DNA of 64,000 bases from Schwartzia succinivorans DSM 10502 (lineage in GTDB: Bacteria > Bacillota > Negativicutes > Selenomonadales > Selenomonadaceae): NCBI RefSeq assembly GCF_900129225.1, contig NZ_FQUG01000010.1:1-64000 (forward strand), written 5' to 3'. Position numbers and translations under genes: made by a program. Position 1 is the first letter of the stretch, and every line of letters starts with the position of its first letter. This document shows, one piece after another, positions 1 to 64,000 of the stretch. The notes beneath the pieces were generated by a model. It saw only the letters and a program-made list of their open reading frames with translations, was not told the DNA's origin and did no database searches.

Positions 1-174
1 TATGGAAATCGGCATTTTTGGTGTCGTGGGTATTATGTTGACACAGTTGGTAAATACGAAAACGCGATTAAAGAATATATACAGAACCAATTGCAGGATG
101 ATATTGCAAATGATCAATTAAGTTTATTTGAATCAGTGGACCCGTTTACGGGGAAGCGAGAGAAAAAAGGCTAA
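1..174 (+). CDS. tnpA: IS200/IS605-family transposase TnpA, C-terminal part
   Basis: The reading frame is open from the first base to a TAA at 172-174 and gives 57 residues beginning YGNRHFWCRGYYVDTVGK, which I recognise as the C-terminal third of an IS200-type Y1 (HUH) transposase. The nucleophilic tyrosine lies in the YxxxQ motif (residues 26-30 of the visible part, EYIQNQ). The HUH histidine pair would lie upstream, outside the window. The enzyme cuts and joins single-stranded DNA at the hairpin ends of the element. Whether the full gene is intact cannot be judged here. Confidence 0.85.
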   Translation, partial: YGNRHFWCRGYYVDTVGKYENAIKEYIQNQLQDDIANDQLSLFESVDPFTGKREKKG

Positions 175-335
175 GAAAAAAGCCCCCGAGTAGGGGGCTG
201 CCAGTGATAATAGTGTGATTGCCAGATTGTTTCGATGCGCCCTTTAGGGTGCTACCACAGGTAATTGGCCCTTATAGGGCCTGAGCAAACCACCCGTTTC
301 ACGGGTGGTTTTGATTATTGAAAGTCAGGTGACCT
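1..335 (+). mobile_element. Right end of an IS200/IS605-type insertion sequence
   Basis: Downstream of the transposase stop is a block of short hairpins: AGCCCCC/GGGGGCT at 181-199, a GGCCC/GGGCC pair near 268-283, and a subterminal CCACCCG-TTTCA-CGGGTGG hairpin at about 291-309 followed by TTTTGATTATTGAAAGTCAG. Subterminal imperfect hairpins instead of terminal inverted repeats are typical of this family. The exact boundary is not provable from one end; I place it near 328-335. It lies only about 15-20 bases beyond the hydA stop codon. Confidence 0.65.
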
Positions 336-349
336 TATGAAGTTGACGA

Positions 350-2122
350 TTAATGGAATTCGTACATAAGGCAGACCTTACGGTAGTGGGTGTGCAGCAG
401 CTTATGTGCCATTTCGCCAAGGGGTTCACCGAGATAATCCTTATAAAGCTTCTGTATATCCGGATTTTCGTGTGATTTATGAAGCGGAAGGTCTTTGTCA
501 ATCTTTTCAAGAGCCTTGATTCGTTCATCGCGTTTGGCGTTGGTTGTGCCGATTGGCTGACCGCCGCCACCGATGCATCCGCCGGGGCATGCCATGATTT
601 CGATGAAATCGTAGTTTGCCGTACCATTCTTGACCTTTTCCATCATAAGACGTGCTGCCAGGAGGGTGTGAACAACGGCAATGCGGAAGGTACGTCCACC
701 GAGTTCAAAGCTTGCCTCACGCACATTCGGACGAACCTGATTGAGCTGAGGATAGCTTGCAGGCTTATCAAGGGATACAGGCTTGTATTCCAGCTCCGGC
801 AGGTCGTTTCCGGTGAGTTTTTCATAGACTGTACGGAGTGCTGCTTCCATGACACCGCCGGTTTTACCGAAGATAGCGGCTGCACCTGTGCTTGTGCCGA
901 GAGGGCTGTCAAAGTCGCTTTCAGGCAGGTTTTTGAGGTTGAGGCCTACATATTTTATCAGCTTAATGAGCTCACGTGATGTGAGGACAGCATCCACATC
1001 CTGTCGTCCGTCACGCCCCATTTCTGGACGCGATGCCTCGAATTTTTTCGCTGTGCATGGCATTACTGAGACTGTAAAGATTTTGTCTACAGGGACTCCT
1101 GTAATCTTCGGGTAGTATGTTTTGGCAATCGCGCCGAACATAGACATCGGAGATTTCGCGGAGGAGAGATGCGGAAGAAGCTCCGGATAGTGCTTTTCAA
1201 TGAAGTTTATCCAACCCGGGCTGCAGGAGGTCATCATCGGGAGAACTCCGCCGTTCTGAACACGATGAATGAATTCTGCGCCTTCCTCCATTATGGTGAG
1301 GTCTGCACCGAAGTTGGTGTCGAATACCTTGTCAAAGCCAAGCATCTTCAGTGCTGTTACCATCTGGCCCGTAACGATTGCTCCCGGTTCGAGACCGAAA
1401 GCATCACCTATTGATACGCGGACGGATGGAGCAATCTGAACTACGACATGCTTCTCGGGGTCCTGAAGAGCGTCGAGAACAAGCTGTGTGTCGTCTTTTT
1501 CAACTATTGCGCCTGTTGGGCAGACGAGGCTGCACTGACCGCAAAGCGTACAGTCGGTCTTTTCCATGGGAATATCAAATGGAGTTGTAACGATTATCTT
1601 ATCGCTGCGGTTTGCGAAGGTGATGGCCTCGATGCCCTGAACGTCTTTGCAGGCACGTATGCAGCGTCCGCATTTGATACATTTTGACGGATCACGGACA
1701 ATACTCGGATTCGTATTGACTGCCTGACGTTTTTTGTTAACGTTGGGGAGATGGGGGTCCAGAACGTTGAAGCGTGTGCAGAGTGCCTGCAGCTCGCATG
1801 TACCGTTTCTTGAGCAGGTAAGGCAGTTGCCGCCGTGGTCTGCCATTATGAGCTGGAGTATGCCAACCTGAGCGTCACGGACAACCTGTGTATCCGTGAA
1901 GACCTCCATTCCTTCCCATACTTCCGTGGAGCAGGAAGCAAGGAGTTTTTTCTTTCCTGCGACCTGAACGGAGCAGAGACGGCAGCGTGCCTTTACACGC
2001 TGATCCGGGTGGTAGCAGAGATGTGGAATGTCAATACCGATGAGCTTCGCAGCTTCTATTATTTTTGTACCCTTGGGAGCTTCTACAGGGATATTGTTTA
2101 TTTTAAGATGGACCATTTCCAT
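350..2122 (-). CDS. hydA: [FeFe] hydrogenase catalytic subunit of an NAD-linked trimeric enzyme (HydA)
   Basis: Catalytic subunit that interconverts protons and H2, normally cytoplasmic in a HydABC complex coupled to NADH and ferredoxin. Domains seen: N-terminal [2Fe-2S] (Cys36, 47, 50, 64), a His/Cys3 [4Fe-4S] (His96, Cys100, 103, 109), two [4Fe-4S] motifs (Cys148-158 and Cys191-201), then the H-cluster domain with TSCSPGW (Cys300), MPCTAKK (Cys356) and MACPGGCIGGG (Cys512, 516). The 590 residues fit the family. The start codon overlaps the hydB stop (TAATG), with GGAGGTG eight bases upstream, so translation is probably coupled. The last residues after LLHTHY look unlike those I expect for the family, and the insertion-sequence end follows directly, so the C-terminus may have been altered by insertion. 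Confidence 0.95.
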   Translation of the reverse strand: MEMVHLKINNIPVEAPKGTKIIEAAKLIGIDIPHLCYHPDQRVKARCRLCSVQVAGKKKLLASCSTEVWEGMEVFTDTQVVRDAQVGILQLIMADHGGNCLTCSRNGTCELQALCTRFNVLDPHLPNVNKKRQAVNTNPSIVRDPSKCIKCGRCIRACKDVQGIEAITFANRSDKIIVTTPFDIPMEKTDCTLCGQCSLVCPTGAIVEKDDTQLVLDALQDPEKHVVVQIAPSVRVSIGDAFGLEPGAIVTGQMVTALKMLGFDKVFDTNFGADLTIMEEGAEFIHRVQNGGVLPMMTSCSPGWINFIEKHYPELLPHLSSAKSPMSMFGAIAKTYYPKITGVPVDKIFTVSVMPCTAKKFEASRPEMGRDGRQDVDAVLTSRELIKLIKYVGLNLKNLPESDFDSPLGTSTGAAAIFGKTGGVMEAALRTVYEKLTGNDLPELEYKPVSLDKPASYPQLNQVRPNVREASFELGGRTFRIAVVHTLLAARLMMEKVKNGTANYDFIEIMACPGGCIGGGGQPIGTTNAKRDERIKALEKIDKDLPLHKSHENPDIQKLYKDYLGEPLGEMAHKLLHTHYRKVCLMYEFH

Positions 2123-3375
2123 TAGTGTGCACCTCCAACAGCAAATACTTCCGGAAAGATTTTCATCGCGGAAAGCAATGCGTTTTGTGCCGCTTCACCG
2201 AGACCGCAAAGGGAAGTGAGCGTCATTATATTGGCGATTTTCTTCATTTTTTCTATGTCGCAGGGATGCGCTTCGCCTGCTGCCAGCTTGTCCAGCAAAA
2301 GCTTCATGTGCAGATTGCCTTCGCGGCACGGTGTGCACTGACCGCAGCTTTCATGGGAGAAAAACGCCTGTGTATAGCGCAGAAAATCTATGACGCTTGT
2401 ACGGTCGTCAATAACAAGCAGGGAACCTGTTCCTACATCAACACCTGCTGCCTTGAGGTCGTCATATGTGTATGGCGTGTCAAGGATACGCTCATCGCTG
2501 ACCTTGCCGGAAGCGCCGCCGAACTGAACGAGACGGAGACGGCGTCCTCCCGGGATACCTTCAGCGAGGCCGAAAATGATTTCGCGGACAGTTGTGCCGA
2601 ACGGTACCTCATATACTCCGGGCTTTCTTACGTTACCACCGACGGAAACGAGTTTTGTCCCTATGGATTCACCGTTCCCGCAGTTTGTGTAGACGTTGCT
2701 GTCATCAAGGAGAAGATGAGGAACGATGGAGAAGCTTTCCACGTTATTGATACAGGTCGGGAGCGCAAATGCGCCGCTGACCTTGATGAATGGCGGTTTC
2801 ATACGGGGACGTCCTGCTTTTCCCTCTATGGAGCGAATCAGTGCCGTGCCCTCGCCGCAGACGTACGCGCCTGCGCCGGAATAGAGATGCAGACGGAAGT
2901 TAAAGCCCTTTACACCGAGAATGTTATCTCCGAGAAAGCCTTTTTCCTCTGCCTGTTTGATAGCAGAAAGAAGCCGCGGGCGGAGGTGGCGGTACTCCTC
3001 ACGCATATAGATATAGCCGTCCCGGGCCTGAACCGTATAGGCACCGATAATCATTCCTTCGATGAGGTTGAAGGGATCATTTTTTATCAGCTCGCGGTCC
3101 TTGAAGGTACAGGTTTCTCCTTCGTCTGCGTTGCAGATGACGAGCTTGTGCTCACCCTTTACTGCACGTGCCTGGGACCATTTTCTGCCCATATCGTAAG
3201 CAGCACCGCCGCGACCCTTGACCTTTGCTGCAGCGATTACGGAAGCGATGTCCTCACCGTCCATTTTTACCGCTTTTTTCAGTGCGGAAAAACCGCCTAT
3301 GGAAATATACGAATCAATTGAGTCCGGATTGTATTTTCCGAAGTTTTTTGTTATGAAACGAACTTCACTGCTCAA
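2122..3375 (-). CDS. hydB: NuoF-like NADH/FMN subunit of the [FeFe] hydrogenase (HydB)
   Basis: Flavoprotein subunit that exchanges electrons with NAD(H). It has the FMN/NAD-binding signatures GRGGAAYDMGRKW and GAGAYVCGEGTALIRSIEG of complex I 51 kDa proteins and the C-terminal [4Fe-4S] ligands CGQCTPC (Cys344, 347, 350) with Cys390. At 417 residues it is the short NuoF form, without the N-terminal thioredoxin-like and C-terminal ferredoxin extensions that make many HydB proteins about 600 residues long. It lies 18 bases after hydC and overlaps hydA by one base, so hydCBA reads as a single operon. Whether the complex is truly electron-bifurcating cannot be read from sequence. Confidence 0.9.
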   Translation of the reverse strand: MSSEVRFITKNFGKYNPDSIDSYISIGGFSALKKAVKMDGEDIASVIAAAKVKGRGGAAYDMGRKWSQARAVKGEHKLVICNADEGETCTFKDRELIKNDPFNLIEGMIIGAYTVQARDGYIYMREEYRHLRPRLLSAIKQAEEKGFLGDNILGVKGFNFRLHLYSGAGAYVCGEGTALIRSIEGKAGRPRMKPPFIKVSGAFALPTCINNVESFSIVPHLLLDDSNVYTNCGNGESIGTKLVSVGGNVRKPGVYEVPFGTTVREIIFGLAEGIPGGRRLRLVQFGGASGKVSDERILDTPYTYDDLKAAGVDVGTGSLLVIDDRTSVIDFLRYTQAFFSHESCGQCTPCREGNLHMKLLLDKLAAGEAHPCDIEKMKKIANIMTLTSLCGLGEAAQNALLSAMKIFPEVFAVGGAH

Positions 3376-3393
3376 GAGAAACAGCTCCTTCCT

Positions 3394-3894
3394 TTACATC
3401 AGGGATGAAAGCACCGAACGCACCTTTTCGGGTGTGTCCAGGTGACCGTAGACCTTGCCGTTGATGCGGATTGCAGGGGCCACATCGCAGGCTCCGAAGC
3501 ATGGAACCTCCTCAATCATGAAACGGCCGTCATAGGTGACCTCACCGACTTCGATGTTGAGGATTTTCTTGAGCGTGTCGAGAAGAGAATCGCTGTCGTT
3601 TACACGGCATACGACAGAACGGCAGATTTCTACCGGATATTTCGCACGCGGCTTGTCCGACAGACTGGAATAGAATGTCAGGCAGTCGTAGATAATTGAT
3701 ACCTTGATAGGCAGCTTTTCCGCAATATAGAAAGCAACAGCTTCCGGGACATACTGCTGTGGAATCAGATCCTGTACCTCGAGCAGGATGCCGACAATCT
3801 GCGTAGCATCGTGATCGTGTGCCGCAAGCACCTGGTCAATCTGATTTGCGAGCTCATCCGAAATGGAAAAAGCTTGCTTGGCCTCAGTTTGCAT
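3394..3894 (-). CDS. hydC: NuoE-like [2Fe-2S] subunit of the [FeFe] hydrogenase (HydC)
   Basis: Small thioredoxin-fold subunit carrying one [2Fe-2S] cluster, first gene of hydCBA. Ligands visible are the Cys pair in EICRSVVC and the pair in PCFGAC, as in 24 kDa complex I subunits. I take the start at 3894 (MQTEAKQ) because GGGAGGAG lies six bases upstream; a frame-compatible ATG eight codons earlier has no such site. The 166 residues are normal for the family. The upstream region has a TATAAT at 3959-3954 and an inverted repeat, described separately. Confidence 0.92.
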   Translation of the reverse strand: MQTEAKQAFSISDELANQIDQVLAAHDHDATQIVGILLEVQDLIPQQYVPEAVAFYIAEKLPIKVSIIYDCLTFYSSLSDKPRAKYPVEICRSVVCRVNDSDSLLDTLKKILNIEVGEVTYDGRFMIEEVPCFGACDVAPAIRINGKVYGHLDTPEKVRSVLSSLM

Positions 3895-3910
3895 AATGAC
3901 TCCTCCCAGC

Positions 3911-3959
3911 GGAAACAAGATATATCGTTTCCGTAATAAAAAGTATTTCTTATATTATA
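3911..3959 (-). promoter_or_regulatory. hydCBA promoter region with inverted repeat
   Basis: On the minus strand a TATAAT lies at 3959-3954. Between it and the hydC ribosome binding site is an inverted repeat at 3932-3911 (GGAAACGA, 6-base spacer, TTGTTTCC; 7 of 8 positions pair). Its position just downstream of the expected transcription start fits a repressor operator or a 5' UTR hairpin. I found no good -35 box. It does not match the Rex box as I know it (TTGTGAA..TTCACAA). Confidence 0.45.
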
Positions 3960-4089
3960 TACATTTTGTCTGTTGAGTTCTACAAATTTTACGAAAAATA
4001 TTCTGTAAACAAAAGAATAAATTTGCGATTGTACAAAGAATACAAAGACAGGGGAAAAACGAAGGGTGTTTCCTTCTTTTTCCTTTATC

Positions 4090-4102
4090 GGCATGGTATA
4101 AT
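4090..4102 (+). promoter_or_regulatory. Extended -10 promoter for the RibD-like/folE2 operon
   Basis: TGGTATAAT at 4094-4102 is an extended -10 element (TGn followed by a perfect TATAAT) 37 bases before the start codon at 4139. There is no convincing -35 box, which is usual for extended -10 promoters. It is divergent from hydCBA. Confidence 0.5.
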
Positions 4103-4138
4103 GTGTTGAAAGATAACTTAAAAGCAGGAGGACGGCTC

Positions 4139-4663
4139 ATGAAAATTACGATGGTTATGGTCATGAGTGCTGATGGATTGGTGACACACGGAGAAGACGG
4201 ACCGTCATTTGACTGGGCATCGTTGGAGGACAGGGCCGCTTTTCTGGAATGTGTGCGCGGAGCTGATGCCGTTATAACAGGGAGCGGTTCCTTTGCTGCG
4301 GAAAAGGATATGAAGAGGCCTTATTACGTTCTTACAAACAGGGAAGGACTTCCCTCGTTTAAGAATGTTTTTTACGTTCATGGAAGCGCGGGCGATATTG
4401 CTTCAAGAGCCGCAGCCGACGGTCATGAAAATGTTCTGCTTTTGGGCGGGCCTAAAACAAATGCCCTTTTCCTGAAGGAGGGGCTTGTGGACCGCGTGCT
4501 TCTGACAATAGAACCAAGATTTTTCGGCGTTGGAAAAACGCTTAGTCTTGGAACAATGCTGGATATACATCTGCAGCTATGCTCCGTGCAAAGATTGAAT
4601 GAGCGGGGGACGCTGCTTTTGGAATATGAGCTTCTTAAAGCAAGAGAGGAAAAGGATTCATGA
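4139..4663 (+). CDS. RibD C-terminal (dihydrofolate-reductase-fold) reductase-like protein
   Basis: A 174-residue protein of the RibD-C/DHFR-like fold. Recognisable parts are the N-terminal MSADGLVTHG segment, the nucleotide-binding LLLGGPKTNALFLKEGLVDRV segment and a C-terminal strand. Family members reduce pterin or riboflavin intermediates with NADPH. The start at 4139 is preceded by GCAGGAGGAC; an upstream in-frame ATG at 4103 lacks a site. Its stop overlaps the folE2 start (ATGA), so the two are coupled. Next to a GTP cyclohydrolase, reduction of a pterin is the likeliest job, perhaps replacing a classical DHFR; this is inference. Confidence 0.75.
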   Translation: MKITMVMVMSADGLVTHGEDGPSFDWASLEDRAAFLECVRGADAVITGSGSFAAEKDMKRPYYVLTNREGLPSFKNVFYVHGSAGDIASRAAADGHENVLLLGGPKTNALFLKEGLVDRVLLTIEPRFFGVGKTLSLGTMLDIHLQLCSVQRLNERGTLLLEYELLKAREEKDS

Positions 4664-5628
4664 GAAATTTACCGGATGTGCAGAAAGAAACGAAAGGTTT
4701 CCCACATCTATATATAGAAAGTGTAGGAACTGAAAATATCCGTCTGCAGCTTCCCATATGTACCCCTGACGGGATGGAGTATGTGCTGGCATCAATGCGC
4801 TCTTATTGCTCGCTTGATGAAAGCGTCAAGGGAATAAACATGTCCAGAATAGGAAGAACGATACGACGTGTCATAGAGGAGACACCTGACGGCTTCAGAA
4901 CGCTGGCTCCATTGGCAGATGCCCTGCTGGCAGCGCATGACGAAGCGACGGCTGACGTGTCGGTTGCGGCAGATTTTCCGTATCTTTTGCAGCAGATAAC
5001 ACCTGTGACGGGAATTTCCGCGCCTAAGGCAGTGGAAATTTCCATGGCATCTGTGTTTGAAAACGGTGTGATGAAGAATTACCTCACCATCGAAACAACT
5101 GAGATGAGTCTCTGCCCATGCTCTAAGGAATTGAGCCTGCTGAAAAATAATCTGAACGCGGAGGAGAAAGCAGAGATAGAAAAGCTGTCTCCTGAGCTTC
5201 GTGAAAAGATATATCAGAGCGGCTTCGGCGCGCATAACCAAAAATCAACGATTACCGTAACGGTTGAGCTTGCGGAAAGCTCTGATTTTACCATAGCCGG
5301 TTTTGCGGAGATGATATCCGAGAGTGCATCATCACCTACGTATTCGATTCTTAAACGTCCTGATGAGAAGTGGGTCACTGAGGTGTCCTACCTTGGCGGC
5401 TATTATGATGAAGCAGGGGTATTTCATGAGGTTGGCGGCGGCCCTAAGTTTGTTGAGGATATAGTACGTTCCATAGCGCTCAAGCTGTCTGAGTGTCTTG
5501 ATGACACGATAAGGGATTACATAGTCTATGTAAAGAACTATGAGTCCATCCACAGCGATGGAATAGTTGCTACTGCGATTATGTCTGCAGGACGGTCATT
5601 GAAACGGGGGATATTGACCCTTGGATAA
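4660..5628 (+). CDS. folE2: GTP cyclohydrolase I type IB (FolE2)
   Basis: Converts GTP to 7,8-dihydroneopterin triphosphate, the first step of folate (and queuosine) precursor synthesis. FolE2 hallmarks visible are SLCPCSKE with the catalytic cysteine, GAHNQKS, and the C-terminal NYESIHSDG. At 322 residues it is somewhat longer than typical, with an insert around YYDEAGVFHEVGG. FolE2 is metal-flexible and often substitutes for the zinc-dependent FolE1 when zinc is scarce. Coupled to the upstream reductase gene and overlapping the next HD-domain gene, so the three form one operon. Confidence 0.92.
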   Translation: MRNLPDVQKETKGFPHLYIESVGTENIRLQLPICTPDGMEYVLASMRSYCSLDESVKGINMSRIGRTIRRVIEETPDGFRTLAPLADALLAAHDEATADVSVAADFPYLLQQITPVTGISAPKAVEISMASVFENGVMKNYLTIETTEMSLCPCSKELSLLKNNLNAEEKAEIEKLSPELREKIYQSGFGAHNQKSTITVTVELAESSDFTIAGFAEMISESASSPTYSILKRPDEKWVTEVSYLGGYYDEAGVFHEVGGGPKFVEDIVRSIALKLSECLDDTIRDYIVYVKNYESIHSDGIVATAIMSAGRSLKRGILTLG

Positions 5629-6148
5629 GAATTTATGTGATATGGATGAAAGGGTGGAACGGATTTTATGCCACCCGCTTTTTACGGAAAATATGAAAAG
5701 ATGCGAGGAGCTTGAAAGAGAGCGTGTCTTTTGCCATCACGATATTGCGCACGCGCTAAATGTGGCGCGCATCTGTTATATTATAGTTTTGGAGCATGGA
5801 CTTGGATATTCACGGGAGCTGGTTTATGCGGCGGCACTTTTGCATGATATAGGACGTGCTGCACAATATATGACAGGAGAGTCACATCATCAGGCCGGAA
5901 TGAGGCTGGCGGGAGAAATTCTGAGGGACTGCGGGTTTGAAAACTCGGATGTGCTGCATATCCAGGATATTATAAAAAAGCATTGCAGCCATATTTCTGC
6001 AGCAGAGGCAGAAAAGTGGAAGCAGAATAAACCTGAAACACTCCTTGAGGCATTTGACCTTGCAGATTTTTGGTCACGGAACTGCAGGACATGTACGGCA
6101 CGCACGGAATGCTATTGGGAAATTAAAAATGATGCGTTGGTTCGATGA
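5621..6148 (+). CDS. HD-domain phosphohydrolase
   Basis: A 175-residue HD-superfamily protein: HHDIAHALNVARI supplies the first metal histidine and LLHDIGR is the HD motif (roughly residues 38-76). The start is a TTG at 5621 overlapping folE2 by eight bases, with CGGGGGA nine bases upstream; ATG 5642 is an alternative. Family members remove phosphate from nucleotides and related compounds. The operon position suggests a pterin or nucleotide substrate, for example dephosphorylating a dihydroneopterin derivative, but nothing in the sequence proves it. A C-terminal CRTCTARTEC segment could bind metal. The stop codon lies inside the terminator hairpin. Confidence 0.75.
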   Translation: MDKNLCDMDERVERILCHPLFTENMKRCEELERERVFCHHDIAHALNVARICYIIVLEHGLGYSRELVYAAALLHDIGRAAQYMTGESHHQAGMRLAGEILRDCGFENSDVLHIQDIIKKHCSHISAAEAEKWKQNKPETLLEAFDLADFWSRNCRTCTARTECYWEIKNDALVR

Positions 6149-6163
6149 ACCAACGTATTTTTT
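6135..6163 (+). terminator. Intrinsic terminator overlapping the HD gene stop codon
   Basis: Stem CGTTGGTTC / GAACCAACG (6135-6143, 6147-6155), three-base loop, then a T-rich tract. The TGA stop of the HD gene (6146-6148) lies in the loop and first bases of the right arm. Confidence 0.8.
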
Positions 6164-6199
6164 TATACACCAATATGCGACAAAAGGCTTATGCTTTTA

Positions 6200-6228
6200 T
6201 TGACGATAAACATAAAACATGCTATCAT
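6200..6228 (+). promoter_or_regulatory. Sigma-A-type promoter
   Basis: TTGACG at 6200-6205, a 17-base spacer, then TATCAT at 6223-6228. It would start a transcript near 6235, about 205 bases before the CAP-domain gene, giving a long structured leader. Confidence 0.7.
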
Positions 6229-6234
6229 GAAGAT

Positions 6235-6439
6235 GTAGGAAGCATAAGAAAACTGAATACAGCAGCTGACCGTCATGCGGTTCATGTTATGGACCGCGCT
6301 GACAGGAGACTCAGGCGCTTCGGCGCAGAGGACCGGCCGGTTTTGCGACAGATGATCCGGGATACCCTTCCGGAAGTACGAGTGTGGAAACTTAGTGCTT
6401 AAAAATCATTCTGAAGCGAAACGGAAGGGGCGAGCTATC
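6235..6439 (+). other. Long structured 5' leader of the CAP-domain gene, class unknown
   Basis: No gene is convincing in these 205 bases, but several stable stems are: GCGGTTCAT/ATGGACCGC at 6277-6297 (9 bp, loop GTT), flanked by CAGC/GCTG; GCGC-TTCG-GCGC at 6315-6326; and TCCGG/CCGGA at 6356-6374. I compared it mentally with cyclic-di-GMP and ydaO/cyclic-di-AMP riboswitches and could not match the conserved cores. It may be an unrecognised riboswitch or simply a structured UTR. Confidence 0.45.
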
Positions 6440-6889
6440 ATGAGAAACCTGCGGACGATCATCTCCATGTTAGTCATGATGGCAGCTCTGTTTGCAGCTT
6501 CTACGGCTTTTGCGTCCAGCCTTGAGAACGAGGTACTCTACTACGTTAACGTAGAGCGCGCAGCCGCAGGTCTCCGCCCGCTTACGTACAACGTTAGCCT
6601 GGCGAGCGCCGCGAATGTACGCGCATCAGAGGCCGGCGTTCATTTCGGACATGTTCGTCCGGACGGCCGCGATGTCAAATCCGTTCTTAACGAGGCATCC
6701 TACGCATGGTTTGGTGAAAACCTTGCCGTCAGCAAAACAGATGATGCGAAAAAAATCGTGCGTGCCTGGATGGCATCCCCGACTCATCGCGCTAATCTCT
6801 TGAACCGCCATTACACACAGATGGGAATCGGTGTAACACGCGGAGCAGACGGACGCCTCTACTGGGCAGGTCTCCTTGCGAGCGAATAA
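6440..6889 (+). CDS. Secreted CAP/SCP-domain protein (YkwD-like)
   Basis: A 149-residue protein with a signal peptide (residues 1-25, ending TAFASS) followed by a CAP domain: LNxVNxER-like VLYYVNVERAAAGL, the HFGHVRPDGRD histidine region, GENLAVS, and WMASPTHRANLLNRHYTQMGIGV. These match the bacterial SCP/PR-1 family, whose members act in the envelope with largely unknown activity. The start at 6440 has GAAGGGGCGAG upstream; a longer frame from 6395 would spoil the signal peptide. Single-gene transcript with its own promoter, leader and terminator. Confidence 0.88.
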   Translation: MRNLRTIISMLVMMAALFAASTAFASSLENEVLYYVNVERAAAGLRPLTYNVSLASAANVRASEAGVHFGHVRPDGRDVKSVLNEASYAWFGENLAVSKTDDAKKIVRAWMASPTHRANLLNRHYTQMGIGVTRGADGRLYWAGLLASE

Positions 6890-6913
6890 GCCCGGAGAAT
6901 CACTAACCAACTT

Positions 6914-6943
6914 ATCGGCCGGAGTTTTCCGGCCGATTTTTTT
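6914..6943 (+). terminator. Intrinsic terminator after CAP gene
   Basis: Ten-base stem ATCGGCCGGA / TCCGGCCGAT with a four-base loop, followed by a T tract. Confidence 0.92.
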
Positions 6944-7003
6944 GTATGTGCTCTTAATAAAATATAGTACAAAAGATATATGATATACGACTAAAATCCT
7001 AGT

Positions 7004-7031
7004 TTGCAATATTTAGAAACAGTGTTAAAAT
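7004..7031 (+). promoter_or_regulatory. Promoter of the TpsB gene
   Basis: TTGCAA at 7004-7009, a 16-base spacer, TAAAAT at 7026-7031, about 55 bases before the start codon. Confidence 0.5.
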
Positions 7032-7091
7032 ATCTTATTAAGGGACAAAAGACATAGGCAAGACAACACTAAGGAAAGATGGGGAATGTTA

Positions 7092-8804
7092 ATGAAAAAC
7101 AATCGGTATCTCGAAGCCTTGGTCATTGGTGCGGTTATGTCGGGGGTAATGGGGGTAAGTACTCCGACCGGATTGGCGGCACCTGAGCTGCCGGACGTAG
7201 ACCGTCCGACAGCAGGAAGCTCTTACACTGAGTTGAGGGACAAAGAAGAAATCCGTCCGTCATCCAGAGAGGTGGATATTGAACTGCCTGAGGAGGAGCG
7301 CCCTGAGTTTAACGCACCGGATACACTGAAGGTGCAGGCAAATGGATTTACTGTCACCGGACAGGATATTTTCCGGGAGGACGAGCTTTTAAAGCTTCTT
7401 GAGGATAAGAAGGGAAAGCTCCTGACATTTAAGGAACTCCAGGAAGGGGCAGACCGTCTCACAAAGCATTTCCGGGATAAAGGATATCTTACGGCAAGAG
7501 TCTACCTGCCGGTTCAGAAAATTACAGGTGGTATCGTAGAGTACACTGTAACCGTGGGAAGACTTGGCGAAATCAAAATTGTAAATAATACATCAATCCA
7601 CGACAATGTTCTTAAGAGAGAATCAAGGGCATTGAAGCGGGGCGATTACATAAGAAAAGAAAAACTTGAGAGAGCAGTCTGGCTTATGTCGGATCTTGCC
7701 GGTGCCGATGCAAAGGCTACGCTTTCAAAGGGCAGCGAGGACGGCACGGTAGACCTTGTTGTCGAGCTGAATCCGCATACGGGCAAGCAGGGCTCACTTA
7801 CATTTGATAACTATGGAAACAGGTATACGGGCTATAAGGAAGCAATTTTTTCTTACAATCTGCTTAATCCGTTCCATGAGGGCGACCAGCTCGCTATTAC
7901 GGCATCTACCACAGGAAAGGGCCTGTTCAACGGCGGAGCGAATTATTCTGTACCGGCACTGACAGACGGATTGCGCCTCAGCGCGGGCTACAATGTTTTG
8001 CGATATGAGCTTGGCAAGGAATATGATTCCCTTGGCGCATACGGTACAGCGCACGTCCTGAATATCGGCTTTGATTATGCAATAAACCGCAGTCAGAGAA
8101 ACAATCTCTATTTCGGTCTGCACTACGAAGGAAACGAGCTTGATGACGTAGAGAAAAATTCGCTTCTGGGGCATTATGCCGACAAGCACAGCGATGCAGC
8201 TGTTCTTTCCATTTATGGTGATGAGCAGGACAAGTATGGCGTAACCTCCTGGAGAACAGAATACAAACATGGCTGGCTGGGCTTTAACAACGATATGACT
8301 CGTCAGATATATGAAAGATCCGGAGCTTTCGGAACGTTTAAGAAGCTCAAGCTGAACATAATCAGACGTCAGAATCTTAACAACCGTCTCTATGCACTCC
8401 TTTCATTAAGAGGACAGTATGCTTTCGATAATCTTGACAGCTCGGAGCATATTTCCCTTGGAGGAATCGCGGGTGTCCGTGCATATCCTCAGAGCGAGGC
8501 ATCGGGAGACATGGGATATCTGACAAGAGCAGAGCTTCGCTGGATGATTCCTACAGGAAAGCAAAGCCAGAGCTTCCAGACAGCGGTATATTTTGACCAT
8601 GGCGGAATCTGGTATGAGCGCAAAAATTCCCACGGAGAAAACAGACGCTCGCTGCAGGGCGCAGGCATAGGTGTCATCTGGTCGCAGAGAGATGAATGGT
8701 TCCTGCGCATGGATTACGCATGGCGCATCGGTGCAGAGAAGGCAACATCTGATACACACTTTGGAAGAGGTCACTTCTGGATTCAGGGTGGAATATTCTT
8801 CTAA
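7092..8804 (+). CDS. TpsB/ShlB/FhaC-family outer-membrane two-partner secretion transporter
   Basis: About 570 residues: signal peptide (to about residue 29, GLAAPE), a Pro/Glu/Asp-rich linker, POTRA-like domains (about 75-230; VQANGFTVTGQDIF..., KHFRDKGYLTARVYLP) and a 16-strand-type barrel to the C-terminus. The barrel contains the lid-loop signature LGGIAGVRAYPQSEASGD (VRGY-type motif) and ends in FF, as outer-membrane barrels do. TpsB proteins move one large partner across the outer membrane. ATG 7092 has GGGGA eight bases upstream; ATG 7086, two codons earlier, is also possible. No TpsA partner (haemagglutinin-domain exoprotein) lies beside it, so the cargo is unknown. Confidence 0.85.
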   Translation: MKNNRYLEALVIGAVMSGVMGVSTPTGLAAPELPDVDRPTAGSSYTELRDKEEIRPSSREVDIELPEEERPEFNAPDTLKVQANGFTVTGQDIFREDELLKLLEDKKGKLLTFKELQEGADRLTKHFRDKGYLTARVYLPVQKITGGIVEYTVTVGRLGEIKIVNNTSIHDNVLKRESRALKRGDYIRKEKLERAVWLMSDLAGADAKATLSKGSEDGTVDLVVELNPHTGKQGSLTFDNYGNRYTGYKEAIFSYNLLNPFHEGDQLAITASTTGKGLFNGGANYSVPALTDGLRLSAGYNVLRYELGKEYDSLGAYGTAHVLNIGFDYAINRSQRNNLYFGLHYEGNELDDVEKNSLLGHYADKHSDAAVLSIYGDEQDKYGVTSWRTEYKHGWLGFNNDMTRQIYERSGAFGTFKKLKLNIIRRQNLNNRLYALLSLRGQYAFDNLDSSEHISLGGIAGVRAYPQSEASGDMGYLTRAELRWMIPTGKQSQSFQTAVYFDHGGIWYERKNSHGENRRSLQGAGIGVIWSQRDEWFLRMDYAWRIGAEKATSDTHFGRGHFWIQGGIFF

Positions 8805-8825
8805 TAGAATAAATTATGACATTAC

Positions 8826-8862
8826 AAAACCGCGGAGGCAATCCTGCATCCGCGGTTTTCTT
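8826..8862 (+). terminator. Intrinsic terminator after TpsB
   Basis: Eleven-base stem AAAACCGCGGA / TCCGCGGTTTT with a 12-base loop. It could work in both directions. Confidence 0.85.
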
Positions 8863-8942
8863 ATGCGCTGGTTTTTACAGTGTAACTTAATTGCGTACAA
8901 TTTAGAACAAAATTGTGAAAAGTGTAAAGTTTTTTGAAAAAG

Positions 8943-8971
8943 TGTACATATTTACACACATGTGTTATAAT
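8943..8971 (+). promoter_or_regulatory. Promoter with embedded palindrome before the small HTH gene
   Basis: A perfect -10 (TATAAT, 8966-8971) and a weak -35 (TGTACA, 8943-8948) are separated by 17 bases. The spacer holds a perfect 10-base palindrome ACACATGTGT at 8956-8965, inside a larger TTTACA...TGTAAA arrangement. Several GTGTA half-sites lie upstream (GTGTAA near 8880, GTGTAAAG near 8925, GTGTAC at 8942). The layout fits an operator, possibly autoregulatory. Confidence 0.6.
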
Positions 8972-9010
8972 GTAAATGTCGTTTGAGATGAATGACACCA
9001 CTCTGCATGG

Positions 9011-9071
9011 CGGAGCACTCACTCCGACCGTGTAAAACCCGATGAAGACCGGAATGCCGGCGTATCGGAGT
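9011..9071 (+). other. Leader with mutually exclusive stems before the small HTH gene
   Basis: Three segments compete: CGGAG (9011-9015) can pair with the CTCCG in ACTCCGA (9021-9027), or ACTCCGA can pair completely with TCGGAGT (9065-9071), which sits just before the GGGGGG ribosome binding site. A CCGG-AATG-CCGG hairpin lies between. The arrangement resembles a translational switch; I do not recognise its class. Confidence 0.4.
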
Positions 9072-9091
9072 TCACTGCTGGGGGGATATTC

Positions 9092-9331
9092 ATGGCAATT
9101 CGTAACGTGGTAATGGATCGACGGGACAGTGCAGATTATCGAAATCATCTAAAACGAGGAGGCTTCCTGTCAGCCAGCTATTTGTCGATCAGTGGATTTG
9201 ATGCAAATAGGCTGAAGAAGCTCGCTCAACAGGGGAAGCTTGACGCTGTCCGCTGTGCTATCGGAAAGTCTATCCGGTGGTACTACTCGGAAAAGCAGGC
9301 TGAACTTGCGCATCTCCGGGGACTCGCTTAG
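9092..9331 (+). CDS. Small putative DNA-binding protein (MerR/excisionase-like helix-turn-helix)
   Basis: A 79-residue basic protein, preceded by GGGGGGAT seven bases before ATG 9092. Residues 24-70 (GFLSASYLSISGFDANRLKKLAQQGKLDAVRCAIGKSIRWYYSEKQA) read like the winged helix-turn-helix of small excisionase/MerR-type proteins, with a conserved-looking basic residue then YY segment at the wing. Nothing else is recognisable, and there is no effector domain. The palindrome in its own promoter suggests autoregulation. It is a stand-alone gene with its own promoter and terminator; there is no prophage around it. The function is unknown. Confidence 0.6.
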   Translation: MAIRNVVMDRRDSADYRNHLKRGGFLSASYLSISGFDANRLKKLAQQGKLDAVRCAIGKSIRWYYSEKQAELAHLRGLA

Positions 9332-9362
9332 CGGGCCTCACATCTATTGTCTTTGGACGCTT

Positions 9363-9393
9363 CTGCCGTACCTTTTGGTGCGGCAGTTTTTTT
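9363..9393 (+). terminator. Intrinsic terminator after small HTH gene
   Basis: Ten-base stem CTGCCGTACC / GGTGCGGCAG (one G-T pair), TTTT loop, then seven T. Confidence 0.92.
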
Positions 9394-9479
9394 CTGTCAA
9401 TTCAGAGATGTTTCAGAGTTTATTTGGATAATGAGATGCGGACGATTAAAAATCTTTTTAGATAAAGGCGGTAAAAATT

Positions 9480-10640
9480 GTGTGGTTTTTCTGGATGCTT
9501 GTCCTTATTGTGCTTTTTACAGTAGCTGCGCTGGCGTGGTGGGGAATCGGCATAACTGTTCCTGAGAATGCGCGTAAAACTGTCCGGGGTATTCTGGTGT
9601 TGTTCGACGTGGTGTCGGTGCTGCTGCTTATGGCAGGACGTCATCTTTTGTGGATGACAGAGCCCGTTCTTAAATACGGAATGCTGGTGTTGACAGCAGT
9701 ATGGATGGCGGAGCTTTTCTTTGGATTATTTGCTCTTTTTGCACGTCCGATTTATAAGTTAATATATAATGAAGGAAAACATTCAAAAAATATACCTAAG
9801 GACCCTGAGAGGCGACGTTTTCTAAAGGGCGCGGCAATTTTGCCGATAGCTGCCGCCGCAGGCGCAGGCTATGGTACCTTTTCTGAGCGGACAAAGACAG
9901 TCGTGCGGGAATTTGACGTGCCTGTTGATGGGCTTGGACCGAAGGCAGACGGCTTTCGCATAGCACAGCTGAGCGATGTTCATCTCGGCCTCTTTTACTC
10001 CCTGGAGGATTTGAAAAAGCTGATGGAGCAGGCTGCGGCAACCAAGGCGGATGCCCTTGTTATCACCGGAGACCTTTTTGATGACGATGACATAAATGAA
10101 AAAGCTGCGGAGCTGATAGACAGCTTCTGCGGAAGCTTTGCACACGGTATATGGTTCTGCTACGGAAATCATGAATATTTTAGAAACATCAGCCGTACGA
10201 GGAAGGCACTTGGCAAAACAAAAATTCATGTACTGGTAAACGACAGCGCAAGGATTTTGACTGATACGAGGCCGATTTATTTCTGCGGAGCGGATTATCC
10301 TAGATTCCGCCCGAGATTCAAGGAGCTTGAAGAGGGCTTCATGAAGGAAACAATGAAGGGAGTCCCCAAGGAAGCGGTTACTGTCCTTCTTGCACATCAT
10401 CCCGATTTTATTGATGATGCTTCAGAGTATGATGTGACGCTTGCTCTGACCGGTCACACCCACGGAGGGCAGCTGGGGCTTTTCGGTGTTCCTGTCGTCC
10501 CTCCTGTTTTCAAATATTTGCGTGGAAAGTATATAGTAGGTAGAACCTTTGGATACGTTCACTGTGGAAACGGAAGCTGGTTTCCTTTCAGATTCGGCTG
10601 TCCGCCCGAAATACCAGTGTTTAGACTGACCTCAGCCTGA
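9480..10640 (+). CDS. Membrane-anchored metallophosphoesterase (YkuE/YaeI-like)
   Basis: A 386-residue protein with three hydrophobic segments in the first 105 residues, a hydrophobic stretch preceded by RRRFLKGAA (about 113-135), then a calcineurin-like phosphoesterase domain. All five metal-site motifs are visible: LSDVHLG, GDLFDD, GNHE, LLAHHP and TGHTHGG. Related enzymes act on lipid-linked phosphates or UDP-sugar lipids at the membrane; the substrate here is unknown. The start is a GTG at 9480 with AGGCGG upstream. The RRxFLK motif followed by an Ala-rich hydrophobic stretch looks like a Tat signal but lies internally, after the membrane helices. Confidence 0.85.
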   Translation: MWFFWMLVLIVLFTVAALAWWGIGITVPENARKTVRGILVLFDVVSVLLLMAGRHLLWMTEPVLKYGMLVLTAVWMAELFFGLFALFARPIYKLIYNEGKHSKNIPKDPERRRFLKGAAILPIAAAAGAGYGTFSERTKTVVREFDVPVDGLGPKADGFRIAQLSDVHLGLFYSLEDLKKLMEQAAATKADALVITGDLFDDDDINEKAAELIDSFCGSFAHGIWFCYGNHEYFRNISRTRKALGKTKIHVLVNDSARILTDTRPIYFCGADYPRFRPRFKELEEGFMKETMKGVPKEAVTVLLAHHPDFIDDASEYDVTLALTGHTHGGQLGLFGVPVVPPVFKYLRGKYIVGRTFGYVHCGNGSWFPFRFGCPPEIPVFRLTSA

Positions 10641-10659
10641 GTGGCTGAGGTCCTTTTTT
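10628..10659 (+). terminator. Intrinsic terminator overlapping the metallophosphoesterase stop
   Basis: Perfect ten-base stem GACCTCAGCC / GGCTGAGGTC with the TGA stop codon in the loop, then CTTTTTT. Confidence 0.93.
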
Positions 10660-10773
10660 ACTTCATGGATACTACAAAAGTCATGTATGAATGAGGTGTG
10701 ATTTGTTGCAGTGTTAATATAATCACAGGGAAAGGTGAAAAAATACAGTATTCAAAATAGGCCTATATACCTA

Positions 10774-10800
10774 TACACTATATAACAGTTATATAGTGTA
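10774..10800. repeat. 27-base perfect palindrome upstream of the cobalamin riboswitch
   Basis: TACACTATATAAC, one central base, GTTATATAGTGTA. The half-sequence TACACTATA recurs at 10804-10812, and a second inverted repeat AATTTAGG / CCTAAATT follows at 10818-10841. The AT-rich perfect dyad just upstream of a riboswitch-controlled metal-type transporter suggests an operator for an additional regulator. Confidence 0.75.
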
Positions 10801-10853
10801 TCCTACACTATAGATTAAATTTAGGTGAGTGTGCCTAAATTCATATGATGAAC

Positions 10854-11010
10854 GTTATGAGTGCCCAAGTTAGTTTGGTGGGGAAAAGGAAAGCAGGTGC
10901 GATTCCTGCGCTGTCCCGCAACTGTAAGGACACTATCGGCTCGGTTCTTTACCAGCAGCAGCGGAGGATGAAGAGTGGAAAGTGTCCAAGTCAGAAAGCC
11001 TGCTCATAAC
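10854..11010 (+). promoter_or_regulatory. Cobalamin (adenosylcobalamin) riboswitch aptamer
   Basis: The B12 box and its neighbours are clear: GGTGGGGAAAAGG, GCAGGTGCGATTCCTGCGC and GCTGTCCCGCAACTGTAAG (about 10885-10930), then AAGTCAGAAAGCCTGC near the 3' end. The closing P1 stem is GTTATGAG (10854-10861) with CTCATAAC (11003-11010). It should lower expression of the downstream transporter when cobalamin is abundant. A terminator-like hairpin follows at 11092-11132, so control is probably by transcription termination. Confidence 0.93.
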
Positions 11011-11091
11011 AAGATCCATTGGTTGACTCACGGTTGATGAGGAGATGGGTGGCTTGTGTTTTTTTTGCCTTTTTTAAAAAACACGGCGCTG

Positions 11092-11132
11092 CTCTGAATC
11101 AGCTATGAAAGGATGGGTTCAGAGTATTTTTA
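11092..11132 (+). terminator. Candidate riboswitch expression-platform terminator
   Basis: Stem CTCTGAA / TTCAGAG (11092-11098, 11118-11124) followed by TATTTTTATT, ending a few bases before the ribosome binding site of the first ABC gene. A competing GTGTTTTTT/AAAAAACAC hairpin lies just upstream at about 11056-11083. Confidence 0.55.
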
Positions 11133-11150
11133 TTGTAGGAGGAGAAAATT

Positions 11151-12095
11151 TTGGGTAGAAAAGAACTGCTGCACAGGCTCGGGCAGATGTTAGTTACCCT
11201 CATCGGTGTAACTATTCTTACCTTCGGGCTTACGTATATCGCACCGGGCGATGCCGTTGATGCGATTTTGGAGACAGGTGATACTCTGGTATCTGCAGAG
11301 GTAGTTGAACAGACACGTCATGAGCTTGGACTTGATCAGCCGTTTCACATTCAGTATTTGAACTGGCTGACGGGACTTCTTCACGGTGACATGGGTATTT
11401 CATATTCGGCTAAGATGCCGGTTGTTGACCGCATGCTGCTGGGAGCGCCGGGAACCCTTGCTCTCACGGGAATAGCTATCGTGATGATGCTTGTTGTTTC
11501 AGTACCGGCAGGTATCGCGGCTGCAGTATACCGCAATTCTTTTATCGATTATCTTTCAAGAGTACTTTCGTTCCTCGGAGTTTCAATGCCGAGCTTCTGG
11601 GTAGGCCTTCTTATGCTTTACATCTTCGGATTGAAGCTGGGTATGTTCCCGATTTCCGGCGGCGAAGTGGATTTGAGGCACATGGTTCTGCCGGCGGCTA
11701 CACTGTCTGTCGTAATGATTTCGAAATTCACGCGTCAGGTTCGTACGGCTGTCCTGGAGGAGCTTGGCAAGGATTACGTTACGGGCGCACAGGCCCGCGG
11801 TATCCCAATGAACAAGATTCTCTGGCATCATGTTCTGCCGAACGCCTGCCTGCCGCTTGTTACGCTTCTGGGTACATATATCGGATGGCTTCTTGGCGGT
11901 GTCGCTGTCGTAGAGATGGTATTCGCATGGCCGGGCCTTGGCTTCATGGCTGTCCGTGCTATTATGACACGTGATTTCCCGCTGCTCATGGGATTTGTCC
12001 TTTGGATTGCTATAGCGTACATGGTCATCAACCTTATAGTTGATGCTTCATATTACATCCTGAATCCGCGTTTGAAGAAGAGGGGGGGAGAATAA
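11151..12095 (+). CDS. ABC transporter permease, NikB/DppB type
   Basis: A 314-residue inner-membrane permease of the nickel/dipeptide/oligopeptide class, with about six membrane helices: helix at 12-30 (VTLIGVTILTFGLTYIAPG), a periplasmic loop ending HGDMGISYSAKMPV, and the cytoplasmic coupling motif DYVTGAQARGIPMNKILWHHVLPNA (EAA loop). The start is TTG 11151 behind GTAGGAGGAG. First gene of a five-gene ABC operon under the cobalamin riboswitch. B12 control argues for cobalt, nickel or a corrinoid-related substrate rather than peptides, but the permease alone does not decide this. Confidence 0.88.
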   Translation: MGRKELLHRLGQMLVTLIGVTILTFGLTYIAPGDAVDAILETGDTLVSAEVVEQTRHELGLDQPFHIQYLNWLTGLLHGDMGISYSAKMPVVDRMLLGAPGTLALTGIAIVMMLVVSVPAGIAAAVYRNSFIDYLSRVLSFLGVSMPSFWVGLLMLYIFGLKLGMFPISGGEVDLRHMVLPAATLSVVMISKFTRQVRTAVLEELGKDYVTGAQARGIPMNKILWHHVLPNACLPLVTLLGTYIGWLLGGVAVVEMVFAWPGLGFMAVRAIMTRDFPLLMGFVLWIAIAYMVINLIVDASYYILNPRLKKRGGE

Positions 12096-12096
12096 G

Positions 12097-12918
12097 TTGA
12101 AGTTTTTTAAGGACGAAAAGATGATGTTCCGCTTCTTCAGCGGAGTCATTCTGTTTATCGTTTTTGTGGCAGTGTTCGGCCCGTTTTTGTGCAGCGCCGA
12201 TCCGTATGCCTCCAATATGACAGAGTCCATGCTCCCACCCTCTGCACAGCACTGGTTCGGTACTGACAAGCTGGGACGTGACTGCTTCACGCGAATCATC
12301 TATGGCGCGCGTGTATCACTGTCAATGACGCTTGTTACAGTGCTTTTGATGTCATGCATTGGTACTCTTATCGGAATCATTGCAGGATACTGCGGAGGCA
12401 AGGTTGATACCTTCCTTATGCGTATTACTGATATGATGATGGCTTTCCCGGGTATCGTGCTCGCTATTGCCATTGCCGGTGTTCTCGGCGGAAGCGTCGT
12501 GAATACGGTACTGGCTCTTGCGGTCGTCGGCTGGACGAAGTACGCACGACTTGGCCGAAGCCTCACATTAAAGCTGGTGCAGAGTGAATTTATCCAGGCA
12601 GCGGTTACGAACGGTACAAAACCCTTCGCGCTGCTTCACAGGCACATTGTTCCGAACATCATGCAGATGGTTATCGTAACAGGCGCTATGGATATCGGTT
12701 CGATGATCATGGAGATTGCAGGTCTTTCGTTCCTCGGATTCGGCGCACAGCCGCCGACAGCTGAGTGGGGTCTCATGCTGAATGAAGGACGTCAGGTCAT
12801 GCAGATGGCTCCGTGGGCTATGATTTTCCCGGGTCTTGCAATTCTCTTTGTCGTTTCATCCTTCAATCTTTGGGGTGACAGCTTGAGAGACCTTATGGAT
12901 CCGTCGCGTTCTCATTGA
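12097..12918 (+). CDS. ABC transporter permease, NikC/DppC type
   Basis: A 273-residue second permease, starting from TTG 12097, one base after the previous stop, with GGGGGGGAG upstream. It has the DppC/NikC N-terminal helix, the segment HWFGTDKLGRDCFTRIIYGARVSL, and the EAA-type loop EFIQAAVTNGTKPFALLHRHIVPN. It pairs with the upstream permease to form the translocation pore. A small hairpin TGAACC-TATT-GGTTCA follows at 12931-12946, before the binding-protein gene, and could adjust relative expression within the operon. Confidence 0.88.
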   Translation: MKFFKDEKMMFRFFSGVILFIVFVAVFGPFLCSADPYASNMTESMLPPSAQHWFGTDKLGRDCFTRIIYGARVSLSMTLVTVLLMSCIGTLIGIIAGYCGGKVDTFLMRITDMMMAFPGIVLAIAIAGVLGGSVVNTVLALAVVGWTKYARLGRSLTLKLVQSEFIQAAVTNGTKPFALLHRHIVPNIMQMVIVTGAMDIGSMIMEIAGLSFLGFGAQPPTAEWGLMLNEGRQVMQMAPWAMIFPGLAILFVVSSFNLWGDSLRDLMDPSRSH

Positions 12919-13009
12919 TTTGAACCGTCGTGAACCTATTGGTTCATGAAATGTAAGTAAGGCAACACTATGTTTTATATTCATATACATTGAAAGAGAG
13001 GTACTTACA

Positions 13010-14602
13010 ATGGAATTAAGCAACAAAGTTAAAAAAAGTGTTATGGCAGGTATGGCTGTCACTATGGCAGCAACGATGCTCGTCGGCTGCGGCGGCGGAG
13101 ACAAAGGCGGCGCTAAGGGCGATTCCAAAGTCCTGAAGGTCGGTGTTACGAACTTCGCTGATACGCTTGAGCCTACGCAGAACTTCTTCGCATGGGTTGT
13201 TATGCGTTACGGCATGGGTGAGACGCTTGCAAAATTCGACGAGAAAATGAACGCTAAACCGTGGCTGGCTGAGAGCTGGAAAATCGCAGACGACCATCTG
13301 ACATGGACATTCAAAATCCGTGACAACGTCAAATTCTCCAACGGCAAGCCGCTGACGGCTGAGGCTGTTAAACAGTCCATCGAGCGCGTATTCGCAAAAC
13401 AGAACCGCGCTAAGACATTCTTCGAATATGAGAGCATTGAGGCAAAGGGCCAGGAACTCATCATCAAGACGAAGAAACCTGTACCGAATCTCCCAGGCCA
13501 GCTGGCAGATCCGCTGTGGTTGATTGTTGATGTTTCCGCTGAGAAGGAAGGCCGTGACTTTGCAAAACAGGGTCCTATCTGCACAGGCCCGTATGTATGC
13601 GAGAGCTTCACGCGTGATAAATGCGTCCTGACTAAGAACCCGAACTACTGGGACGGCGAGGTTCCGTACGAGAAGGTTGAGGTTCCGTCCATCGATGATC
13701 CGAATACCCGTGCTATGGCACTCCAGTCCGGCGAAGTCGATATGGCTGTTAACATCGCTGCAGGCGATATCGGACTTTTCCGTAACAACGACAAATTCCA
13801 TGTTGATGAGATTGCTTCCCTGCGTACAGTTCTTGCACGTATTAACCAGAAGCCGGATCATATCCTCAGCGACAAAAAGGTTCGCGATGCATTCATCAGC
13901 GCTTGCGACCGCAAGAACTACAACGAGGTTCTTCTCAAAGGCACATTCAAGGAAGGCTCCGCACCGGTTCCGCCGTCCCTGGACTATGGCTTTGACCAGC
14001 TGAAGGATCCGAACAAATACAACGTTGAGCGCGCTAACAAGCTCCTCGATGAGGCAGGCTGGAAGGATACAAACGGCGACGGTATCCGTGATAAAGACGG
14101 CAAGCCGCTGACACTTGACTTTGTTGTTTACAACAGCCGTGCAGAGCTTCCGCTCTATGCAGAGGCTGTCCAGGCTGATGCTAAGAAGGTTGGCATTGAT
14201 GTCAAGGTTAAATCCGTTGACTACAATATCATCGATAAGATGGGTATCAACGGCGAGTTTGACCTCCTGATTTCCAACATCACGACGGCTGCTACGGGTG
14301 ACCCGCAGTCCTATCTGAATCAGTACTGGCACTCCAATATTGACGGCTCCAACCCGCAGAACGGCTCCGGCTACAGCAATCCGGAAGTTGATGCTAAGCT
14401 GGATGCTCTGAACTCCGAGTTTGATAAGGATAAACGCCGTCAGCTTATCATCGAAATCCAGCAGATTTACCTCAATGATGCTGCAGGTCTCTTCCTCGGA
14501 TATCCGTACACGAACATCGTATCCTCGAAGAAGATCACAAATGCTATCATGCATCCGGCAGATTACTACTGGATCACGAAGGATATCAAACCGGCTAAAT
14601 AA
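13010..14602 (+). CDS. Extracytoplasmic solute-binding lipoprotein, family 5 (NikA/DppA-like)
   Basis: A 530-residue SBP_bac_5 protein with a lipoprotein signal (residues 1-26, TMLVGC, Cys27) and a Gly/Lys-rich linker. It has typical family segments: LAESWKIADDHLTWTFKIRDNVKFSNGKPLTAEAVKQSIERV, GTGPYV-like CTGPYVCESF, and KLLDEAGWKDTNGDGIRDKDGKPL. It captures the ligand for the two permeases. Codon use is strongly biased towards a few codons, more than in neighbouring genes, suggesting high expression. The family includes nickel- and metallophore-binding proteins as well as peptide binders. The B12 riboswitch points to cobalt/nickel or their chelates; the metal-ligand residues cannot be assigned by reading. 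Confidence 0.88.
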   Translation: MELSNKVKKSVMAGMAVTMAATMLVGCGGGDKGGAKGDSKVLKVGVTNFADTLEPTQNFFAWVVMRYGMGETLAKFDEKMNAKPWLAESWKIADDHLTWTFKIRDNVKFSNGKPLTAEAVKQSIERVFAKQNRAKTFFEYESIEAKGQELIIKTKKPVPNLPGQLADPLWLIVDVSAEKEGRDFAKQGPICTGPYVCESFTRDKCVLTKNPNYWDGEVPYEKVEVPSIDDPNTRAMALQSGEVDMAVNIAAGDIGLFRNNDKFHVDEIASLRTVLARINQKPDHILSDKKVRDAFISACDRKNYNEVLLKGTFKEGSAPVPPSLDYGFDQLKDPNKYNVERANKLLDEAGWKDTNGDGIRDKDGKPLTLDFVVYNSRAELPLYAEAVQADAKKVGIDVKVKSVDYNIIDKMGINGEFDLLISNITTAATGDPQSYLNQYWHSNIDGSNPQNGSGYSNPEVDAKLDALNSEFDKDKRRQLIIEIQQIYLNDAAGLFLGYPYTNIVSSKKITNAIMHPADYYWITKDIKPAK

Positions 14603-14631
14603 TTCAGCCGAAGGGTATCTGACCTGTCTTT

Positions 14632-14703
14632 AAGGGGCAGGGAATCCCAGATTATCATAAGAAAGACCCGGACGGGCGGCGGGGAGGTCTCCGCTGCCCC
14701 TTT
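14632..14703 (+). other. Intercistronic hairpin in the ABC operon
   Basis: The 120 bases between the binding-protein gene and the first ATPase contain a long-range stem AAGGGGCAG (14632-14640) / CTGCCCCTTT (14694-14703). Such hairpins after a binding-protein gene often terminate partly or protect the upstream mRNA, so that binding protein exceeds ATPase. Confidence 0.5.
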
Positions 14704-14722
14704 CGGGATAAAGGAGAAGTAT

Positions 14723-15523
14723 ATGTTACTTGAAGTATCGAATCTCGATATTTCCTATGGAGAGCATCCGATTGTACATGATGTAAGCCTCAAGCTTGAC
14801 TCAGGCAAGGTCATTGCTATCGTCGGCGAGTCAGGCAGCGGAAAGACTACAGTTATCCGAGCAATCCTTGGCTGTCTGCCGAATGAAGGTCATGTTACCA
14901 ACGGCAAAATCGTGTTCGACGGAAAAAATCTCCTGGAAAATACCGCGGAGGAATGGAGAAAGGTAAGCGGCAAGGATATCACCATGGTATTCCAGGCCAG
15001 CGGAAGTATGCTTGACCCTATTCAGAAAATCGGAAAGCAGTTTGTTGAATATATCCGCCAGCATGTCGATGTTACGGAGGAAGACGCATATCAGCAGGCT
15101 ATTGCCATGCTGAAGCGCATGAATCTTCCAAACCCGGAAACGATTATGGATTCCTTCCCGTTCGAGCTTTCGGGCGGTATGAATCAGCGTGTCGGTGTTG
15201 CAATGGGTATGTTCTTCAGCCCGCGCATCCTGCTTGCTGACGAACCTACATCAGCTCTTGATGTTACGACGCAGGCACAGGTTGTTGAGGAAATGATGGG
15301 TATCTGCCGCGATGACGGTACGGCTATCATCATTGTTACGCATAACCTCGGTGTTGCCGCATACATGGCAGATGAAATCATCGTCATGAGAAACGGACAC
15401 ATTGTGGAGCGCGGAACCTCGGATGAAATCGTTAACAATCCGAAGGAAGACTACACTAAGGAACTTTTGGATGCTGTTCCGCAGATAGGAGGACTTGCTC
15501 ATGACATCTACGAAGCTGGGTAA
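14723..15523 (+). CDS. ABC transporter ATPase, NikD/DppD type
   Basis: A 266-residue ATPase: Walker A GESGSGKTT, Q-loop VFQASGSMLDP, signature LSGGMNQRV, Walker B ILLADEPTSALD, switch histidine VTHNLG. It lacks the C-terminal oligopeptide-transport cysteine extension, which its partner has. The start ATG 14723 is preceded by AAAGGAGAAG. It powers the transporter with the next gene, which overlaps it by 23 bases. GMNQRV instead of the more usual GQRQRI in the signature is typical of NikD-like subunits. Confidence 0.9.
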   Translation: MLLEVSNLDISYGEHPIVHDVSLKLDSGKVIAIVGESGSGKTTVIRAILGCLPNEGHVTNGKIVFDGKNLLENTAEEWRKVSGKDITMVFQASGSMLDPIQKIGKQFVEYIRQHVDVTEEDAYQQAIAMLKRMNLPNPETIMDSFPFELSGGMNQRVGVAMGMFFSPRILLADEPTSALDVTTQAQVVEEMMGICRDDGTAIIIVTHNLGVAAYMADEIIVMRNGHIVERGTSDEIVNNPKEDYTKELLDAVPQIGGLAHDIYEAG

Positions 15524-16496
15524 AGATTATGTGCTGAATATCCAGCATGTAGTCAAAAAGTTCCCTGTCGGGGAAGGCAAAGTCCTTACAGCCTGCAACG
15601 ATGTTTCGCTGAAGCTTTACCGTGGTGAGTCACTGGCTATCGTTGGTGAATCCGGCTGCGGGAAAAGCACACTTGCAAAATGCATCATGCGCCTGCATGA
15701 TGTCACGTCAGGCTCTATCTTTTACGGAGATCAGGATATCACTCAGTTAAAGGGTGAAGACCTCCGCCAGATGCGCAAGCATATCCAGATGGTTTTCCAG
15801 GATCCGAATACTGCCTTCGATCCGAAAATGAAAATCAAGGATATTATATGCGAGCCGCTCTACAATTTTGATATGATAAAACCCTCGGAGGCTGAGGAAA
15901 AGGCAAAGGAAATGCTTCGCCTTGTAGAGCTTCCGGAGGATATCGTAGACCGCTATCCGGCGAATATGTCCGGCGGACAGCGTCAGCGTATCGGTATCGC
16001 CCGTGCACTGGTACTGAATCCTGAGGTTCTTGTCTGCGACGAGGCAACGAGTGCCCTGGACGTTTCAGTTCAGAAGAAGATTGTGGATTTGCTTCTTTCC
16101 ATTCAGAAGAAGACGAATCTTTCTATCATCTTCATCTGTCATGACCTTGCGCTTGTTTATCAGATGTGCAACCGCGCCGCTGTCATGTATCTCGGCAACG
16201 TTGTAGAGGTTCTTCCCGCAGGAAAGCTGAAGGAAGCAAAGCACCCGTATACACAGGCGCTTCTGCGTTCTGTATTCCCGCTTAGGGAGAAGGGGACTCA
16301 CACGGTACAGACTCTCGAGGGTGAAATCCCGAGTCCTGTCAATCTGCCGACCGGCTGTCCGTTCCAGGACCGCTGCTGCGAGTGCATGGACCACGGCTGC
16401 CGCGAGACAATGGCACCGCTGAAAAAGCAGGGGATACAGCACTATGCTGCCTGCCATCTTTTGGATGATGAAGTGCAGGAAACTGCACAATCATAA
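15501..16496 (+). CDS. ABC transporter ATPase, NikE/DppF type
   Basis: A 331-residue second ATPase: Walker A GESGCGKST, signature MSGGQRQRIGIARAL, Walker B VLVCDEATSALD, HDLALV switch. The C-terminal oligopeptide/nickel extension has cysteines (CPFQDRCCECMDHGCRETM...YAACH). ATG 15501 is chosen because AGGAGG lies eight bases upstream; the TTG at 15495 would be too close to that site. Overlap with the previous ATPase indicates translational coupling. Confidence 0.9.
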   Translation: MTSTKLGKDYVLNIQHVVKKFPVGEGKVLTACNDVSLKLYRGESLAIVGESGCGKSTLAKCIMRLHDVTSGSIFYGDQDITQLKGEDLRQMRKHIQMVFQDPNTAFDPKMKIKDIICEPLYNFDMIKPSEAEEKAKEMLRLVELPEDIVDRYPANMSGGQRQRIGIARALVLNPEVLVCDEATSALDVSVQKKIVDLLLSIQKKTNLSIIFICHDLALVYQMCNRAAVMYLGNVVEVLPAGKLKEAKHPYTQALLRSVFPLREKGTHTVQTLEGEIPSPVNLPTGCPFQDRCCECMDHGCRETMAPLKKQGIQHYAACHLLDDEVQETAQS

Positions 16497-16533
16497 GTAA
16501 TAATATTTATATTTTTTTAGGGGGAATTTTGTA

Positions 16534-17829
16534 ATGAAGAAGTTTTTCACAGCAGCTGCTATGGCTACGGCTATTACGGCTGCAGGCACAACAGGCTTTG
16601 CTGCTGCAAATCCGTTCGAGGATGTTGCTGCAGACCATTGGGCTTATGATGCTGTTGCTCAGCTGGCAGCTGACGGCGTAATCGAAGGTTACGGCGACGG
16701 CACATACCGCGGTGATCAGGAAATCACCCGTTATGAGATGGCTCAGATGGTTGCACGCGCTATGGCAAAGAGCGGTGTATCTGCTGCAGACAAGGCTATG
16801 ATTGACAAGCTGGCTGCTGAGTTCGCTGATGAGCTCAATGCTCTCGGCGTACGTGTTGCAAATCTCGAGAAAAAAGTAGATAATGTTAAGTGGACAGGCG
16901 AATTGCGCTATGACTATAAGAGCGCACGTCATGATGCTGATCCGTCTTGGAGAAAGAATAAGAACTATATTCGCCTCCGTCTTGACCCGACAATGACAAT
17001 CAACAATCATTGGACAGCAGGTGGACGTATCGAAATTGCTACGGACATGAATGATGCTAAAAATGCAGGTGGAGAGAAAACTGGCACAAGTTATATAGAA
17101 GCTCAGCGCGCTTATGCACAGGGTACATACGGCAACACGCAGATTACTCTCGGTAAATTCGCTCACTGGACAAGCATCGACGGCCAGATGATGTATGATG
17201 ACAACCTCGCCGGCGGACGTGTTGTATTCGGCAAGGATGTAAAGGCGAGCCTTCTTGTTTCCCGCGTTGATCATAAAGGTCGTAATGGTATGATTGATTA
17301 CACGCAGGGTGGCGGTACTGTCAGCTGGCAGGCAATTGAAATCTACAGTGATAACGGTCAGAAATTCAGCTGGGGTGCATCCTACAATAATGTAAAGAAT
17401 AAAGAGCTCCTCAGCAATGCTGCAAATTTCCGTAAGGATTCCCTCCATATCTGGGAAGTAGGTCTTGGCTACCGCTTCGACAAGAACTGGAAGCTCAGCG
17501 GTGCTTATGCAGGCTCCAATGCTGATGCTGTCAACAACGATCGCAACAAAGCTTGGAACGTTCAGATTGACTACAAGGGCGCTAACAAGAAAAAGGCAGG
17601 CTCCTACGGCATCTATGCTGCATACCGTCACGTCGGTGCAGGCGCAGTTATTGTTCCGACGTACGATTGCATCGGAGTAGATCAGAAAGGTGTAGAACTT
17701 GGTTTCGTTTACACGCTGGCTCCGAACATTCAGTGGAAAGGTTCTTACTTCTGGGGCAAAGACATGGGAGCTAATGATTCCAGCACGAAAGCAAAAACAA
17801 TCTGGACACGTATCGCTTGCTTCTTCTAA
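16534..17829 (+). CDS. OmpM-type outer-membrane porin with N-terminal SLH domain
   Basis: A 431-residue protein: signal peptide (1-25, GFAAAN), one SLH domain (about 26-80, NPFEDVAADHWAYDAVAQLAADGVIEGYGDGTYRGDQEITRYEMAQM), a short coiled coil (about 95-118), then a beta-barrel ending in CFF. In Negativicutes such proteins tether the outer membrane to peptidoglycan (the SLH domain binds a polyaminated cell wall) and form pores. It starts 37 bases after the last ABC gene with no terminator seen between, and an AGGGGGAA site precedes it, so it may share the B12-controlled transcript. This could give a substrate-specific outer-membrane route; that is inference. Confidence 0.88.
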   Translation: MKKFFTAAAMATAITAAGTTGFAAANPFEDVAADHWAYDAVAQLAADGVIEGYGDGTYRGDQEITRYEMAQMVARAMAKSGVSAADKAMIDKLAAEFADELNALGVRVANLEKKVDNVKWTGELRYDYKSARHDADPSWRKNKNYIRLRLDPTMTINNHWTAGGRIEIATDMNDAKNAGGEKTGTSYIEAQRAYAQGTYGNTQITLGKFAHWTSIDGQMMYDDNLAGGRVVFGKDVKASLLVSRVDHKGRNGMIDYTQGGGTVSWQAIEIYSDNGQKFSWGASYNNVKNKELLSNAANFRKDSLHIWEVGLGYRFDKNWKLSGAYAGSNADAVNNDRNKAWNVQIDYKGANKKKAGSYGIYAAYRHVGAGAVIVPTYDCIGVDQKGVELGFVYTLAPNIQWKGSYFWGKDMGANDSSTKAKTIWTRIACFF

Positions 17830-17874
17830 TTTAAAAACTAAACAAACCGGACTACGGTAAAGGAAAGGTGATTT

Positions 17875-18153
17875 GTGTTGAAACAATGCATGGATGAAGA
17901 CAACCTCCACCGCCGCCTTCGTAAGATTGTCGGACAGGTTCAGGCTGTTGACCGTATGATCGAGGAGGACATTCCCTGTGAGGATATCTTATCTCAGATT
18001 AATGCCGCAAAATCTGCACTGCACAGGGCAGGGCAGGTAATCCTTGAAGGACATATTCGCCACTGCGTCCGTGATGGCATTGAGCACGGCGATCCGGATC
18101 AGACAATTGCAAACTTTACAAAAGCAGTAGAACGGTTTGCCAACATGAATTGA
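17875..18153 (+). CDS. CsoR/RcnR-family metal-sensing repressor
   Basis: A 92-residue all-helical regulator of the DUF156 family (LHRRLRKIVGQVQAVDRMIEED). The metal fingerprint is Cys35, His60, Cys64 (PCEDIL, GHIRHC), the C-H-C set of copper CsoR proteins; the nickel sensor InrS uses the same three plus an N-terminal histidine, so metal identity is open. The likely start is GTG 17875 (TTG 17878 also possible) behind AGGAAAGG. It lies 45 bases after the porin and upstream of a promoter bearing two GC-rich palindromes of the CsoR operator type, the likely target. A second csoR sits next to copA at 36062. Confidence 0.88.
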   Translation: MLKQCMDEDNLHRRLRKIVGQVQAVDRMIEEDIPCEDILSQINAAKSALHRAGQVILEGHIRHCVRDGIEHGDPDQTIANFTKAVERFANMN

Positions 18154-18175
18154 TTAGAATAATGTAAGTAAATGG

Positions 18176-18212
18176 AAGCACTGATTTATGTTTCATTAAA
18201 TCAGTGCTTTCT
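18176..18212 (+). terminator. Intrinsic terminator after csoR-like gene
   Basis: Thirteen-base perfect stem AAGCACTGATTTA / TAAATCAGTGCTT with an eight-base loop, then TCT. The T tract is short. Confidence 0.75.
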
Positions 18213-18240
18213 AAATGTGCAGCATAATTCCAATATGGAA

Positions 18241-18293
18241 TACCCATCCCCCTATAGGGGGTATTGACGGGTATACCCCGATAGGTATATAAT
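18241..18293 (+). promoter_or_regulatory. Promoter with two CsoR-type operators
   Basis: The -35 TTGACG (18264-18269) and -10 TATAAT (18288-18293) are 18 bases apart. A perfect palindrome CCCCCTATAGGGGG (18248-18261) sits directly upstream of the -35, and a second, GGGTATACCC (18269-18278), lies in the spacer. This matches the known CsoR operator style (TACCC...GGGTA) and resembles the sites before csoR-copA at 35996-36034. Confidence 0.8.
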
Positions 18294-18324
18294 TACATTG
18301 TAAAGATAATCTGGAGGGGAGTGT

Positions 18325-18519
18325 ATGCGGAATATGTGGACAAAGTTTATGGATTGGGCGGACTCAGGCCAAGAGATTGCGCGTGTTACTCCTATGCACA
18401 TCCATACGGAACATGAATGTATGGAGTGCCATCAGGCACACTGCCATGACGGGGAAGAGCTCTGCGAGACATGCAGACAGCTCCTCGAAAAGGTGACCGG
18501 AGAGAAGACGTACAGTTAA
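18325..18519 (+). CDS. Small Cys/His-rich putative metal-binding protein
   Basis: A 64-residue protein behind GGAGGGGAG with no signal peptide. The middle is dense in ligands: His25, His27, His30, Cys32, Cys35, His36, His39, Cys40, His41, then Cys47 and Cys50 (CxxCHxxHCH...CxxC). This could form a zinc-ribbon-like fold or a soft-metal binding site. I know no named family. Being the only gene behind a promoter with two CsoR-type operators, it is probably induced by copper (or nickel) and may buffer or traffic that metal in the cytoplasm. The function is inferred from context and composition only. Confidence 0.72.
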   Translation: MRNMWTKFMDWADSGQEIARVTPMHIHTEHECMECHQAHCHDGEELCETCRQLLEKVTGEKTYS

Positions 18520-18536
18520 TCTGTCCAAGACAAACA

Positions 18537-18570
18537 GACTCCTGCTGCATTGTTGCGGCAGGAGTTTTTT
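18537..18570 (+). terminator. Intrinsic terminator after the Cys/His protein
   Basis: Stem ACTCCTGC(TGC) / (GCG)GCAGGAGT with a loop around CATTGTT, followed by TTTTTT. Confidence 0.9.
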
Positions 18571-18621
18571 GTTGGTATTATATTTATTCGGAGTATATGT
18601 GAGTGGGCTAGGAGGGATGAA

Positions 18622-19977
18622 GTGACCATCGGTTTTGATTGTCATGACAAAAAGTATTTGAAAATAGCGATGCCTGCATCCGTCGAGAGCCTGTGTATGA
18701 TTCTTTTGGCATCGGCGGACATGATAATGGTAGGTACGCTCGGTGCGGAGGCAATAGCGGCGGTGTCTATCTTTATGCAGCCGCGGCTTGTGCTTTTCTG
18801 CTTCTCGCGTTCTGCAGCAGCTGCGCTGACGCTTTTGGCTTCGCGGTATGCGGGGCGGGGAGAACGTATAGAGGCGGCGGATCTTTTGAAGCAGATGCTG
18901 GGTGTGAGCTGTGCCTTCTTTATGGTGCTGCATCTTGTGTTCTGGTACTTCCTGCAGGATATTCTGACGCTTATGGGAGCTGAGCCTGATTATATAAGCC
19001 TTGCTATGGAGTACGCAAATATTGCGACAGCGGCGGCATATATTTCGTCTGTTACTTATGTTTTGCAGGCGATACAGCTTGGCTTTGGAAAAACGACGGA
19101 AATCATGCGGACGAATCTCATCGGAAACGGTGTGAATATTGCCGCGAATTTCTTCCTGATTTTTGGTATCGGGCCTTTTCCTGCTATGGGCGTTGCGGGT
19201 GCTGCTCTTGGCACAGTCATCGGTACACTTTCGACGATAGCTATGACATGTGCAGAGATGAAGAAGGAAGAATTCTTCGCCTGGAGGAAGGAGTGCAGAT
19301 GGTTTCCAACCCGTGAGCGCTGGAAGTCCTTTATGCCTGTTTACCTGAGTGTCTTCAGCGAACAGGGCTGTGAGCGTGCGGGCATGGTTCTTTTTACACG
19401 CATTGCGGCAGGCCTCGGTACTGTTCCTTTTGCGGTTCACAGTATCTGTATGAATATCGCGGATATTTACTATGATTTCGCGCAGGGCCCCGGTAAGGCA
19501 AGCATGGTTCTCGCAGGACAGGCCTGTGGCAAGAAGGATGTCAATGAGTGGCATACCTACAGAAATGTTGGTGTTAAGCTGACGTTTATTTTCTCTGCTA
19601 TATCCTGTGTGCTTACGATTCTTTTCCATGATGAGCTGTATCTTTTGTTCATGCCTGACGGAAGAGGTATCGAACTTGCGGCGGTTGTTCTTATTATACG
19701 TGCCTTTGTTTCGTTCCCTGAAGGTCATGCAATCACTTGTGCAAGTATCCTGCGTGCCAGCGGACAGACGGCTTCGGTGGCTGCGTATTCCTTTATCTCG
19801 GTTACGATTCTGCGTCCGATTATCACATGGCTTTTGACGTATCCTTTGGGCTTCGGGCTCATAGGCTGCTGGATGGCTCTTGCAATCGACCAGACGACGA
19901 GAGGAACATGTGCGACGGTGCTTTTACGCAGACTGCACAATCGTATACATGAGGAAATGGAGAAAAAACTTGGATAA
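18622..19977 (+). CDS. MATE-family multidrug/toxin efflux transporter
   Basis: A 451-residue integral membrane protein with about 12 predicted helices in two homologous halves. It begins KKYLKIAMPASVESLCMILLASADMIMVGTLGAEAIAAVSI, the usual MATE opening, and contains the family loop GFGKTTEIMRTNLIGNGVNIAANFFLIFGIGPFPAMGVAGAALGT. These proteins export cationic compounds in exchange for Na+ or H+. The start is GTG 18622 behind TAGGAGGGATG; an in-frame codon further upstream would run into the preceding terminator. The substrate is unknown. Confidence 0.9.
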   Translation: MTIGFDCHDKKYLKIAMPASVESLCMILLASADMIMVGTLGAEAIAAVSIFMQPRLVLFCFSRSAAAALTLLASRYAGRGERIEAADLLKQMLGVSCAFFMVLHLVFWYFLQDILTLMGAEPDYISLAMEYANIATAAAYISSVTYVLQAIQLGFGKTTEIMRTNLIGNGVNIAANFFLIFGIGPFPAMGVAGAALGTVIGTLSTIAMTCAEMKKEEFFAWRKECRWFPTRERWKSFMPVYLSVFSEQGCERAGMVLFTRIAAGLGTVPFAVHSICMNIADIYYDFAQGPGKASMVLAGQACGKKDVNEWHTYRNVGVKLTFIFSAISCVLTILFHDELYLLFMPDGRGIELAAVVLIIRAFVSFPEGHAITCASILRASGQTASVAAYSFISVTILRPIITWLLTYPLGFGLIGCWMALAIDQTTRGTCATVLLRRLHNRIHEEMEKKLG

Positions 19978-19990
19978 GGTTTTGTAAATT

Positions 19991-20034
19991 AAAATGGTTC
20001 AGAAGATGAAATTTCTTCTGAACCATTTTTTTGT
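19991..20034. terminator. Bidirectional terminator between MATE and TauE genes
   Basis: Stem AAATGGTTCAGAAGA / TCTTCTGAACCATTT with T tracts on both strands, between convergent genes. Confidence 0.92.
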
Positions 20035-20043
20035 ATATATTTT

Positions 20044-20832
20044 TTACATTCCCATGTATATGAGTCTTACTGCTACGATAAATACCGCGAAGGAGAGAAG
20101 CAAAAGGATAGTTCTTGGTTTTGTCTGCTTTGAGATTTTCGCTCCGAGCTGCGCCCCCACAGCAGCTCCGATGCCTATGCAGATGGCAGGAAGCCAGACG
20201 ACATGACCGAGAATGGTGTGGGATATGAGTCCGACCAATGAGGAGACTGCGAGAACAAATTGGGAGGTGGCAGTGGCAATGTGAGCAGGGAAGCCCAGCA
20301 CATAGACCATGAGAGGAACATGGATGATACCTCCTCCTATGCCGAACATGCTGGCTATGAAGCCAACACCGCCGGAACAGACAATGCCCAGAGGACGGTT
20401 GTATTTGAATCCTGGGGGAATTTCTGTTGATGTGTTATTGCCCTTTTTACGGGTGTTGTTCCAGTACATAAGGGATGCCATACACAAAAGAAAGCAGCCG
20501 TAATAAAAGTCAAGGGATTCATCGGTGAATCGGTCGGCTGCGTAGGAGCCGAGAAATGCACCCGGAAGGGTAGCAAGCGCGAACGGGACGGCAGCGTGAT
20601 AAAAGACACGCTGCTGGCGTATGTATGCGATGGTTCCCGAAAGCGCATTGGTGAATACTACAAAGAGAGAAGTGCCGACAATCTGTGAAGCTTCGTGAAA
20701 GTACGGGTATATGCAGCCCGCAGACATGAAGAATATAAAAAATGGAACCAGAATGAGTCCGCCTCCGATACCCACAAGGGTGCCGAAAGTGCCGACTCCT
20801 ATCCCGAGAAGAAGAAAAATCGCGTATTCCAT
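20044..20832 (-). CDS. TauE/SafE-family (DUF81) anion permease
   Basis: A 262-residue membrane protein with the duplicated TauE/SafE signature: GTLVGIGGGLILVPF near residue 20 and GFIASMFGIGGGIIHVPLMVYVLGFPAHIATATS near 170. Family members export or import sulfite, sulfoacetate and other organosulfur anions. The start ATG has AAAAAGGATG upstream. It is a single gene with no neighbour that fixes the substrate. Confidence 0.88.
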   Translation of the reverse strand: MEYAIFLLLGIGVGTFGTLVGIGGGLILVPFFIFFMSAGCIYPYFHEASQIVGTSLFVVFTNALSGTIAYIRQQRVFYHAAVPFALATLPGAFLGSYAADRFTDESLDFYYGCFLLCMASLMYWNNTRKKGNNTSTEIPPGFKYNRPLGIVCSGGVGFIASMFGIGGGIIHVPLMVYVLGFPAHIATATSQFVLAVSSLVGLISHTILGHVVWLPAICIGIGAAVGAQLGAKISKQTKPRTILLLLSFAVFIVAVRLIYMGM

Positions 20833-20888
20833 AAACGTTCATCCTTTTTGAAAAATTTCGGACAACATATTGATGGTATTATATGCCA

Positions 20889-20924
20889 ATAGGCAGGGTT
20901 TGTCTATGACAACCCTGCCTATTT
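20889..20924. terminator. Strong stem-loop between kinase and TauE genes
   Basis: AATAGGCAGGGTTTGTC / GACAACCCTGCCTATT stem, 16 bp with one bulged base, just after the end of the minus-strand kinase gene. The T tract is weak, so it may be a terminator or an mRNA 3' end stabiliser. Confidence 0.65.
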
Positions 20925-20940
20925 ATGAATATTTGCCATA

Positions 20941-23736
20941 TTATGTATGCGAATGAAGGTATCTTGCCAGCGTGTTGTAGAGCTTTGTGACGTCGATTGG
21001 CTTGGCAAGATGATCGTTCATGCCGGAGGCACGGGCATGCTTGACGTCCTCATCGAAGGCATTTGCCGTCATTGCGACGATAGGAATGGTTTTCGCCTGA
21101 GGATGAGAGGACCTGCGGATTTCCTCCGCAGCTTCATAGCCGTTATGAACAGGCATTTGTATGTCCATGAGAATAAGGTCAAAGGTTCCCTCACTGGAGG
21201 CGGTGAATTTGTCTATTACAATCTGTCCGTCGGTGGCGGGTGTGACCTCAATGCCTACGTCTGTGAGAAGCATTGTTGCAATCTCAAGGTTAAGCGCGTT
21301 GTCCTCGGCTATTAGTATGCGTGAACCCGTGAAGTTGTGGCGCTCCGGAGTGTTCAGCTCGCTCTTTTTTTGATGAGGCACACGTTTCACGGGGATTTCG
21401 ATTGTAAATGTTGAACCGCTGTTAGGCGCTGTTTCCAGATTGATTTTTCCATGCATCAGCTCGGTGAGGTTTTTGGTGATGGAAAGACCGAGACCGCTTC
21501 CACCGTATTTTTGAAAGATTTCAGCGGATGCCTGTTCAAATGGTCTGAACAGACGGCTCCTGAACTCCTTTGTCATGCCGATGCCGGTGTCTTTTACGAT
21601 AAAGACAAGAACGGCGTCATTATCCTTTATGTCCTTTTCATGAAATTCTACGCGGATTGTTCCGTTTTCCGGTGTGAATTTTACGGCATTTGAAATGAGA
21701 TTAAGAAGAATCTGGTTGATGCGGTTCTGATCCCCTCGGAATTCATCATCCTGTGTGTCACAGACGACCTCGTAGGTGATTTTTTTCAGCTCGCACTGGG
21801 GCATATACATTTCGCGTACCGTTGAGACAGACTCCGACAGGGTAAAGGGCGCATCCTTTATGGCAAGCTTGTTGCTCTCAATGGCGGACATGTCAAGTAT
21901 GTCGTTTATTATTGATAAAAGTGCCTGGGAGGACATTTTTATTTTTTTGAGATAGCCGGTGACAATGTTCTTGTCGTCAGGGCGCTCAAGGGAAATGTTG
22001 GTGAAGCCGAGAATAGCGTTCATCGGAGTCCTGAGCTCATGACTCATGCGGGCGAGGAAACGGCTCTTTGACTGGTTCGCGAATTCAATCTGGGCGATTG
22101 CATCTGTGAGCTCGGCATTTTTCTGCTGAAGAACCTGCATGTTTCTGTACCGCGTGAAGTAATCCGAAAATACCATGTGGACGAGAAGTATTAAAAGAAT
22201 CGCTATTATCACAAATGCAAGACGGTATTTGTAAAGATAGTCTATGAACTCAGGAGTCCAGTGGGTATTTCTCGTGTTCTTCAGTATGATGTCCTGACGA
22301 ATATCTATTGGGATTGTGAGAAGTGTTTTGTTTATTATTGATACGAAAACGGGATCCAGCTTATCTGATACTCCGAGACAGTATTCCTGAGGTGTTATTG
22401 TGGCGGAAATGGGCATAAGGTCGCTGTAGCGGTAACGGCTCAGCATGAAGCTGCTTGTGTATATATCCATTATCGCAAGGTCTGTTTTTCCGTCTCGAAC
22501 TGCTTCAAGGCATTCATCCTGCGTCTGAAAATCAATGGGTTCAAAGGATGGATAGTTCGTTCTTATGAATTGCCGCGTGCCGTTGGAAAATGCGGGAATG
22601 GCTACCGTAAGCCACTCAGTCATGGCGTAGGTGCGGTCTCGGCGGCCGACGAAGCCGAAGGCGCTGGAGATATAGGGCTTGGTGAGCTGCATGCCTTCAA
22701 GGTCTGTACGGTTTTTCAGATAGCGCATTCCGAGGATTGCGTCAGGTGAATCTGGTGAGTTCACATATTGGGCGGGGGGCATTGAGTCGGCGTTTTTCTC
22801 AAAGGTGAATTCAATGCCTAAATGCAATGAAGCCTGCTTGAAAAGGTCGATGGCAATTCCTGCAGGTTCGCCGGTGGCCGGGTCAGTGTACATGAAGGGA
22901 GGTCTTTCATAGTAGCCGATTGCCATGGTGGGATGATTTTTTACCCACTGAAGCTCATCACGGGTGAGGGTGGGATGAGTGAAGGTGCGGCTGTGATATG
23001 TCCCTATGGTGAGATCAGGGCGCGGCGGGAAATTTTCAGGGGCAGTCTGACGCTTTGTCAGGAGAATATAGGCAGAAAGCTCTGTGTTGAAATTGTCATG
23101 TCTGTCCACAGATGATGCAATCCAGGATGCGTCCTGCCCCAGATATCCGACGATGCGGTAATCGGGTGTTCCATAAAAGAGACTGGAAAGCGCAAGGTCA
23201 GCATCACCTGTATCCATTGCCTGAAAAACCTGCCGTCTGGTGCTGCAGTAAACGGGCACAAAGGAAAAACCGCCCTGTTCAGCGTAAAGTGTCAGCGATT
23301 TTTCTTCGTCGGAGCCTTCAAGAACGGCGATGCGGCTTTTGTTGAAGTGTTCGTAGTCTTCATAGAAAAAACGCTCCGATGCCGGGGGTGAATAGAGAGC
23401 CAGAGGCTCCTCACTCAGTATGGAGTAGCGGATTGATTTATCTGAGTGGTCAGGAGTACCGAAGCCAAGTGCTGTGTCTATTGTTCCTGCGCGCAGGGCT
23501 TCAATCATTTCACTGTAGGAATGAAATGGGATGTAGGTACATGTCCAGTTTGTCTGCTTCGCGATTTCTGAAAACCATGCGATGGCGTAGCCTGCCATCT
23601 GACCGTTTAATTTGTAATAGGAAAAGCCGGGAGTGGAAACGAAGCCGACGTTTATCGATTCACCCATTGCTGATGCCGCCATGGGTGAGAGGCAGAGAAT
23701 AATAAATGCGAATAGGGCTGCCGTAATTCTGCGCAT
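20941..23736 (-). CDS. Hybrid sensor histidine kinase with two SBP_bac_3 sensor domains
   Basis: A 931-residue membrane kinase in BvgS/EvgS style: signal peptide (about 1-24), two tandem type-3 solute-binding domains outside the membrane (about 28-255 and 265-495), one membrane helix (AFVIIAILLILLVHMVF), coiled coil, HisKA with the phospho-acceptor in MSHELRTPMN, HATPase with NRINQILLNLISNAVKF, DTGIGM and GGSGLGLSI, and a C-terminal receiver with LILMDIQMP (phospho-Asp) and a conserved Lys in HLAKPI. I start at ATG 23736, where AAGGATG is ten bases upstream; GTG 23745 is too close to it. No Hpt domain or separate response regulator lies nearby, so the output partner is elsewhere. Confidence 0.92.
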   Translation of the reverse strand: MRRITAALFAFIILCLSPMAASAMGESINVGFVSTPGFSYYKLNGQMAGYAIAWFSEIAKQTNWTCTYIPFHSYSEMIEALRAGTIDTALGFGTPDHSDKSIRYSILSEEPLALYSPPASERFFYEDYEHFNKSRIAVLEGSDEEKSLTLYAEQGGFSFVPVYCSTRRQVFQAMDTGDADLALSSLFYGTPDYRIVGYLGQDASWIASSVDRHDNFNTELSAYILLTKRQTAPENFPPRPDLTIGTYHSRTFTHPTLTRDELQWVKNHPTMAIGYYERPPFMYTDPATGEPAGIAIDLFKQASLHLGIEFTFEKNADSMPPAQYVNSPDSPDAILGMRYLKNRTDLEGMQLTKPYISSAFGFVGRRDRTYAMTEWLTVAIPAFSNGTRQFIRTNYPSFEPIDFQTQDECLEAVRDGKTDLAIMDIYTSSFMLSRYRYSDLMPISATITPQEYCLGVSDKLDPVFVSIINKTLLTIPIDIRQDIILKNTRNTHWTPEFIDYLYKYRLAFVIIAILLILLVHMVFSDYFTRYRNMQVLQQKNAELTDAIAQIEFANQSKSRFLARMSHELRTPMNAILGFTNISLERPDDKNIVTGYLKKIKMSSQALLSIINDILDMSAIESNKLAIKDAPFTLSESVSTVREMYMPQCELKKITYEVVCDTQDDEFRGDQNRINQILLNLISNAVKFTPENGTIRVEFHEKDIKDNDAVLVFIVKDTGIGMTKEFRSRLFRPFEQASAEIFQKYGGSGLGLSITKNLTELMHGKINLETAPNSGSTFTIEIPVKRVPHQKKSELNTPERHNFTGSRILIAEDNALNLEIATMLLTDVGIEVTPATDGQIVIDKFTASSEGTFDLILMDIQMPVHNGYEAAEEIRRSSHPQAKTIPIVAMTANAFDEDVKHARASGMNDHLAKPIDVTKLYNTLARYLHSHT

Positions 23737-23908
23737 ATGAGTCACATCCTTGCCTGCAGTAAAGCATAAAACGAAGCGAATGTATGTGTATCTAAAATGA
23801 AAATAAAGTCATATACCCTAAAGTAAAATATTCGACTTATTTATCATAATTCCTGCATATGCGTGATACAATTAGATGAAGAATTTTGCAGCGGAGGGAT
23901 TTGCGTTG

Positions 23909-25927
23909 ATGATGGTGCTGAAAAAAATAAAATACAGCTTTGCAGCTTTTTCAGCGGCGTTCCTCTTTGGTACGGCCCCTGTATCTGCCGTACCCGGAGA
24001 TTTTTTTGCAGATATTTCCGCGGAGCGCACGGAAAAGGCTCCACGCCCTCAGGATGATTTTTATCTTTCTGTAAACTACGAATGGATCCGAAGCTTTAAT
24101 TTGTCCGAGGGAGAGTACCGGGATATGTTCTGCCCGATGGAGGATAAAGCAGAGCTTGTGCTTGGCGGAATAACTACGGCGGCATCCCTTGAGCCGGAGA
24201 AAAATACGGATTTTTCACGTATTTCTGCTCTTTATGCCTGCTTAAACGATGAGTCAGGACGTGAGAAGGCAGGGTACGGCGAGCTGTCAGAGGTGTTTGA
24301 GGCTATAGACTCTGCGGAGACGGTGCAGGAATATGCGGAGCGGCTGGGAAGCATTATGGGTACATACAGATTTACGGCATGGTTCGGAGGTTTTGACGTC
24401 GAGCGTGATTGGCAGGAGGGGAAAATTTATGTTCCTGTGTGGGGTGTGCCTCAGCTCAGGTATGAAGATGAACTTTACAGTAATAATGCGGATGAAAGCA
24501 GGATAAAGCTTGCGGAGGAGCATGCAGCCGGACTTCTGAAGCTTTATGGAAGGGATGAAGAAAGGGCCAAAGAGAGTGCAGGAAAAATTATTTCAATGCA
24601 AAGAAGGCTTGCGGATGCAAGGAATGCAGCACTGATTGGAGAAGATTCTTTCAGAAGGGTGCGAATGAGTGCGGCAGAGCTTTCGGAAGTATATACTCAT
24701 ATAGAACTTATGCCGGTTCTTGAGGCAGCAGGAATTGGCGGTGCGGAGGATAACCATACTGTAGATGTAAAAGAACCTGAGGTGCTTCAGGCGGCAGATG
24801 AATTTCTTGTTCAGGAAAATCTTCCTGTTTTGAAGGATTATGCGTTGGTTTATATATTGGATGCCTTTGAGGATGTTCTTACTCCTGCATATGAGCGGGA
24901 AGCTGAGAGTTTCAGAAGGGATTTTTACAGGACTTCTCCGACAGAAAAGAGCGCGAAAATGCAGCATAAGGCGGAGCATATCATTCCTGAGCTTTACGGA
25001 CGGCAGTACGCGCTCCTTTTTGAAGACGATGAGATGAAGCAGGATATCATGATGCTGGCGGAGGAAATAAAGTCGGCATACCGCAGGAAAATTGATTCAT
25101 CGGACTGGATGAGCGGAGAGGCAAAGGAGTACGCAAAGGTCAAGCTTGACAGCATGAGGGTGAAAATCGGAGCACCTGAAAAATGGCCACTGCACATTGA
25201 TTCCTTCACCTTTAAACACCCGAGGGACGGAGGTGTCCTTATAGATAACGTTCTCGCTCTTTACAAAGCAAAGGCTAAGGCGGCAGGGGCGCAGCTTTTT
25301 TCGGAGTGTGACGGTACTGAGGAAAGCTTTCTCCCACAGACAGTCAACGCTTACTATCGTCCGTCGGAAAATGCGGTAATAATACCTGAGGCTCTTTTGC
25401 AAAAGCCCTTTTATGACAAAAAGTATGACCGTATTGAAAAGCTTGGCGGAATAGGGTTAATAATGGCTCACGAAATGAGTCATTCCTTTGACACTGTCGG
25501 AGCGCAGTTTGATGCTGATGGATGTCGGCGCAGATGGTGGACTGATGAAGATGAAAAAGCGTACAGGGAGAAAATTTGCAGGATTTCAGAATATTACAGC
25601 CGCTATGTTTCGGAAGACGGGCAGAGGACGAACGGGGAACAGACGGTTACCGAGAATATCGCAGACCTTGGGGGAATCTCAGTAGTAACGGAGCTTGCGG
25701 GCGAAAAAACTGATGATTTAAGGCGGCTCTATACTAAGGCTGCCGTATGCTGGCGGGCAAAAGCCGGCACCGTAGCATTAAGACGAAAGTCAGGCGGAGT
25801 GCATGCACTTCCACATGTGCGCATTGATGCGGTCATGAGTGCAACTGATGCATTTTATAGAGCTTTTGATGTGGAAAAGGGCGATTGTATGTACGTCGGG
25901 CCTGAAGACCGTGTGGGTCTCTGGTAG
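23909..25927 (+). CDS. M13-family (neprilysin/PepO-like) zinc endopeptidase, probably secreted
   Basis: About 672 residues with an N-terminal hydrophobic signal (FAAFSAAFLFGTAPVSAVPG). The peptidase domain shows NAYYRPSENAVIIPEALLQKPFYD, the zinc motif HEMSHSFD, the downstream ENIADLGG with the third ligand Glu, and the C-terminal GPEDRVGLW where many M13 enzymes end in CxVW. The start is ATG 23909 (TTG 23906 possible) behind GGAGGG. It cleaves oligopeptides outside the cytoplasm, probably in the periplasm. It is a single gene with a shared terminator downstream. Confidence 0.9.
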   Translation: MMVLKKIKYSFAAFSAAFLFGTAPVSAVPGDFFADISAERTEKAPRPQDDFYLSVNYEWIRSFNLSEGEYRDMFCPMEDKAELVLGGITTAASLEPEKNTDFSRISALYACLNDESGREKAGYGELSEVFEAIDSAETVQEYAERLGSIMGTYRFTAWFGGFDVERDWQEGKIYVPVWGVPQLRYEDELYSNNADESRIKLAEEHAAGLLKLYGRDEERAKESAGKIISMQRRLADARNAALIGEDSFRRVRMSAAELSEVYTHIELMPVLEAAGIGGAEDNHTVDVKEPEVLQAADEFLVQENLPVLKDYALVYILDAFEDVLTPAYEREAESFRRDFYRTSPTEKSAKMQHKAEHIIPELYGRQYALLFEDDEMKQDIMMLAEEIKSAYRRKIDSSDWMSGEAKEYAKVKLDSMRVKIGAPEKWPLHIDSFTFKHPRDGGVLIDNVLALYKAKAKAAGAQLFSECDGTEESFLPQTVNAYYRPSENAVIIPEALLQKPFYDKKYDRIEKLGGIGLIMAHEMSHSFDTVGAQFDADGCRRRWWTDEDEKAYREKICRISEYYSRYVSEDGQRTNGEQTVTENIADLGGISVVTELAGEKTDDLRRLYTKAAVCWRAKAGTVALRRKSGGVHALPHVRIDAVMSATDAFYRAFDVEKGDCMYVGPEDRVGLW

Positions 25928-25960
25928 ATGTTTTTGATAATGCTGCAGAAAAAGGATAAG

Positions 25961-26002
25961 AAAAAACCGGTGCACGTGAGTGAAAATGTGCGCCGGTTTT
26001 TT
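25961..26002. terminator. Bidirectional terminator between peptidase and EAL genes
   Basis: AAAAAACCGG(T)GCAC / GTGCGCCGGTTTTTT stem with T tracts on both strands. Confidence 0.92.
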
Positions 26003-27920
26003 ATGAAAATTTTTCAAGATATGCAATGCATTCATCGGGCGGAATTGGACGGCTGTAGTAATAGCCCTGGATGAACTGGATATGATGTTCCTTCAGGGTG
26101 AGCATTTCTTCCTCTGTTTCGATGCCCTCGGCGATAACATTAAGCCCCAAATCCTTAATTATGAGAAATTCACGGCCTATTATATGGTGTGCCTTTTCAT
26201 TGGTAAAGAAAGCATGCATGAGTGAACGGTCGAATTTTATTGTGTCGAAATTGTACTCGATAATATACGATATGTTCGCGTTGCCTGTACCGTAATCGTC
26301 AAGAGAGAAGGAAACACCGCGATTAGTCAGCACGGACATGTGATGCTTCATGAGCTCAGGTGTAACAAGTGCCATGCGCTCGGTCAGCTCAAGGCTGAAA
26401 AGCTTTGGCGGAAGACCGTTGCGCTCAATGGTGTTGAGAATCCTGTCGGCCATATCAGGCTGCATGCACTCAAGTACGGAAAGGTTCACGTGAACCCTGT
26501 CTATGGGATTTTGCGGCAGAGCCGTAAGCTTGTCACGGCAGAAAATGCAGATTTTATCGAGAATGCACTGCTGCAGGCGGTATATGAGACCGCTCTGCTC
26601 GGCAATCGTGATGAACTGGTCCGGAGGAATGAAGCTGCCGTCGTTGTCACGGAGACGGGCGAGGGCTTCAAGCATACATGGCCGTCCGTCGGAGACATCG
26701 ACTATCGGTTGGTAGTATACCTCTACAGTATCGTTTTCGATGGCAGCCTCAAGAACCTTTCTTATATGAAGCGAACGCCGATATATTTTCTGGCTGGGGT
26801 CATCAGGCCAGAGAATACAGCCGTTGGATATTTTGTTGTCGAGTCTCAGTGCGTGAACGATGCCGCAGAGGCCTTCAAAGGTGGAGAAATTTTCCGGATA
26901 AGACTCAACAAAAATATTGGCGGAAAGTGTTACCGGAGAATTCTGTACCGTCCATGGACGTGAGAAACGTGCAGATATTTCCTTTGAAATTCCGGAAAGA
27001 TGCTCAGGAGCAGTGACAAGAAAGAAGCAGCGCTGCACAGAAAGATAATACGCCTGAGCGTTTTCCTGTATATGATCAGAAATCCAGTTGCTTATGCTTT
27101 CCTCAAGGTGAATCAGTGCTGAATACTCTATGACATTAAACAGTGAGCGGTTGGTATTAAGGTCTATGCAGATGACTCCAAAGGGTTTATTTTTCCTTAT
27201 CAGCTGCATAATCCGCATACTGAAGGCCCGCCAGTTTCCGAAGCCTGTGACCATTTCCTGATAAATTTTAGGGTCCTGCATTGCGCCGTAAATGTTCAAA
27301 AGAACAAGGGCATTCACGGAGCTTGTCAAAAGCAGCGGGCGGTAGAGATACTCGATTATGACGGCAATGATTGAAAGCAGAGTAAATTCCGCAATGATGT
27401 ATATGTGCCGCATCTGCAGCCGGTCGCGGTAATAATATGCTACGGCAAATGTGAGTATGAGGTAATAGCAGTATGAAGCAAACTCAACAGACGCATACGG
27501 ACCGAGAATATAAGCATTGTGAGAATCAAGATGGTAAATAAAATGAGTCCAGGGATTTGAGAGAATAAAAAGCAGAAGCAGTATGGCAGGGATGACTCCC
27601 GTGAAAAAAGCTATGGGACTGGTTTTTCTATGTACGCCGCACAGCGCGCATATATAAAGAAAGAAGAACAGACGGCACAGCGCCTCAACAATGAAGAATG
27701 TAAGATTGACACCGTCGATGAAAAGACGGGGAGTGCTTGTTCCTGCATTGATTGCAACACTGGCAACGACATTCAGCCCTGCCTCAGCAAGAGCAGTAAC
27801 AAGAAAATAGAGGAAAAAGCGCAGAGGACGCGTAGCAACCTGCCGCTGAGACCTAATATGGAGCAAAAGAGCAAGCATTATAACAAACGAAGCCAGCTCG
27901 TATTCATAAATGTAGTGCAT
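26001..27920 (-). CDS. Membrane EAL-domain cyclic-di-GMP phosphodiesterase
   Basis: A 639-residue protein with about seven N-terminal helices (1-220), a degenerate GGDEF-like domain lacking the GGDEF motif (about 235-380), and a C-terminal EAL domain. The EAL catalytic motifs are present: LEALARL, NLSVLE, LELTER, SLDDYGTG (DDFGTG type), IKFDRSL, AEGIETEEE and QGYYYSRP. It should therefore hydrolyse cyclic-di-GMP, while the GGDEF part is probably regulatory. The start is ATG 27920 behind GGGGCGGTG. With the HD-GYP protein at 57611 it is one of two cyclic-di-GMP-degrading enzymes in the window. Confidence 0.9.
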   Translation of the reverse strand: MHYIYEYELASFVIMLALLLHIRSQRQVATRPLRFFLYFLVTALAEAGLNVVASVAINAGTSTPRLFIDGVNLTFFIVEALCRLFFFLYICALCGVHRKTSPIAFFTGVIPAILLLLFILSNPWTHFIYHLDSHNAYILGPYASVEFASYCYYLILTFAVAYYYRDRLQMRHIYIIAEFTLLSIIAVIIEYLYRPLLLTSSVNALVLLNIYGAMQDPKIYQEMVTGFGNWRAFSMRIMQLIRKNKPFGVICIDLNTNRSLFNVIEYSALIHLEESISNWISDHIQENAQAYYLSVQRCFFLVTAPEHLSGISKEISARFSRPWTVQNSPVTLSANIFVESYPENFSTFEGLCGIVHALRLDNKISNGCILWPDDPSQKIYRRSLHIRKVLEAAIENDTVEVYYQPIVDVSDGRPCMLEALARLRDNDGSFIPPDQFITIAEQSGLIYRLQQCILDKICIFCRDKLTALPQNPIDRVHVNLSVLECMQPDMADRILNTIERNGLPPKLFSLELTERMALVTPELMKHHMSVLTNRGVSFSLDDYGTGNANISYIIEYNFDTIKFDRSLMHAFFTNEKAHHIIGREFLIIKDLGLNVIAEGIETEEEMLTLKEHHIQFIQGYYYSRPIPPDECIAYLEKFS

Positions 27921-28115
27921 GTAAAATTCACCGCCCCGCGCAGATAACAACAGGAACAAATTTGTAATGTAAATAAATCTACATCTTCATATTACAGGGA
28001 AATGGCACCTATTGCAAGGGAGTGTACCAAATAGAAATATTTGAGGAAAATTTGTTGAAGAATCGAAGACAATATATATTATTGTCTGAAAACGAAAGAA
28101 TACTTGAATCTTTTT

Positions 28116-28144
28116 TTGAATGCTAGTATGATTATATGTATTAT
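28116..28144 (+). promoter_or_regulatory. Promoter of the DAACS symporter gene
   Basis: TTGAAT at 28116-28121, 17-base spacer, TATTAT at 28139-28144, followed by a small GCGG/CCGC hairpin in the UTR. The rest of 27921-28115 is AT-rich with nothing else recognised. Confidence 0.65.
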
Positions 28145-28179
28145 AAGAGCGGATAGAACCGCAAGGGGGAATGAGGCAA

Positions 28180-29484
28180 GTGGCAGAAAATCGGAAGGTC
28201 AATGTTGAGGAAGCAGCCGAAAAGGCTATGAAAGAACACAAAGGAAACGGAAAGCAATTTGTGATTTGGATTGCGGCTCTCATAGTGGGAGCAGTTCTCG
28301 GATGGCAGCAGATTCCGGCACTTGACGCTTTGTTTAATTTTGTGGCGTCAGTATTCACGCGGCTGTTCCAGTTCATTGCTGTACCGACAATAGCACTTGC
28401 TGTAATCACAACGCTTTCAATGCTGGGAGCAAAACGGGAAACAGGCCGTATTTTTGCGCATGCAGTCACATATACGATGCTTACGACAATTGCGGCGGCA
28501 GCAGTCGGGCTTGGTCTTTATCTGTGGATTGCTCCGGGAAATCTCCCTGCTGATGCGGTTGGCGCGGGCGCGGCAAATGTACCGCAGAATCTCGGGAAGC
28601 TGTCCTATTATGACCACTTTTTATCAGTAATACCGAACAACCTTCTGCAGCCTTTCATTGCAGGCAACGTGCTTTCTGTGCTGATTATCGCGGCAATGGT
28701 TGGCCTGGGACTTGCATTCATGCCCAAAAGTGAGAACCGTGATGCGCTTTTGAAGGTAATCATGGGAGCGCAGGAGCTTCTCTTCACTCTCATACGCGCG
28801 CTTCTTTATGCACTGCCGGTGGGTATCGTGGCATTTGCGGGGCAGCTCGCGGCACAGATTTCCGCAGGTGTTATAGTCGGCACACTTGGCAAATATGTTG
28901 CTGTCGTCATGGGAGGCAATTTTATTCAGGCGTTTATTGTTCTTCCAATATTCCTTCTTCTGCGCGGCCTGAATCCCCTCAAGGTATTCAAGGCCATGTC
29001 TCCGGCGCTGGCAGTGGCTCTTTTCACCAAGAGTTCAGCGGCTACGCTTCCTGTTACGCTGGCATCTGCAGAAAATAACCTGAAGGCGAAAAAAGCTGTT
29101 TCCCGCTTTGTTCTTCCAATTTGCACGACAATAAATATGAACGGCTGTGCGGCGTTTATACTCGTTACATCGTTGTTCTTGATGCAGAACGCGGGATTTG
29201 AATTATCCATGGGAACAATGATTACATGGCTATTTATTGCGGTGTTTGCGGCTATCGGCAATGCAGGCGTTCCTATGGGCTGCTACTTCCTTACGCTTTC
29301 GCTCATGTCATCTGTCGGAGCTCCTCTCGGCATCATGGGCATAATTCTGCCGATATATACGATTATTGATATGATTGAAACAGCAGAAAACGTCTGGTCA
29401 GATTCCTGCGTATGTGCCATGACCGATCATGACCTCGAAGGAAAGCTTGAGGACAGCGGAGATGAAATTGAAGCGGTTGGGTAA
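28180..29484 (+). CDS. Dicarboxylate/amino acid:cation symporter (DAACS family)
   Basis: A 434-residue sodium- or proton-coupled symporter with about eight helices. Family marks are the serine-rich FTKSSAATLPVTLASAE segment and the CTTINMNGCAAF substrate-binding helix (NMDGTA-type motif), plus FAAIGNAGVPMG. It imports acidic or neutral amino acids or C4-dicarboxylates. GTG 28180 has GGGGGA nine bases upstream; an ATG at 28171 directly abuts that site and is less likely. Cys in NMNGCAAF where NMDGTA is common is a small departure at the substrate site, so specificity (perhaps serine/threonine) is uncertain. Confidence 0.88.
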   Translation: MAENRKVNVEEAAEKAMKEHKGNGKQFVIWIAALIVGAVLGWQQIPALDALFNFVASVFTRLFQFIAVPTIALAVITTLSMLGAKRETGRIFAHAVTYTMLTTIAAAAVGLGLYLWIAPGNLPADAVGAGAANVPQNLGKLSYYDHFLSVIPNNLLQPFIAGNVLSVLIIAAMVGLGLAFMPKSENRDALLKVIMGAQELLFTLIRALLYALPVGIVAFAGQLAAQISAGVIVGTLGKYVAVVMGGNFIQAFIVLPIFLLLRGLNPLKVFKAMSPALAVALFTKSSAATLPVTLASAENNLKAKKAVSRFVLPICTTINMNGCAAFILVTSLFLMQNAGFELSMGTMITWLFIAVFAAIGNAGVPMGCYFLTLSLMSSVGAPLGIMGIILPIYTIIDMIETAENVWSDSCVCAMTDHDLEGKLEDSGDEIEAVG

Positions 29485-29491
29485 AAAAGTG

Positions 29492-29520
29492 TTGACAGAC
29501 AATGCCCCGTCCGTTATAAT
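29492..29520 (+). promoter_or_regulatory. Consensus promoter of tRNA-Thr
   Basis: Perfect TTGACA (29492-29497), 17-base spacer, perfect TATAAT (29515-29520), 29 bases before the tRNA. Confidence 0.93.
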
Positions 29521-29549
29521 ATTTTTTGTCAGTTGACGTGCTGACATGT

Positions 29550-29625
29550 GCTGATGTAGCTCAGTTGGTAGAGCAGCTCATTCGTAATGAGCAGGTCATA
29601 GGTTCAAATCCTACCATCAGCTCCA
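29550..29625 (+). tRNA. tRNA-Thr (anticodon CGU)
   Basis: Cloverleaf read directly: acceptor GCTGATG/CATCAGC, D arm GCTC..GAGC, anticodon stem GCTCA/TGAGC with loop TTCGTAA (anticodon CGT in DNA), T arm ATAGG-TTCAAAT-CCTAC, discriminator T and encoded CCA. It has a perfect promoter upstream and a terminator downstream. Confidence 0.96.
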
Positions 29626-29633
29626 GTGAAATC

Positions 29634-29663
29634 AAGGCTTCCGAGAAATCGGAAGCCTTTTTT
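29634..29663 (+). terminator. Terminator after tRNA-Thr
   Basis: GGCTTCCGA-GAAA-TCGGAAGCC, GNRA loop, then TTTTTT. Confidence 0.95.
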
Positions 29664-29666
29664 GAT

Positions 29667-29704
29667 GCCTTACTAACCATTTTACTAACCACTATTTACC
29701 CGTT
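29667..29704. repeat. Short direct repeat after tRNA-Thr, possible integration scar
   Basis: TTACTAACCA is followed by TTTTACTAACCACTA, a duplicated ACTAACCA unit just beyond the tRNA terminator. On the minus strand short frames read MVSKMVSK-type peptides, the kind of tail I associate with integrase genes ending next to tRNA attachment sites. No integrase body is present. This is weak evidence. Confidence 0.3.
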
Positions 29705-29769
29705 GTTTATCATCTATGGTAATATTATTGCCAGGTGAGGTTCTGTTGGCGTTATGAGGTGAATTGGAA

Positions 29770-30444
29770 ATGAAGCTGATAGAGGCGGCAGGGAAAGCAG
29801 TTAAGATTTTTCCCGCTGAAAAGGAAAACGCTCCGCTGGTGATTCTTAATACATTTGAGGACGATGGGGAAAGTGTTTACGCGGCAGTAAAAAAGATTAC
29901 TGATGTGGAGTTTTCGCTTGCGGCAGTGGGTGGAATCCGATGGGAGGCTGAAATGTCTCCATGGAAATGTTCGCCGGTTTATAAGGGAGGAGCTCCGTGT
30001 ACAGGTGAGGCTGATGTATATCTTGACACACTGACCAAGGAAATTTTGCCTGAGATTCTTGGGCAGCTTTTGATGAAGCCGTCGTATACTGCACTGGCAG
30101 GATATTCCCTTGCGGGTTTGTTTGCTGTCTACGCTCTTTATAGGACGGATGTTTTTTCACGTGCCGCCAGTGCATCAGGTTCTTTTTGGTTTCCTGATTT
30201 TTTGGAGTTTGCGCTTAATAACAAAATGACAGTGAAGCCTGACTGTGTGTATTTTTCTTTGGGGGATAAGGAAGCCAGGGTACGCAGCAGCATGCTTCGT
30301 GTTGTAGAGGATAATACGCGGATGCTCAATAAGATGTGTAATGAATTGGGAATAAGGAGTACGTTTGAACTGAATCCCGGCAATCATTTTAAGGATGCGC
30401 CGCTGCGCATGGCAAAGGGGATTGCGTGGATGATTGGCAATTGA
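29770..30444 (+). CDS. Esterase-type alpha/beta hydrolase (IroE/YbbA-like)
   Basis: A 224-residue hydrolase. The nucleophile elbow is GYSLAG (about residues 114-119), followed by LFAVYALYRTDVFSRAASASGSFWFPDF as in siderophore-esterase-type proteins, and a C-terminal NPGNHFKDAP histidine. No signal peptide is visible. The start is ATG 29770 with GAGGTG eight bases upstream. It may cleave ester bonds in siderophores or small esters; neighbours give no further clue. Confidence 0.8.
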   Translation: MKLIEAAGKAVKIFPAEKENAPLVILNTFEDDGESVYAAVKKITDVEFSLAAVGGIRWEAEMSPWKCSPVYKGGAPCTGEADVYLDTLTKEILPEILGQLLMKPSYTALAGYSLAGLFAVYALYRTDVFSRAASASGSFWFPDFLEFALNNKMTVKPDCVYFSLGDKEARVRSSMLRVVEDNTRMLNKMCNELGIRSTFELNPGNHFKDAPLRMAKGIAWMIGN

Positions 30445-30458
30445 GCCGGAAGTAAAGA

Positions 30459-30498
30459 AAGCCGCCTGTCAGATGCTTTTGCATTTGACAGGCGGCTT
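30459..30498. terminator. Bidirectional terminator between esterase and trpB
   Basis: Thirteen-base perfect stem AAGCCGCCTGTCA / TGACAGGCGGCTT with a 14-base loop, between convergent genes. Confidence 0.85.
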
Positions 30499-30513
30499 GA
30501 TTGCTGTATGAGA

Positions 30514-31737
30514 TTATTTGAAGTCTTTGTATTTTTCGCCGTAGCCGTATTTTTCTATTACGTAGTCCAGGTCCTTATCTCCGCGTCCGCTGAGGTTTAC
30601 AAGGATTGAGCCTGTGCCCATTTCCTTTGCACGGCGCATCGCGTATGCGACGGCGTGAGAGCTTTCCAGAGCAGGAATGATGCCCTCGTAGCGTGAGAGC
30701 TTGAAGAATGCATCGACGGCCTCTTCATCGCTTGCTACATCGTATTTTACGCGGCCGCAGTCACGGAGGAAGGCGTGCTCAGGTCCGACTGACGGATAGT
30801 CAAGACCGCTGGCAATGGAATAAACCGGAGCCGGCTCGCCCTTTTCATCCTTCAGCATGATGCTGTTGAAGCCGTGCATTACGCCCTCAGAACCGTAGCT
30901 CATGGATGCTGCGTGATCGCCCATTGTTTTGCCGCGTCCGAGAGGCTCGATACCGACGATTTCAACAGGGTCGTTCAGGAAGGCTTCAAACATGCCGATG
31001 GAGTTGGAGCCGCCGCCGACGCATGCGGTTACGACATCCGGGAGGAAGCCCATCATATCCTGGAACTGTTCACGTGCCTCATATCCGACGACCATCTGGA
31101 AGTCGCGGACCATCATTGGGAATGGGTGCGGTCCTACTGCGGAGCCGATGCAGTAGATTGTGTCCTTGTAATTTTCGAGGTAATCCTCAAATGCAGCGTC
31201 AACTGCTTCCTTAAGTGTTTTGAGACCGAAGGTGACAGGAACTACATTTGCGCCGAGAACCTTCATGCGGGCAACATTTGGGGCCTGTTTTGCTATGTCA
31301 ACCTCGCCCATGTAGATAGTACATTCAAGGCCGAAATAAGCGGCTGCCGTAGCCAGCGCGACACCATGCTGACCAGCCCCGGTCTCGGCAATGATGCGTT
31401 TTTTGCCCATGAATTTTGCCAAAAGTCCTTCGCCCATGCAGTGGTTGAGCTTATGGGCGCCTGTGTGATTCAAATCCTCACGTTTGAGATAAATCTGGCA
31501 GTGTCCAATCATTCTGGACAGGCGTTCACAGTGATATACAGGTGTAGGACGCCCCTGGAATTCCTTTCTGATGCGGCGAAGCTCCTGTATAAACTGCGAA
31601 GAGTGGCAGATGGTGAGATAGTCATCAGTTATCTGCTTGAACGCAGGGACGAGTTTTTCCGGAAGATAGGCTCCTCCGAACTTGCCGAATCGGCCTTCGG
31701 CATCAGGGTATTCTTTCAGGTATCTTGAAAAATCCAT
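30514..31737 (-). CDS. trpB: Tryptophan synthase beta subunit (stand-alone TrpB)
   Basis: A 407-residue PLP enzyme that joins indole and L-serine. It shows HTGAHK with the PLP lysine, AETGAGQHG with the catalytic Glu, the phosphate-binding [14 protein letters not shown], and the C-terminal [13 protein letters not shown]. After the lysine it reads [18 protein letters not shown], where common TrpB has INNAIGQALLA, so it is a divergent branch. No trpA or other trp gene is in the window, so it may salvage free indole. CTAGGAGGAACC precedes the start. Two AACTAG motifs lie between start and promoter region (31749-31780). Confidence 0.92.
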
Positions 31738-31919
31738 GCAGGTTCCTCCTAGTTGTGTATAGTAATGTAATTTTCACTAGTTTACATTTTAACACTTATG
31801 AGGGAAAAGAAAAATCCTTCTTTGTCAGAAAAATTAAGATATTTTTTATTCCAGATATATTTGGACTTCCGAAAATAAAAAATTGAATAATTTAAAATTA
31901 TTTTTTTAAAAAAGAAGGA

Positions 31920-31994
31920 AAAATTGAATTTATCGCGAATATAATACGCGTAGATGTCAAATTCTATCTATAAGACAGAGGAGGATGTATCACT
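31920..31994 (+). promoter_or_regulatory. AT-rich promoter region of the HU gene
   Basis: The 257-base divergent gap from 31738 is very AT-rich. A TATAAT near 31939 lies inside a CGCG-AATATAATA-CGCG dyad (about 31933-31949); no strong -35 is visible. A-tracts upstream could serve as an UP element. GAGGAGG precedes ATG 31995. Confidence 0.45.
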
Positions 31995-32351
31995 ATGTCA
32001 AAGAAAAACAAGAAAAAAGCAGCAAAGCAGGCAGTCGTAGCAAAGGCTGCACCGAAAGCAGCTCCGAAGGCTGATGACAAAAAGGTCGTCAACAAAGGCA
32101 TGCTCGTTGATGCAGTTGCAGAGAAGCTGGAAGGCGCTATCTCCAAAAAGGATACGAAGGCCGTTCTTGATGCTGTTCTTGCGACGGTTGTGGAGAAAGT
32201 CGGCAAGGGCGGAGAAGTACGCCTCGTTGGCTTCGGTACATTCAAACAGACCCACCGTGCTGCACGCACAGGCCGCAACCCACAGACGGGTGCAGCCATC
32301 CAAATCAAAGCATCTGATGCTTTCACATTCCGTTCCAGCATCAAATTCTAA
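31995..32351 (+). CDS. hup: HU/IHF-family nucleoid protein with lysine-rich N-terminal tail
   Basis: A 118-residue protein. Residues 34-118 are a standard HU domain (KGMLVDAVAEKLEG..., GGEVRLVGFGTFKQTHRAARTGRNPQTGAAIQIKASDAFTFRSS), whose beta arms bend DNA. Residues 1-33 are a Lys/Ala/Pro tail (KKNKKKAAKQ..., KAAPKAAPK) resembling histone H1 tails and the basic tails of some actinobacterial and Deinococcus HU proteins. Strong codon bias fits high expression. Single gene with a strong terminator. Confidence 0.93.
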   Translation: MSKKNKKKAAKQAVVAKAAPKAAPKADDKKVVNKGMLVDAVAEKLEGAISKKDTKAVLDAVLATVVEKVGKGGEVRLVGFGTFKQTHRAARTGRNPQTGAAIQIKASDAFTFRSSIKF

Positions 32352-32382
32352 TTTGATATTTTCCCTGATTGCAGGGTGATGC

Positions 32383-32417
32383 AAAAAGACCGGTCGGTTT
32401 TCCGACCGGTCTTTTTG
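32383..32417. terminator. Bidirectional terminator between hup and znuA
   Basis: Fifteen-base perfect stem AAAAAGACCGGTCGG / CCGACCGGTCTTTTT with a four-base loop. Confidence 0.96.
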
Positions 32418-32424
32418 TGTCCTT

Positions 32425-33330
32425 TTATTTAGTTCCGAGAGCTTTTTTGAGTGTTTCCATGTTCTGACGCATTGTTTTGATGTATGCGTCAATGGCTTTT
32501 TCGTTAGATTCGCCGGTTACGACAGGGTCTAGTGTGAAAATTTCCGCTCCTGTTTCCCTGGCTATTGTTTTTGCGACATTAGGGGAGTACTGCGGTTCTG
32601 TGAAAAGAACCTTTGCCTTCAGAGTATTTACCTGTGCTATAGTGGTTTTGAGTTCATCGGGAGTCGGCTCTGTCCCCGGTTCACGCTCAATTACTCCTAT
32701 GATTTTCAGGTTAAATTCTTTTGCGAAGTACGGGAAGGCTTCGTGGAATGTAACGATGTCCTTGTTGGGGACTGTATCAAGAGCTGCGTGCATTTCTTTT
32801 TTGATAGCCTCCAGCTTTTTGATATACTCATCTGAATTTTTCTGATATGCATCCGCATGCTTCGGGTCTGCGGTCTTCAGCTGTGCCGTGATATTTTTTA
32901 CCTGCTCTATGTTTGCTGTTACACTGAGCCAGACATGGGGATTTGGTTCACCGTTTTCAACAATGAAGTCAATATTCTCTTTTGACGCATCTATCAGCTT
33001 AAGATTTTTCTGAGCCTTGATGACCTTATCAAGAAAGCTCTCCATACCAGCGCCGTTTACAATAAATGCATCGGCTTTTTCAAGGGTTTTCATATCCTCG
33101 GTTGTGAGCTGATAATCATGGAGACAGCCAGTTTGAGGTTTTGTCATGTTTGTAACGGAAACACCGTCGATCCCTTTTGTTATGTTGATCGCATCTATGT
33201 ACATCGGATAAAATGATGTCACAATACGGAATCCGTCTTTTTTGGCGGTATTGCTGCTCTGCGTTCCGCAGCCTGCAATGAGGGCACATAGGGAGAGAAG
33301 GACGAAGAGAATTTTCAGGGAATGTTTCAA
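32425..33330 (-). CDS. znuA: Zinc/manganese ABC transporter substrate-binding lipoprotein (ZnuA-like)
   Basis: A 301-residue cluster A-I binding protein with a lipoprotein signal (ALIAGC, Cys21). Metal ligands of the family are visible: His in GCLHDYQL, His in NPHVWLS, His in VTFHEAFPYF, and the C-terminal acidic ligand in FTLDPV. There is no long His-rich loop. It follows a Fur-family regulator on the same strand, and a palindrome lies upstream, which fits zinc control. The permease and ATPase genes (znuB, znuC) are not beside it within the window, which is unusual. Confidence 0.88.
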   Translation of the reverse strand: MKHSLKILFVLLSLCALIAGCGTQSSNTAKKDGFRIVTSFYPMYIDAINITKGIDGVSVTNMTKPQTGCLHDYQLTTEDMKTLEKADAFIVNGAGMESFLDKVIKAQKNLKLIDASKENIDFIVENGEPNPHVWLSVTANIEQVKNITAQLKTADPKHADAYQKNSDEYIKKLEAIKKEMHAALDTVPNKDIVTFHEAFPYFAKEFNLKIIGVIEREPGTEPTPDELKTTIAQVNTLKAKVLFTEPQYSPNVAKTIARETGAEIFTLDPVVTGESNEKAIDAYIKTMRQNMETLKKALGTK

Positions 33331-33357
33331 TGATACTACCTCCTAATAATAAAATAA

Positions 33358-33381
33358 CTAAATAAGAAAATTACTATTTAG
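33358..33381 (-). promoter_or_regulatory. Candidate Zur/Fur operator upstream of znuA
   Basis: CTAAATA, ten bases, TATTTAG: a perfect seven-base inverted repeat in very AT-rich DNA 28-51 bases upstream of the znuA start. The spacing and composition suit a Fur-family dimer site, but I cannot match it to a defined consensus. Confidence 0.5.
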
Positions 33382-33412
33382 AAGGATAGCACAAATGATA
33401 AAAGATATCAAG

Positions 33413-33458
33413 AAGGAGCAGCACCATGAAATAAATTTTCAATGGGCTGCTCCTTTTT
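33413..33458. terminator. Stem-loop between the Fur-family gene and znuA
   Basis: AAGGAGCAGC / GCTGCTCCTT stem with a 23-base loop. The T tract is better on the plus strand, but the hairpin also follows the end of the minus-strand Fur-family gene. Confidence 0.6.
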
Positions 33459-33469
33459 AGAATGCAGTA

Positions 33470-33901
33470 CTATCGATTATTATTTTCTTTTTTGCGGCAA
33501 TCGCTGCACAAACCGTAAAATTCGAAGATGTGTCCGGTGATAAGAAATCCCTTTTTTTCGGCTTCCTTAGTGTACGCATCTGAAATCGGGCACATATCAA
33601 TGCATTCTGTTTTGCCGCATTTGGTGCATACCAGATGATGATGGTGATGCCCGCCGGTTGCCAGCTCATATACATTCCCCGATGAGCGGCGGATTTCGTG
33701 AACAGCCCCAAGCTCTGTAAGCAGGGCAAGATTGCGGTAAATTGTATCAAGTGATACATCGGGATGTGTTTTTCTTACCGCTGTTAAAAGCTGCTGCGCA
33801 GTAGGGAATGTTTCAAAGGCCTGAAACGCGTCCAGTACCGCACGCCGCTGGGGAGTTATCTTATAGCCTTTTTGTCGGAGTTTTTCAAGTATGTTTTCCA
33901 A
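33470..33901 (-). CDS. Fur-family regulator, probably zinc-responsive (Zur-like)
   Basis: A 143-residue Fur-family repressor: winged helix (YKITPQRRAVLDAFQ...DVSLDTIYRNLALLTELGAVHEI), the GGHHHHHLVC metal region, and two CxxC pairs (CTKC and CSDC) for the structural zinc. The TTG start at 33901 has GGAGGG nine bases upstream. Fur, Zur and PerR cannot be separated by sequence reading alone; the adjacent znuA favours Zur. It starts 24 bases after a gene for an unidentified secreted protein and probably shares its transcript. Confidence 0.88.
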   Translation of the reverse strand: MENILEKLRQKGYKITPQRRAVLDAFQAFETFPTAQQLLTAVRKTHPDVSLDTIYRNLALLTELGAVHEIRRSSGNVYELATGGHHHHHLVCTKCGKTECIDMCPISDAYTKEAEKKGFLITGHIFEFYGLCSDCRKKENNNR

Positions 33902-33925
33902 TTTGCCGCACCCTCCGGTACAGGT

Positions 33926-35053
33926 TTACTTTTCTGTATTCGTGTCAGAAGCATCCGTTGGGGCTCCTGCTGCATTCTCATTTGTTTTGTCCTTACTGTC
34001 TTTTTTCGGTTTTGGGAAGGGGACAGCAGGCGTTTCAATTGCCTTCTTTGGAATCAGGACATACTGCTCCGCACCAATTTCGCTGATTTTTACTTCAAAC
34101 TGAGCTGTCGCCGTATTTATGAGTGCACCAAACATATTTTTCTGCATTTCATTCATGGTTTTGGATTTATTCAATAAGGCGTGTGCCACGTAGCGCATGG
34201 TGTTCGTGAAGTCACCGGATTCACGTAAAATCTTCATTGTTTTGCGGTCAACATCTATCTGTATGGAAAGAGTTGCAGCCTCCGGGTCATCGATTTCAAA
34301 TGCCGGTACATTTGGCGACATCTTTGAGACGGCTTTCCAAAAATCGTTGAGGTTGGTTGTTACAATGAGGGAACGTACAGTATCTGTAGACGGACCTTCC
34401 TCTACAACAGGGTTTACGAGTGCAGATAAAATATCGGCGTTTGCGGCTCCGTTTTCGAGGAATTTTCCCATTCCTGCCTTAAGTTCCTCTGCTTTTATCT
34501 GATTGTGAATCCATTTTTTCTGCTTTTCATCATATTTATATCTGTCATAGCTGTTTTTGTCCATCTTTGAGTAGTAGTGATCTTTTATATTATGGTTGTT
34601 GGTCAGTGGGGAATTGATGGAAAGGTTCATGTCTCCTTCCATGAAGAGGACATTGTCCCCGAGGTTTTCAAACGGATTCAGGTTAGAACTGTTTTTTGAT
34701 TCGGCGTTTATCTGCTCGACCGTTTTTGCGTCAATAACTTTTGAGCGAAGTCCTTCCTTTGTGGGCTGAACCGGGGAGGATAATATACATGCCAGTTTGA
34801 AATTTGCGACAGCATTTCCGATAGCGGAGTTTACTGTACAGGTCATGTCAAGATTCTGCGTAGGAGATTCTGAGCTTTTTTGCTGAACCAGCTTAAGGTA
34901 GGAAGCTGCATCGAGAGCATCTGCAGATTCTGTGACAACTGCAGCGGCGGCAGGCGCTTCAGGTGCAGCATCCTCAGCGGCGTATACGGGCAGCGGTGAG
35001 GCGAGAGAAGCGGAAATCAGCGCGCCGGCAATAAGTTTTTTGAGTTTAAGCAT
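33926..35053 (-). CDS. Unidentified secreted protein with acidic/lysine-rich tail
   Basis: A 375-residue protein that I do not recognise. It has a signal peptide (about 1-26, LPVYAAED), then an Ala-rich stretch (28-47), a central soluble region with alternating strands (SPTQNLDMTCTVNSAIGNAVANFKL, DHYYSKMDKNSYDRYKYDEKQKKWIH), and a low-complexity C-terminal tail rich in Lys, Asp, Ala and Thr (from about 335). No catalytic motif is visible. The layout is somewhat like lipid- or metal-chaperone-type periplasmic proteins, but that is a guess. It is upstream of, and probably cotranscribed with, the Fur-family gene, hinting at an envelope role connected with zinc. Confidence 0.75.
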   Translation of the reverse strand: MLKLKKLIAGALISASLASPLPVYAAEDAAPEAPAAAAVVTESADALDAASYLKLVQQKSSESPTQNLDMTCTVNSAIGNAVANFKLACILSSPVQPTKEGLRSKVIDAKTVEQINAESKNSSNLNPFENLGDNVLFMEGDMNLSINSPLTNNHNIKDHYYSKMDKNSYDRYKYDEKQKKWIHNQIKAEELKAGMGKFLENGAANADILSALVNPVVEEGPSTDTVRSLIVTTNLNDFWKAVSKMSPNVPAFEIDDPEAATLSIQIDVDRKTMKILRESGDFTNTMRYVAHALLNKSKTMNEMQKNMFGALINTATAQFEVKISEIGAEQYVLIPKKAIETPAVPFPKPKKDSKDKTNENAAGAPTDASDTNTEK

Positions 35054-35180
35054 AATAAATCCTCCCTTGATTTATGTGAAGTCATTTTCTCCTATTGTAG
35101 CATGTTCGATGGTTATTGGATTAATTTTTTTGTTAAATTTTACGATATAAAGGTAGATAAAAAAGAAGGGCGGCGGCGTG

Positions 35181-35915
35181 ATGCGTAATACGATATTCAT
35201 AGATCCGACGATGCGGTCCGTGAATATGCTCTCGGCTCTGGAAAACGCGTCGAGGGCTGCAGCGGATGGAACGGCATCATATAAAGAGATACTTGCGGCG
35301 ATACAGAAAGCTGCAGGAAAGTCTGCGAATGTGTCAAAGGATACATCGGAGATGACCTTTGATGAATACAAGGAATATATCAGTGACCGGGTAAATGCCA
35401 TGAAGCTGGACGACAGCCGTGCCAATGATACGGTATCCATTGAAATAACGGACGGCGGTTTTCGGGCAATGCAGAAGGATGCTATGTATGAGCAGTGGGT
35501 GCTGGACTCAATACGCTCGGCGCTGGCAACTCAAAATCGAACAGCATCACTTACCGGGGGAAGCTATGTAATGCTCAAATATGGGCAGAAGCGTGAAGAT
35601 TACAGAGCTGAGAGCTGGGGAAAGGAAAGTCAGGCGCTGTTCAACGCAATGACTATGACAAAGGGAAGGAAAAATTCCTCAAGCAGCTTCTGGATGAAGC
35701 GGGCATCACAGATGACGCAGAATCTAATGCTGACGGCACAGCTGGCTCAGCAGAAAATAAGACTCCACAATTCACTGGCAAAGGCATTCGGCAGCATGGA
35801 CAAAACGGAAGAAGCCATGCAGATGAGCGGAGAGAACCGCATGAATCAGGTAAGTGCGTCGGCGGCATACTGGATGTATCTTATGCAGCAGAATATGGCT
35901 GGCTTTGGTTTTTGA
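35181..35915 (+). CDS. Hypothetical cytoplasmic protein, unrecognised
   Basis: A 244-residue protein without signal peptide or membrane helix. Visible parts are an N-terminal Ala-rich helix region, a central segment MYEQWVLDSIRSALATQNRTASLTGGSYVMLKYGQKREDYRAESWGK that reads like a conserved core, and a C-terminal helical, Met/Gln-rich region (MTQNLMLTAQLAQQKIRLHNSLAKAF, AAYWMYLMQQNMAGFGF). I associate the core loosely with uncharacterised Firmicute proteins but cannot name the family. ATG 35181 follows GAAGGGCGGCG; GTG 35178 is possible. It is a single gene with a terminator after it. Confidence 0.72.
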   Translation: MRNTIFIDPTMRSVNMLSALENASRAAADGTASYKEILAAIQKAAGKSANVSKDTSEMTFDEYKEYISDRVNAMKLDDSRANDTVSIEITDGGFRAMQKDAMYEQWVLDSIRSALATQNRTASLTGGSYVMLKYGQKREDYRAESWGKESQALFNAMTMTKGRKNSSSSFWMKRASQMTQNLMLTAQLAQQKIRLHNSLAKAFGSMDKTEEAMQMSGENRMNQVSASAAYWMYLMQQNMAGFGF

Positions 35916-35939
35916 AATACGCACATCTATATAGATAAA

Positions 35940-35986
35940 GGCAGCTTTGCTAAGCATACGGCTTGGCAGAGCTGCTTTTGTTTTTG
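35940..35986 (+). terminator. Terminator after the hypothetical protein
   Basis: Interrupted stem GGCAGCT-TTGC-AAGC / GCTT-GCAG-AGCTGC followed by TTTTGTTTTT. Confidence 0.75.
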
Positions 35987-35995
35987 AAAAATAAA

Positions 35996-36040
35996 TACCC
36001 TATAGGGGTACTTGACAAATACCGCATGGGGGTATATTAT
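35996..36040 (+). promoter_or_regulatory. csoR-copA promoter with two CsoR operators
   Basis: The -35 TTGACA (36012-36017) and -10 TATTAT (36035-36040) are 17 bases apart. TACCCTATAGGGGTA (35996-36010) lies immediately upstream of the -35 and TACCGCATGGGGGTA (36020-36034) fills the spacer. Both match the CsoR operator pattern, and the placement mirrors that at 18241-18293. Confidence 0.9.
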
Positions 36041-36061
36041 GCTAAACAAGAGGTGCTTACA

Positions 36062-36415
36062 ATGCAAGATGAAATGAAATCGAAAAAAATTAAAGATACC
36101 GAAGCAGCTTCAGAAGGGGCAGTATGCTCTCACTGCGCGCGAATTAAGGTGCGGTCATCGGGTGAATATAAAAAGCTTATAAATCGTCTGAATCGTATAG
36201 AGGGCCAGATTCGCGGTATCAGGGGAATGGTAGAAAAAAATGCTTACTGTCCTGACATTCTCGTACAGTCTGCTGCGGTTACTGCGGCGGTTCACGCTTT
36301 TAATCGCGAGCTTTTGGCAAATCATATCCGTTCCTGCGTTTCAGAGGACATTCGGGCAGGTAAGGATGAAACTGTAGATGAACTTGTAAAACTCCTTGAG
36401 AAATTTATGAAATAA
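36062..36415 (+). CDS. csoR: Copper-sensing repressor CsoR
   Basis: A 117-residue CsoR-family protein (KKLINRLNRIEGQIRGIRGMVEKNAYCPDIL...NHIRSCV). The copper ligands Cys (AYCPD), His (NHIRSC) and Cys are all present, with an N-terminal addition carrying CSHC. Unliganded it should bind the two palindromes in its own promoter, and Cu(I) releases it. The start at 36062 has GAGGTG six bases upstream; longer in-frame starts would lie inside the promoter. Followed after 26 bases by copA. Confidence 0.92.
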   Translation: MQDEMKSKKIKDTEAASEGAVCSHCARIKVRSSGEYKKLINRLNRIEGQIRGIRGMVEKNAYCPDILVQSAAVTAAVHAFNRELLANHIRSCVSEDIRAGKDETVDELVKLLEKFMK

Positions 36416-36441
36416 GGGGTATATGAGAAGGTGAAAAATAT

Positions 36442-38973
36442 ATGAAGCAATATAATGTCACGGGAATGAGCTGCGCTGCATGCTCGAACCGTGTTGAGAA
36501 GGCTGTAAGCAAAGTGCCGGGGGTATCTTCCTGCGCTGTCAGTCTTCTGACGAATTCCATGGGAGTAGAGGGAACAGCGTCTGATGTTGATGTAATTGCG
36601 GCAGTTGAGGCGGCGGGCTACGGCGCGTCAGTGAAGGGTGAGCCGAAGGCACATGACGGCGGGGCCTTTGCGGAGCAGGAGGAGTCGCTGAAGGACCATG
36701 AAACTCCGATGCTGAAGAAGAGATTGATTTATTCGCTGGGATTTCTTGTGGCACTCATGTATGTTTCAATGGGGCACGGGATGCTCGGACTTCCGCTTCC
36801 TAAGTTTTTTGAGGGAAATTTTGCGGCTGTCGGAGTAGTTGAGATGCTGCTCTCAGGAATAATCATGGTAATAAATCAGAAATTTTTCATAAGCGGAGGA
36901 AAGAGTCTTCTTGGCGGAGCGCCAAATATGGATACACTGGTTGCGCTTGGCTCGTTTTCTGCGTTTATATACAGTGTGCTGACGCTGCTTTTGATGACAG
37001 ATGCGGCGCTTATAGGCGGAGCTTTGGCGGCAGCACAGTTTATGGATGGATTTTACTTCGAGTCGGCGGCAATGATAGTTACCCTTATCACGATAGGAAA
37101 GATGCTTGAGGCACGCTCCAAGGGGAAGACCACTGATGCCCTGAAAAGTCTTATGAGCCTTGCGCCAAAGACTGCCGTTGTAATCCGCGGAGATGAGGAA
37201 GTTACTGTTCCTGTGCAGGAGGTTGCGATTGGGGATATATTTGTCGTACGTCCGGGAGAGACGATTCCTGTTGACGGAACTGTTATAGAGGGAACCAGCG
37301 CTGTCAATGAAGCGGCGCTTACAGGTGAGAGTCTTCCTGTTGATAAAACCGCAGGAGATTCGGTATCCTCGGCAACGTTAAATCAGTCAGGTTTTTTGAA
37401 ATGTCGTGCTGACCGTGTAGGCGCAGATACAACGCTTGCGCAGATTATAAAGCTTGTAAGCGATGCGGCGGCCACAAAGGCACCTATAGCAAAAATGGCA
37501 GACCGTGTCTCGGGCGTCTTTGTTCCTATTGTCATTGCAGCGGCGGCTTTGACCACTGCCGTCTGGCTGTGGCTTGGCGCAGATATGACATCTGCGGTAT
37601 CTCACGGCATTGCGGTGCTTGTGATAAGCTGCCCCTGCGCGTTGGGACTTGCGACACCTGTTGCCATTATGGCAGGTACAGGCAGAGCCGCAAAGAACGG
37701 TATTCTTTTCAAGACATCAGAGGCTGTGGAGCTGGCAGGACGTGTAGAGATTGCTGCTCTGGATAAGACGGGAACAATTACGCGCGGAGAGCCGCAGGTG
37801 ACGGATATTTTTCCCGTAGACGGGGTGAGTGAAAGAGAGCTTTTGGAGACGGCTGCAGCGCTTGAAGCAAAGAGCGAGCACCCTTTGGCAAAGGCAGTAA
37901 TGCTGCGTGCGGAGCAGGAGAGAATTTCTGCGCCGGAGGCCGAGGATTTCAGGGCGGTTTCAGGAAATGGCGTTGAAGCGCATGTGAATGGAGTAAGACT
38001 CATCGGAGGAAGCAGAAAATTTATTTCTTCCGTTGCAGAGCTTTCCAAAGAAATGCTTGAAGCTGCTGACCGCTTTGCAGATGAAGGAAAAACACCGCTG
38101 TTTTTCATAAAAGGCGAAAAGCTTTTGGGTATGATTGCCGTGGCGGATGTTTTGAAGGAAGACAGCCGTGAGGCGATAGCCAGTCTGAAAAAAATGGGCA
38201 TCAGAGTAGTGATGCTCACCGGAGACAACCGAAGAACTGCAGAGGCTGTTGGCAGGGAGGCAGGAGTTGACGAGGTTATTGCCGACGTGCTGCCTGACGG
38301 AAAAGAGGCTGTTATACGCCGTCTGCAGGAGTCGGGAAGAGTCGCTATGGTAGGTGACGGTATAAATGACGCGCCTGCGCTGACACGTGCCGATGTTGGT
38401 ATAGCGGTAGGCGCGGGAACGGATATTGCCATTGATGCCGCAGATGTGGTTATCATGAAAAGCCGTCTGTCGGATGTTCCTGCCGCAATTCGTCTGAGCC
38501 GTGCAACACTGAAAAACATAAAGGAAAATCTCTTCTGGGCGTTTTTCTATAATGTTGTGGGGATTCCGCTTGCGGCAGGTGTATGGATACCTGTTTTCGG
38601 ATGGTCGCTGACACCGATGTTCGGCGCGGCGGCTATGAGTCTTTCAAGCGTATCTGTTGTTATGAACGCGCTTCGACTGAATTTTTTCAATCTATATGAC
38701 GCTGACGGGATAAAAAATAGCCCCGCTGCTATACAGAAGCATGAAGAAAAGGAGGTGCATACTATGGTAAAAACGATGAAGATTGAAGGCATGTCCTGCG
38801 GACATTGCGAGGCACGGGTCAAAAAGGCTCTTGAAGCACTGCCGGGTGTTACGGAGGCTGTTGCTGACCACGAAGCATGCAAAGCAACCGTTACAATGAC
38901 GGAGGCTGTTGCTGACGATGTTCTGCGTAAGGCTGTTGAGGACCAGGACTATAAGGTTCTCGGAATTGAATAA
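36442..38973 (+). CDS. copA: Copper-exporting P1B-type ATPase with N- and C-terminal HMA domains
   Basis: An 843-residue Cu(I) export pump. N-terminal HMA domain (residues 1-68, GMSCAAC), eight helices with the CPC motif in [13 protein letters not shown], actuator TGES (ALTGESLP), phosphorylation site DKTGT, HP motif in SEHPLAKA, nucleotide-domain GDGINDAP, and the C-terminal helix pair. Residues 775-843 form a second HMA domain with GMSCGHC at the very C-terminus, an unusual place. The reading frame passes through a complete ribosome binding site and ATG at 38764, so a free chaperone could also be made (next entry). Operon with csoR. Confidence 0.94.
38764..38973 (+). CDS. copZ: Nested CopZ-like copper chaperone inside copA
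   Basis: Codon 775 of copA is an ATG preceded at proper distance by AAAAGGAGGTG (38748-38758 region). Starting there gives a 69-residue protein, [18 protein letters not shown]..., the usual size of CopZ, with the Cu(I)-binding GMSCGHC. The frame is the same as copA. Either the fusion preserved an ancestral copZ start, or both the long pump and free CopZ are translated from one frame. A real internal start is likely from the strength of the site, but not proven. Confidence 0.65.
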
Positions 38974-39000
38974 GGAAGCCTGCTTCGAAAATTGCAGAAA

Positions 39001-39040
39001 AATAACCCCTATGGCCTGATGATAAGCCATAGGGGTTATT
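39001..39040. terminator. Bidirectional terminator after copA
   Basis: Fifteen-base perfect stem AATAACCCCTATGGC / GCCATAGGGGTTATT between convergent genes. Confidence 0.92.
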
Positions 39041-39050
39041 TGCATGTGCC

Positions 39051-41111
39051 TTAAATTCCCAGCTCGATATTCTTTATTATCTGCTGCAGTGCGGTGAGTT
39101 TCTCTGTGACAGTAGCGTTTACCTCGTTGAGATCCTCGATAGCGTGAGAGGAGCGGCTGATATGCTCCAGACTGCTGTCGAGGCTCTCGTGTACCCGGGA
39201 GACCTGTTTGTTAAAGCGTTTGTCAAACTCACTGATTTTCTCTTCGAACTCTTTGTTGTCAGCAAGGATGGAATCGATTTCCTTGACATCGCGGACAAGA
39301 GTATGGATGGCCTCATCAGAGCTGTGGACACTTTCCTGAGTGCTCTTGGAAAGCTTTCCTACCTCCTGGGCGACAACCGAGAAGCCGCGGCCTGCTTCGC
39401 CGGCACGGGCAGCCTCAATAGCCGCGTTGAGTGCGAGCAGATTAATCTGCGAGGATATTTCCGTAATCATCTGCATGACACTTGTAATCTTATCCGTGCT
39501 GGCACTGAGAAGCTGGAGCTTCGGAGTGATTTCCGCGTTACGTGACATGAGCTGGTTGAAATACGAACCCTGCTCGTCGATGCCGCCGGAGAGCTCCTTC
39601 ATGGAGGACTGAACAACATCGACGTCCCTGGACATCTGCATAATCGTCTGAATTATGGACGGCAGGCGCTGCTGATATTCCTCGAAGAGGTCAAGAACCT
39701 GATCCTTGAGTTCACCGACGCGCTGCTGACGTGCGATTACGCGGTTGAGGAAGAATTCGCGGCATGCAGCATAATGACCGGCGAAGAAATCAACATACGG
39801 GTCGGCAAGTGCCGTGCCGGAAGGTACGTTGTAGAAGAAAATAGCCGTGAGTGTCTCATTCATGTGCAGTCCGCTGATTTCGCCGAAGCTGGAAAAACCT
39901 GCAACAGGGATATCGGAGAACATATCAATATGCTTGATTTCGTCAGGGTATCCGAGACGGCGCAGGATGCAGTCATTGAGGATGCCTCCGATTGGTGTCG
40001 GTTTTCCGTTACAGAATTCACGGAAAGCATTCTGAAGCGTACTGGAAAGATTGATTCGTTTCATGAGGTAGAGTCGTTCACCGGACTCGATGTCGCAGAA
40101 GAAATTGAGTCGGTCATTCTCCGCATCAATTCCGGATATGGAACGTATGAAGTCTTCTCCGTTGATATCCGTTGCGAAGGTGTAGCCCTGCATTGCCTTG
40201 TTGAGGTCATCAACAGAGGAGCAGTTAAGCTCTTTTTTGAGAGCTTCGATAAATGAAACCGGTTCGGCGTTGTCTCCTGCAACTGTGGAGACATAACGAA
40301 GCGCGGAGTTGGCATTTACAACCTCAAAGCTCGCTCCTGTACGCTCAACAGCCTGCGTCTTGAGAATGCCGTAGCGGTAGTCCTTTCCGAGATGAACGAT
40401 TGCTGCTACTGCCGCGTTTTCCAGGACCCGGCTGTCGTTGTAAATGTATGTGTTTTTGAAATCAAGCTTTCCTGCGGAGCTTCCTCCGATGAACGGAATC
40501 GGATACATTCCGTTTTCGTAGAATGCCTGCATTACGAAGGATTCACAGTTGGAAAGTCCGTCGATGTAAAGAAGTGCGAAGGTATGATTTACGTTCATGC
40601 GGAACGGTATGTGATGACGGTCGATTTCTTTGCGCATCTGGCTGACGCGTTCATCTACGCTCATGGAAACCTCTCCGCGGCGGAGGTCGTCATTCGGAAT
40701 AGGTATCGTCATGATGTAGCAGTCCTCAATCATACGGTGAGAGAACACCTGAAGGAGGATGCTTCCACGGTTCTCGTCGGCCTCGCAGTAAAGCGTGCGG
40801 CTTCCTGTCGGACGGCAGAGCTCACCGGAGGTAGTCATCATTATGAGCTTTGCGTTTGGCGGAAGCACATTTTTTATGCTTGAAGCGACTCTTGGAAAAT
40901 CGTTATCCGGTGAAACATATCCGATGACGAGCGCAGGCCCGCCTGCAACTTCAAAAAGCGGGGTCAGAGTGGAAGTATTAAGCTCTGAAGCCGAAAGATA
41001 TGCCACCTTTGTATCAGGCTGAGCAGGAGCAGTTGCCGGTGCGGGTTGAACAGGTGCCGGTGCGGCTTCTGCCGTTTTTGTAAGAACAGGTTTAGATAAG
41101 AAATTGAGCAT
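39051..41111 (-). CDS. Soluble FIST-domain methyl-accepting chemotaxis-type protein
   Basis: A 686-residue protein without membrane helices. An Ala/Pro-rich N-terminus (1-35) is followed by FIST N and FIST C sensory domains (about 45-430; [44 protein letters not shown]). The C-terminal third is an MCP signalling domain whose hairpin tip reads [44 protein letters not shown] domains are proposed to sense small ligands such as amino acids, so this is probably a cytoplasmic chemoreceptor feeding the flagellar Che system. It is a single gene. Confidence 0.92.
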
Positions 41112-41254
41112 ATATATCCCTCCATATAAAAAGAAAACACTTTTGTAATCCTGTTTATTCTAAATTAATATATATATTCGAGAAAAATTTTTTATTTCCT
41201 TCTTAATGTTCAAAATAATTCTGAATTGATTTCGGAAGGATTTTTCATAAAGAA

Positions 41255-41292
41255 GAACTTTTGTTTGATTTTTATCCCAAAACCTCTATACA
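41255..41292 (+). promoter_or_regulatory. recA promoter with SOS-box-like dyad
   Basis: GAAC-TTTT-GTTT at 41255-41266 resembles the Firmicute LexA box (GAACN4GTTC). It overlaps a -35-like TTGATT (41265-41270), with TATACA (41287-41292) 16 bases further on. One half-site is imperfect. The rest of 41112-41254 is AT-rich with nothing recognised. Confidence 0.5.
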
Positions 41293-41363
41293 AGCATTAA
41301 AAAATACGATATTATTAAAAAAGATTTGGCGCGTACTGCGCAGGAACGGGGAGGATATTCAGC

Positions 41364-42452
41364 ATGGATAAAAAAGAAGCGCTGGAAAATGCACTTAAAC
41401 AGATTGAAAAGGATTTCGGTAAGGGTTCCATAATGCGTCTCGGAGATGCGACAAAGAATCTTAATGTAGAGGTAATTCCGACGGGAATTCTTCCGCTTGA
41501 TGAAGCATTGGGAGTCGGCGGGCTGCCGCGTGGGCGTATCATTGAGGTATATGGCCCTGAATCTTCAGGTAAAACGACGGTTACCCTGCACATGATTGCG
41601 GAAGCACAGCGGCGTGGAGGCCTTGCGGCGTTCATTGATGCAGAGCATGCCCTTGACCCTGTATATGCAAAAAAGCTGGGCGTAGACACAGATAATCTTT
41701 TGATTTCCCAGCCGGATAACGGAGAGCAGGCTCTTGAGATTGTTGAAGCGCTGGTCAGAAGCGGAGCAATCGATATCATCGTTGTTGACTCGGTTGCCGC
41801 ACTCGTTCCGAAGGAAGAAATCGACGGAGAAATGGGTGCTACTCATGTTGGACTTCAGGCACGTCTCATGAGCCAGGCAATGCGCAAGCTCACCGGATTT
41901 ATAAGCAAATCCCGGACTGTCGCTGTATTCATCAATCAGATCCGTGAAAAGGTCGGCGTTGTTTACGGAAGCCCGGAGGTTACGACAGGCGGCCGTGCGC
42001 TTAAGTTTTACTCTACTATCCGCATAGATGTACGCAAAGGTGATACATTAAAACAGGGTACAGAGAGCATCGGAAATCATGCAAAGGTGAAAATCGTTAA
42101 AAATAAGGTAGCGCCTCCGTTCAGAACATGTGAATTTGATATCATGTACGGAGAGGGCGTTTCCCGTGAGGGCTGTGTCATTGATATGGCAGCCGACCTT
42201 GATATCCTTGGCAAGAGCGGCTCGTGGTATTCATACAACGGAAACCGTCTCGGACAGGGCCGTGAGATAGTAAAGGGTGTGCTTAAATCACAGCCTGAAC
42301 TCTATGATGAAATCTCTGAAAAGATTCGCGTAAAGCTCAAGGAACGTGCGGAGGAAGAAGCAAAGAAGGCTGACGAGAAGCTCGCGGTGGCAACGGCAAG
42401 GGCTGCAAAGACAGCACCTAAGACGGAGAAGGCGGATGCGTCGAAGGATTAA
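41364..42452 (+). CDS. recA: Recombinase RecA
   Basis: A 362-residue RecA: Walker [10 protein letters not shown], the [20 protein letters not shown]1 region, [23 protein letters not shown]2 region, and a Lys/Ala-rich acidic C-terminal tail. It catalyses strand exchange and LexA autocleavage. GGGGAGGA precedes ATG 41364. The 3' end overlaps recX by 17 bases, and recX overlaps guaA, giving a tight recA-recX-guaA run. Confidence 0.98.
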
Positions 42453-42930
42453 GGAAAAGCCCACCGCGCTGGTCAAGGCGGTTGAGCTGCTTGCTCAGCA
42501 GGAGCACAGTGAAGCAAAGCTTCGCGAGAAGCTCATGAGGCGTGAGTATACAGAGGATGAAATTGATTATGCCTTTGAACGTCTAAGGGAAAAGCATTAT
42601 CTGAACGATGAGGAGGCCTGCCGCCGTCAGTTCGGATACTTTTTTGAAGATGGACGAATGAGTGTAAGACAGATTTGTCAAAAGCTGATACAGAGAGGCT
42701 TTCCTCGCGAGCTCGTGTATTCGTGTATTCCTGAGGACAAGGAGGAGCATGAGGAGGAGGCTGCATTTCGGGCGGCCTGCGGACACTTTCGCTCTACTGT
42801 GAAACGTGATAAAATTAAACAGTTCTTATATCGCCGCGGATTCAGTTTTTCTGTATGTGAGGCTGCGGTGCATCGTTTTAGTGAAGAGTATCCGGACAGG
42901 ATAGAGGAGGAGCAGTATTTTGACGAATGA
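42436..42930 (+). CDS. recX: RecA regulator RecX
   Basis: A 164-residue basic, all-helical protein with the repeated three-helix units of RecX ([56 protein letters not shown]...). It limits RecA filament growth. I start at ATG 42436 inside the recA end, with AAGGCGG close by; the much longer upstream frame is Arg-rich readthrough of recA in another frame. Confidence 0.9.
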
Positions 42931-44464
42931 ATTAGTGCTGGTGCTGGACTTCGGAGGACAGTACAATCAGCTGATTGCGCGCCGCGTGAGAGAGTGCAAT
43001 GTATATTGCGAGGTGCATCCATATACGATGACGCTGGAAGAGGTCAAGGCAAAGAACCCGAAGGGAATTATCCTGACAGGCGGACCTAACAGCGTTTATG
43101 GACCTGAAGCACTGACATATGAGAAGGGCCTTTTTGAACTGGGGATTCCTGTGCTTGGTATTTGCTATGGAAGTCAGCTTATGGCGCATGTGCTGGGCGG
43201 TACTGTAAAAACAGCTCCGGTCAGCGAATACGGAAAGACTGAGGTGGAAATCACGGAAACAGCCTCGAAGCTTTTCGAAGGTGTTTCTACACCGACCATC
43301 TGCTGGATGAGTCACACGGATTACATTGAAAAGGCACCTGAGGGCTTTTCGATTACAGCAAAGACGCCGGTATGCCCTGTGGCCGGAATGGAAAATGCAG
43401 CCCGCGGGCTTTACGCGGTTCAGTTCCATCCGGAGGTCTTGCATACTGTTGAAGGAAAGACGATGCTCAGAAACTTTGTGCGTAATATCTGCGCTTGCAA
43501 GGGTGACTGGGAAATGGGTTCATTCATTGACACCACAGTTGCACAGCTGAAAGAAAAAATCGGAAACGGACGTGTACTCTGCGCTCTGTCGGGCGGTGTT
43601 GATTCATCGGTTGCGGCGGTTCTTCTTTCAAAGGCAGTCGGCAGGCAGCTTACCTGCGTGTTTGTAGACCACGGCCTTTTGCGTAAAAATGAAAGTGAAG
43701 AGGTCTCAGAGGTATTCGGTCCTGAAGGACCATACGACCTGAACTTTATCCGCGTTGATGCGCATGAACGTTTCTATGAGAAGCTCAAGGGTGTTACGGA
43801 ACCGGAGCAGAAACGCAAGATTATCGGAGAAGAATTTATCCGCGTATTCGAGGCCGAGGCTAAGAAAATCGGAAAGGTCGATTTCCTCGTACAGGGAACG
43901 ATTTATCCTGACGTCATAGAGAGCGGCCTTGGGAAATCTGCGGTCATTAAATCCCATCATAATGTTGGTGGTCTGCCGGATTATGTTGATTTCAAGGAAA
44001 TCGTCGAGCCGCTGCGCATGCTGTTTAAGGATGAGGTGCGTCAGGTGGGCTCGAATCTCGGAATACCCGACAAACTTGTACGCCGTCAGCCTTTCCCGGG
44101 ACCCGGACTCGGCATCCGTATTATTGGCGAAGTGACGGAAGAAAAGGTTCGTATCGTTCAGGAGGCTGACTATATCTATCGCGAGGAGATTGCAAAGGCA
44201 GGCGTGGACAAGAATCTCGGACAGTATTTTGCTGCGCTTACGAATATGCGCTCCGTCGGCGTCATGGGAGATTTCAGAACCTATGACTACGCCATCGCTT
44301 TAAGAGCTGTTATGACAAGTGATTTCATGACAGCTGAAAGCGCGCAGCTTCCATGGGAAGTCCTGCAAAAGGTAACAAACAGAATCGTAAATGAGGTAAA
44401 GGGAGTAAACCGTGTAATGTACGACTGCACAAGCAAACCCCCTGCTACCATTGAATTCGAATAA
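42920..44464 (+). CDS. guaA: GMP synthase (glutamine-hydrolysing)
   Basis: A 514-residue enzyme converting XMP to GMP with ATP and glutamine. Class I amidotransferase domain (nucleophile Cys in GICYGSQLM, His/Glu in VQFHPE), ATP pyrophosphatase P-loop SGGVDSS, and the C-terminal dimer domain ending PPATIEFE. The start is TTG 42920 behind AGAGGAGGAG, overlapping recX by 11 bases. Placement behind recA-recX is not the usual purine context, but the overlaps suggest one transcript. Confidence 0.96.
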
Positions 44465-44471
44465 TGGCAAG

Positions 44472-44513
44472 AATCCCTCAATCCACTATGACAGCGGGTT
44501 GAGGGATTTTTTG
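44472..44513 (+). terminator. Terminator after guaA
   Basis: AATCCCTCAATCC / GGGTTGAGGGATT stem followed by TTTTTG. Confidence 0.9.
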
Positions 44514-44560
44514 TATGTATATGGTATTAAAGGTTTCCGTAAAAATGTCTGTGATAATTT

Positions 44561-45214
44561 TTACTTGCATTCCTTCAGCACTGCTTCTGCGTAAAGCTTT
44601 ACCCCCGGGCCTGAGTTCGGGTGGATGAAATCTATCAGATAGTCACTTTGCGGATGCTTTGAAAAATGGTCTGCGAGATATTCGTTGGCATTGATGAATG
44701 TATCTCCGTTTGTTGAACACCATTCCTTCAGGGCTGATGTGTAGCTGTTGTATGCCAGGTCTGTGTCGGGAGGCTTCATGCCGCCGATAATGCTCATGTC
44801 TCCATCCATGGCAATCCACGGTGCGATGAATACGAATTTTGCTTCAGGCATGCGGTTTACCACTGCGGTACGGATGCTCTGGAGATTTTGGATATATTCT
44901 TCAGCTGTTATGGCACAGAATTCAGCATCGCGGAAAAGTATGTCGTTTGCGCCCACGGCAATCACGTAAAGCTCAGCTTCGGAGTTGAGAATCTCTCTAA
45001 GATAGACCGCCAGCAGAGCTGTTGTGGTCATGCCTCCCTGAGAAACATTGACTATTCTTCCGGATATCCATTGGCGGATAGGATTATACCAGGGAATTCC
45101 TCCGTTTATGGTTCCTTCTGTGAGGGAATCACCTATAAAGCATACTGCTGCGGCTTCCTGCAAAAGCCGCAGGATAAGACTGTTTTCCATTTCTTCAGTA
45201 ATTTTTAGTGTCAT
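44561..45214 (-). CDS. SGNH/GDSL-family esterase
   Basis: A 217-residue hydrolase with the four SGNH blocks: GDSLTEG (Ser nucleophile, residue about 29), SQGGMTT (Gly), GANDI (Asn), and DFIHPN (Asp and His). No signal peptide, so probably cytoplasmic. Family members deacylate sugars, lipids or small esters. It lies between guaA and the flagellin gene on the same strand as flagellin, so a part in modifying a flagellar glycan is possible but unproven. Confidence 0.85.
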   Translation of the reverse strand: MTLKITEEMENSLILRLLQEAAAVCFIGDSLTEGTINGGIPWYNPIRQWISGRIVNVSQGGMTTTALLAVYLREILNSEAELYVIAVGANDILFRDAEFCAITAEEYIQNLQSIRTAVVNRMPEAKFVFIAPWIAMDGDMSIIGGMKPPDTDLAYNSYTSALKEWCSTNGDTFINANEYLADHFSKHPQSDYLIDFIHPNSGPGVKLYAEAVLKECK

Positions 45215-45253
45215 GGCGAATTCCTCCCGATGCTTGGAAGTAAAAGAAATTCA

Positions 45254-45292
45254 AAAGCCTAAATCTGTAAATTTTACGCACTTTAGGCTTTT
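45254..45292 (-). terminator. Terminator after the flagellin gene
   Basis: On the minus strand AAAAGCCTAAA / TTTAGGCTTTT stem, then GAATTTCTTTT, just after the flagellin stop. Confidence 0.85.
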
Positions 45293-45302
45293 TGTTTGTG
45301 TG

Positions 45303-47084
45303 TTATTGCAGCAGTGATAGCACGGAGCTGCTGTTTTGATTTGCCTGCGCCAGCATAGCCTGTGCTGCCTGCATGAGTACGTTTGCTTTAGTGTACTCAG
45401 TGAAGGTGAGTGCCATGTCTGCGTCGCGGATTGTGCTTTCCGAGGCCGTGACGTTCTCGTGAGCGGTGATGATGTTCGATGCCGTGAAGTCAAGGCGGCT
45501 CTGGATTGCACCAATCGTAGTCTGCTGATTGAGTGCCTTGGAAATAGCGCGGTCGATAACGGTAATAGCTGCAGTAGCTTTCTTCTGCGTTTCGACACTG
45601 AGTGTTGTGCCGTCCTCTTTCTTGAGCCCGAGAGCAGTGGAGCGCATATCGCCAAAGCCGATTTTGATGGCCTGATTTGCCTTGGTCCCAATCTGGAATG
45701 CCATACGTTTTTCGGGTTCTGCATTGGCTGCCTGGTGCGCCATGTAGCGGAGAATCATGTAGCCTGCCGCATACGCGTCATCACCGGACACACTCCCCGA
45801 GTTTTCGAGCGCGTTTTTGAGCCTCGCCTGATCTGCGACCATGGCTTCAATCGTAACTTTCCTGTAGTCGTCGATACCGTGTACCAGCTCTGCCGCGCCT
45901 TCCTTGATGTATTTCGGAAGGTCGGCAAAATGCGTGATATTTGCTGCCATCAGCGCGTGAACCATTTCGTGAGCGATACAGCGGTCGAGGTAAAGCTGAT
46001 TGGGGTCGCCTGCGACAGCGCCATTTTCGTCGGAAAGGTCGAGGTTGCCGTAATAATCCATGTTAACCTGAAGTTCAAGTCCGATTGTTTTGCCGGTACT
46101 GTCATAGGTAGATACGACCTGTGCAAGGGTGTTTGCGCCAATTGACGTTGGAGACAAATTTACCGTCATACTGCGAACTGTCGTGCCGGGGTCAGTAAAA
46201 TTCAGCTCGTAGGATTCCTGAATAAGGTCGGTGCAAAGCGAGAGCCATTGATTGTTTAACGCTTTTGCGATAGCCTGCTTGGCCGAGTCACTTCCTGTGT
46301 CAGGCCAGACAACAGAGAGACCATTGATTACGGTGGTACCGCTTGGCACACCGCCTGTATAGGGACTTCCGTCTTCAGGAACAACGCTCACCGCGTTTTT
46401 CTCTTTTTCTCCGCCTGCGTCTAAGCCTGTAATGGCACCTGTATCAGCATTTGAAAGGTTTATTCCGGTAATGTCCAGCAAATCACCTGAAGACATGTCG
46501 GCAAGGAAACTGCTGATGAGGTCACTTTCGCCGGAGAAAAGACCGCCTGAGGCATAGTTAATTGCACCGTCCAGTGCTTCCTGCGCGGAGAGGTTTGCGT
46601 TGTCAAGATAGCTCATGAAATCTACAACGACACCGTGCTCGTCGGAAGGCATGTTGCCTCCCATGCTGCCGTTCAGGAGATATTTGCCGTTGTAGGTAAC
46701 GTGGGCGTTGTCATCAATCTGCGCGATGAGCTGGTCAATCTCACGCTGAATGATGGCACGGTCCCGATCGGTGTTTGTGTCGTTAGCAGCGTCAAGTGCT
46801 TTTTCCTTGAAGGTCTTTAGTATCTCAACGGTAGAGGAAACAGCACCCTCGGCGGTATTCATAAGACTGCGTGCAGTCTGGGTGTTTTTGAGATCCTGAG
46901 TGACGCCGCGGATTTGCGCACGCATACGTTCACTGATTGCATAAGAGGACGCATCATCAGCAGCGCCGTTTATCCTCATTCCAGAGGACAGGCGCGCAAG
47001 CTGCTTGGATAATTCAGTTTGGTTCCTCCCCAGTACATTCAGCGTCGATGTGGCGGAGGTGTTGTTTTTGACCTTCATGGTCAT
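45303..47084 (-). CDS. Flagellin with embedded zinc metallopeptidase domain (flagellinolysin type)
   Basis: A 593-residue flagellin. The conserved D0/D1 ends are normal (NTSATSTLNVLGRNQTELSKQLARLSSGMRINGAADDASSYAIS at the start; TASNIITAHENVTASESTIRDADMALTFTEYTKANVLMQAAQAMLAQANQNSSSVLSLLQ at the end). Between about residues 150 and 490 the surface-exposed variable region holds a peptidase: HEMVH at 372-376 (HExxH), with YIKEGAAELVHG about 20 residues later, supplying the Glu third ligand of gluzincins. Flagellinolysins of this type make the filament proteolytic. The start is ATG 47084 with AAAGGA ten bases upstream; TTG 47093 is too close to that site. A long structured leader lies upstream. 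Confidence 0.93.
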   Translation of the reverse strand: MTMKVKNNTSATSTLNVLGRNQTELSKQLARLSSGMRINGAADDASSYAISERMRAQIRGVTQDLKNTQTARSLMNTAEGAVSSTVEILKTFKEKALDAANDTNTDRDRAIIQREIDQLIAQIDDNAHVTYNGKYLLNGSMGGNMPSDEHGVVVDFMSYLDNANLSAQEALDGAINYASGGLFSGESDLISSFLADMSSGDLLDITGINLSNADTGAITGLDAGGEKEKNAVSVVPEDGSPYTGGVPSGTTVINGLSVVWPDTGSDSAKQAIAKALNNQWLSLCTDLIQESYELNFTDPGTTVRSMTVNLSPTSIGANTLAQVVSTYDSTGKTIGLELQVNMDYYGNLDLSDENGAVAGDPNQLYLDRCIAHEMVHALMAANITHFADLPKYIKEGAAELVHGIDDYRKVTIEAMVADQARLKNALENSGSVSGDDAYAAGYMILRYMAHQAANAEPEKRMAFQIGTKANQAIKIGFGDMRSTALGLKKEDGTTLSVETQKKATAAITVIDRAISKALNQQTTIGAIQSRLDFTASNIITAHENVTASESTIRDADMALTFTEYTKANVLMQAAQAMLAQANQNSSSVLSLLQ

Positions 47085-47093
47085 GATAATCAA

Positions 47094-47310
47094 ATCCTTT
47101 CGATTGTACCCGCGTGGGGCGACGCTGTCCCTGCGGCAAAATAAAAAAGCACAAAGCTATATTATCAGCCCTGTGCCACTGTATTTTCTTGTACACCTGA
47201 AAAGGTGAACATCCCTATCCGAGCCAGCTGCAAATCCATTGCAGAGCAGGACTCGGCACCGTGGTAATGGCTGTCAATTCCGTTTGCGGCCAATAAGTAA
47301 ATACCACAAC
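47094..47310 (-). promoter_or_regulatory. Structured flagellin leader with internal intrinsic terminator
   Basis: Minus strand. From 5': CCGAG/CTCGG stem (47256-47217) enclosing CTGCAA-TGGAT-TTGCAG (GGA in the loop, a CsrA-like site), a CACCT/AGGTG hairpin (about 47207-47194), then GCACAGGGCT / AGCTTTGTGC (about 47176-47149) followed by TTTTTTATTTT, an intrinsic terminator inside the leader, 55 bases before the start codon. A terminator placed between an upstream structure and the gene is the layout of an attenuator or riboswitch. I could not match the upstream part to the cyclic-di-GMP-I, cyclic-di-GMP-II or cobalamin classes. Confidence 0.6.
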
Positions 47311-47487
47311 TCTATTTATAATAATAATATCAAAATTGATAGATGTGTGTCAAGCTGTAAACAATTACAACAGTGAAAAGTGCGGGTAAAATACTTTGTT
47401 CTTGCGCAACAAAATTTGAATAATTGCTGTATAATGACCTGTAAAGGATTAAAAGAAAGAAAATAAATGTGTAATGGAGGCGCAGTA

Positions 47488-47949
47488 ATGTCGTTTGAAC
47501 GTGCAAAGGCATATCTGGAAGAGAAGGGATATGCTGACAGGATTATAGTGCCGGAGGCATCAACGGCCACAGTAGAGCTCGCAGCGCAGGCCCTTGGCAC
47601 TGAGCCCGCGGCTATTGCTAAAACGGTGTCGTTTCTTGTTGATGACGCGGCGGTTCTGATTCTTGTTGAAGGAACTGCAAGGGTCGATAATCATAAATTC
47701 AAGGATGTGTTTCATACAAAGGCAAAGATGATTCCCTATGACCGCGTTGAGGAGCTTACAGGCCATCTGCCGGGAGGAGTATGCCCCTTCGGAGTAAAGG
47801 ACGGCAGCAGAATATATCTTGATGAGAGCCTGAAAAATCATGAGGTGGTTTATCCTGCGGCGGGTGATGACTGCAGCGGAGTGAAGCTTACTATTCCCGA
47901 GCTTGAGGATGCGGTGGGAGAGTACAGTTGGATAGATGTAAGCAAGTGA
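47488..47949 (+). CDS. YbaK/ProX-type aminoacyl-tRNA deacylase
   Basis: A 153-residue protein of the YbaK/EbsC/ProX family, which removes mischarged amino acids (Cys or Ala) from tRNA-Pro. Typical segments: AIAKTVSFLVDDAAVLILVEGTARVDNHKFKD, with the conserved Lys in the active cleft, and TGHLPGGVCPFGVKDG. The start at 47488 has GGAGG eight bases upstream. It is followed 38 bases later by a secreted hydrolase gene, probably on the same transcript. Confidence 0.88.
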   Translation: MSFERAKAYLEEKGYADRIIVPEASTATVELAAQALGTEPAAIAKTVSFLVDDAAVLILVEGTARVDNHKFKDVFHTKAKMIPYDRVEELTGHLPGGVCPFGVKDGSRIYLDESLKNHEVVYPAAGDDCSGVKLTIPELEDAVGEYSWIDVSK

Positions 47950-47987
47950 AAATCAACATATTGGAAAAAGTAAGAGGGGCGGATAAG

Positions 47988-48977
47988 ATGAAGCGCAGAA
48001 GTTATTTCGGTATACTTATCGCGTTTGCAGTTTTTGCACAGGTACTGTTTGCGGAAGCAGTTCTTGCATCGGGGATTCCTGTCAGTAACCCTGCACGCTG
48101 GATGTATTATGAAGCTGATGTTAAAGGAAAGGATGCAGATGTGTTCTTTGTCTGCCCGACTGCTGTGGTGACGGGCGTGAACGCGGACATTGAGGACGAA
48201 AAGACTCGGGAGGCTATTCTCAACGCGACAAATATGGAGATTGGCATATATAACAAAAACGCTCGTGTTTTCGCGCCGTATTACGAGATGGCAACACTTG
48301 AAGATTATTCTGTCGGCGGAGAGCAGTGCAAGAGAGCGCTTGACTCGGCATATGAAGATTTAAGAGAGACTTTTCGCTATTACCTTTTGCACGAGAATAA
48401 CGGGCGCCCGATTATATTGGCAGGATTTTCTCAGGGAGCGGATATGATATACCGTCTTTTGCAGGATGAGTTTGCATGCCCTTGGACCGCGCAGAAGCTG
48501 GTGGCAGCTTATGCAATAGGGTGGCCGTGCACAAGAGAAATGACGGAGAAATATCCGCAGTTGAAGGCAGCAAAAGGAGAATCGGATATAGGCGTGATAG
48601 TCAGCTTTGAATGTGAGGCACCGGAGCTTACTGAGTCGCTTATTGTTCCAAAGGGAGTAAAAATGCTTTCAATAAATCCGCTGAACTGGAAAACTGACGG
48701 AACACATGCGGGGAAGGGGCTAAATAAGGGATATGTCCAGGCTGACGGAAAGGCAGCCATAGTTAAGGAGATACCCCGACTTTGCGGCGCTCACATAGAT
48801 ACCGAACGTGGAACGCTGAAGGTGACTGAGGTTACGCCGAAAGAATATCCTGCACTGCTGGGATTTTTGCCTGATGGGTCGTATCATATATACGATTATA
48901 TGTTTTTTTACCGCAACCTGCAGGAAAACGTCCTGAAAAGAATTGATGCCTGGAAAGAGGCACGTGGAAAGAATTAA
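47988..48977 (+). CDS. Secreted DUF3089-type alpha/beta hydrolase
   Basis: A 329-residue protein with a signal peptide (about 1-29, AEAVLASG). The DUF3089-like region contains DADVFFVCPTAVVTG, a nucleophile elbow in ILAGFSQGADM (Ser at about 147), and the segment GHPIA-like AYAIGWPCTREM. A C-terminal His (GSYHIYDYMFFYRNL) may complete the triad. The substrate is unknown. The start at 47988 has GAGGGGCGG upstream. A strong terminator follows. Confidence 0.8.
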   Translation: MKRRSYFGILIAFAVFAQVLFAEAVLASGIPVSNPARWMYYEADVKGKDADVFFVCPTAVVTGVNADIEDEKTREAILNATNMEIGIYNKNARVFAPYYEMATLEDYSVGGEQCKRALDSAYEDLRETFRYYLLHENNGRPIILAGFSQGADMIYRLLQDEFACPWTAQKLVAAYAIGWPCTREMTEKYPQLKAAKGESDIGVIVSFECEAPELTESLIVPKGVKMLSINPLNWKTDGTHAGKGLNKGYVQADGKAAIVKEIPRLCGAHIDTERGTLKVTEVTPKEYPALLGFLPDGSYHIYDYMFFYRNLQENVLKRIDAWKEARGKN

Positions 48978-48985
48978 ATACAGTG

Positions 48986-49017
48986 AAAAACTGCGGCCGA
49001 AAGGGACCGCAGTTTTT
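48986..49017 (+). terminator. Terminator after the DUF3089-type gene
   Basis: AAAAACTGCGG / CCGCAGTTTTT stem with a ten-base loop. Confidence 0.93.
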
Positions 49018-49021
49018 GTTA

Positions 49022-49067
49022 TTGACATAAGTCATAAATAATGTAAAATAATAGATGACATAAGTCA
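49022..49067 (+). promoter_or_regulatory. Promoter with duplicated TGACATAAGTCA operator
   Basis: TTGACA (49022-49027), 16-base spacer and TAAAAT (49044-49049). The palindrome TGACATAAGTCA occurs at 49023-49034, overlapping the -35, and again at 49056-49067, just past the -10. The copies are 33 bases apart, about three helical turns, as expected for a cooperatively bound or looping repressor. The downstream gene encodes a DNA-binding protein, so autoregulation is likely. Confidence 0.8.
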
Positions 49068-49084
49068 GAAACGGAGGCGGCAGA

Positions 49085-49876
49085 ATGGCGAGACCACCGA
49101 AGTGCCGATGTATCGGAGGATATCCCGACTTTTGGAGTTTTTCTCCTGATGATGAAAGCACTGAAGCACCTGTTATGCTGAGTCTTGATGAGTTTGAGAC
49201 AATACGCAGTATTGACTGGCTGGGGCAGAATCAGGAGGAATGTGCGCAGGAAATGCAGATTGCTCGGACGACAGTCACATCAATCTATGAAAGCTCCCGC
49301 AAAAAACTGGCAGATGCACTGGTAAACGGAAGACGCATTATTATTTCCGGCGGAAGCTATCGCCTGCGTGAGACGGAAGAATCTATACATATGAAAAAGA
49401 AGGGAAGCGGTGTAATGAGAATCGCAGTAACTTATGAAAACGGAGAGGTTTTTCAGCATTTCGGACATACACAGCAGTTCAAGCTGTATGATGTAAATAA
49501 CGGTACGATTGAAAAAGAAGAGGTCGTAGATACAAACGGCCAGGGACACGGCGCACTCGCAGGTTTTTTGAAGCAGGCAGAGGTCGATACACTCATTTGC
49601 GGAGGTATCGGCGGCGGTGCACAGATGGCACTGTCTGAAGCAGGCATCACTCTTTACGCGGGCTGCAGCGGTGAAGCAGATGAGGCCGTAAAAGCACTGA
49701 TTGCAGGAACGCTTGCACAGGTCGGTGAGGCAACATGCGACCATCATCACGGCGAAGAGCACCACTGCGGACATCATGGGGAAGGTCATGAACACCATCA
49801 TCACCATGAGGGCGGGCACTGTGGACACCATCATGAAGGCGGACATTGCGGCCATCACCATCATCATGAGGAATGA
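49085..49876 (+). CDS. DUF134 HTH fused to NifX/NifB-like domain with His-rich tail
   Basis: A 263-residue fusion. Residues 1-95 are DUF134, a sigma-factor-like helix-turn-helix (MARPPKCRCIGGYP..., LSLDEFETIRSIDWLGQNQEECAQEMQIARTTVTSIYESSRKKLADAL). Residues 110-220 match the dinitrogenase iron-molybdenum cofactor domain (RIAVTYENGEVFQHFGHTQQFKLYDV...GGIGGGAQMALSEAGITLYAGCSGEADEAVKAL). Residues 222-263 are His/Cys/Gly-rich (repeats of EGGHCGHHH). It may sense or carry a metal cluster and control its own promoter. A ferredoxin gene follows after two bases. Confidence 0.9.
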   Translation: MARPPKCRCIGGYPDFWSFSPDDESTEAPVMLSLDEFETIRSIDWLGQNQEECAQEMQIARTTVTSIYESSRKKLADALVNGRRIIISGGSYRLRETEESIHMKKKGSGVMRIAVTYENGEVFQHFGHTQQFKLYDVNNGTIEKEEVVDTNGQGHGALAGFLKQAEVDTLICGGIGGGAQMALSEAGITLYAGCSGEADEAVKALIAGTLAQVGEATCDHHHGEEHHCGHHGEGHEHHHHHEGGHCGHHHEGGHCGHHHHHEE

Positions 49877-49878
49877 TT

Positions 49879-50064
49879 ATGAAGTACAAAGTAGATGACT
49901 CCTGTGTTTGCTGCGGAGCATGTACTGCTGTTTGCCCGACAGTATTTTTTATGGGAGACAACGGCCGCGTGGCAGCAATAGCAGATGATGTGCCGGAGGA
50001 TGTCCTTGAGGATGCCGAGGATGCCATGGGCGGCTGCCCTGTCGGTGCTATCCATACTGTATGA
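49879..50064 (+). CDS. Small single-cluster [4Fe-4S] ferredoxin
   Basis: A 61-residue ferredoxin: CVCCGACTAVCP provides three cluster ligands of CxxCxxC type plus nearby cysteines, and GGCPVGAI provides the fourth. The rest is acidic, without a second cluster. The start at 49879 has GAGGAA upstream, overlapping the end of the preceding gene. It probably passes electrons to, or works with, the DUF134/NifX-like protein. Confidence 0.9.
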   Translation: MKYKVDDSCVCCGACTAVCPTVFFMGDNGRVAAIADDVPEDVLEDAEDAMGGCPVGAIHTV

Positions 50065-50170
50065 AATCAGTAAGATTTTAAAAAGACCGTGGTGCTTAAT
50101 AAGCGCCGCGGCTTTTTTGATGTATGCGTAAATATATGGTAGGATGAATGGAGTGAAAGGTGGTTTTAAA

Positions 50171-50821
50171 ATGAGTAATGAAGCTCAAACAGATATGAGC
50201 ATAACACAAAAGGGAAATCCGGGGAAACCTGAAGGTGAAGCAGGAGAACTTATGCTTGAGCGAATGAACCGCGAGCATTACGAAGTCACGGGCTGGGGAT
50301 TATCATTTTTCGATTTTGATGCATTGGACTGCGTGCTGGATATAGGCTGCGGCGGAGGCATGACACTCAGCCGGATAGCAGAGCAAGTCACGCGGGGGAC
50401 GTTGTACGGCGTAGATTATTCTTCGCTTTCGGTTGCAAAATCCAAGGAGTTTAACAAGGAACTTGTAGCATGCGGACGCATGAAAATTGTTGAAGGGTCT
50501 GTTGATGCCCTGCCGTTTAACGACAGGAGCTTTGATAAAATCACGACTGTAGAAAGCTTTTATTTCTGGCCTGCACCGGAAAAAAGTCTGGCAGAGGTGT
50601 ACCGTGTGTTGAAGCCCGGCGGAGTGTTTATACTTATTGCAGATATCCATGGAGCAGCTGAACTGACGGAGGAGCAGCTGGAAAATATACGCAGGTATGA
50701 CCTTAGAAATCCGGCTCCAAACGAGTTCAAAACACTTTTCAGTGCAGCAGGATTTGATGAGGTAACTGTCCATCTGAAGAACGGAACCTCCTGGATTGCT
50801 GTTGAAGGTTTGCGAAAGTAA
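50171..50821 (+). CDS. Class I SAM-dependent methyltransferase
   Basis: A 216-residue methyltransferase (UbiE/Methyltransf_11 type): motif I VLDIGCGGGMTLSRIA, YGVDYS acidic loop, GSVDALPFNDRSFDKITTVESFYFW, and LKPGGVFILIADIHG. The substrate is unknown. The start at 50171 has AAAGGTGG upstream. It is separate from the ferredoxin gene by about 105 bases that include a CCGTGG/CCGCGG-type imperfect hairpin with a T tract near 50085-50118. Confidence 0.85.
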   Translation: MSNEAQTDMSITQKGNPGKPEGEAGELMLERMNREHYEVTGWGLSFFDFDALDCVLDIGCGGGMTLSRIAEQVTRGTLYGVDYSSLSVAKSKEFNKELVACGRMKIVEGSVDALPFNDRSFDKITTVESFYFWPAPEKSLAEVYRVLKPGGVFILIADIHGAAELTEEQLENIRRYDLRNPAPNEFKTLFSAAGFDEVTVHLKNGTSWIAVEGLRK

Positions 50822-50854
50822 TGTTCGCTGTGAAATATCCATTGACAATATATG

Positions 50855-50889
50855 AAAAAAGCCGAGCGAAATTTTCGCCCGGCTTTTTT
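50855..50889. terminator. Bidirectional terminator between methyltransferase and arsR
   Basis: AAAAAAGCCG(A)GCG / CGC(C)CGGCTTTTTT stem with T tracts on both strands. Confidence 0.92.
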
Positions 50890-51250
50890 AGTCCATACAT
50901 GATATACTTGCTATCTGCTCTATACCGTGGTGCAGTGATGCGACAAGGTCGGTGTCGGCTGCACGGTAGAACATTTCTTTTCCTTTTCTGTTAGATACTA
51001 TCAGACCTGCGCTTTTTAAAAGACGAAGGTGATGGGATACTGCAGGACTTGACATATCCATTGCAGAGGCAATGTTCTGTACGCATTCCTCTGCGTGGCA
51101 TAAAAGCCAGAAAATACGAAGGCGGCTTGGATCTCCAAGCTGCTTCATGGCCTCAGAGACGGCAGCAATAGTCTCTACGGACGGGATATGCCCGACAAGC
51201 TCTTCTTCTGACATGTCGTGAAGATGGGGAAGATGTTGGCGTTCATTCAT
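50888..51250 (-). CDS. ArsR/SmtB-family metal-responsive repressor
   Basis: A 120-residue winged-helix repressor: QLGDPSRLRIFWLLCHAEECVQNIASAMDMSSPAVSHHLRLLKSAGLIVSNRKGKEMFY. The Cys pair in CHAEEC lies at the alpha-3 metal site, as in CadC/ArsR; the C-terminal SLHHGIEQIASISC could provide an alpha-5 site. TTAGGAGGAA precedes the start. It is divergent from the HMA protein and Zn/Cd ATPase genes, whose promoter has an ATTAAAC/GTTTAAT palindrome, the likely operator. Confidence 0.9.
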   Translation of the reverse strand: MNERQHLPHLHDMSEEELVGHIPSVETIAAVSEAMKQLGDPSRLRIFWLLCHAEECVQNIASAMDMSSPAVSHHLRLLKSAGLIVSNRKGKEMFYRAADTDLVASLHHGIEQIASISCMD

Positions 51251-51333
51251 TGTATTTCCTCCTAAGAGATATACTAATACAAGTATATCATGGTTTTTTT
51301 TATTTGTTGCATGTGATATTTTAAAAAAAAGAA

Positions 51334-51390
51334 TTGACAGGAATGAAAATTTCGGTTATTATCAATATAACGATTAAACAATCGTTTAAT
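51334..51390 (+). promoter_or_regulatory. ATPase operon promoter and ArsR-type operator
   Basis: Perfect TTGACA (51334-51339), 17-base spacer, TATTAT (51357-51362), then a perfect palindrome ATTAAAC-AATC-GTTTAAT at 51373-51390, directly at and after the expected transcription start. A repressor there would block the promoter. Confidence 0.85.
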
Positions 51391-51430
51391 TGAACTAAAT
51401 ACATAATACAACATATGGGAGGAATTTACA

Positions 51431-51649
51431 ATGAAGAAATCTTACAAAATCGAAGTCGACTGCGCAAACTGCGCAAACCTCATGGAGGATGCAGCTAAGA
51501 AGACGGAAGGCGTTGCTGATGCAGTCGTAAATTTCATGGCACTCAAGATGAAGGTTGAGTTCGAGGAGGGTGCTGATCCGAAGCAGGTTATGGAAAATGT
51601 CCGTGCTAACTGCAAAAAGGTCGAGGAAGACTGCGAAGTCTTCATCTGA
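51431..51649 (+). CDS. Stand-alone heavy-metal-associated (HMA) domain protein
   Basis: A 72-residue HMA protein (KSYKIEVDCANCANLMEDAAKKTEGV...). The metal site is DCANC, the form found in N-terminal domains of Zn/Cd/Pb ATPases, preceded by Asp as is common for Zn(II). Further cysteines occur near the C-terminus (NCKKVEEDCEV). The adjoining ATPase lacks its own HMA domain, so this is likely its detached metal-binding module, made from the same transcript. Confidence 0.9.
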   Translation: MKKSYKIEVDCANCANLMEDAAKKTEGVADAVVNFMALKMKVEFEEGADPKQVMENVRANCKKVEEDCEVFI

Positions 51650-51660
51650 GGTGAAGCAAC

Positions 51661-53568
51661 ATGAACGCTAAACAGAAGAAAAATTTAATTCGCATCGCTG
51701 TTTCGGGCGCGATGATGTTGGCGTTGGAATTCGTGCCGGTCGAAGGACTGGCACGTTTTGTCCTTTATATGATTCCATACCTCATCATCGGGTATGATAT
51801 CCTCATTAAAGCATTTCAGGGTATCAAAAACCGTCAGGCCTTTGACGAAAGCCTTTTGATGGCTATCGCGACAATCGGTGCTATTTCCCTTGCGCTTTAT
51901 GATAACGGTGATTACACGGAAGCCATTGCTGTTATGTGGTTTTATCAGATTGGTGAGTGGTTTCAGAGCTATGCGGTGGGCAAAAGCCGCAATGACATCA
52001 GCGCTCTTATGGACATCGTTCCGGATACGGCAAACGTAGAGGGCGAGGACGGACAGCTTGAAGAGGTCGACCCGGACGATGTAGAGGTTGGCTCTGTTAT
52101 CGTTGTCCGCCCGGGTGAACGCGTACCTATCGACGGTGTTGTCATTGACGGTACATCTTCCCTTGATACATCTGCGCTTACAGGTGAGGCTGTTCCGCGT
52201 ACGATTAAAAAGGGTGAGGATGTTGCCAGCGGCTGCATCAATCTCAGCGGCGTTTTGAAAATCCGCACAACGAAGGAATTCGGCGAATCCACGGCTTCGA
52301 AGATTATGGAGCTTATCGAGGATGCAGGCAGCCGCAAAGCAAAAACAGAGAAATTCATCACGCGTTTTGCACGCGTTTATACTCCGATTGTTACAGGACT
52401 CGCGGTGCTTCTGGCATTTGTCATGCCGCTTTATCACATCGCAACAGGCGCTCCTGCAGAGTGGAGCACATGGATTTACCGTGCGCTTATCTTCCTCATC
52501 ATGAGCTGCCCATGTGCTCTGGTCGTCAGCGTACCTCTCAGTTTCTTTGCAGGTATCGGTACGGCAAGCCGCGAAGGTGTTCTTGTTAAAGGTGCAAGCT
52601 ATCTTGAGGCACTTGCAAGTACGAAGACTGTTGTTTTCGATAAAACGGGTACGCTCACGAAGGGCGTGTTCGATGTGACGGGCATCCATGCCGATGACAT
52701 CGATAAGGATATGCTTCTGCACATGGCGGCGCATGTAGAGCGTCACAGCAGTCATCCGATTGCTGTATCGCTTCGCAACGCGTTTGCTCATGAGGCAGAT
52801 TCCTGCAGCGTCGAAGACGTAGAGGAATTTGCAGGACAGGGCGTCCGGGCAAAGGTCAACGGCAAGGTTGTGTATGCGGGTAACGAAAAGATGATGGCAA
52901 CCGCAGGCGTTGAGACTCACGGCTGTGAAAACGAGCCTGTCGGTGCGCTCATTCATGTGGCAATCGACGGAAAATATGCAGGTCATATCATCATCAGTGA
53001 CGTTGTTAAAGATCACAGCGTACAGGCCCTCAAGGAGCTTAAAAAAGCAGGTGTGCGCCAGAATGTTATGCTCACGGGTGATGTTAAGGAAGTCGGCGAA
53101 AGAGTTGCAAAGGATATAGGTATTGACCGTGTATGCACGGATCTTCTGCCACAGGATAAGGTCGCGAAATTTGAGGAAATCCTCAAAGAGCGTAAAGACG
53201 AAAACGAAATGACGGCATTTGTCGGTGACGGTATAAATGACGCACCGGTGCTCCGCCGTGCGGATATCGGTATCGCTATGGGTGCAATGGGAAGTGATGC
53301 AGCTATTGAGGCAGCAGACGTCGTACTCATGGACGACGATCCGCTGAAAATTCCGACGGCAATGCGCATTGCAAGAAAATGCATGGCGATTGTCCGTGAG
53401 AATATCTGGTTTGCAATCGGAATAAAGGTTGTCTGCCTGATTCTCGGTGCTGTCGGTATGGCAAATATGTGGTTTGCAATTTTTGCTGACGTAGGCGTAA
53501 CAGTGCTCGCAGTTCTGAATGCGTTCCGCTGCATGTTTGTCAAAGGTATAAAACCTGAAAACGTATAA
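51661..53568 (+). CDS. zntA: Zinc/cadmium-exporting P1B-type ATPase without N-terminal HMA domain
   Basis: A 635-residue P1B-2-type ATPase: SCPCALVVSVPLS membrane motif (CPC), TGEA actuator (ALTGEAVPR), DKTGT phosphorylation site, [15 protein letters not shown], and the last helix with Lys/Asp (GIKVVCLILG...FADVGVTVLAVLNAFR) typical of Zn/Cd pumps. It lacks the N-terminal HMA domain, which is encoded just upstream. It expels Zn(II), Cd(II) or Pb(II) from the cytoplasm. Controlled with the HMA gene by the divergent ArsR. Confidence 0.92.
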   Translation: MNAKQKKNLIRIAVSGAMMLALEFVPVEGLARFVLYMIPYLIIGYDILIKAFQGIKNRQAFDESLLMAIATIGAISLALYDNGDYTEAIAVMWFYQIGEWFQSYAVGKSRNDISALMDIVPDTANVEGEDGQLEEVDPDDVEVGSVIVVRPGERVPIDGVVIDGTSSLDTSALTGEAVPRTIKKGEDVASGCINLSGVLKIRTTKEFGESTASKIMELIEDAGSRKAKTEKFITRFARVYTPIVTGLAVLLAFVMPLYHIATGAPAEWSTWIYRALIFLIMSCPCALVVSVPLSFFAGIGTASREGVLVKGASYLEALASTKTVVFDKTGTLTKGVFDVTGIHADDIDKDMLLHMAAHVERHSSHPIAVSLRNAFAHEADSCSVEDVEEFAGQGVRAKVNGKVVYAGNEKMMATAGVETHGCENEPVGALIHVAIDGKYAGHIIISDVVKDHSVQALKELKKAGVRQNVMLTGDVKEVGERVAKDIGIDRVCTDLLPQDKVAKFEEILKERKDENEMTAFVGDGINDAPVLRRADIGIAMGAMGSDAAIEAADVVLMDDDPLKIPTAMRIARKCMAIVRENIWFAIGIKVVCLILGAVGMANMWFAIFADVGVTVLAVLNAFRCMFVKGIKPENV

Positions 53569-53649
53569 AGCTTTCAAAAGGATGTGTGGGAAACCATGCA
53601 TCCTTTTTCTTTTGGAAAACAAAGGGTATACTATGATGGGGGTGAAAAT

Positions 53650-54267
53650 ATGGCGTATTGCGACTGGGCAGGCTGTAACGGAAAAATGCAGCGCTATCAT
53701 GATGAGGAATGGGGAATTCCCCTTCATGACGACATAAAGCAGTTCGAGTTCCTTATGATGGAAGCCATGCAGTGTGGACTTAACTGGAACATGATGATAC
53801 AGAAACGTGAAATTTTTCATGAATGCTTTGCGGACTTCGATTTTGATAAAATAGCAGCATTTGACGAAAAAGACGTGCAGAGAATCATGGAAGCACCGGG
53901 AATGATACGCTCCCCGATGAAAATCCGTGCTGTCATACATAATGCCCGCTGCTTCCAAAAACTGCGCGAGGAGTGGGGAAGCTTTTCAAACTACATATGG
54001 CATTGGTCTGACGGGAAAACTATTCTATATGACCATCACGCCGAGGGCATGATACCTGCAAGCAACGGCCTTTCAGTAAAAATCAGCAGGGACCTTAAAA
54101 AACGCGGCTTCAAATATCTCGGACCTGTGACGATATATTCACATTTGCAGGCGTGTGGGATAATCAATGATCATGACAAAAACTGCAAAAGATACAGTTA
54201 TATAAACGAAAATTTTCCGACTGTAAGAAAGAAACGCCTGTTGGAGAAGGATGCAAGGCAGTTTTGA
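53650..54267 (+). CDS. tag: DNA-3-methyladenine glycosylase I
   Basis: A 205-residue Tag enzyme removing 3-methyladenine from DNA. The zinc-snap residues are visible: Cys near the start (MAYCDW), His in RYHDEEWG, and the C-terminal His/Cys pair (SHLQACGIINDHDKNC). The catalytic Glu lies in MMEAMQCGLNWNMMIQKRE. The start at 53650 has GGGGGTG upstream; the longer frame from 53584 lacks a good site. Confidence 0.92.
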   Translation: MAYCDWAGCNGKMQRYHDEEWGIPLHDDIKQFEFLMMEAMQCGLNWNMMIQKREIFHECFADFDFDKIAAFDEKDVQRIMEAPGMIRSPMKIRAVIHNARCFQKLREEWGSFSNYIWHWSDGKTILYDHHAEGMIPASNGLSVKISRDLKKRGFKYLGPVTIYSHLQACGIINDHDKNCKRYSYINENFPTVRKKRLLEKDARQF

Positions 54268-54313
54268 CTGTTGAAGCTTTAAGAAATCTCTGATATAATC
54301 TATATCGTTACTT

Positions 54314-54390
54314 GCGGTTGTAGCTCAGTTGGATAGAGCATCTGCCTCCTAAGCAGAGGGTCGACGGTTCGACTCCGCCCAATCGCACCA
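54314..54390 (+). tRNA. tRNA-Arg (anticodon CCU)
   Basis: Cloverleaf: acceptor GCGGTTG/CAATCGC (one G-T pair), D arm GCTC..GAGC, anticodon stem TCTGC/GCAGA with loop CTCCTAA, T arm GACGG-TTCGACT-CCGCC, encoded ACCA end. The T stem has an A-C mismatch at its second pair. This may be a real variant or a trace of a recombination event in the 3' half. Confidence 0.94.
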
Positions 54391-54446
54391 TGAAATTAAA
54401 ATCCTCGAAAGCCTTTGCGGATAAGGTTTCCGAGGATTTTTGTTTT
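54389..54446 (+). terminator. Terminator after tRNA-Arg, copy A of a direct repeat
   Basis: AAAATCCTCGAAA / TTTCCGAGGATTTT stem followed by T. The block from TGAAATTAAAATCC to GGATTTTT is repeated with about 80% identity at 55191-55246, sharing AAGCCTTT and GATAAGGTTT. Confidence 0.8.
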
Positions 54447-54492
54447 TGCATGAAATGGGAGCAGTAGTGCCAAAAAAAGGGTCATTTTTTGC

Positions 54493-54519
54493 AATTTGGG
54501 CGCAATTTGGGCGCAATTA
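54493..54519. repeat. Short tandem repeat in the tRNA-Arg flank
   Basis: CAATTTGGGCG occurs twice in tandem and begins a third time. On the minus strand the frame reads NCAQIAQIAK-like residues, which could be a leftover integrase C-terminus near the tRNA. Two units are too few for a CRISPR array. Confidence 0.35.
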
Positions 54520-54546
54520 ATGACGTTGACCTCTGACTTCCTTCTT

Positions 54547-55065
54547 TCAGAACTCACGCTGGAGGCTGACGACTTTGCCGGCTATTGTTACGGGAAGTGT
54601 CCTTACCTGGTCACGGTCATAGAAGTGCGGCTTGTAGACGTCAGGATTGTTGGCGGTCAGGAGAAAGCCTTTATCGGTTATGGAGAGATGTTTTACTGTG
54701 GCTGTTGTTTCTATCATAATAACGATATTATCCTTGGTGTTGATGCGGGATGGGTCAATAACAGAATCCACAACGATAATATCCCCGTCAAGAATTTCGG
54801 GAATCATGGAAGTACCTTTTACCTTAAGACAGAAGCATTCCCCGTTACAGCGTTCCACAATGCTGCGGTTCACGGGAATATATTCACGGATATTCTGTTC
54901 AGCGTTTATTGGAATTCCTGCAGCGATGTCTCCAATGAGAGGTATGGGGCAGGTCTCGGAATCTTCCGGCTGGAGGGGTGGGGATTGAACTAAAGATTTT
55001 GCAAATTCGTCCATAGATAATTTATTCTTTTCTCTGTATTCGTGAATTGTATTTTCTAAAGTCAT
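54547..55065 (-). CDS. S24-peptidase repressor-like protein with truncated HTH
   Basis: A 172-residue protein of the LexA/CI-repressor type. The C-terminal S24 domain is intact: cleavage-like AAG in LIGDIAAGIP, catalytic Ser in KVKGTSMIPEILDGDIIVV, and a candidate Lys in TATVKHLSI. The N-terminal part (MTLENTIHEYREKNKLSMDEFAKSL) covers only the first helices of an XRE-type DNA-binding domain before a Pro-rich linker, so DNA binding is probably lost or altered. AAAGGACAC precedes the start at 55065. It lies between tRNA-Arg and a repeated terminator, which looks like the remains of an integrated element. Confidence 0.82.
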   Translation of the reverse strand: MTLENTIHEYREKNKLSMDEFAKSLVQSPPLQPEDSETCPIPLIGDIAAGIPINAEQNIREYIPVNRSIVERCNGECFCLKVKGTSMIPEILDGDIIVVDSVIDPSRINTKDNIVIMIETTATVKHLSITDKGFLLTANNPDVYKPHFYDRDQVRTLPVTIAGKVVSLQREF

Positions 55066-55190
55066 TACAAGTGTCCTTTCTGTACTGTTGTCATGTGGAG
55101 TATACAAAAATAAAATATTTATGTAAAGTCTGATTAACACTCTCTTAATGTAATGTATAGTTTATTTGTTTAAGAAAAATGAAGTGAAGC

Positions 55191-55246
55191 TATGAAAATT
55201 TAAAATCCCGCAAGCCTTTACTGATAAGGTTTGCGGGATTTTTTTA
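55191..55246. terminator. Terminator after cbiK, copy B of the direct repeat
   Basis: AAATCCCGCAA(A/G)CC-type stem: AATCCCGCAAGCC / GGTTTGCGGGATT. It shares its loop region and flanks with copy A at 54389-54446. On the minus strand it terminates cbiK. Confidence 0.8.
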
Positions 55247-56167
55247 TTCGTTTGATGTAAGAAGATTGTAGGCCTCGTCCGCGCGGTCTACGAAAATCTG
55301 GCGTATTGCGGCGTTTTCGCCCAAGCCGTGAATGTAGGTGCTTACTGTAAAACCCTCGGCTTCCAACTGTGATTTGTGGGAGTCGGGATCATCCCCTGCC
55401 ATATCGTTTGTCACATGATCTCCTGCAACCATCATGGCCGGCATGAGAGTGACATGCTTTATGCCGTCGCGTTTAAGACGCGGAATGATATCCGCAAGCG
55501 TGGGCCAGCCTTCTACCGTGTACATATAGACGTTTTTGATGCCTGCTGCATCAATACGTGTCTGAATCATGGTGTAAAAGGCGTTTGAAGGGTGAGGTGT
55601 GCCGTGCGCCATCAGAAGAACAGCTTCATCATCCTTGTTATCCGGAAGTTGTGTTTTCAACGCTTCGACAAACTGCTCAAAATCATCCCGTTGGTCTTCC
55701 TGTCCCATCCAGTAAAGAAGCGGTGTGCCCATTGTAATTTTTTTGAATTTATCCTTGTAGTGATCAAACACTGCCGTATTGTAGGCATATTCCATTCCGG
55801 GAAGGATATCAAGAGTTGTAAGTGCAACACGAGTATACCCTTCTGCTGCCAATTGGTCGAGTGCCTCTTCAGGAATAGGAATCTGCATGCCTTCATTGGC
55901 TTTTACACGGTCGATAATTATGTGTGAAGTGAACGCCAGGGCTACCTTGGTGTCAGGATGAGCCGATTGGATTTGGTCAACGGTGGCCTGTATGGTAGCT
56001 TTTCGAGTGCCCTTGAATGTTGTACCAAAGCTCATTACCAGTATCGCGTCTTTATCATCAAGATGCTGCAGCTCCGAGTTGATGTAGGAGAGCTCGCCTA
56101 TTTGAGATGCTCTGAGCAGAGAAGGCGTTGGAGCCTTTACTGCACTGTTTAGTTTGTACGTTGTCAT
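55244..56167 (-). CDS. cbiK: Sirohydrochlorin cobaltochelatase CbiK
   Basis: A 307-residue anaerobic cobaltochelatase that inserts Co(II) into sirohydrochlorin in early cobalamin synthesis. It shows VMSFGTTFKGTRKATI, the first metal histidine in LMAHGTPHPSNAFY, and the second in MMVAGDHVTNDMAGDD. No export signal is visible (N-terminus MTTYKLNSAVKAP), so it is cytoplasmic, unlike the periplasmic CbiK forms. The start at 56167 has CGGAGG upstream. No other cbi gene and no B12 riboswitch is next to it; it links functionally to the B12-controlled transporter at 11151. Confidence 0.93.
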   Translation of the reverse strand: MTTYKLNSAVKAPTPSLLRASQIGELSYINSELQHLDDKDAILVMSFGTTFKGTRKATIQATVDQIQSAHPDTKVALAFTSHIIIDRVKANEGMQIPIPEEALDQLAAEGYTRVALTTLDILPGMEYAYNTAVFDHYKDKFKKITMGTPLLYWMGQEDQRDDFEQFVEALKTQLPDNKDDEAVLLMAHGTPHPSNAFYTMIQTRIDAAGIKNVYMYTVEGWPTLADIIPRLKRDGIKHVTLMPAMMVAGDHVTNDMAGDDPDSHKSQLEAEGFTVSTYIHGLGENAAIRQIFVDRADEAYNLLTSNE

Positions 56168-56414
56168 CAGCCTCCGAAAATTGAAAATCTTACCACTAAA
56201 GAGTAAACCATGTAGTGGGTATATAGTCAATGGAGTAGGGGGGGATATTAAAAATATATTATGGGTTTTAACAGTTTTTTCATTGACAGCACGATGCTGT
56301 ATACAGGAGGCTGCAGGGTTGTTTTGCCATCTTGTCTGATGTATTATTGAGAAGTAAACAAATTGACAGGAAACTTTGTGGTAAGCGGGGTTTTCAAAAG
56401 GATGGGGCGGTAAA

Positions 56415-57530
56415 ATGTCAAATCGTGGAGCTTGGGCAGAAATTAATTTGAGTGCGCTGCGTCATAATATATCTGCTATCAAAAGCCGTGTGGCTGATGG
56501 GGCGAAATTTTGCGCGGTCGTGAAGGCTGATGCCTATGGGCATGGAGCTGTTGCCGTGGCACGGGAAGCCGTGGCGCAGGGTGCTGATTATCTGGCAGTT
56601 GCTGTTCTCAGCGAAGCTGTTAAGCTGAGAGAGGCAGGCTTTACTACTCCTATTCTCATATTGGGGCCGACACAGCCGCAGGAGGCGGATGTTGTTGTGC
56701 GTTATCGTATTACGCAGGCTGTATTTACAGTTGAGCAGGCGGCTGCTCTGGCTGCGGCCGCTCTCCGTCAGCACACGCATGCTAAGGTACATCTTGCTGT
56801 TGATACAGGAATGGGACGTATCGGTGTAAGACCGGGAAATGCAGGCGCAGTTGCGGCGGCAATCGCCGGGCTCCCCGGAATATGGCTTGAAGGAATGTTT
56901 TCCCATTTTGCTTCTGCAGATTCGAAGGATAAAATGTACGCCGCAGAGCAGTTCAGACGTTTTCAGGAGGCTGTTGCTGCTGTGGAGGCGCGCGGAATTA
57001 AGCTGGAGCTCCGTCATATAGCAAACTCCGCGGCGATTTTGGAGATGCCTGAGACGCATCTTGATATGGTACGCGCAGGTATTATATTATACGGCCTTTG
57101 GCCATCAGATGAGGTTGAGCATGTAATAGATCTCAGGCCCGTTATGAAGGTAAAGGCTCGCCTTTCATGTGTTAAGGATTATCACCCAGGGGAAACGGTG
57201 AGCTATGGACGCACGTTTATGGCATCGAGAGAGATGCGTGTAGGAACCCTGCCTGTAGGCTACGCGGATGGTTATACACGGCTTTATGCAGGTAAAGCGG
57301 TCGTGGAAATAAACGGGCAGCGTGTGCCGGTGGTTGGCCGCATCTGTATGGACCAGTGTATGGTTGATGTAACGGATGTGAATGGTGCACGTGTCGGCGA
57401 TGAGGCTGTTCTATTCGGTTCTCCGACACTTACCGCGGATGAGGCGGCAGGTTGGCTTGGAACCATTAATTATGAGGTCGTTTGCATGATATCTCCGCGT
57501 GTGCCGCGTGTTTATGTGGAGGACAAATGA
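56415..57530 (+). CDS. alr: Alanine racemase
   Basis: A 371-residue fold-III PLP enzyme making D-alanine for peptidoglycan. The PLP lysine lies in CAVVKADAYGHG (about residue 38) and the catalytic tyrosine in GETVSYGRTF; the C-terminal domain has CMDQCMVDVTD. GGATGGGGCGG precedes ATG 56415. The 247-base gap upstream is AT-rich and contains a CCACTA/TAGTGG dyad near 56192-56219 and nothing else I can name. Confidence 0.95.
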   Translation: MSNRGAWAEINLSALRHNISAIKSRVADGAKFCAVVKADAYGHGAVAVAREAVAQGADYLAVAVLSEAVKLREAGFTTPILILGPTQPQEADVVVRYRITQAVFTVEQAAALAAAALRQHTHAKVHLAVDTGMGRIGVRPGNAGAVAAAIAGLPGIWLEGMFSHFASADSKDKMYAAEQFRRFQEAVAAVEARGIKLELRHIANSAAILEMPETHLDMVRAGIILYGLWPSDEVEHVIDLRPVMKVKARLSCVKDYHPGETVSYGRTFMASREMRVGTLPVGYADGYTRLYAGKAVVEINGQRVPVVGRICMDQCMVDVTDVNGARVGDEAVLFGSPTLTADEAAGWLGTINYEVVCMISPRVPRVYVEDK

Positions 57531-57610
57531 TAAGGTTTTGCTTTCGTTTGGAGATTATTTGTGTTATCATAGAACGGTAATACATAGTTTCGAAATGAGG
57601 TAAGGAATCC

Positions 57611-58795
57611 ATGCTGCACCTCCCACTTGAGAAGATAAAACCGGGAATGGTTACCGCACAAAATATATATAACGATCGCGGAGTCAATTATCTTGCCAGT
57701 GGTATTCCGATGACAGAGCTGTACCTTGAACGGCTTCGTGAGCTCGGTATAGGTTCACTGACGGTTTTTTCAACGGAGACTGAGGAGAGATCGGCTTCGA
57801 ATATAAATCTTCCACGTGATATCCTCGACAAGAAGACACGCACGGAAGCATTGCGTAACCTTCGTGACATTTTTGATGATGTGAGTCGGAAAAAAACGAT
57901 AAATATATCTCTTCTTCAGGGTTCGGCACAGCGTATTCTTGATGATATTCTCATGCATCAGAGAGATTTGGTGCAGCTTTCAGATGTGCGGCAGCACGAT
58001 ACGTATACCTTTGCACACAGCGTCAATGTTGCTGTTTTGAGTGCTCTTTTGGGAGTGTCACTGGGGTATTCCAAGGGGAATCTGATAACGCTTATTTTGG
58101 GCGGCCTGCTGCATGATATAGGAAAGGTCATAGTTCCTAAGGAGATTCTGAATAAACCAGGGCATCTTACAAAGGAAGAGTTTGCGGTTATCCGTATGCA
58201 TCCTTCGGCAGGGCGGGCGCAGATTGACCTTATAAAGGATGAACCACGCAAGCATCTTTTGGGGCTTATTGCTGAGCAGCATCACGAGCACATTGATGGA
58301 CGGGGATATCCGTTTGGTTTGAAGGCAGATAAAATTGCACAGCTTGCGCGTGTGGTCGCGATTGCTGATGTATACGATGCTCTGACGAGTCAGCGAAGCT
58401 ACAAGGATCCGTACCCTCCGCATATCGCGTATAACATAATGAAAAATCTTACGGTTGGACAGTTCGATCAATCAATGCTTGAATTATTTTTCCAGAATGT
58501 CGCGGTGTACCCGATAACGACAGTCATGGAAACTACGGTTGGCATCGGAATAGTGAAGAAGGTGCATTTTGGAAAGACGCTGCGGCCTGATATCTGTGTT
58601 TTTGCGGAGCGTAAGGGCGAATTCCTGAAGGAGCCTTTTATGATGGAGCTTTCAGAAGAACCGGGAGTAGACATTCTGCGCGTACTCAACGATGACGAGC
58701 TTTTGGCATTTATTGAAAAAAAGGGTGTGGACCCCTTCGTTTTTCTTGCGGAAAATTATCCTTTGCGCAGCTACAGCGCAGGAAAAATAATATGA
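57611..58795 (+). CDS. HD-GYP-domain cyclic-di-GMP phosphodiesterase
   Basis: A 394-residue protein: an N-terminal DUF3391-like region (LHLPLEKIKPGMVTAQNIYNDRGVNYLASG), then an HD-GYP domain with AHSVNVA, LLHDIGK, RMHPSAG, HHEHIDGRGYPFGL and VYDALTSQRSYKD, then a C-terminal region of about 100 residues. It should linearise or fully hydrolyse cyclic-di-GMP. GAGGTAAGG precedes ATG 57611. It complements the EAL enzyme at 26001. Confidence 0.92.
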   Translation: MLHLPLEKIKPGMVTAQNIYNDRGVNYLASGIPMTELYLERLRELGIGSLTVFSTETEERSASNINLPRDILDKKTRTEALRNLRDIFDDVSRKKTINISLLQGSAQRILDDILMHQRDLVQLSDVRQHDTYTFAHSVNVAVLSALLGVSLGYSKGNLITLILGGLLHDIGKVIVPKEILNKPGHLTKEEFAVIRMHPSAGRAQIDLIKDEPRKHLLGLIAEQHHEHIDGRGYPFGLKADKIAQLARVVAIADVYDALTSQRSYKDPYPPHIAYNIMKNLTVGQFDQSMLELFFQNVAVYPITTVMETTVGIGIVKKVHFGKTLRPDICVFAERKGEFLKEPFMMELSEEPGVDILRVLNDDELLAFIEKKGVDPFVFLAENYPLRSYSAGKII

Positions 58796-58800
58796 TATGT

Positions 58801-58836
58801 ACCCTCTTTACCGGACGATCGGTAAAGAGGGTTTTT
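58801..58836 (+). terminator. Terminator after the HD-GYP gene
   Basis: ACCCTCTTTACCG / CGGTAAAGAGGGT perfect stem followed by TTTTTA. Confidence 0.95.
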
Positions 58837-58890
58837 ATGTGCTGCACAAATAAAAAAGCCACACAGAAGTGTGGCTGATGGTAGACAGAA

Positions 58891-59244
58891 TCAGGATTTG
58901 CGTCCGTCATTTTCATCATTGTAAAGCGCGTGAAGCAGGTTCACTAAACGCTTCCGATCCTTTTGCGTCGGGGTTTTTGAAAAAATCTTATAGGAACCGT
59001 CCATGAGGAAGGAGGCCAGGTCGATGCCGGGTTCCTTGCGCGTGTACGGACGGTCGTGTTTCAGCAGGAAATCAAGCGATACGTGAAAATAATCTGCTAT
59101 TTTCTTGAGTGTCTCATGATCCGGTTCGCGCACACCACGTTCATAACGGTTATACGTTGACTGTCCGATATGAAGCGCATTAGCAAGATTCGTCTGCGTG
59201 AGAGCCTCTTTTTCTCTGAGATATCGCAGGCGGTTGTTCTGCAT
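58891..59244 (-). CDS. XRE-family helix-turn-helix regulator
   Basis: A 117-residue protein with a standard Cro/C1-type HTH (residues 5-60, LRYLREKEALTQTNLANALHIGQSTYNRYERGVREPDHETLKKIADYFHVSLDFLL) and a short C-terminal helix region with a conserved-looking DRKRLVNLLHALY. AGGAGGAG precedes ATG 59244. It is a single gene between convergent and unrelated neighbours; the target is unknown. Confidence 0.9.
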   Translation of the reverse strand: MQNNRLRYLREKEALTQTNLANALHIGQSTYNRYERGVREPDHETLKKIADYFHVSLDFLLKHDRPYTRKEPGIDLASFLMDGSYKIFSKTPTQKDRKRLVNLLHALYNDENDGRKS

Positions 59245-59348
59245 CCTTTCTCCTCCTTTCATAATCCTAAATGATATTTCCATACATTTTATCAAAAAAA
59301 TTAACTTATGGCAGTGAAATATGCTAAATTGGTATAACTAAATAAACC

Positions 59349-60524
59349 TCATTTTGTGTGTTTTTTGACGAAGTTGCCTATACGGGCCAGGGCTTCATCA
59401 ATTTTATCGAGAGCTGTTGCGTAGGAGCAGCGGACGTAGCCTTCACCGCATTCCCCAAAGGCACTGCCGGGTACGAGAGCGACATGCTCCGTCCTTAGGA
59501 GATCCTCCGCAAACTGCTCTGACGACAGGCCGGTTACGCGTATATCAGGGAATATGTAAAAGGCTCCCTTGGGCTCGAAGCATTGTAAGCCGATTTCGGT
59601 AAGTCCTCGGTAAATGAATCCACGGCGGCGGTCGTATTCGGCAGCCATTTTTTTCATATACTTCTCCCCGCGGCGGAGTGCTTCAATGGCTGCAATCTGT
59701 GCGGTGACAGGTGCGCAGAGCATTGTGTACTGATGAATCTTCGTCATGGCGGCGATGATTTCGGGAGCCCCCAGTGCATAGCCTATACGCCAGCCTGTCA
59801 TTGCGTAGGATTTTGAAAATCCGTCGAGAAGTATTGTGCGGTCTTTCATGCCAGGGAGTGATGAGAAGACAACATGAGGCTCGTTACCATAGGTGAGGTC
59901 TCCGTATATTTCGTCGGATATTACTATCAGGTCGTGAGCTTCAGCGAACTGTGCGATTGCGAGAAGTTCTTTTCTACTCATGACGGCGCCTGTAGGATTA
60001 TTTGGATAGCCTATGAGCAGCACCTTTGTCTTTGGTGACAGATGTGCTTCAAGGTCATCAGGGGTGATTCGAAATTCATTCTCTATTCTTGTGGGAACAG
60101 GGACAGGCACACCGCCGGCCAGAGCAGTACAGGCCTTGTAGGAAACATAGCATGGTTCAGGAATCAGTACCTCATCACCGGGCGCCAGAAGAGCGCGCAT
60201 AGCAAGGTCCAGAGCTTCGCTTACGCCTACGGTCACGAGGATGTCTGTTTTGGGATCATAGTCGATTCCTGCCTGTGTTTTCTTGAGCTTTGCAATTTCT
60301 TCGCGCAGCTCAGGCATTCCGCGGTTAGCAGTGTATGCTGTGTACCCCTGCTCAAGGCCGTAGACGCAGCTTTCACGTATTGTCCAGGGCGTCACGAAGT
60401 CCGGTTCTCCGACACCGAGAGAAATTACATCATCCATCTCGGCAGCGATATCGAAAAATTTGCGGATACCTGAAGGTGCTACGTTCTGCACCGTGGGAGA
60501 GAGAATTTTATTCCAGTCCTTCAT
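59349..60524 (-). CDS. Class I/II PLP aminotransferase (PatA/aromatic type)
   Basis: A 391-residue fold-type I aminotransferase: ISLGVGEPDFVTP, NPTGAVMSRKEL, DEIYGDLTYG, PLP lysine in DGFSKSYAMTGWRIGY, and the C-terminal substrate Arg in YVRCSYA. Close family members act on aromatic amino acids, aspartate or N-acetyl-diaminopimelate. It overlaps the upstream Lrp-type gene by four bases (ATGA), and both lie behind a T-box leader. Confidence 0.9.
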   Translation of the reverse strand: MKDWNKILSPTVQNVAPSGIRKFFDIAAEMDDVISLGVGEPDFVTPWTIRESCVYGLEQGYTAYTANRGMPELREEIAKLKKTQAGIDYDPKTDILVTVGVSEALDLAMRALLAPGDEVLIPEPCYVSYKACTALAGGVPVPVPTRIENEFRITPDDLEAHLSPKTKVLLIGYPNNPTGAVMSRKELLAIAQFAEAHDLIVISDEIYGDLTYGNEPHVVFSSLPGMKDRTILLDGFSKSYAMTGWRIGYALGAPEIIAAMTKIHQYTMLCAPVTAQIAAIEALRRGEKYMKKMAAEYDRRRGFIYRGLTEIGLQCFEPKGAFYIFPDIRVTGLSSEQFAEDLLRTEHVALVPGSAFGECGEGYVRCSYATALDKIDEALARIGNFVKKHTK

Positions 60525-61000
60525 GGGCTCACCACCAGTCTGCGGTCACGTTCCTTATCGCCAACGATGAGCCCGTCTTTCTTATAGGGCTTCAACACAA
60601 AATGACTGCGGGTTGATGTGACACCTTCGATTGTGGCCAGGCGCGTCGCGATAAAGTCAGCAATCTCCTGCAGGGATTCACCTTCAAGAATAACGAGCAG
60701 GTCAAAGCTGCCGCTCATGAGATAGACAGAGCTGACTTCTTCAAAACGGCTGATGCGTTCAGCAATTGCATCAAATCCGACCTCGCGCTGGGGTGTGAGA
60801 TTGACCTCTATAGCGGATACGACAGAATTGCGTCCGGCACGGTTCCAGTCAACAATGGCGTTGTAGCCAAGCAGTATGTGATCCTTTTCAAGCTGCCGGA
60901 TATCCTTCTCAACCTCGTATTCGCTGCGGTGAAGGATGGCGGCAAGCTCACTGACCGGACGTCTGGCATCATGCTCCAAAAGCTCTAAAAGTTCTTTCAT
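60521..61000 (-). CDS. Lrp/AsnC-family regulator
   Basis: A 159-residue regulator with an N-terminal HTH (LLEHDARRPVSELAAILHRSEYEVEKDIRQLEKDHILLGYNA) and an AsnC/RAM ligand domain (VNLTPQREVGFDAIAERISRFEEVSSVYLMSGSFDLLVILEG). GGAGGAG precedes ATG 61000. Overlap with the aminotransferase gene implies that the pair senses and converts the same amino acid. Confidence 0.92.
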   Translation of the reverse strand: MKELLELLEHDARRPVSELAAILHRSEYEVEKDIRQLEKDHILLGYNAIVDWNRAGRNSVVSAIEVNLTPQREVGFDAIAERISRFEEVSSVYLMSGSFDLLVILEGESLQEIADFIATRLATIEGVTSTRSHFVLKPYKKDGLIVGDKERDRRLVVSP

Positions 61001-61033
61001 TTGGACTCCTCCTGTCTTTTATTGCATAAAAAC

Positions 61034-61240
61034 AAAAAACTCCCGTCCGTAAAGGACGAGAGCAGTTCCCGTGGTACCACCTTTATGAGCATTGGGCTCA
61101 CTCGTGGTGCTTTATCGCGGCGCGCGGCCGAATTTCTCCGGCATGCTCATGGGGAGCGTTCCAAAGTATCTCCTGACGGCTCGCAGCGAACGCCGCCTCT
61201 CTTAAAGGAAAAATAAAATGTACTGTCCCAATCATTGCAT
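61034..61240 (-). promoter_or_regulatory. T-box leader riboswitch upstream of the Lrp-aminotransferase operon
   Basis: Minus strand. The T-box core GGTGGTACCACGGGAAC lies at 61081-61065, followed by the terminator CTCCCGTCCGT/AAAGGACGAGAG region (61062-61034) and a T run. Upstream are Stem I-like elements: GGGACAGTACA near 61229-61219 and the AGAGAG region near 61203. Uncharged tRNA should disrupt the terminator and allow expression. The specifier lies near GGAACGCTCC (about 61155); AAC (Asn) fits best by position, but CGC, ACG or GCT cannot be excluded. Confidence 0.9.
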
Positions 61241-61260
61241 ATCTGTCTGGATTTGGTAAA

Positions 61261-61289
61261 ATAATAGCACAAGTGCTTATTGCATTCAA
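61261..61289 (-). promoter_or_regulatory. Promoter of the T-box leader
   Basis: Minus strand: TTGAAT (61289-61284), 17-base spacer, TATTAT (61266-61261). Confidence 0.75.
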
Positions 61290-61337
61290 GAAAATTTTTT
61301 ATGGTTTTATTTTTGAATTAAAAAGGAGCGTTGCATC

Positions 61338-61823
61338 ATGCTCATTGGAACGATTGAAGGATTTAATTCCAACTACGGACCATATTCAGAGGCGGTCAAA
61401 AGAGCGGTTGAATTTCTTCGTGAGAAGGATTTTTCTAAAATGGAAGACGGTCGTTATGAAATCGACGGCGAGCTTATTTACGCGACTGTGTCCCGCTACA
61501 CGACAAAGCCCGCTAAGGAGTGTTTCCCGGAATCGCATCGCCGCTACATTGATGTGCAGTACATAGTCGATGGAGAGGAATATCTTGGCTGGTGTCCTTT
61601 TACTCCTGACCTTAAGGTAAAGACTCCCTATGACGAAAAAAAGGATATTGAATTTTACGAAAAGCTGGTGCCTGAGAGCAATTTCGTATTAAAACCGGGC
61701 GTTTTTGCCGTGCTCACTACAAAGGACGTTCATTGTCCCTGTCGTGCGATTGATGATAAGCCGTGCAAGGTGCTCAAGGTGGTCGTGAAGGTTTCGACCG
61801 AGCTATTGAAGGAACAACAGTAA
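61338..61823 (+). CDS. YhcH/YjgK/YiaL-family protein (DUF386)
   Basis: A 161-residue cupin-fold protein of the YhcH/EbgC family: KMEDGRYEIDGELIYATVSRYTTKPAKECFPESHRRYIDVQYIVDGEEYLGW, with the metal-site histidine/glutamate residues (ESHRRYID) and the later VHCPCR histidine. Relatives occur in sugar and sialic-acid catabolism and bind a metal, with no settled activity. AAAAGGAGCG precedes the start. It is followed 18 bases later by purL. Confidence 0.85.
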   Translation: MLIGTIEGFNSNYGPYSEAVKRAVEFLREKDFSKMEDGRYEIDGELIYATVSRYTTKPAKECFPESHRRYIDVQYIVDGEEYLGWCPFTPDLKVKTPYDEKKDIEFYEKLVPESNFVLKPGVFAVLTTKDVHCPCRAIDDKPCKVLKVVVKVSTELLKEQQ

Positions 61824-61841
61824 CTCACAGGAGGAACAGAA

Positions 61842-64000
61842 ATGACAGTCAGAAGACTTTTTGTGGAAAAGAGGCAGGGCTTCTTTGATATTCCCGCGCA
61901 GCAGCTCATGGATGATTTGGTGGAGACATTCCGCCTGACGGGTCTCAAAGCGGTACGTCTTATCCATCGTTATGATATCGAGGGAATCAGTGATGAAGAA
62001 TATAGAGCTACGCGCGATGTAGTTTTCGCAGAGCCGCCTGTCGATACCGTTTATGAAGAAAAGCTGCCGGATTTTAAGGGAGCAAGGATGTTTGCCGTGG
62101 AATATCTTCCCGGACAGTATGACCAGCGTGCGGATTCAGCGGCACAGTGCGTCCAGCTTGTAACGCAGAAGGAGCGTCCTGAGATACACACCGCGACGGT
62201 TGTTGTTCTTGTAGGGGACGTAGATGATGATAGCTTTGAGAAAATCAAGTCATATATGATTAATGCGATAGAAAGCCGTGAAGCTTCTCTTGAAAAACCA
62301 ACTACTCTCGCAATGGAGATGGAGACTCCTTCGGATGTTGAGGTTTTGACTGAGTTTAACACATATAATGAAGCGCAGCTTCGTGATTTCCACGAAAAGC
62401 GCGGACTTGCCATGAGCTTTGAGGATTTGGATTTTTGCCAGAAATATTTCCGCGATACTGAGCACCGTGCCCCGACTATTACGGAAATCCGTGTAATCGA
62501 TACATACTGGTCTGACCACTGCCGTCATACAACATTCACCACGGCTGTAGACCTTGTAGATATTGAAAAAGGATATTTTACTCCGGTTATCGAGAAAGCA
62601 TATCAGCGCTATCTTGAAGACCGCGAGGAGCTTTATGCGGGACAGAAGCGTGATGTGACACTTATGGACATCGCGGTTATCGGAATGAAGGCACTTAAGA
62701 GAGTGGGAAAGCTTGAGGATTTGGACGCATCTGATGAAATCAATGCCTGCTCAATAGTCGTGAAGGCTGACCGTGGCGGTGAAACGGAAGACTGGCTGGT
62801 TATGTTCAAAAATGAAACACATAACCATCCGACGGAAATTGAACCCTTCGGTGGTGCGGCGACATGTCTTGGCGGTGCTATCCGCGATCCGCTGTCCGGA
62901 CGTTCCTATGTGTATCAGGCAATGAGACTCACAGGCTCGGCAGATCCGCGCCGACCGATTGCCGAAACCATGCCCGGCAAGCTGCCGCAGAAGAAAATTA
63001 CACAGGGTGCTGCAGCAGGCTACAGCTCCTATGGAAATCAGATAGGTCTTGCAACGGGACAGGTCGCCGAGGTATACCATGAAGGCTTTATGGCAAAGCG
63101 CATGGAAATTGGTGCGGTTATAGCTGCCGCTCCCAAGAAAAATGTTGTACGCAAAGCTCCTGAGCCGGGAGACCTTGTAGTGCTGGTGGGAGGACGTACA
63201 GGACGTGACGGCTGCGGCGGGGCGACAGGCTCTTCAAAGGAACATACTGTTGATTCCCTGGCTAACTGCGGAGCAGAGGTTCAAAAGGGCAATCCGCCTA
63301 CTGAGCGTAAAATTCAGAGACTTTTCCGCCGTCCTGAAATAAGCACGACAATAAAACGCTGCAACGATTTTGGCGCAGGCGGCGTATCTGTAGCAATAGG
63401 TGAGCTCACGGAAGGACTTTCCGTAAATCTTGATGCAGTTCCAAAAAAATATGAGGGACTTGACGGCACAGAGCTTGCTATTTCCGAATCACAGGAGCGT
63501 ATGGCAGTTGTGCTGGCGGCATCGGATGTGCCTGCATTTATCAAGGCTGCTGACGAAGAAAACCTCGAGGCTACCGTCGTAGCAGAAGTAAAAGAAGAGC
63601 CGCGCCTTAAAATGCAGTGGCGGGGCAAATCAATCGTTGACATAGGAAGAGATTTCCTTGATACGAATGGTGTACGACAGCATGTGAATGTAAAAATAAA
63701 TATACCGTCCGCTGAAAACAGGTATTTATGGCAGATTCCTGAAGAAGTCAAAAAATGTGGCCGTGATTTGGCGGCAGCATGGGAAGCTGATCTTTCGGAG
63801 CTTAATGTTTGCAGTCAGAAAGGCCTTGGCGAGCGTTTTGATTCGACAATCGGCGGAAATACTGTACTTATGCCATTTGGTGGAAAGCGTCAGCTCACGC
63901 CCCAGGAGGGTATGGTAGCCAAGCTTCCTATGCTGGGAGCAGAAACTGAGACTGCGACCGCAATGACGTACGGCTTTGACCCGCATCTCATGGAATGGAG
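61842..64000 (+). CDS. purL: Phosphoribosylformylglycinamidine synthase PurL (5' part, runs off the window)
   Basis: The frame is open from ATG 61842 (AGGAGG seven bases upstream) to the window end, giving 719 visible residues. It has the N-terminal FGAM-synthase adaptor region, then DTYWSDHCRHTTF, FKNETHNHPTEIEPFGGAATCLGGAIRD, GRDGCGGATGSSKE and NDFGAGGVSVAIGEL, typical of the large PurL of clostridia and proteobacteria (about 1250 residues, amidotransferase at the C-terminus). It performs the fourth step of purine synthesis. The C-terminal glutaminase part is outside the window. Confidence 0.95.
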   Translation, partial: MTVRRLFVEKRQGFFDIPAQQLMDDLVETFRLTGLKAVRLIHRYDIEGISDEEYRATRDVVFAEPPVDTVYEEKLPDFKGARMFAVEYLPGQYDQRADSAAQCVQLVTQKERPEIHTATVVVLVGDVDDDSFEKIKSYMINAIESREASLEKPTTLAMEMETPSDVEVLTEFNTYNEAQLRDFHEKRGLAMSFEDLDFCQKYFRDTEHRAPTITEIRVIDTYWSDHCRHTTFTTAVDLVDIEKGYFTPVIEKAYQRYLEDREELYAGQKRDVTLMDIAVIGMKALKRVGKLEDLDASDEINACSIVVKADRGGETEDWLVMFKNETHNHPTEIEPFGGAATCLGGAIRDPLSGRSYVYQAMRLTGSADPRRPIAETMPGKLPQKKITQGAAAGYSSYGNQIGLATGQVAEVYHEGFMAKRMEIGAVIAAAPKKNVVRKAPEPGDLVVLVGGRTGRDGCGGATGSSKEHTVDSLANCGAEVQKGNPPTERKIQRLFRRPEISTTIKRCNDFGAGGVSVAIGELTEGLSVNLDAVPKKYEGLDGTELAISESQERMAVVLAASDVPAFIKAADEENLEATVVAEVKEEPRLKMQWRGKSIVDIGRDFLDTNGVRQHVNVKINIPSAENRYLWQIPEEVKKCGRDLAAAWEADLSELNVCSQKGLGERFDSTIGGNTVLMPFGGKRQLTPQEGMVAKLPMLGAETETATAMTYGFDPHLMEW

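Follow-up and report, generated by a model that had tools for sequence, protein, structure and literature searches.

A conserved Cys/His-rich small protein gene under putative CsoR-family control beside a cobalamin-riboswitch operon of Schwartzia succinivorans

In the stretch of 64,000 nucleotides analysed here (the window, part of the 2.66 Mb genome of Schwartzia succinivorans), a gene encoding a Cys/His-rich protein of 64 amino acids carries CsoR-type operators on its promoter. The sequence data give good support to its control by a repressor of the CsoR family: the anatomy of the operators, sequence conservation and joint occurrence across genomes all point that way. The best reading for the metal puts cobalt first, nickel or zinc next and copper last. 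We tentatively favour, at a little less than even confidence, a model in which CsoR1, the product of the upstream gene, would be a metal-sensing repressor for Co(II) (possibly Ni(II)), and the small protein a cytosolic buffer or chaperone. Small metal-responsive proteins under CsoR-family repressors have been described before; within the material searched, what is new is the sequence of this protein, its connection to cobalamin and the probable sensing of cobalt.

The small gene and its promoter

The open reading frame (positions 18325-18519, + strand) has a Shine-Dalgarno-like GGAGGGG 5' of its ATG. As described in the first-pass annotation, its 64-residue product contains the motifs CxxCHxxHCH and CxxC. 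The potential ligands are five Cys and six His: C32, C35, H36, H39, C40, H41, C47 and C50, plus H25, H27 and H30. An orthologue is present in a second Schwartzia genome (G139), in two partial copies; these are contig ends with an exact overlap and thus represent one gene. The orthologues differ by 16.5 synonymous and 8.5 non-synonymous changes, and all five Cys and six His are unchanged. The presence of the orthologue, the dN/dS of about 0.07 and the retention of every Cys and His indicate that the gene is real and under strong purifying selection. Inspection revealed a sigma-70-type promoter, TTGACG-18-TATAAT (18264-18293, +), and an intrinsic terminator is predicted 3' of the coding sequence (18536-18567, +), indicating that the gene has its own promoter and its own terminator.

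Two perfect palindromes had been noted at this promoter. One of them, the operator-like CCCCCTATAGGGGG (18248-18261, site 1), is there; it abuts the -35 box and appears in the second Schwartzia genome as CCCCCTTAGGGGG, one base shorter. The other, GGGTATACCC (18269-18278), is not conserved in the second Schwartzia genome and was dropped as second operator. The conserved element is instead ATACCCCGATAGGTAT (18273-18288, site 2), a putative CsoR1-type operator of the form ATACC-N6-GGTAT in the -35/-10 spacer, which corresponds to GTACCCCTATGGGTAT in the second genome. CsoR-type operators are thus present on the promoter as proposed, site 2 being the conserved one.

Operators were searched by pattern. 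The pattern ATACCCCNATRGGTAT, written after the window site had been seen (N at position 8), occurred once in the window genome versus zero times for the reversed-pattern control, and the site-2 motif was also found in promoters of relatives carrying csoR1. With up to three mismatches allowed, the site-1 palindrome had four matches in the window versus 0.8 expected. Near-matches to a closely similar G-tract palindrome were not enriched genome-wide over the reversed pattern, so the palindrome by itself is weak evidence. Repeated palindrome arrays, ATACCGCTCGCGGTAT and ATACCGCTTGCGGTAT, were seen at G000:C10:82689-83407 and C17:197917-199227, with many in genome G140 too; they look like unrelated repeat elements.

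The same operator style had been reported in front of csoR-copA, and the two-site layout is indeed found there. csoR2 and copA lie at 35963-38973 (+). The two sites (35995-36035) surround a promoter with TTGACA at 36012-36017 and TATTAT at 36035-36040, and, as at the small gene, one site precedes the -35 box and the other falls within the spacer. They differ from site 2 in their spacing: both copA sites of the window and both of the relative read ATACC-N7-GGTAT, whereas site 2 has N6. CsoR2 carries the Tyr-Cys copper signature, with Tyr at second-shell position A, and could also bind the sites of the small gene. As a description of the locus, the first-pass annotation was thus right about the reading frame, the first palindrome, csoR and the copA layout, and wrong about the second palindrome.

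CsoR1 and the cobalamin-riboswitch gene row

The gene upstream of the small gene, csoR1 (17875-18153, +), belongs to the CsoR/RcnR family, as previously assigned: its product matches Pfam PF02583 with an E value of 2e-26 and aligns with the solved structures of CsoR, InrS and FrmR. The alignment identifies C35, H60 and C64 as the X-Y-Z ligands (Cys-His-Cys). The Cys/His ligand pattern alone does not predict the metal, and the copper CsoR of Mycobacterium tuberculosis is marked by Tyr at position A and Glu at position B of the second shell (PMC4235346). CsoR1 has neither residue, Pro being aligned at A (as in InrS) and Asn in the B column, and thus lacks the copper signature. CsoR1 and its orthologues share an N-terminal Cys (Cys5 in CsoR1) close to the W position. 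The Co/Ni sensors RcnR/DmeR and InrS resemble CsoR1 in family, in Cys-His-Cys/His ligands and in their link to Ni/Co transport. They differ from it in that CsoR1 has the conserved N-terminal Cys and a CsoR-style G-tract operator, and in that its putative target here is a small protein, not an exporter. A third CsoR-family gene (G000:C15:331512-331739) encodes an InrS-like protein with a His-rich N-terminus and has no adjoining metal exporter.

csoR1 is the last gene of an operon headed by a cobalamin riboswitch (10842-11021, +; RF00174, 59.7 bits versus an Rfam gathering score of 31.5). Between the two lie genes whose profile matches are of the NikB-NikC-NikA-NikD-NikE/OppF type (11151-16496, +), followed by a gene for an SLH-domain outer-membrane porin (16534-17829, +; por_somb, below cut-off). 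Among the subunits of this predicted ABC importer, the Opp2B and Opp2C 'nickel' permease equivalogs score over cut-off and the others below it. NikABCDE systems behind B12 riboswitches were earlier separated from Ni-specific ones (PMC2667541). The window genome has, by sequence, genes for cobalamin synthesis, including cbi genes and CbiK-like chelatases.

These data bear on a Cu(I) regulon governed by CsoR1 or CsoR2, in which the small protein would be a copper buffer resembling MymT. The two-site promoter geometry equal to that of csoR2-copA speaks for copper, as do the Cys-His-Cys ligands, found also in Cu(I) CsoR, and the control of the Cu metallothionein MymT by RicR, a CsoR paralogue (PMC10470581). 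We nevertheless consider copper quite unlikely because CsoR1 lacks Tyr and Glu in the second shell, because csoR2-copA is already dedicated to this metal, and because csoR1 is part of an importer operon under a cobalamin riboswitch. The N6 spacing of site 2, as found with csoR1, also argues against it, both csoR2-copA promoters having N7. Of the original interpretation, CsoR-family control is therefore supported and copper is the less likely metal; nickel, its other suggestion, is possible, and cobalt fits best.

Several further genes of the genome were noted. One CbiK-like cobaltochelatase gene, recognised by sequence, lies in the window (55244-56230, -), and a similar gene stands behind a cobalamin riboswitch at G000:C15:191904. 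Another cobalamin riboswitch (G000:C17:148425-148598) is located upstream of genes resembling those for methylmalonyl-CoA mutase subunits and a MeaB-like protein, with the operator-like ATACCCGTATGGGATT 88 bp upstream; riboswitch control of a B12-using enzyme, as the mutase locus suggests, would be unusual. A protein encoded at window positions 49085-49876 has a very His-rich, Cys-containing C-terminal tail and may bind metal. The flagellin gene at 45303-47093 (-) contains a long insert with HEMVHA that looks like a metalloprotease insert and that we take to be flagellinolysin-like.

Operators and csoR1 across the Selenomonadaceae

Orthologues of csoR1 (59-100% identical) were detected in 22 of 189 family genomes. 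Adjacency to importer genes is confined to Schwartzia; in other genera csoR1 lies elsewhere. The operator pattern ATACCCCNATRGGTAT was found in 17 of the 189 genomes (16 without the window genome), and 15 of these 17 carry csoR1 (Fisher p 3.5e-15, a value that overstates independence, as 11 genomes of the genus g19 are related). The two operator genomes without a detected csoR1, G129 and G131, have completeness values of 82% and 80%. Contrasts within the genera g2, g9 and g16 agree with the co-occurrence, which, at the level of sequence, links the operator with CsoR1 and not with CsoR2.

Four genomes (G044, G046, G119 and G177), all with csoR1, have the operator or a near variant of it in the promoter of a CPC P-type ATPase gene. 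In G044 and G046 the ATPase gene adjoins csoR1 and its promoter has two operators; in G177 and G119 the same type of ATPase with the same kind of sites lies away from csoR1. No riboswitch was found in the ATPase loci of these four genomes, nor in the other csoR1 loci examined. In genus g19, eight loci in six genomes have the operator ahead of a cobalamin riboswitch, at a distance of 35-85 bp; the genes that follow encode solute-binding proteins, SLH porins and, in one case, another product. The operator of G039 stands ahead of a P-type ATPase gene that neighbours a riboswitch-led cbiD gene. The link between operators and riboswitches derives mostly from one genus, g19.

These targets also bear on whether CsoR1 could be an InrS-like sensor of nickel or zinc, or of Cd(II), with the small protein as a nickel or zinc buffer. 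The ATPases encoded behind the operator score far above the cut-off of the cadmium-family model, and the one in G039 has an N-terminus rich in Cys and His, with a DCANC motif; a NikABCDE-type importer alongside and Pro at position A of CsoR1 would suit such a sensor as well. The repeated occurrence of the operators in cobalamin-riboswitch neighbourhoods points to cobalt, and we regard the nickel, zinc or cadmium alternative as unlikely.

A repressor released by metal suits exporters and a buffer, but operators that lie upstream of importer genes are not simply explained by it. Judged from their positions only, 5' of the -35 box, the g19 importer operators would require another mode, for example activation by the apo form of CsoR1, or a repression that serves some other end. 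According to a 2021 review, no importer was known to be under the control of a protein cobalt sensor (PMC7689651). The g19 loci are candidates for such a sensor. A broader proposal is that CsoR1 is a cobalt sensor tying protein sensing to cobalamin-riboswitch control, with exporters, a new cobalt-binding protein and, in related genera, riboswitch-led importers and porins among its targets; this we hold to be conceivable, if doubtful.

Seven g19 loci (L156, L157, L158, L162, L163, L167 and L186) have operator-like N6 sites next to a gene of TetR type, after which comes a radical SAM gene; those that were scanned contained no riboswitch.

Relatives and possible role of the small protein

A search for homologues, suggested in the first-pass annotation, yielded the orthologue in the second Schwartzia genome and none beyond the genus. 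Among the species genomes, close matches were limited to Schwartzia sp. RUI279. No homologue outside Schwartzia was found in 84,980 species genomes searched with peptide patterns, a method weak for distant relatives, nor in the 189 Selenomonadaceae genomes (the whole order searched) or in 398 genomes of the phylum; viral contigs and plasmids gave none either. No solved structural relative was found, the best match having an E value of 0.37 over 13 residues, and the AlphaFold model was poor (pLDDT 60.8). The protein matches no family of Pfam or NCBIfam, and no metallothionein family of these collections up to an E value of 10. The original statement that it belongs to no described family thus holds for Pfam and NCBIfam, but the C-terminal module resembles YgbA (PF11756).

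Several of the best outside matches in the family genomes were YgbA proteins. The piece in common is C-x3-H-x3-G-x2-L-C-x2-C. The small protein's C-x3-H-x7-C-x2-C is an exact match to the first of YgbA's metal modules, with the same spacing of the C, H, G, L, C and C residues, including the invariant L and the near-invariant G. In both predicted models (that of the small protein being of low confidence) the module lies between two helices. A Pfam scan did not report PF11756. The small protein, which ends after the first module, has no counterpart of YgbA's second cluster of Cys or of its C-terminal half, and the N-termini differ. The module pattern arises in about 1e-6 of shuffles of the small protein, and hhalign gave an E value of 2e-4 with a probability of only 47%. 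Since 2 of about 5000 shuffles reached the YgbA profile score, homology is not claimed; the likeness is one of a single module and serves as a lead. No significant match came from a fold search started from the YgbA model. Full-length YgbA is encoded by a separate gene in the window genome. In the portions of the literature consulted, ygbA is under NsrR control in E. coli, and no function is stated for YgbA. In some g19 genomes (L114, L118 and L025) a YgbA-family gene lies on the opposite strand, some 1 kb away from csoR1, which may be chance synteny.

The module could have a purely structural role, as may hold for YgbA, and the small protein would then be a zinc-stabilised adaptor or regulator, binding for instance the importer, an exporter or a chelatase. 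The exact module match, the profile-profile alignment and the position between two helices in the models are consistent with this. C32, H36, C40, H41, H25, H27 and H30, conserved beyond the module, exceed what one structural site needs, and we judge an adaptor improbable.

A cytosolic metal buffer, the role we prefer, is plausible. It is consistent with the dense, conserved Cys and His residues and with the lack of any stretch hydrophobic enough for a membrane segment, because of which the protein should be cytosolic. We envisage that the riboswitch-controlled NikABCDE-type importer, encoded in one gene row with the porin, would bring in cobalt or nickel. When the metal is scarce, apo-CsoR1 would occupy the operators of the small gene and keep it off; when the metal rises, CsoR1 would bind it and leave the DNA, and the 64-residue protein would be made. 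This protein would bind metal through the C-x3-H-x7-C-x2-C module and neighbouring Cys and His, and would act as a buffer or as a chaperone handing the metal over towards cobalamin synthesis. The metal would be kept there until used for cobalamin or until levels fall.

A precedent for such a circuit is MymT of M. tuberculosis under RicR, likewise a small, Cys-rich protein of the cytosol whose gene is under a repressor of the CsoR family (PMC10470581). The likeness is at the circuit level; the Cys/His make-up differs, the metal of the small protein is probably not copper, and Schwartzia has a separate csoR-copA.

If the cobalt model is correct, B12-making rumen bacteria would possess a cobalt-responsive regulon in which a metal sensor is placed above transcripts led by cobalamin riboswitches, together with a small protein of the cytosol that may buffer cobalt or hand it over. 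The gap named in the review, a cobalt-sensing protein that acts on importers, could then be tested directly, for which one repressor and a few fragments of DNA would suffice.
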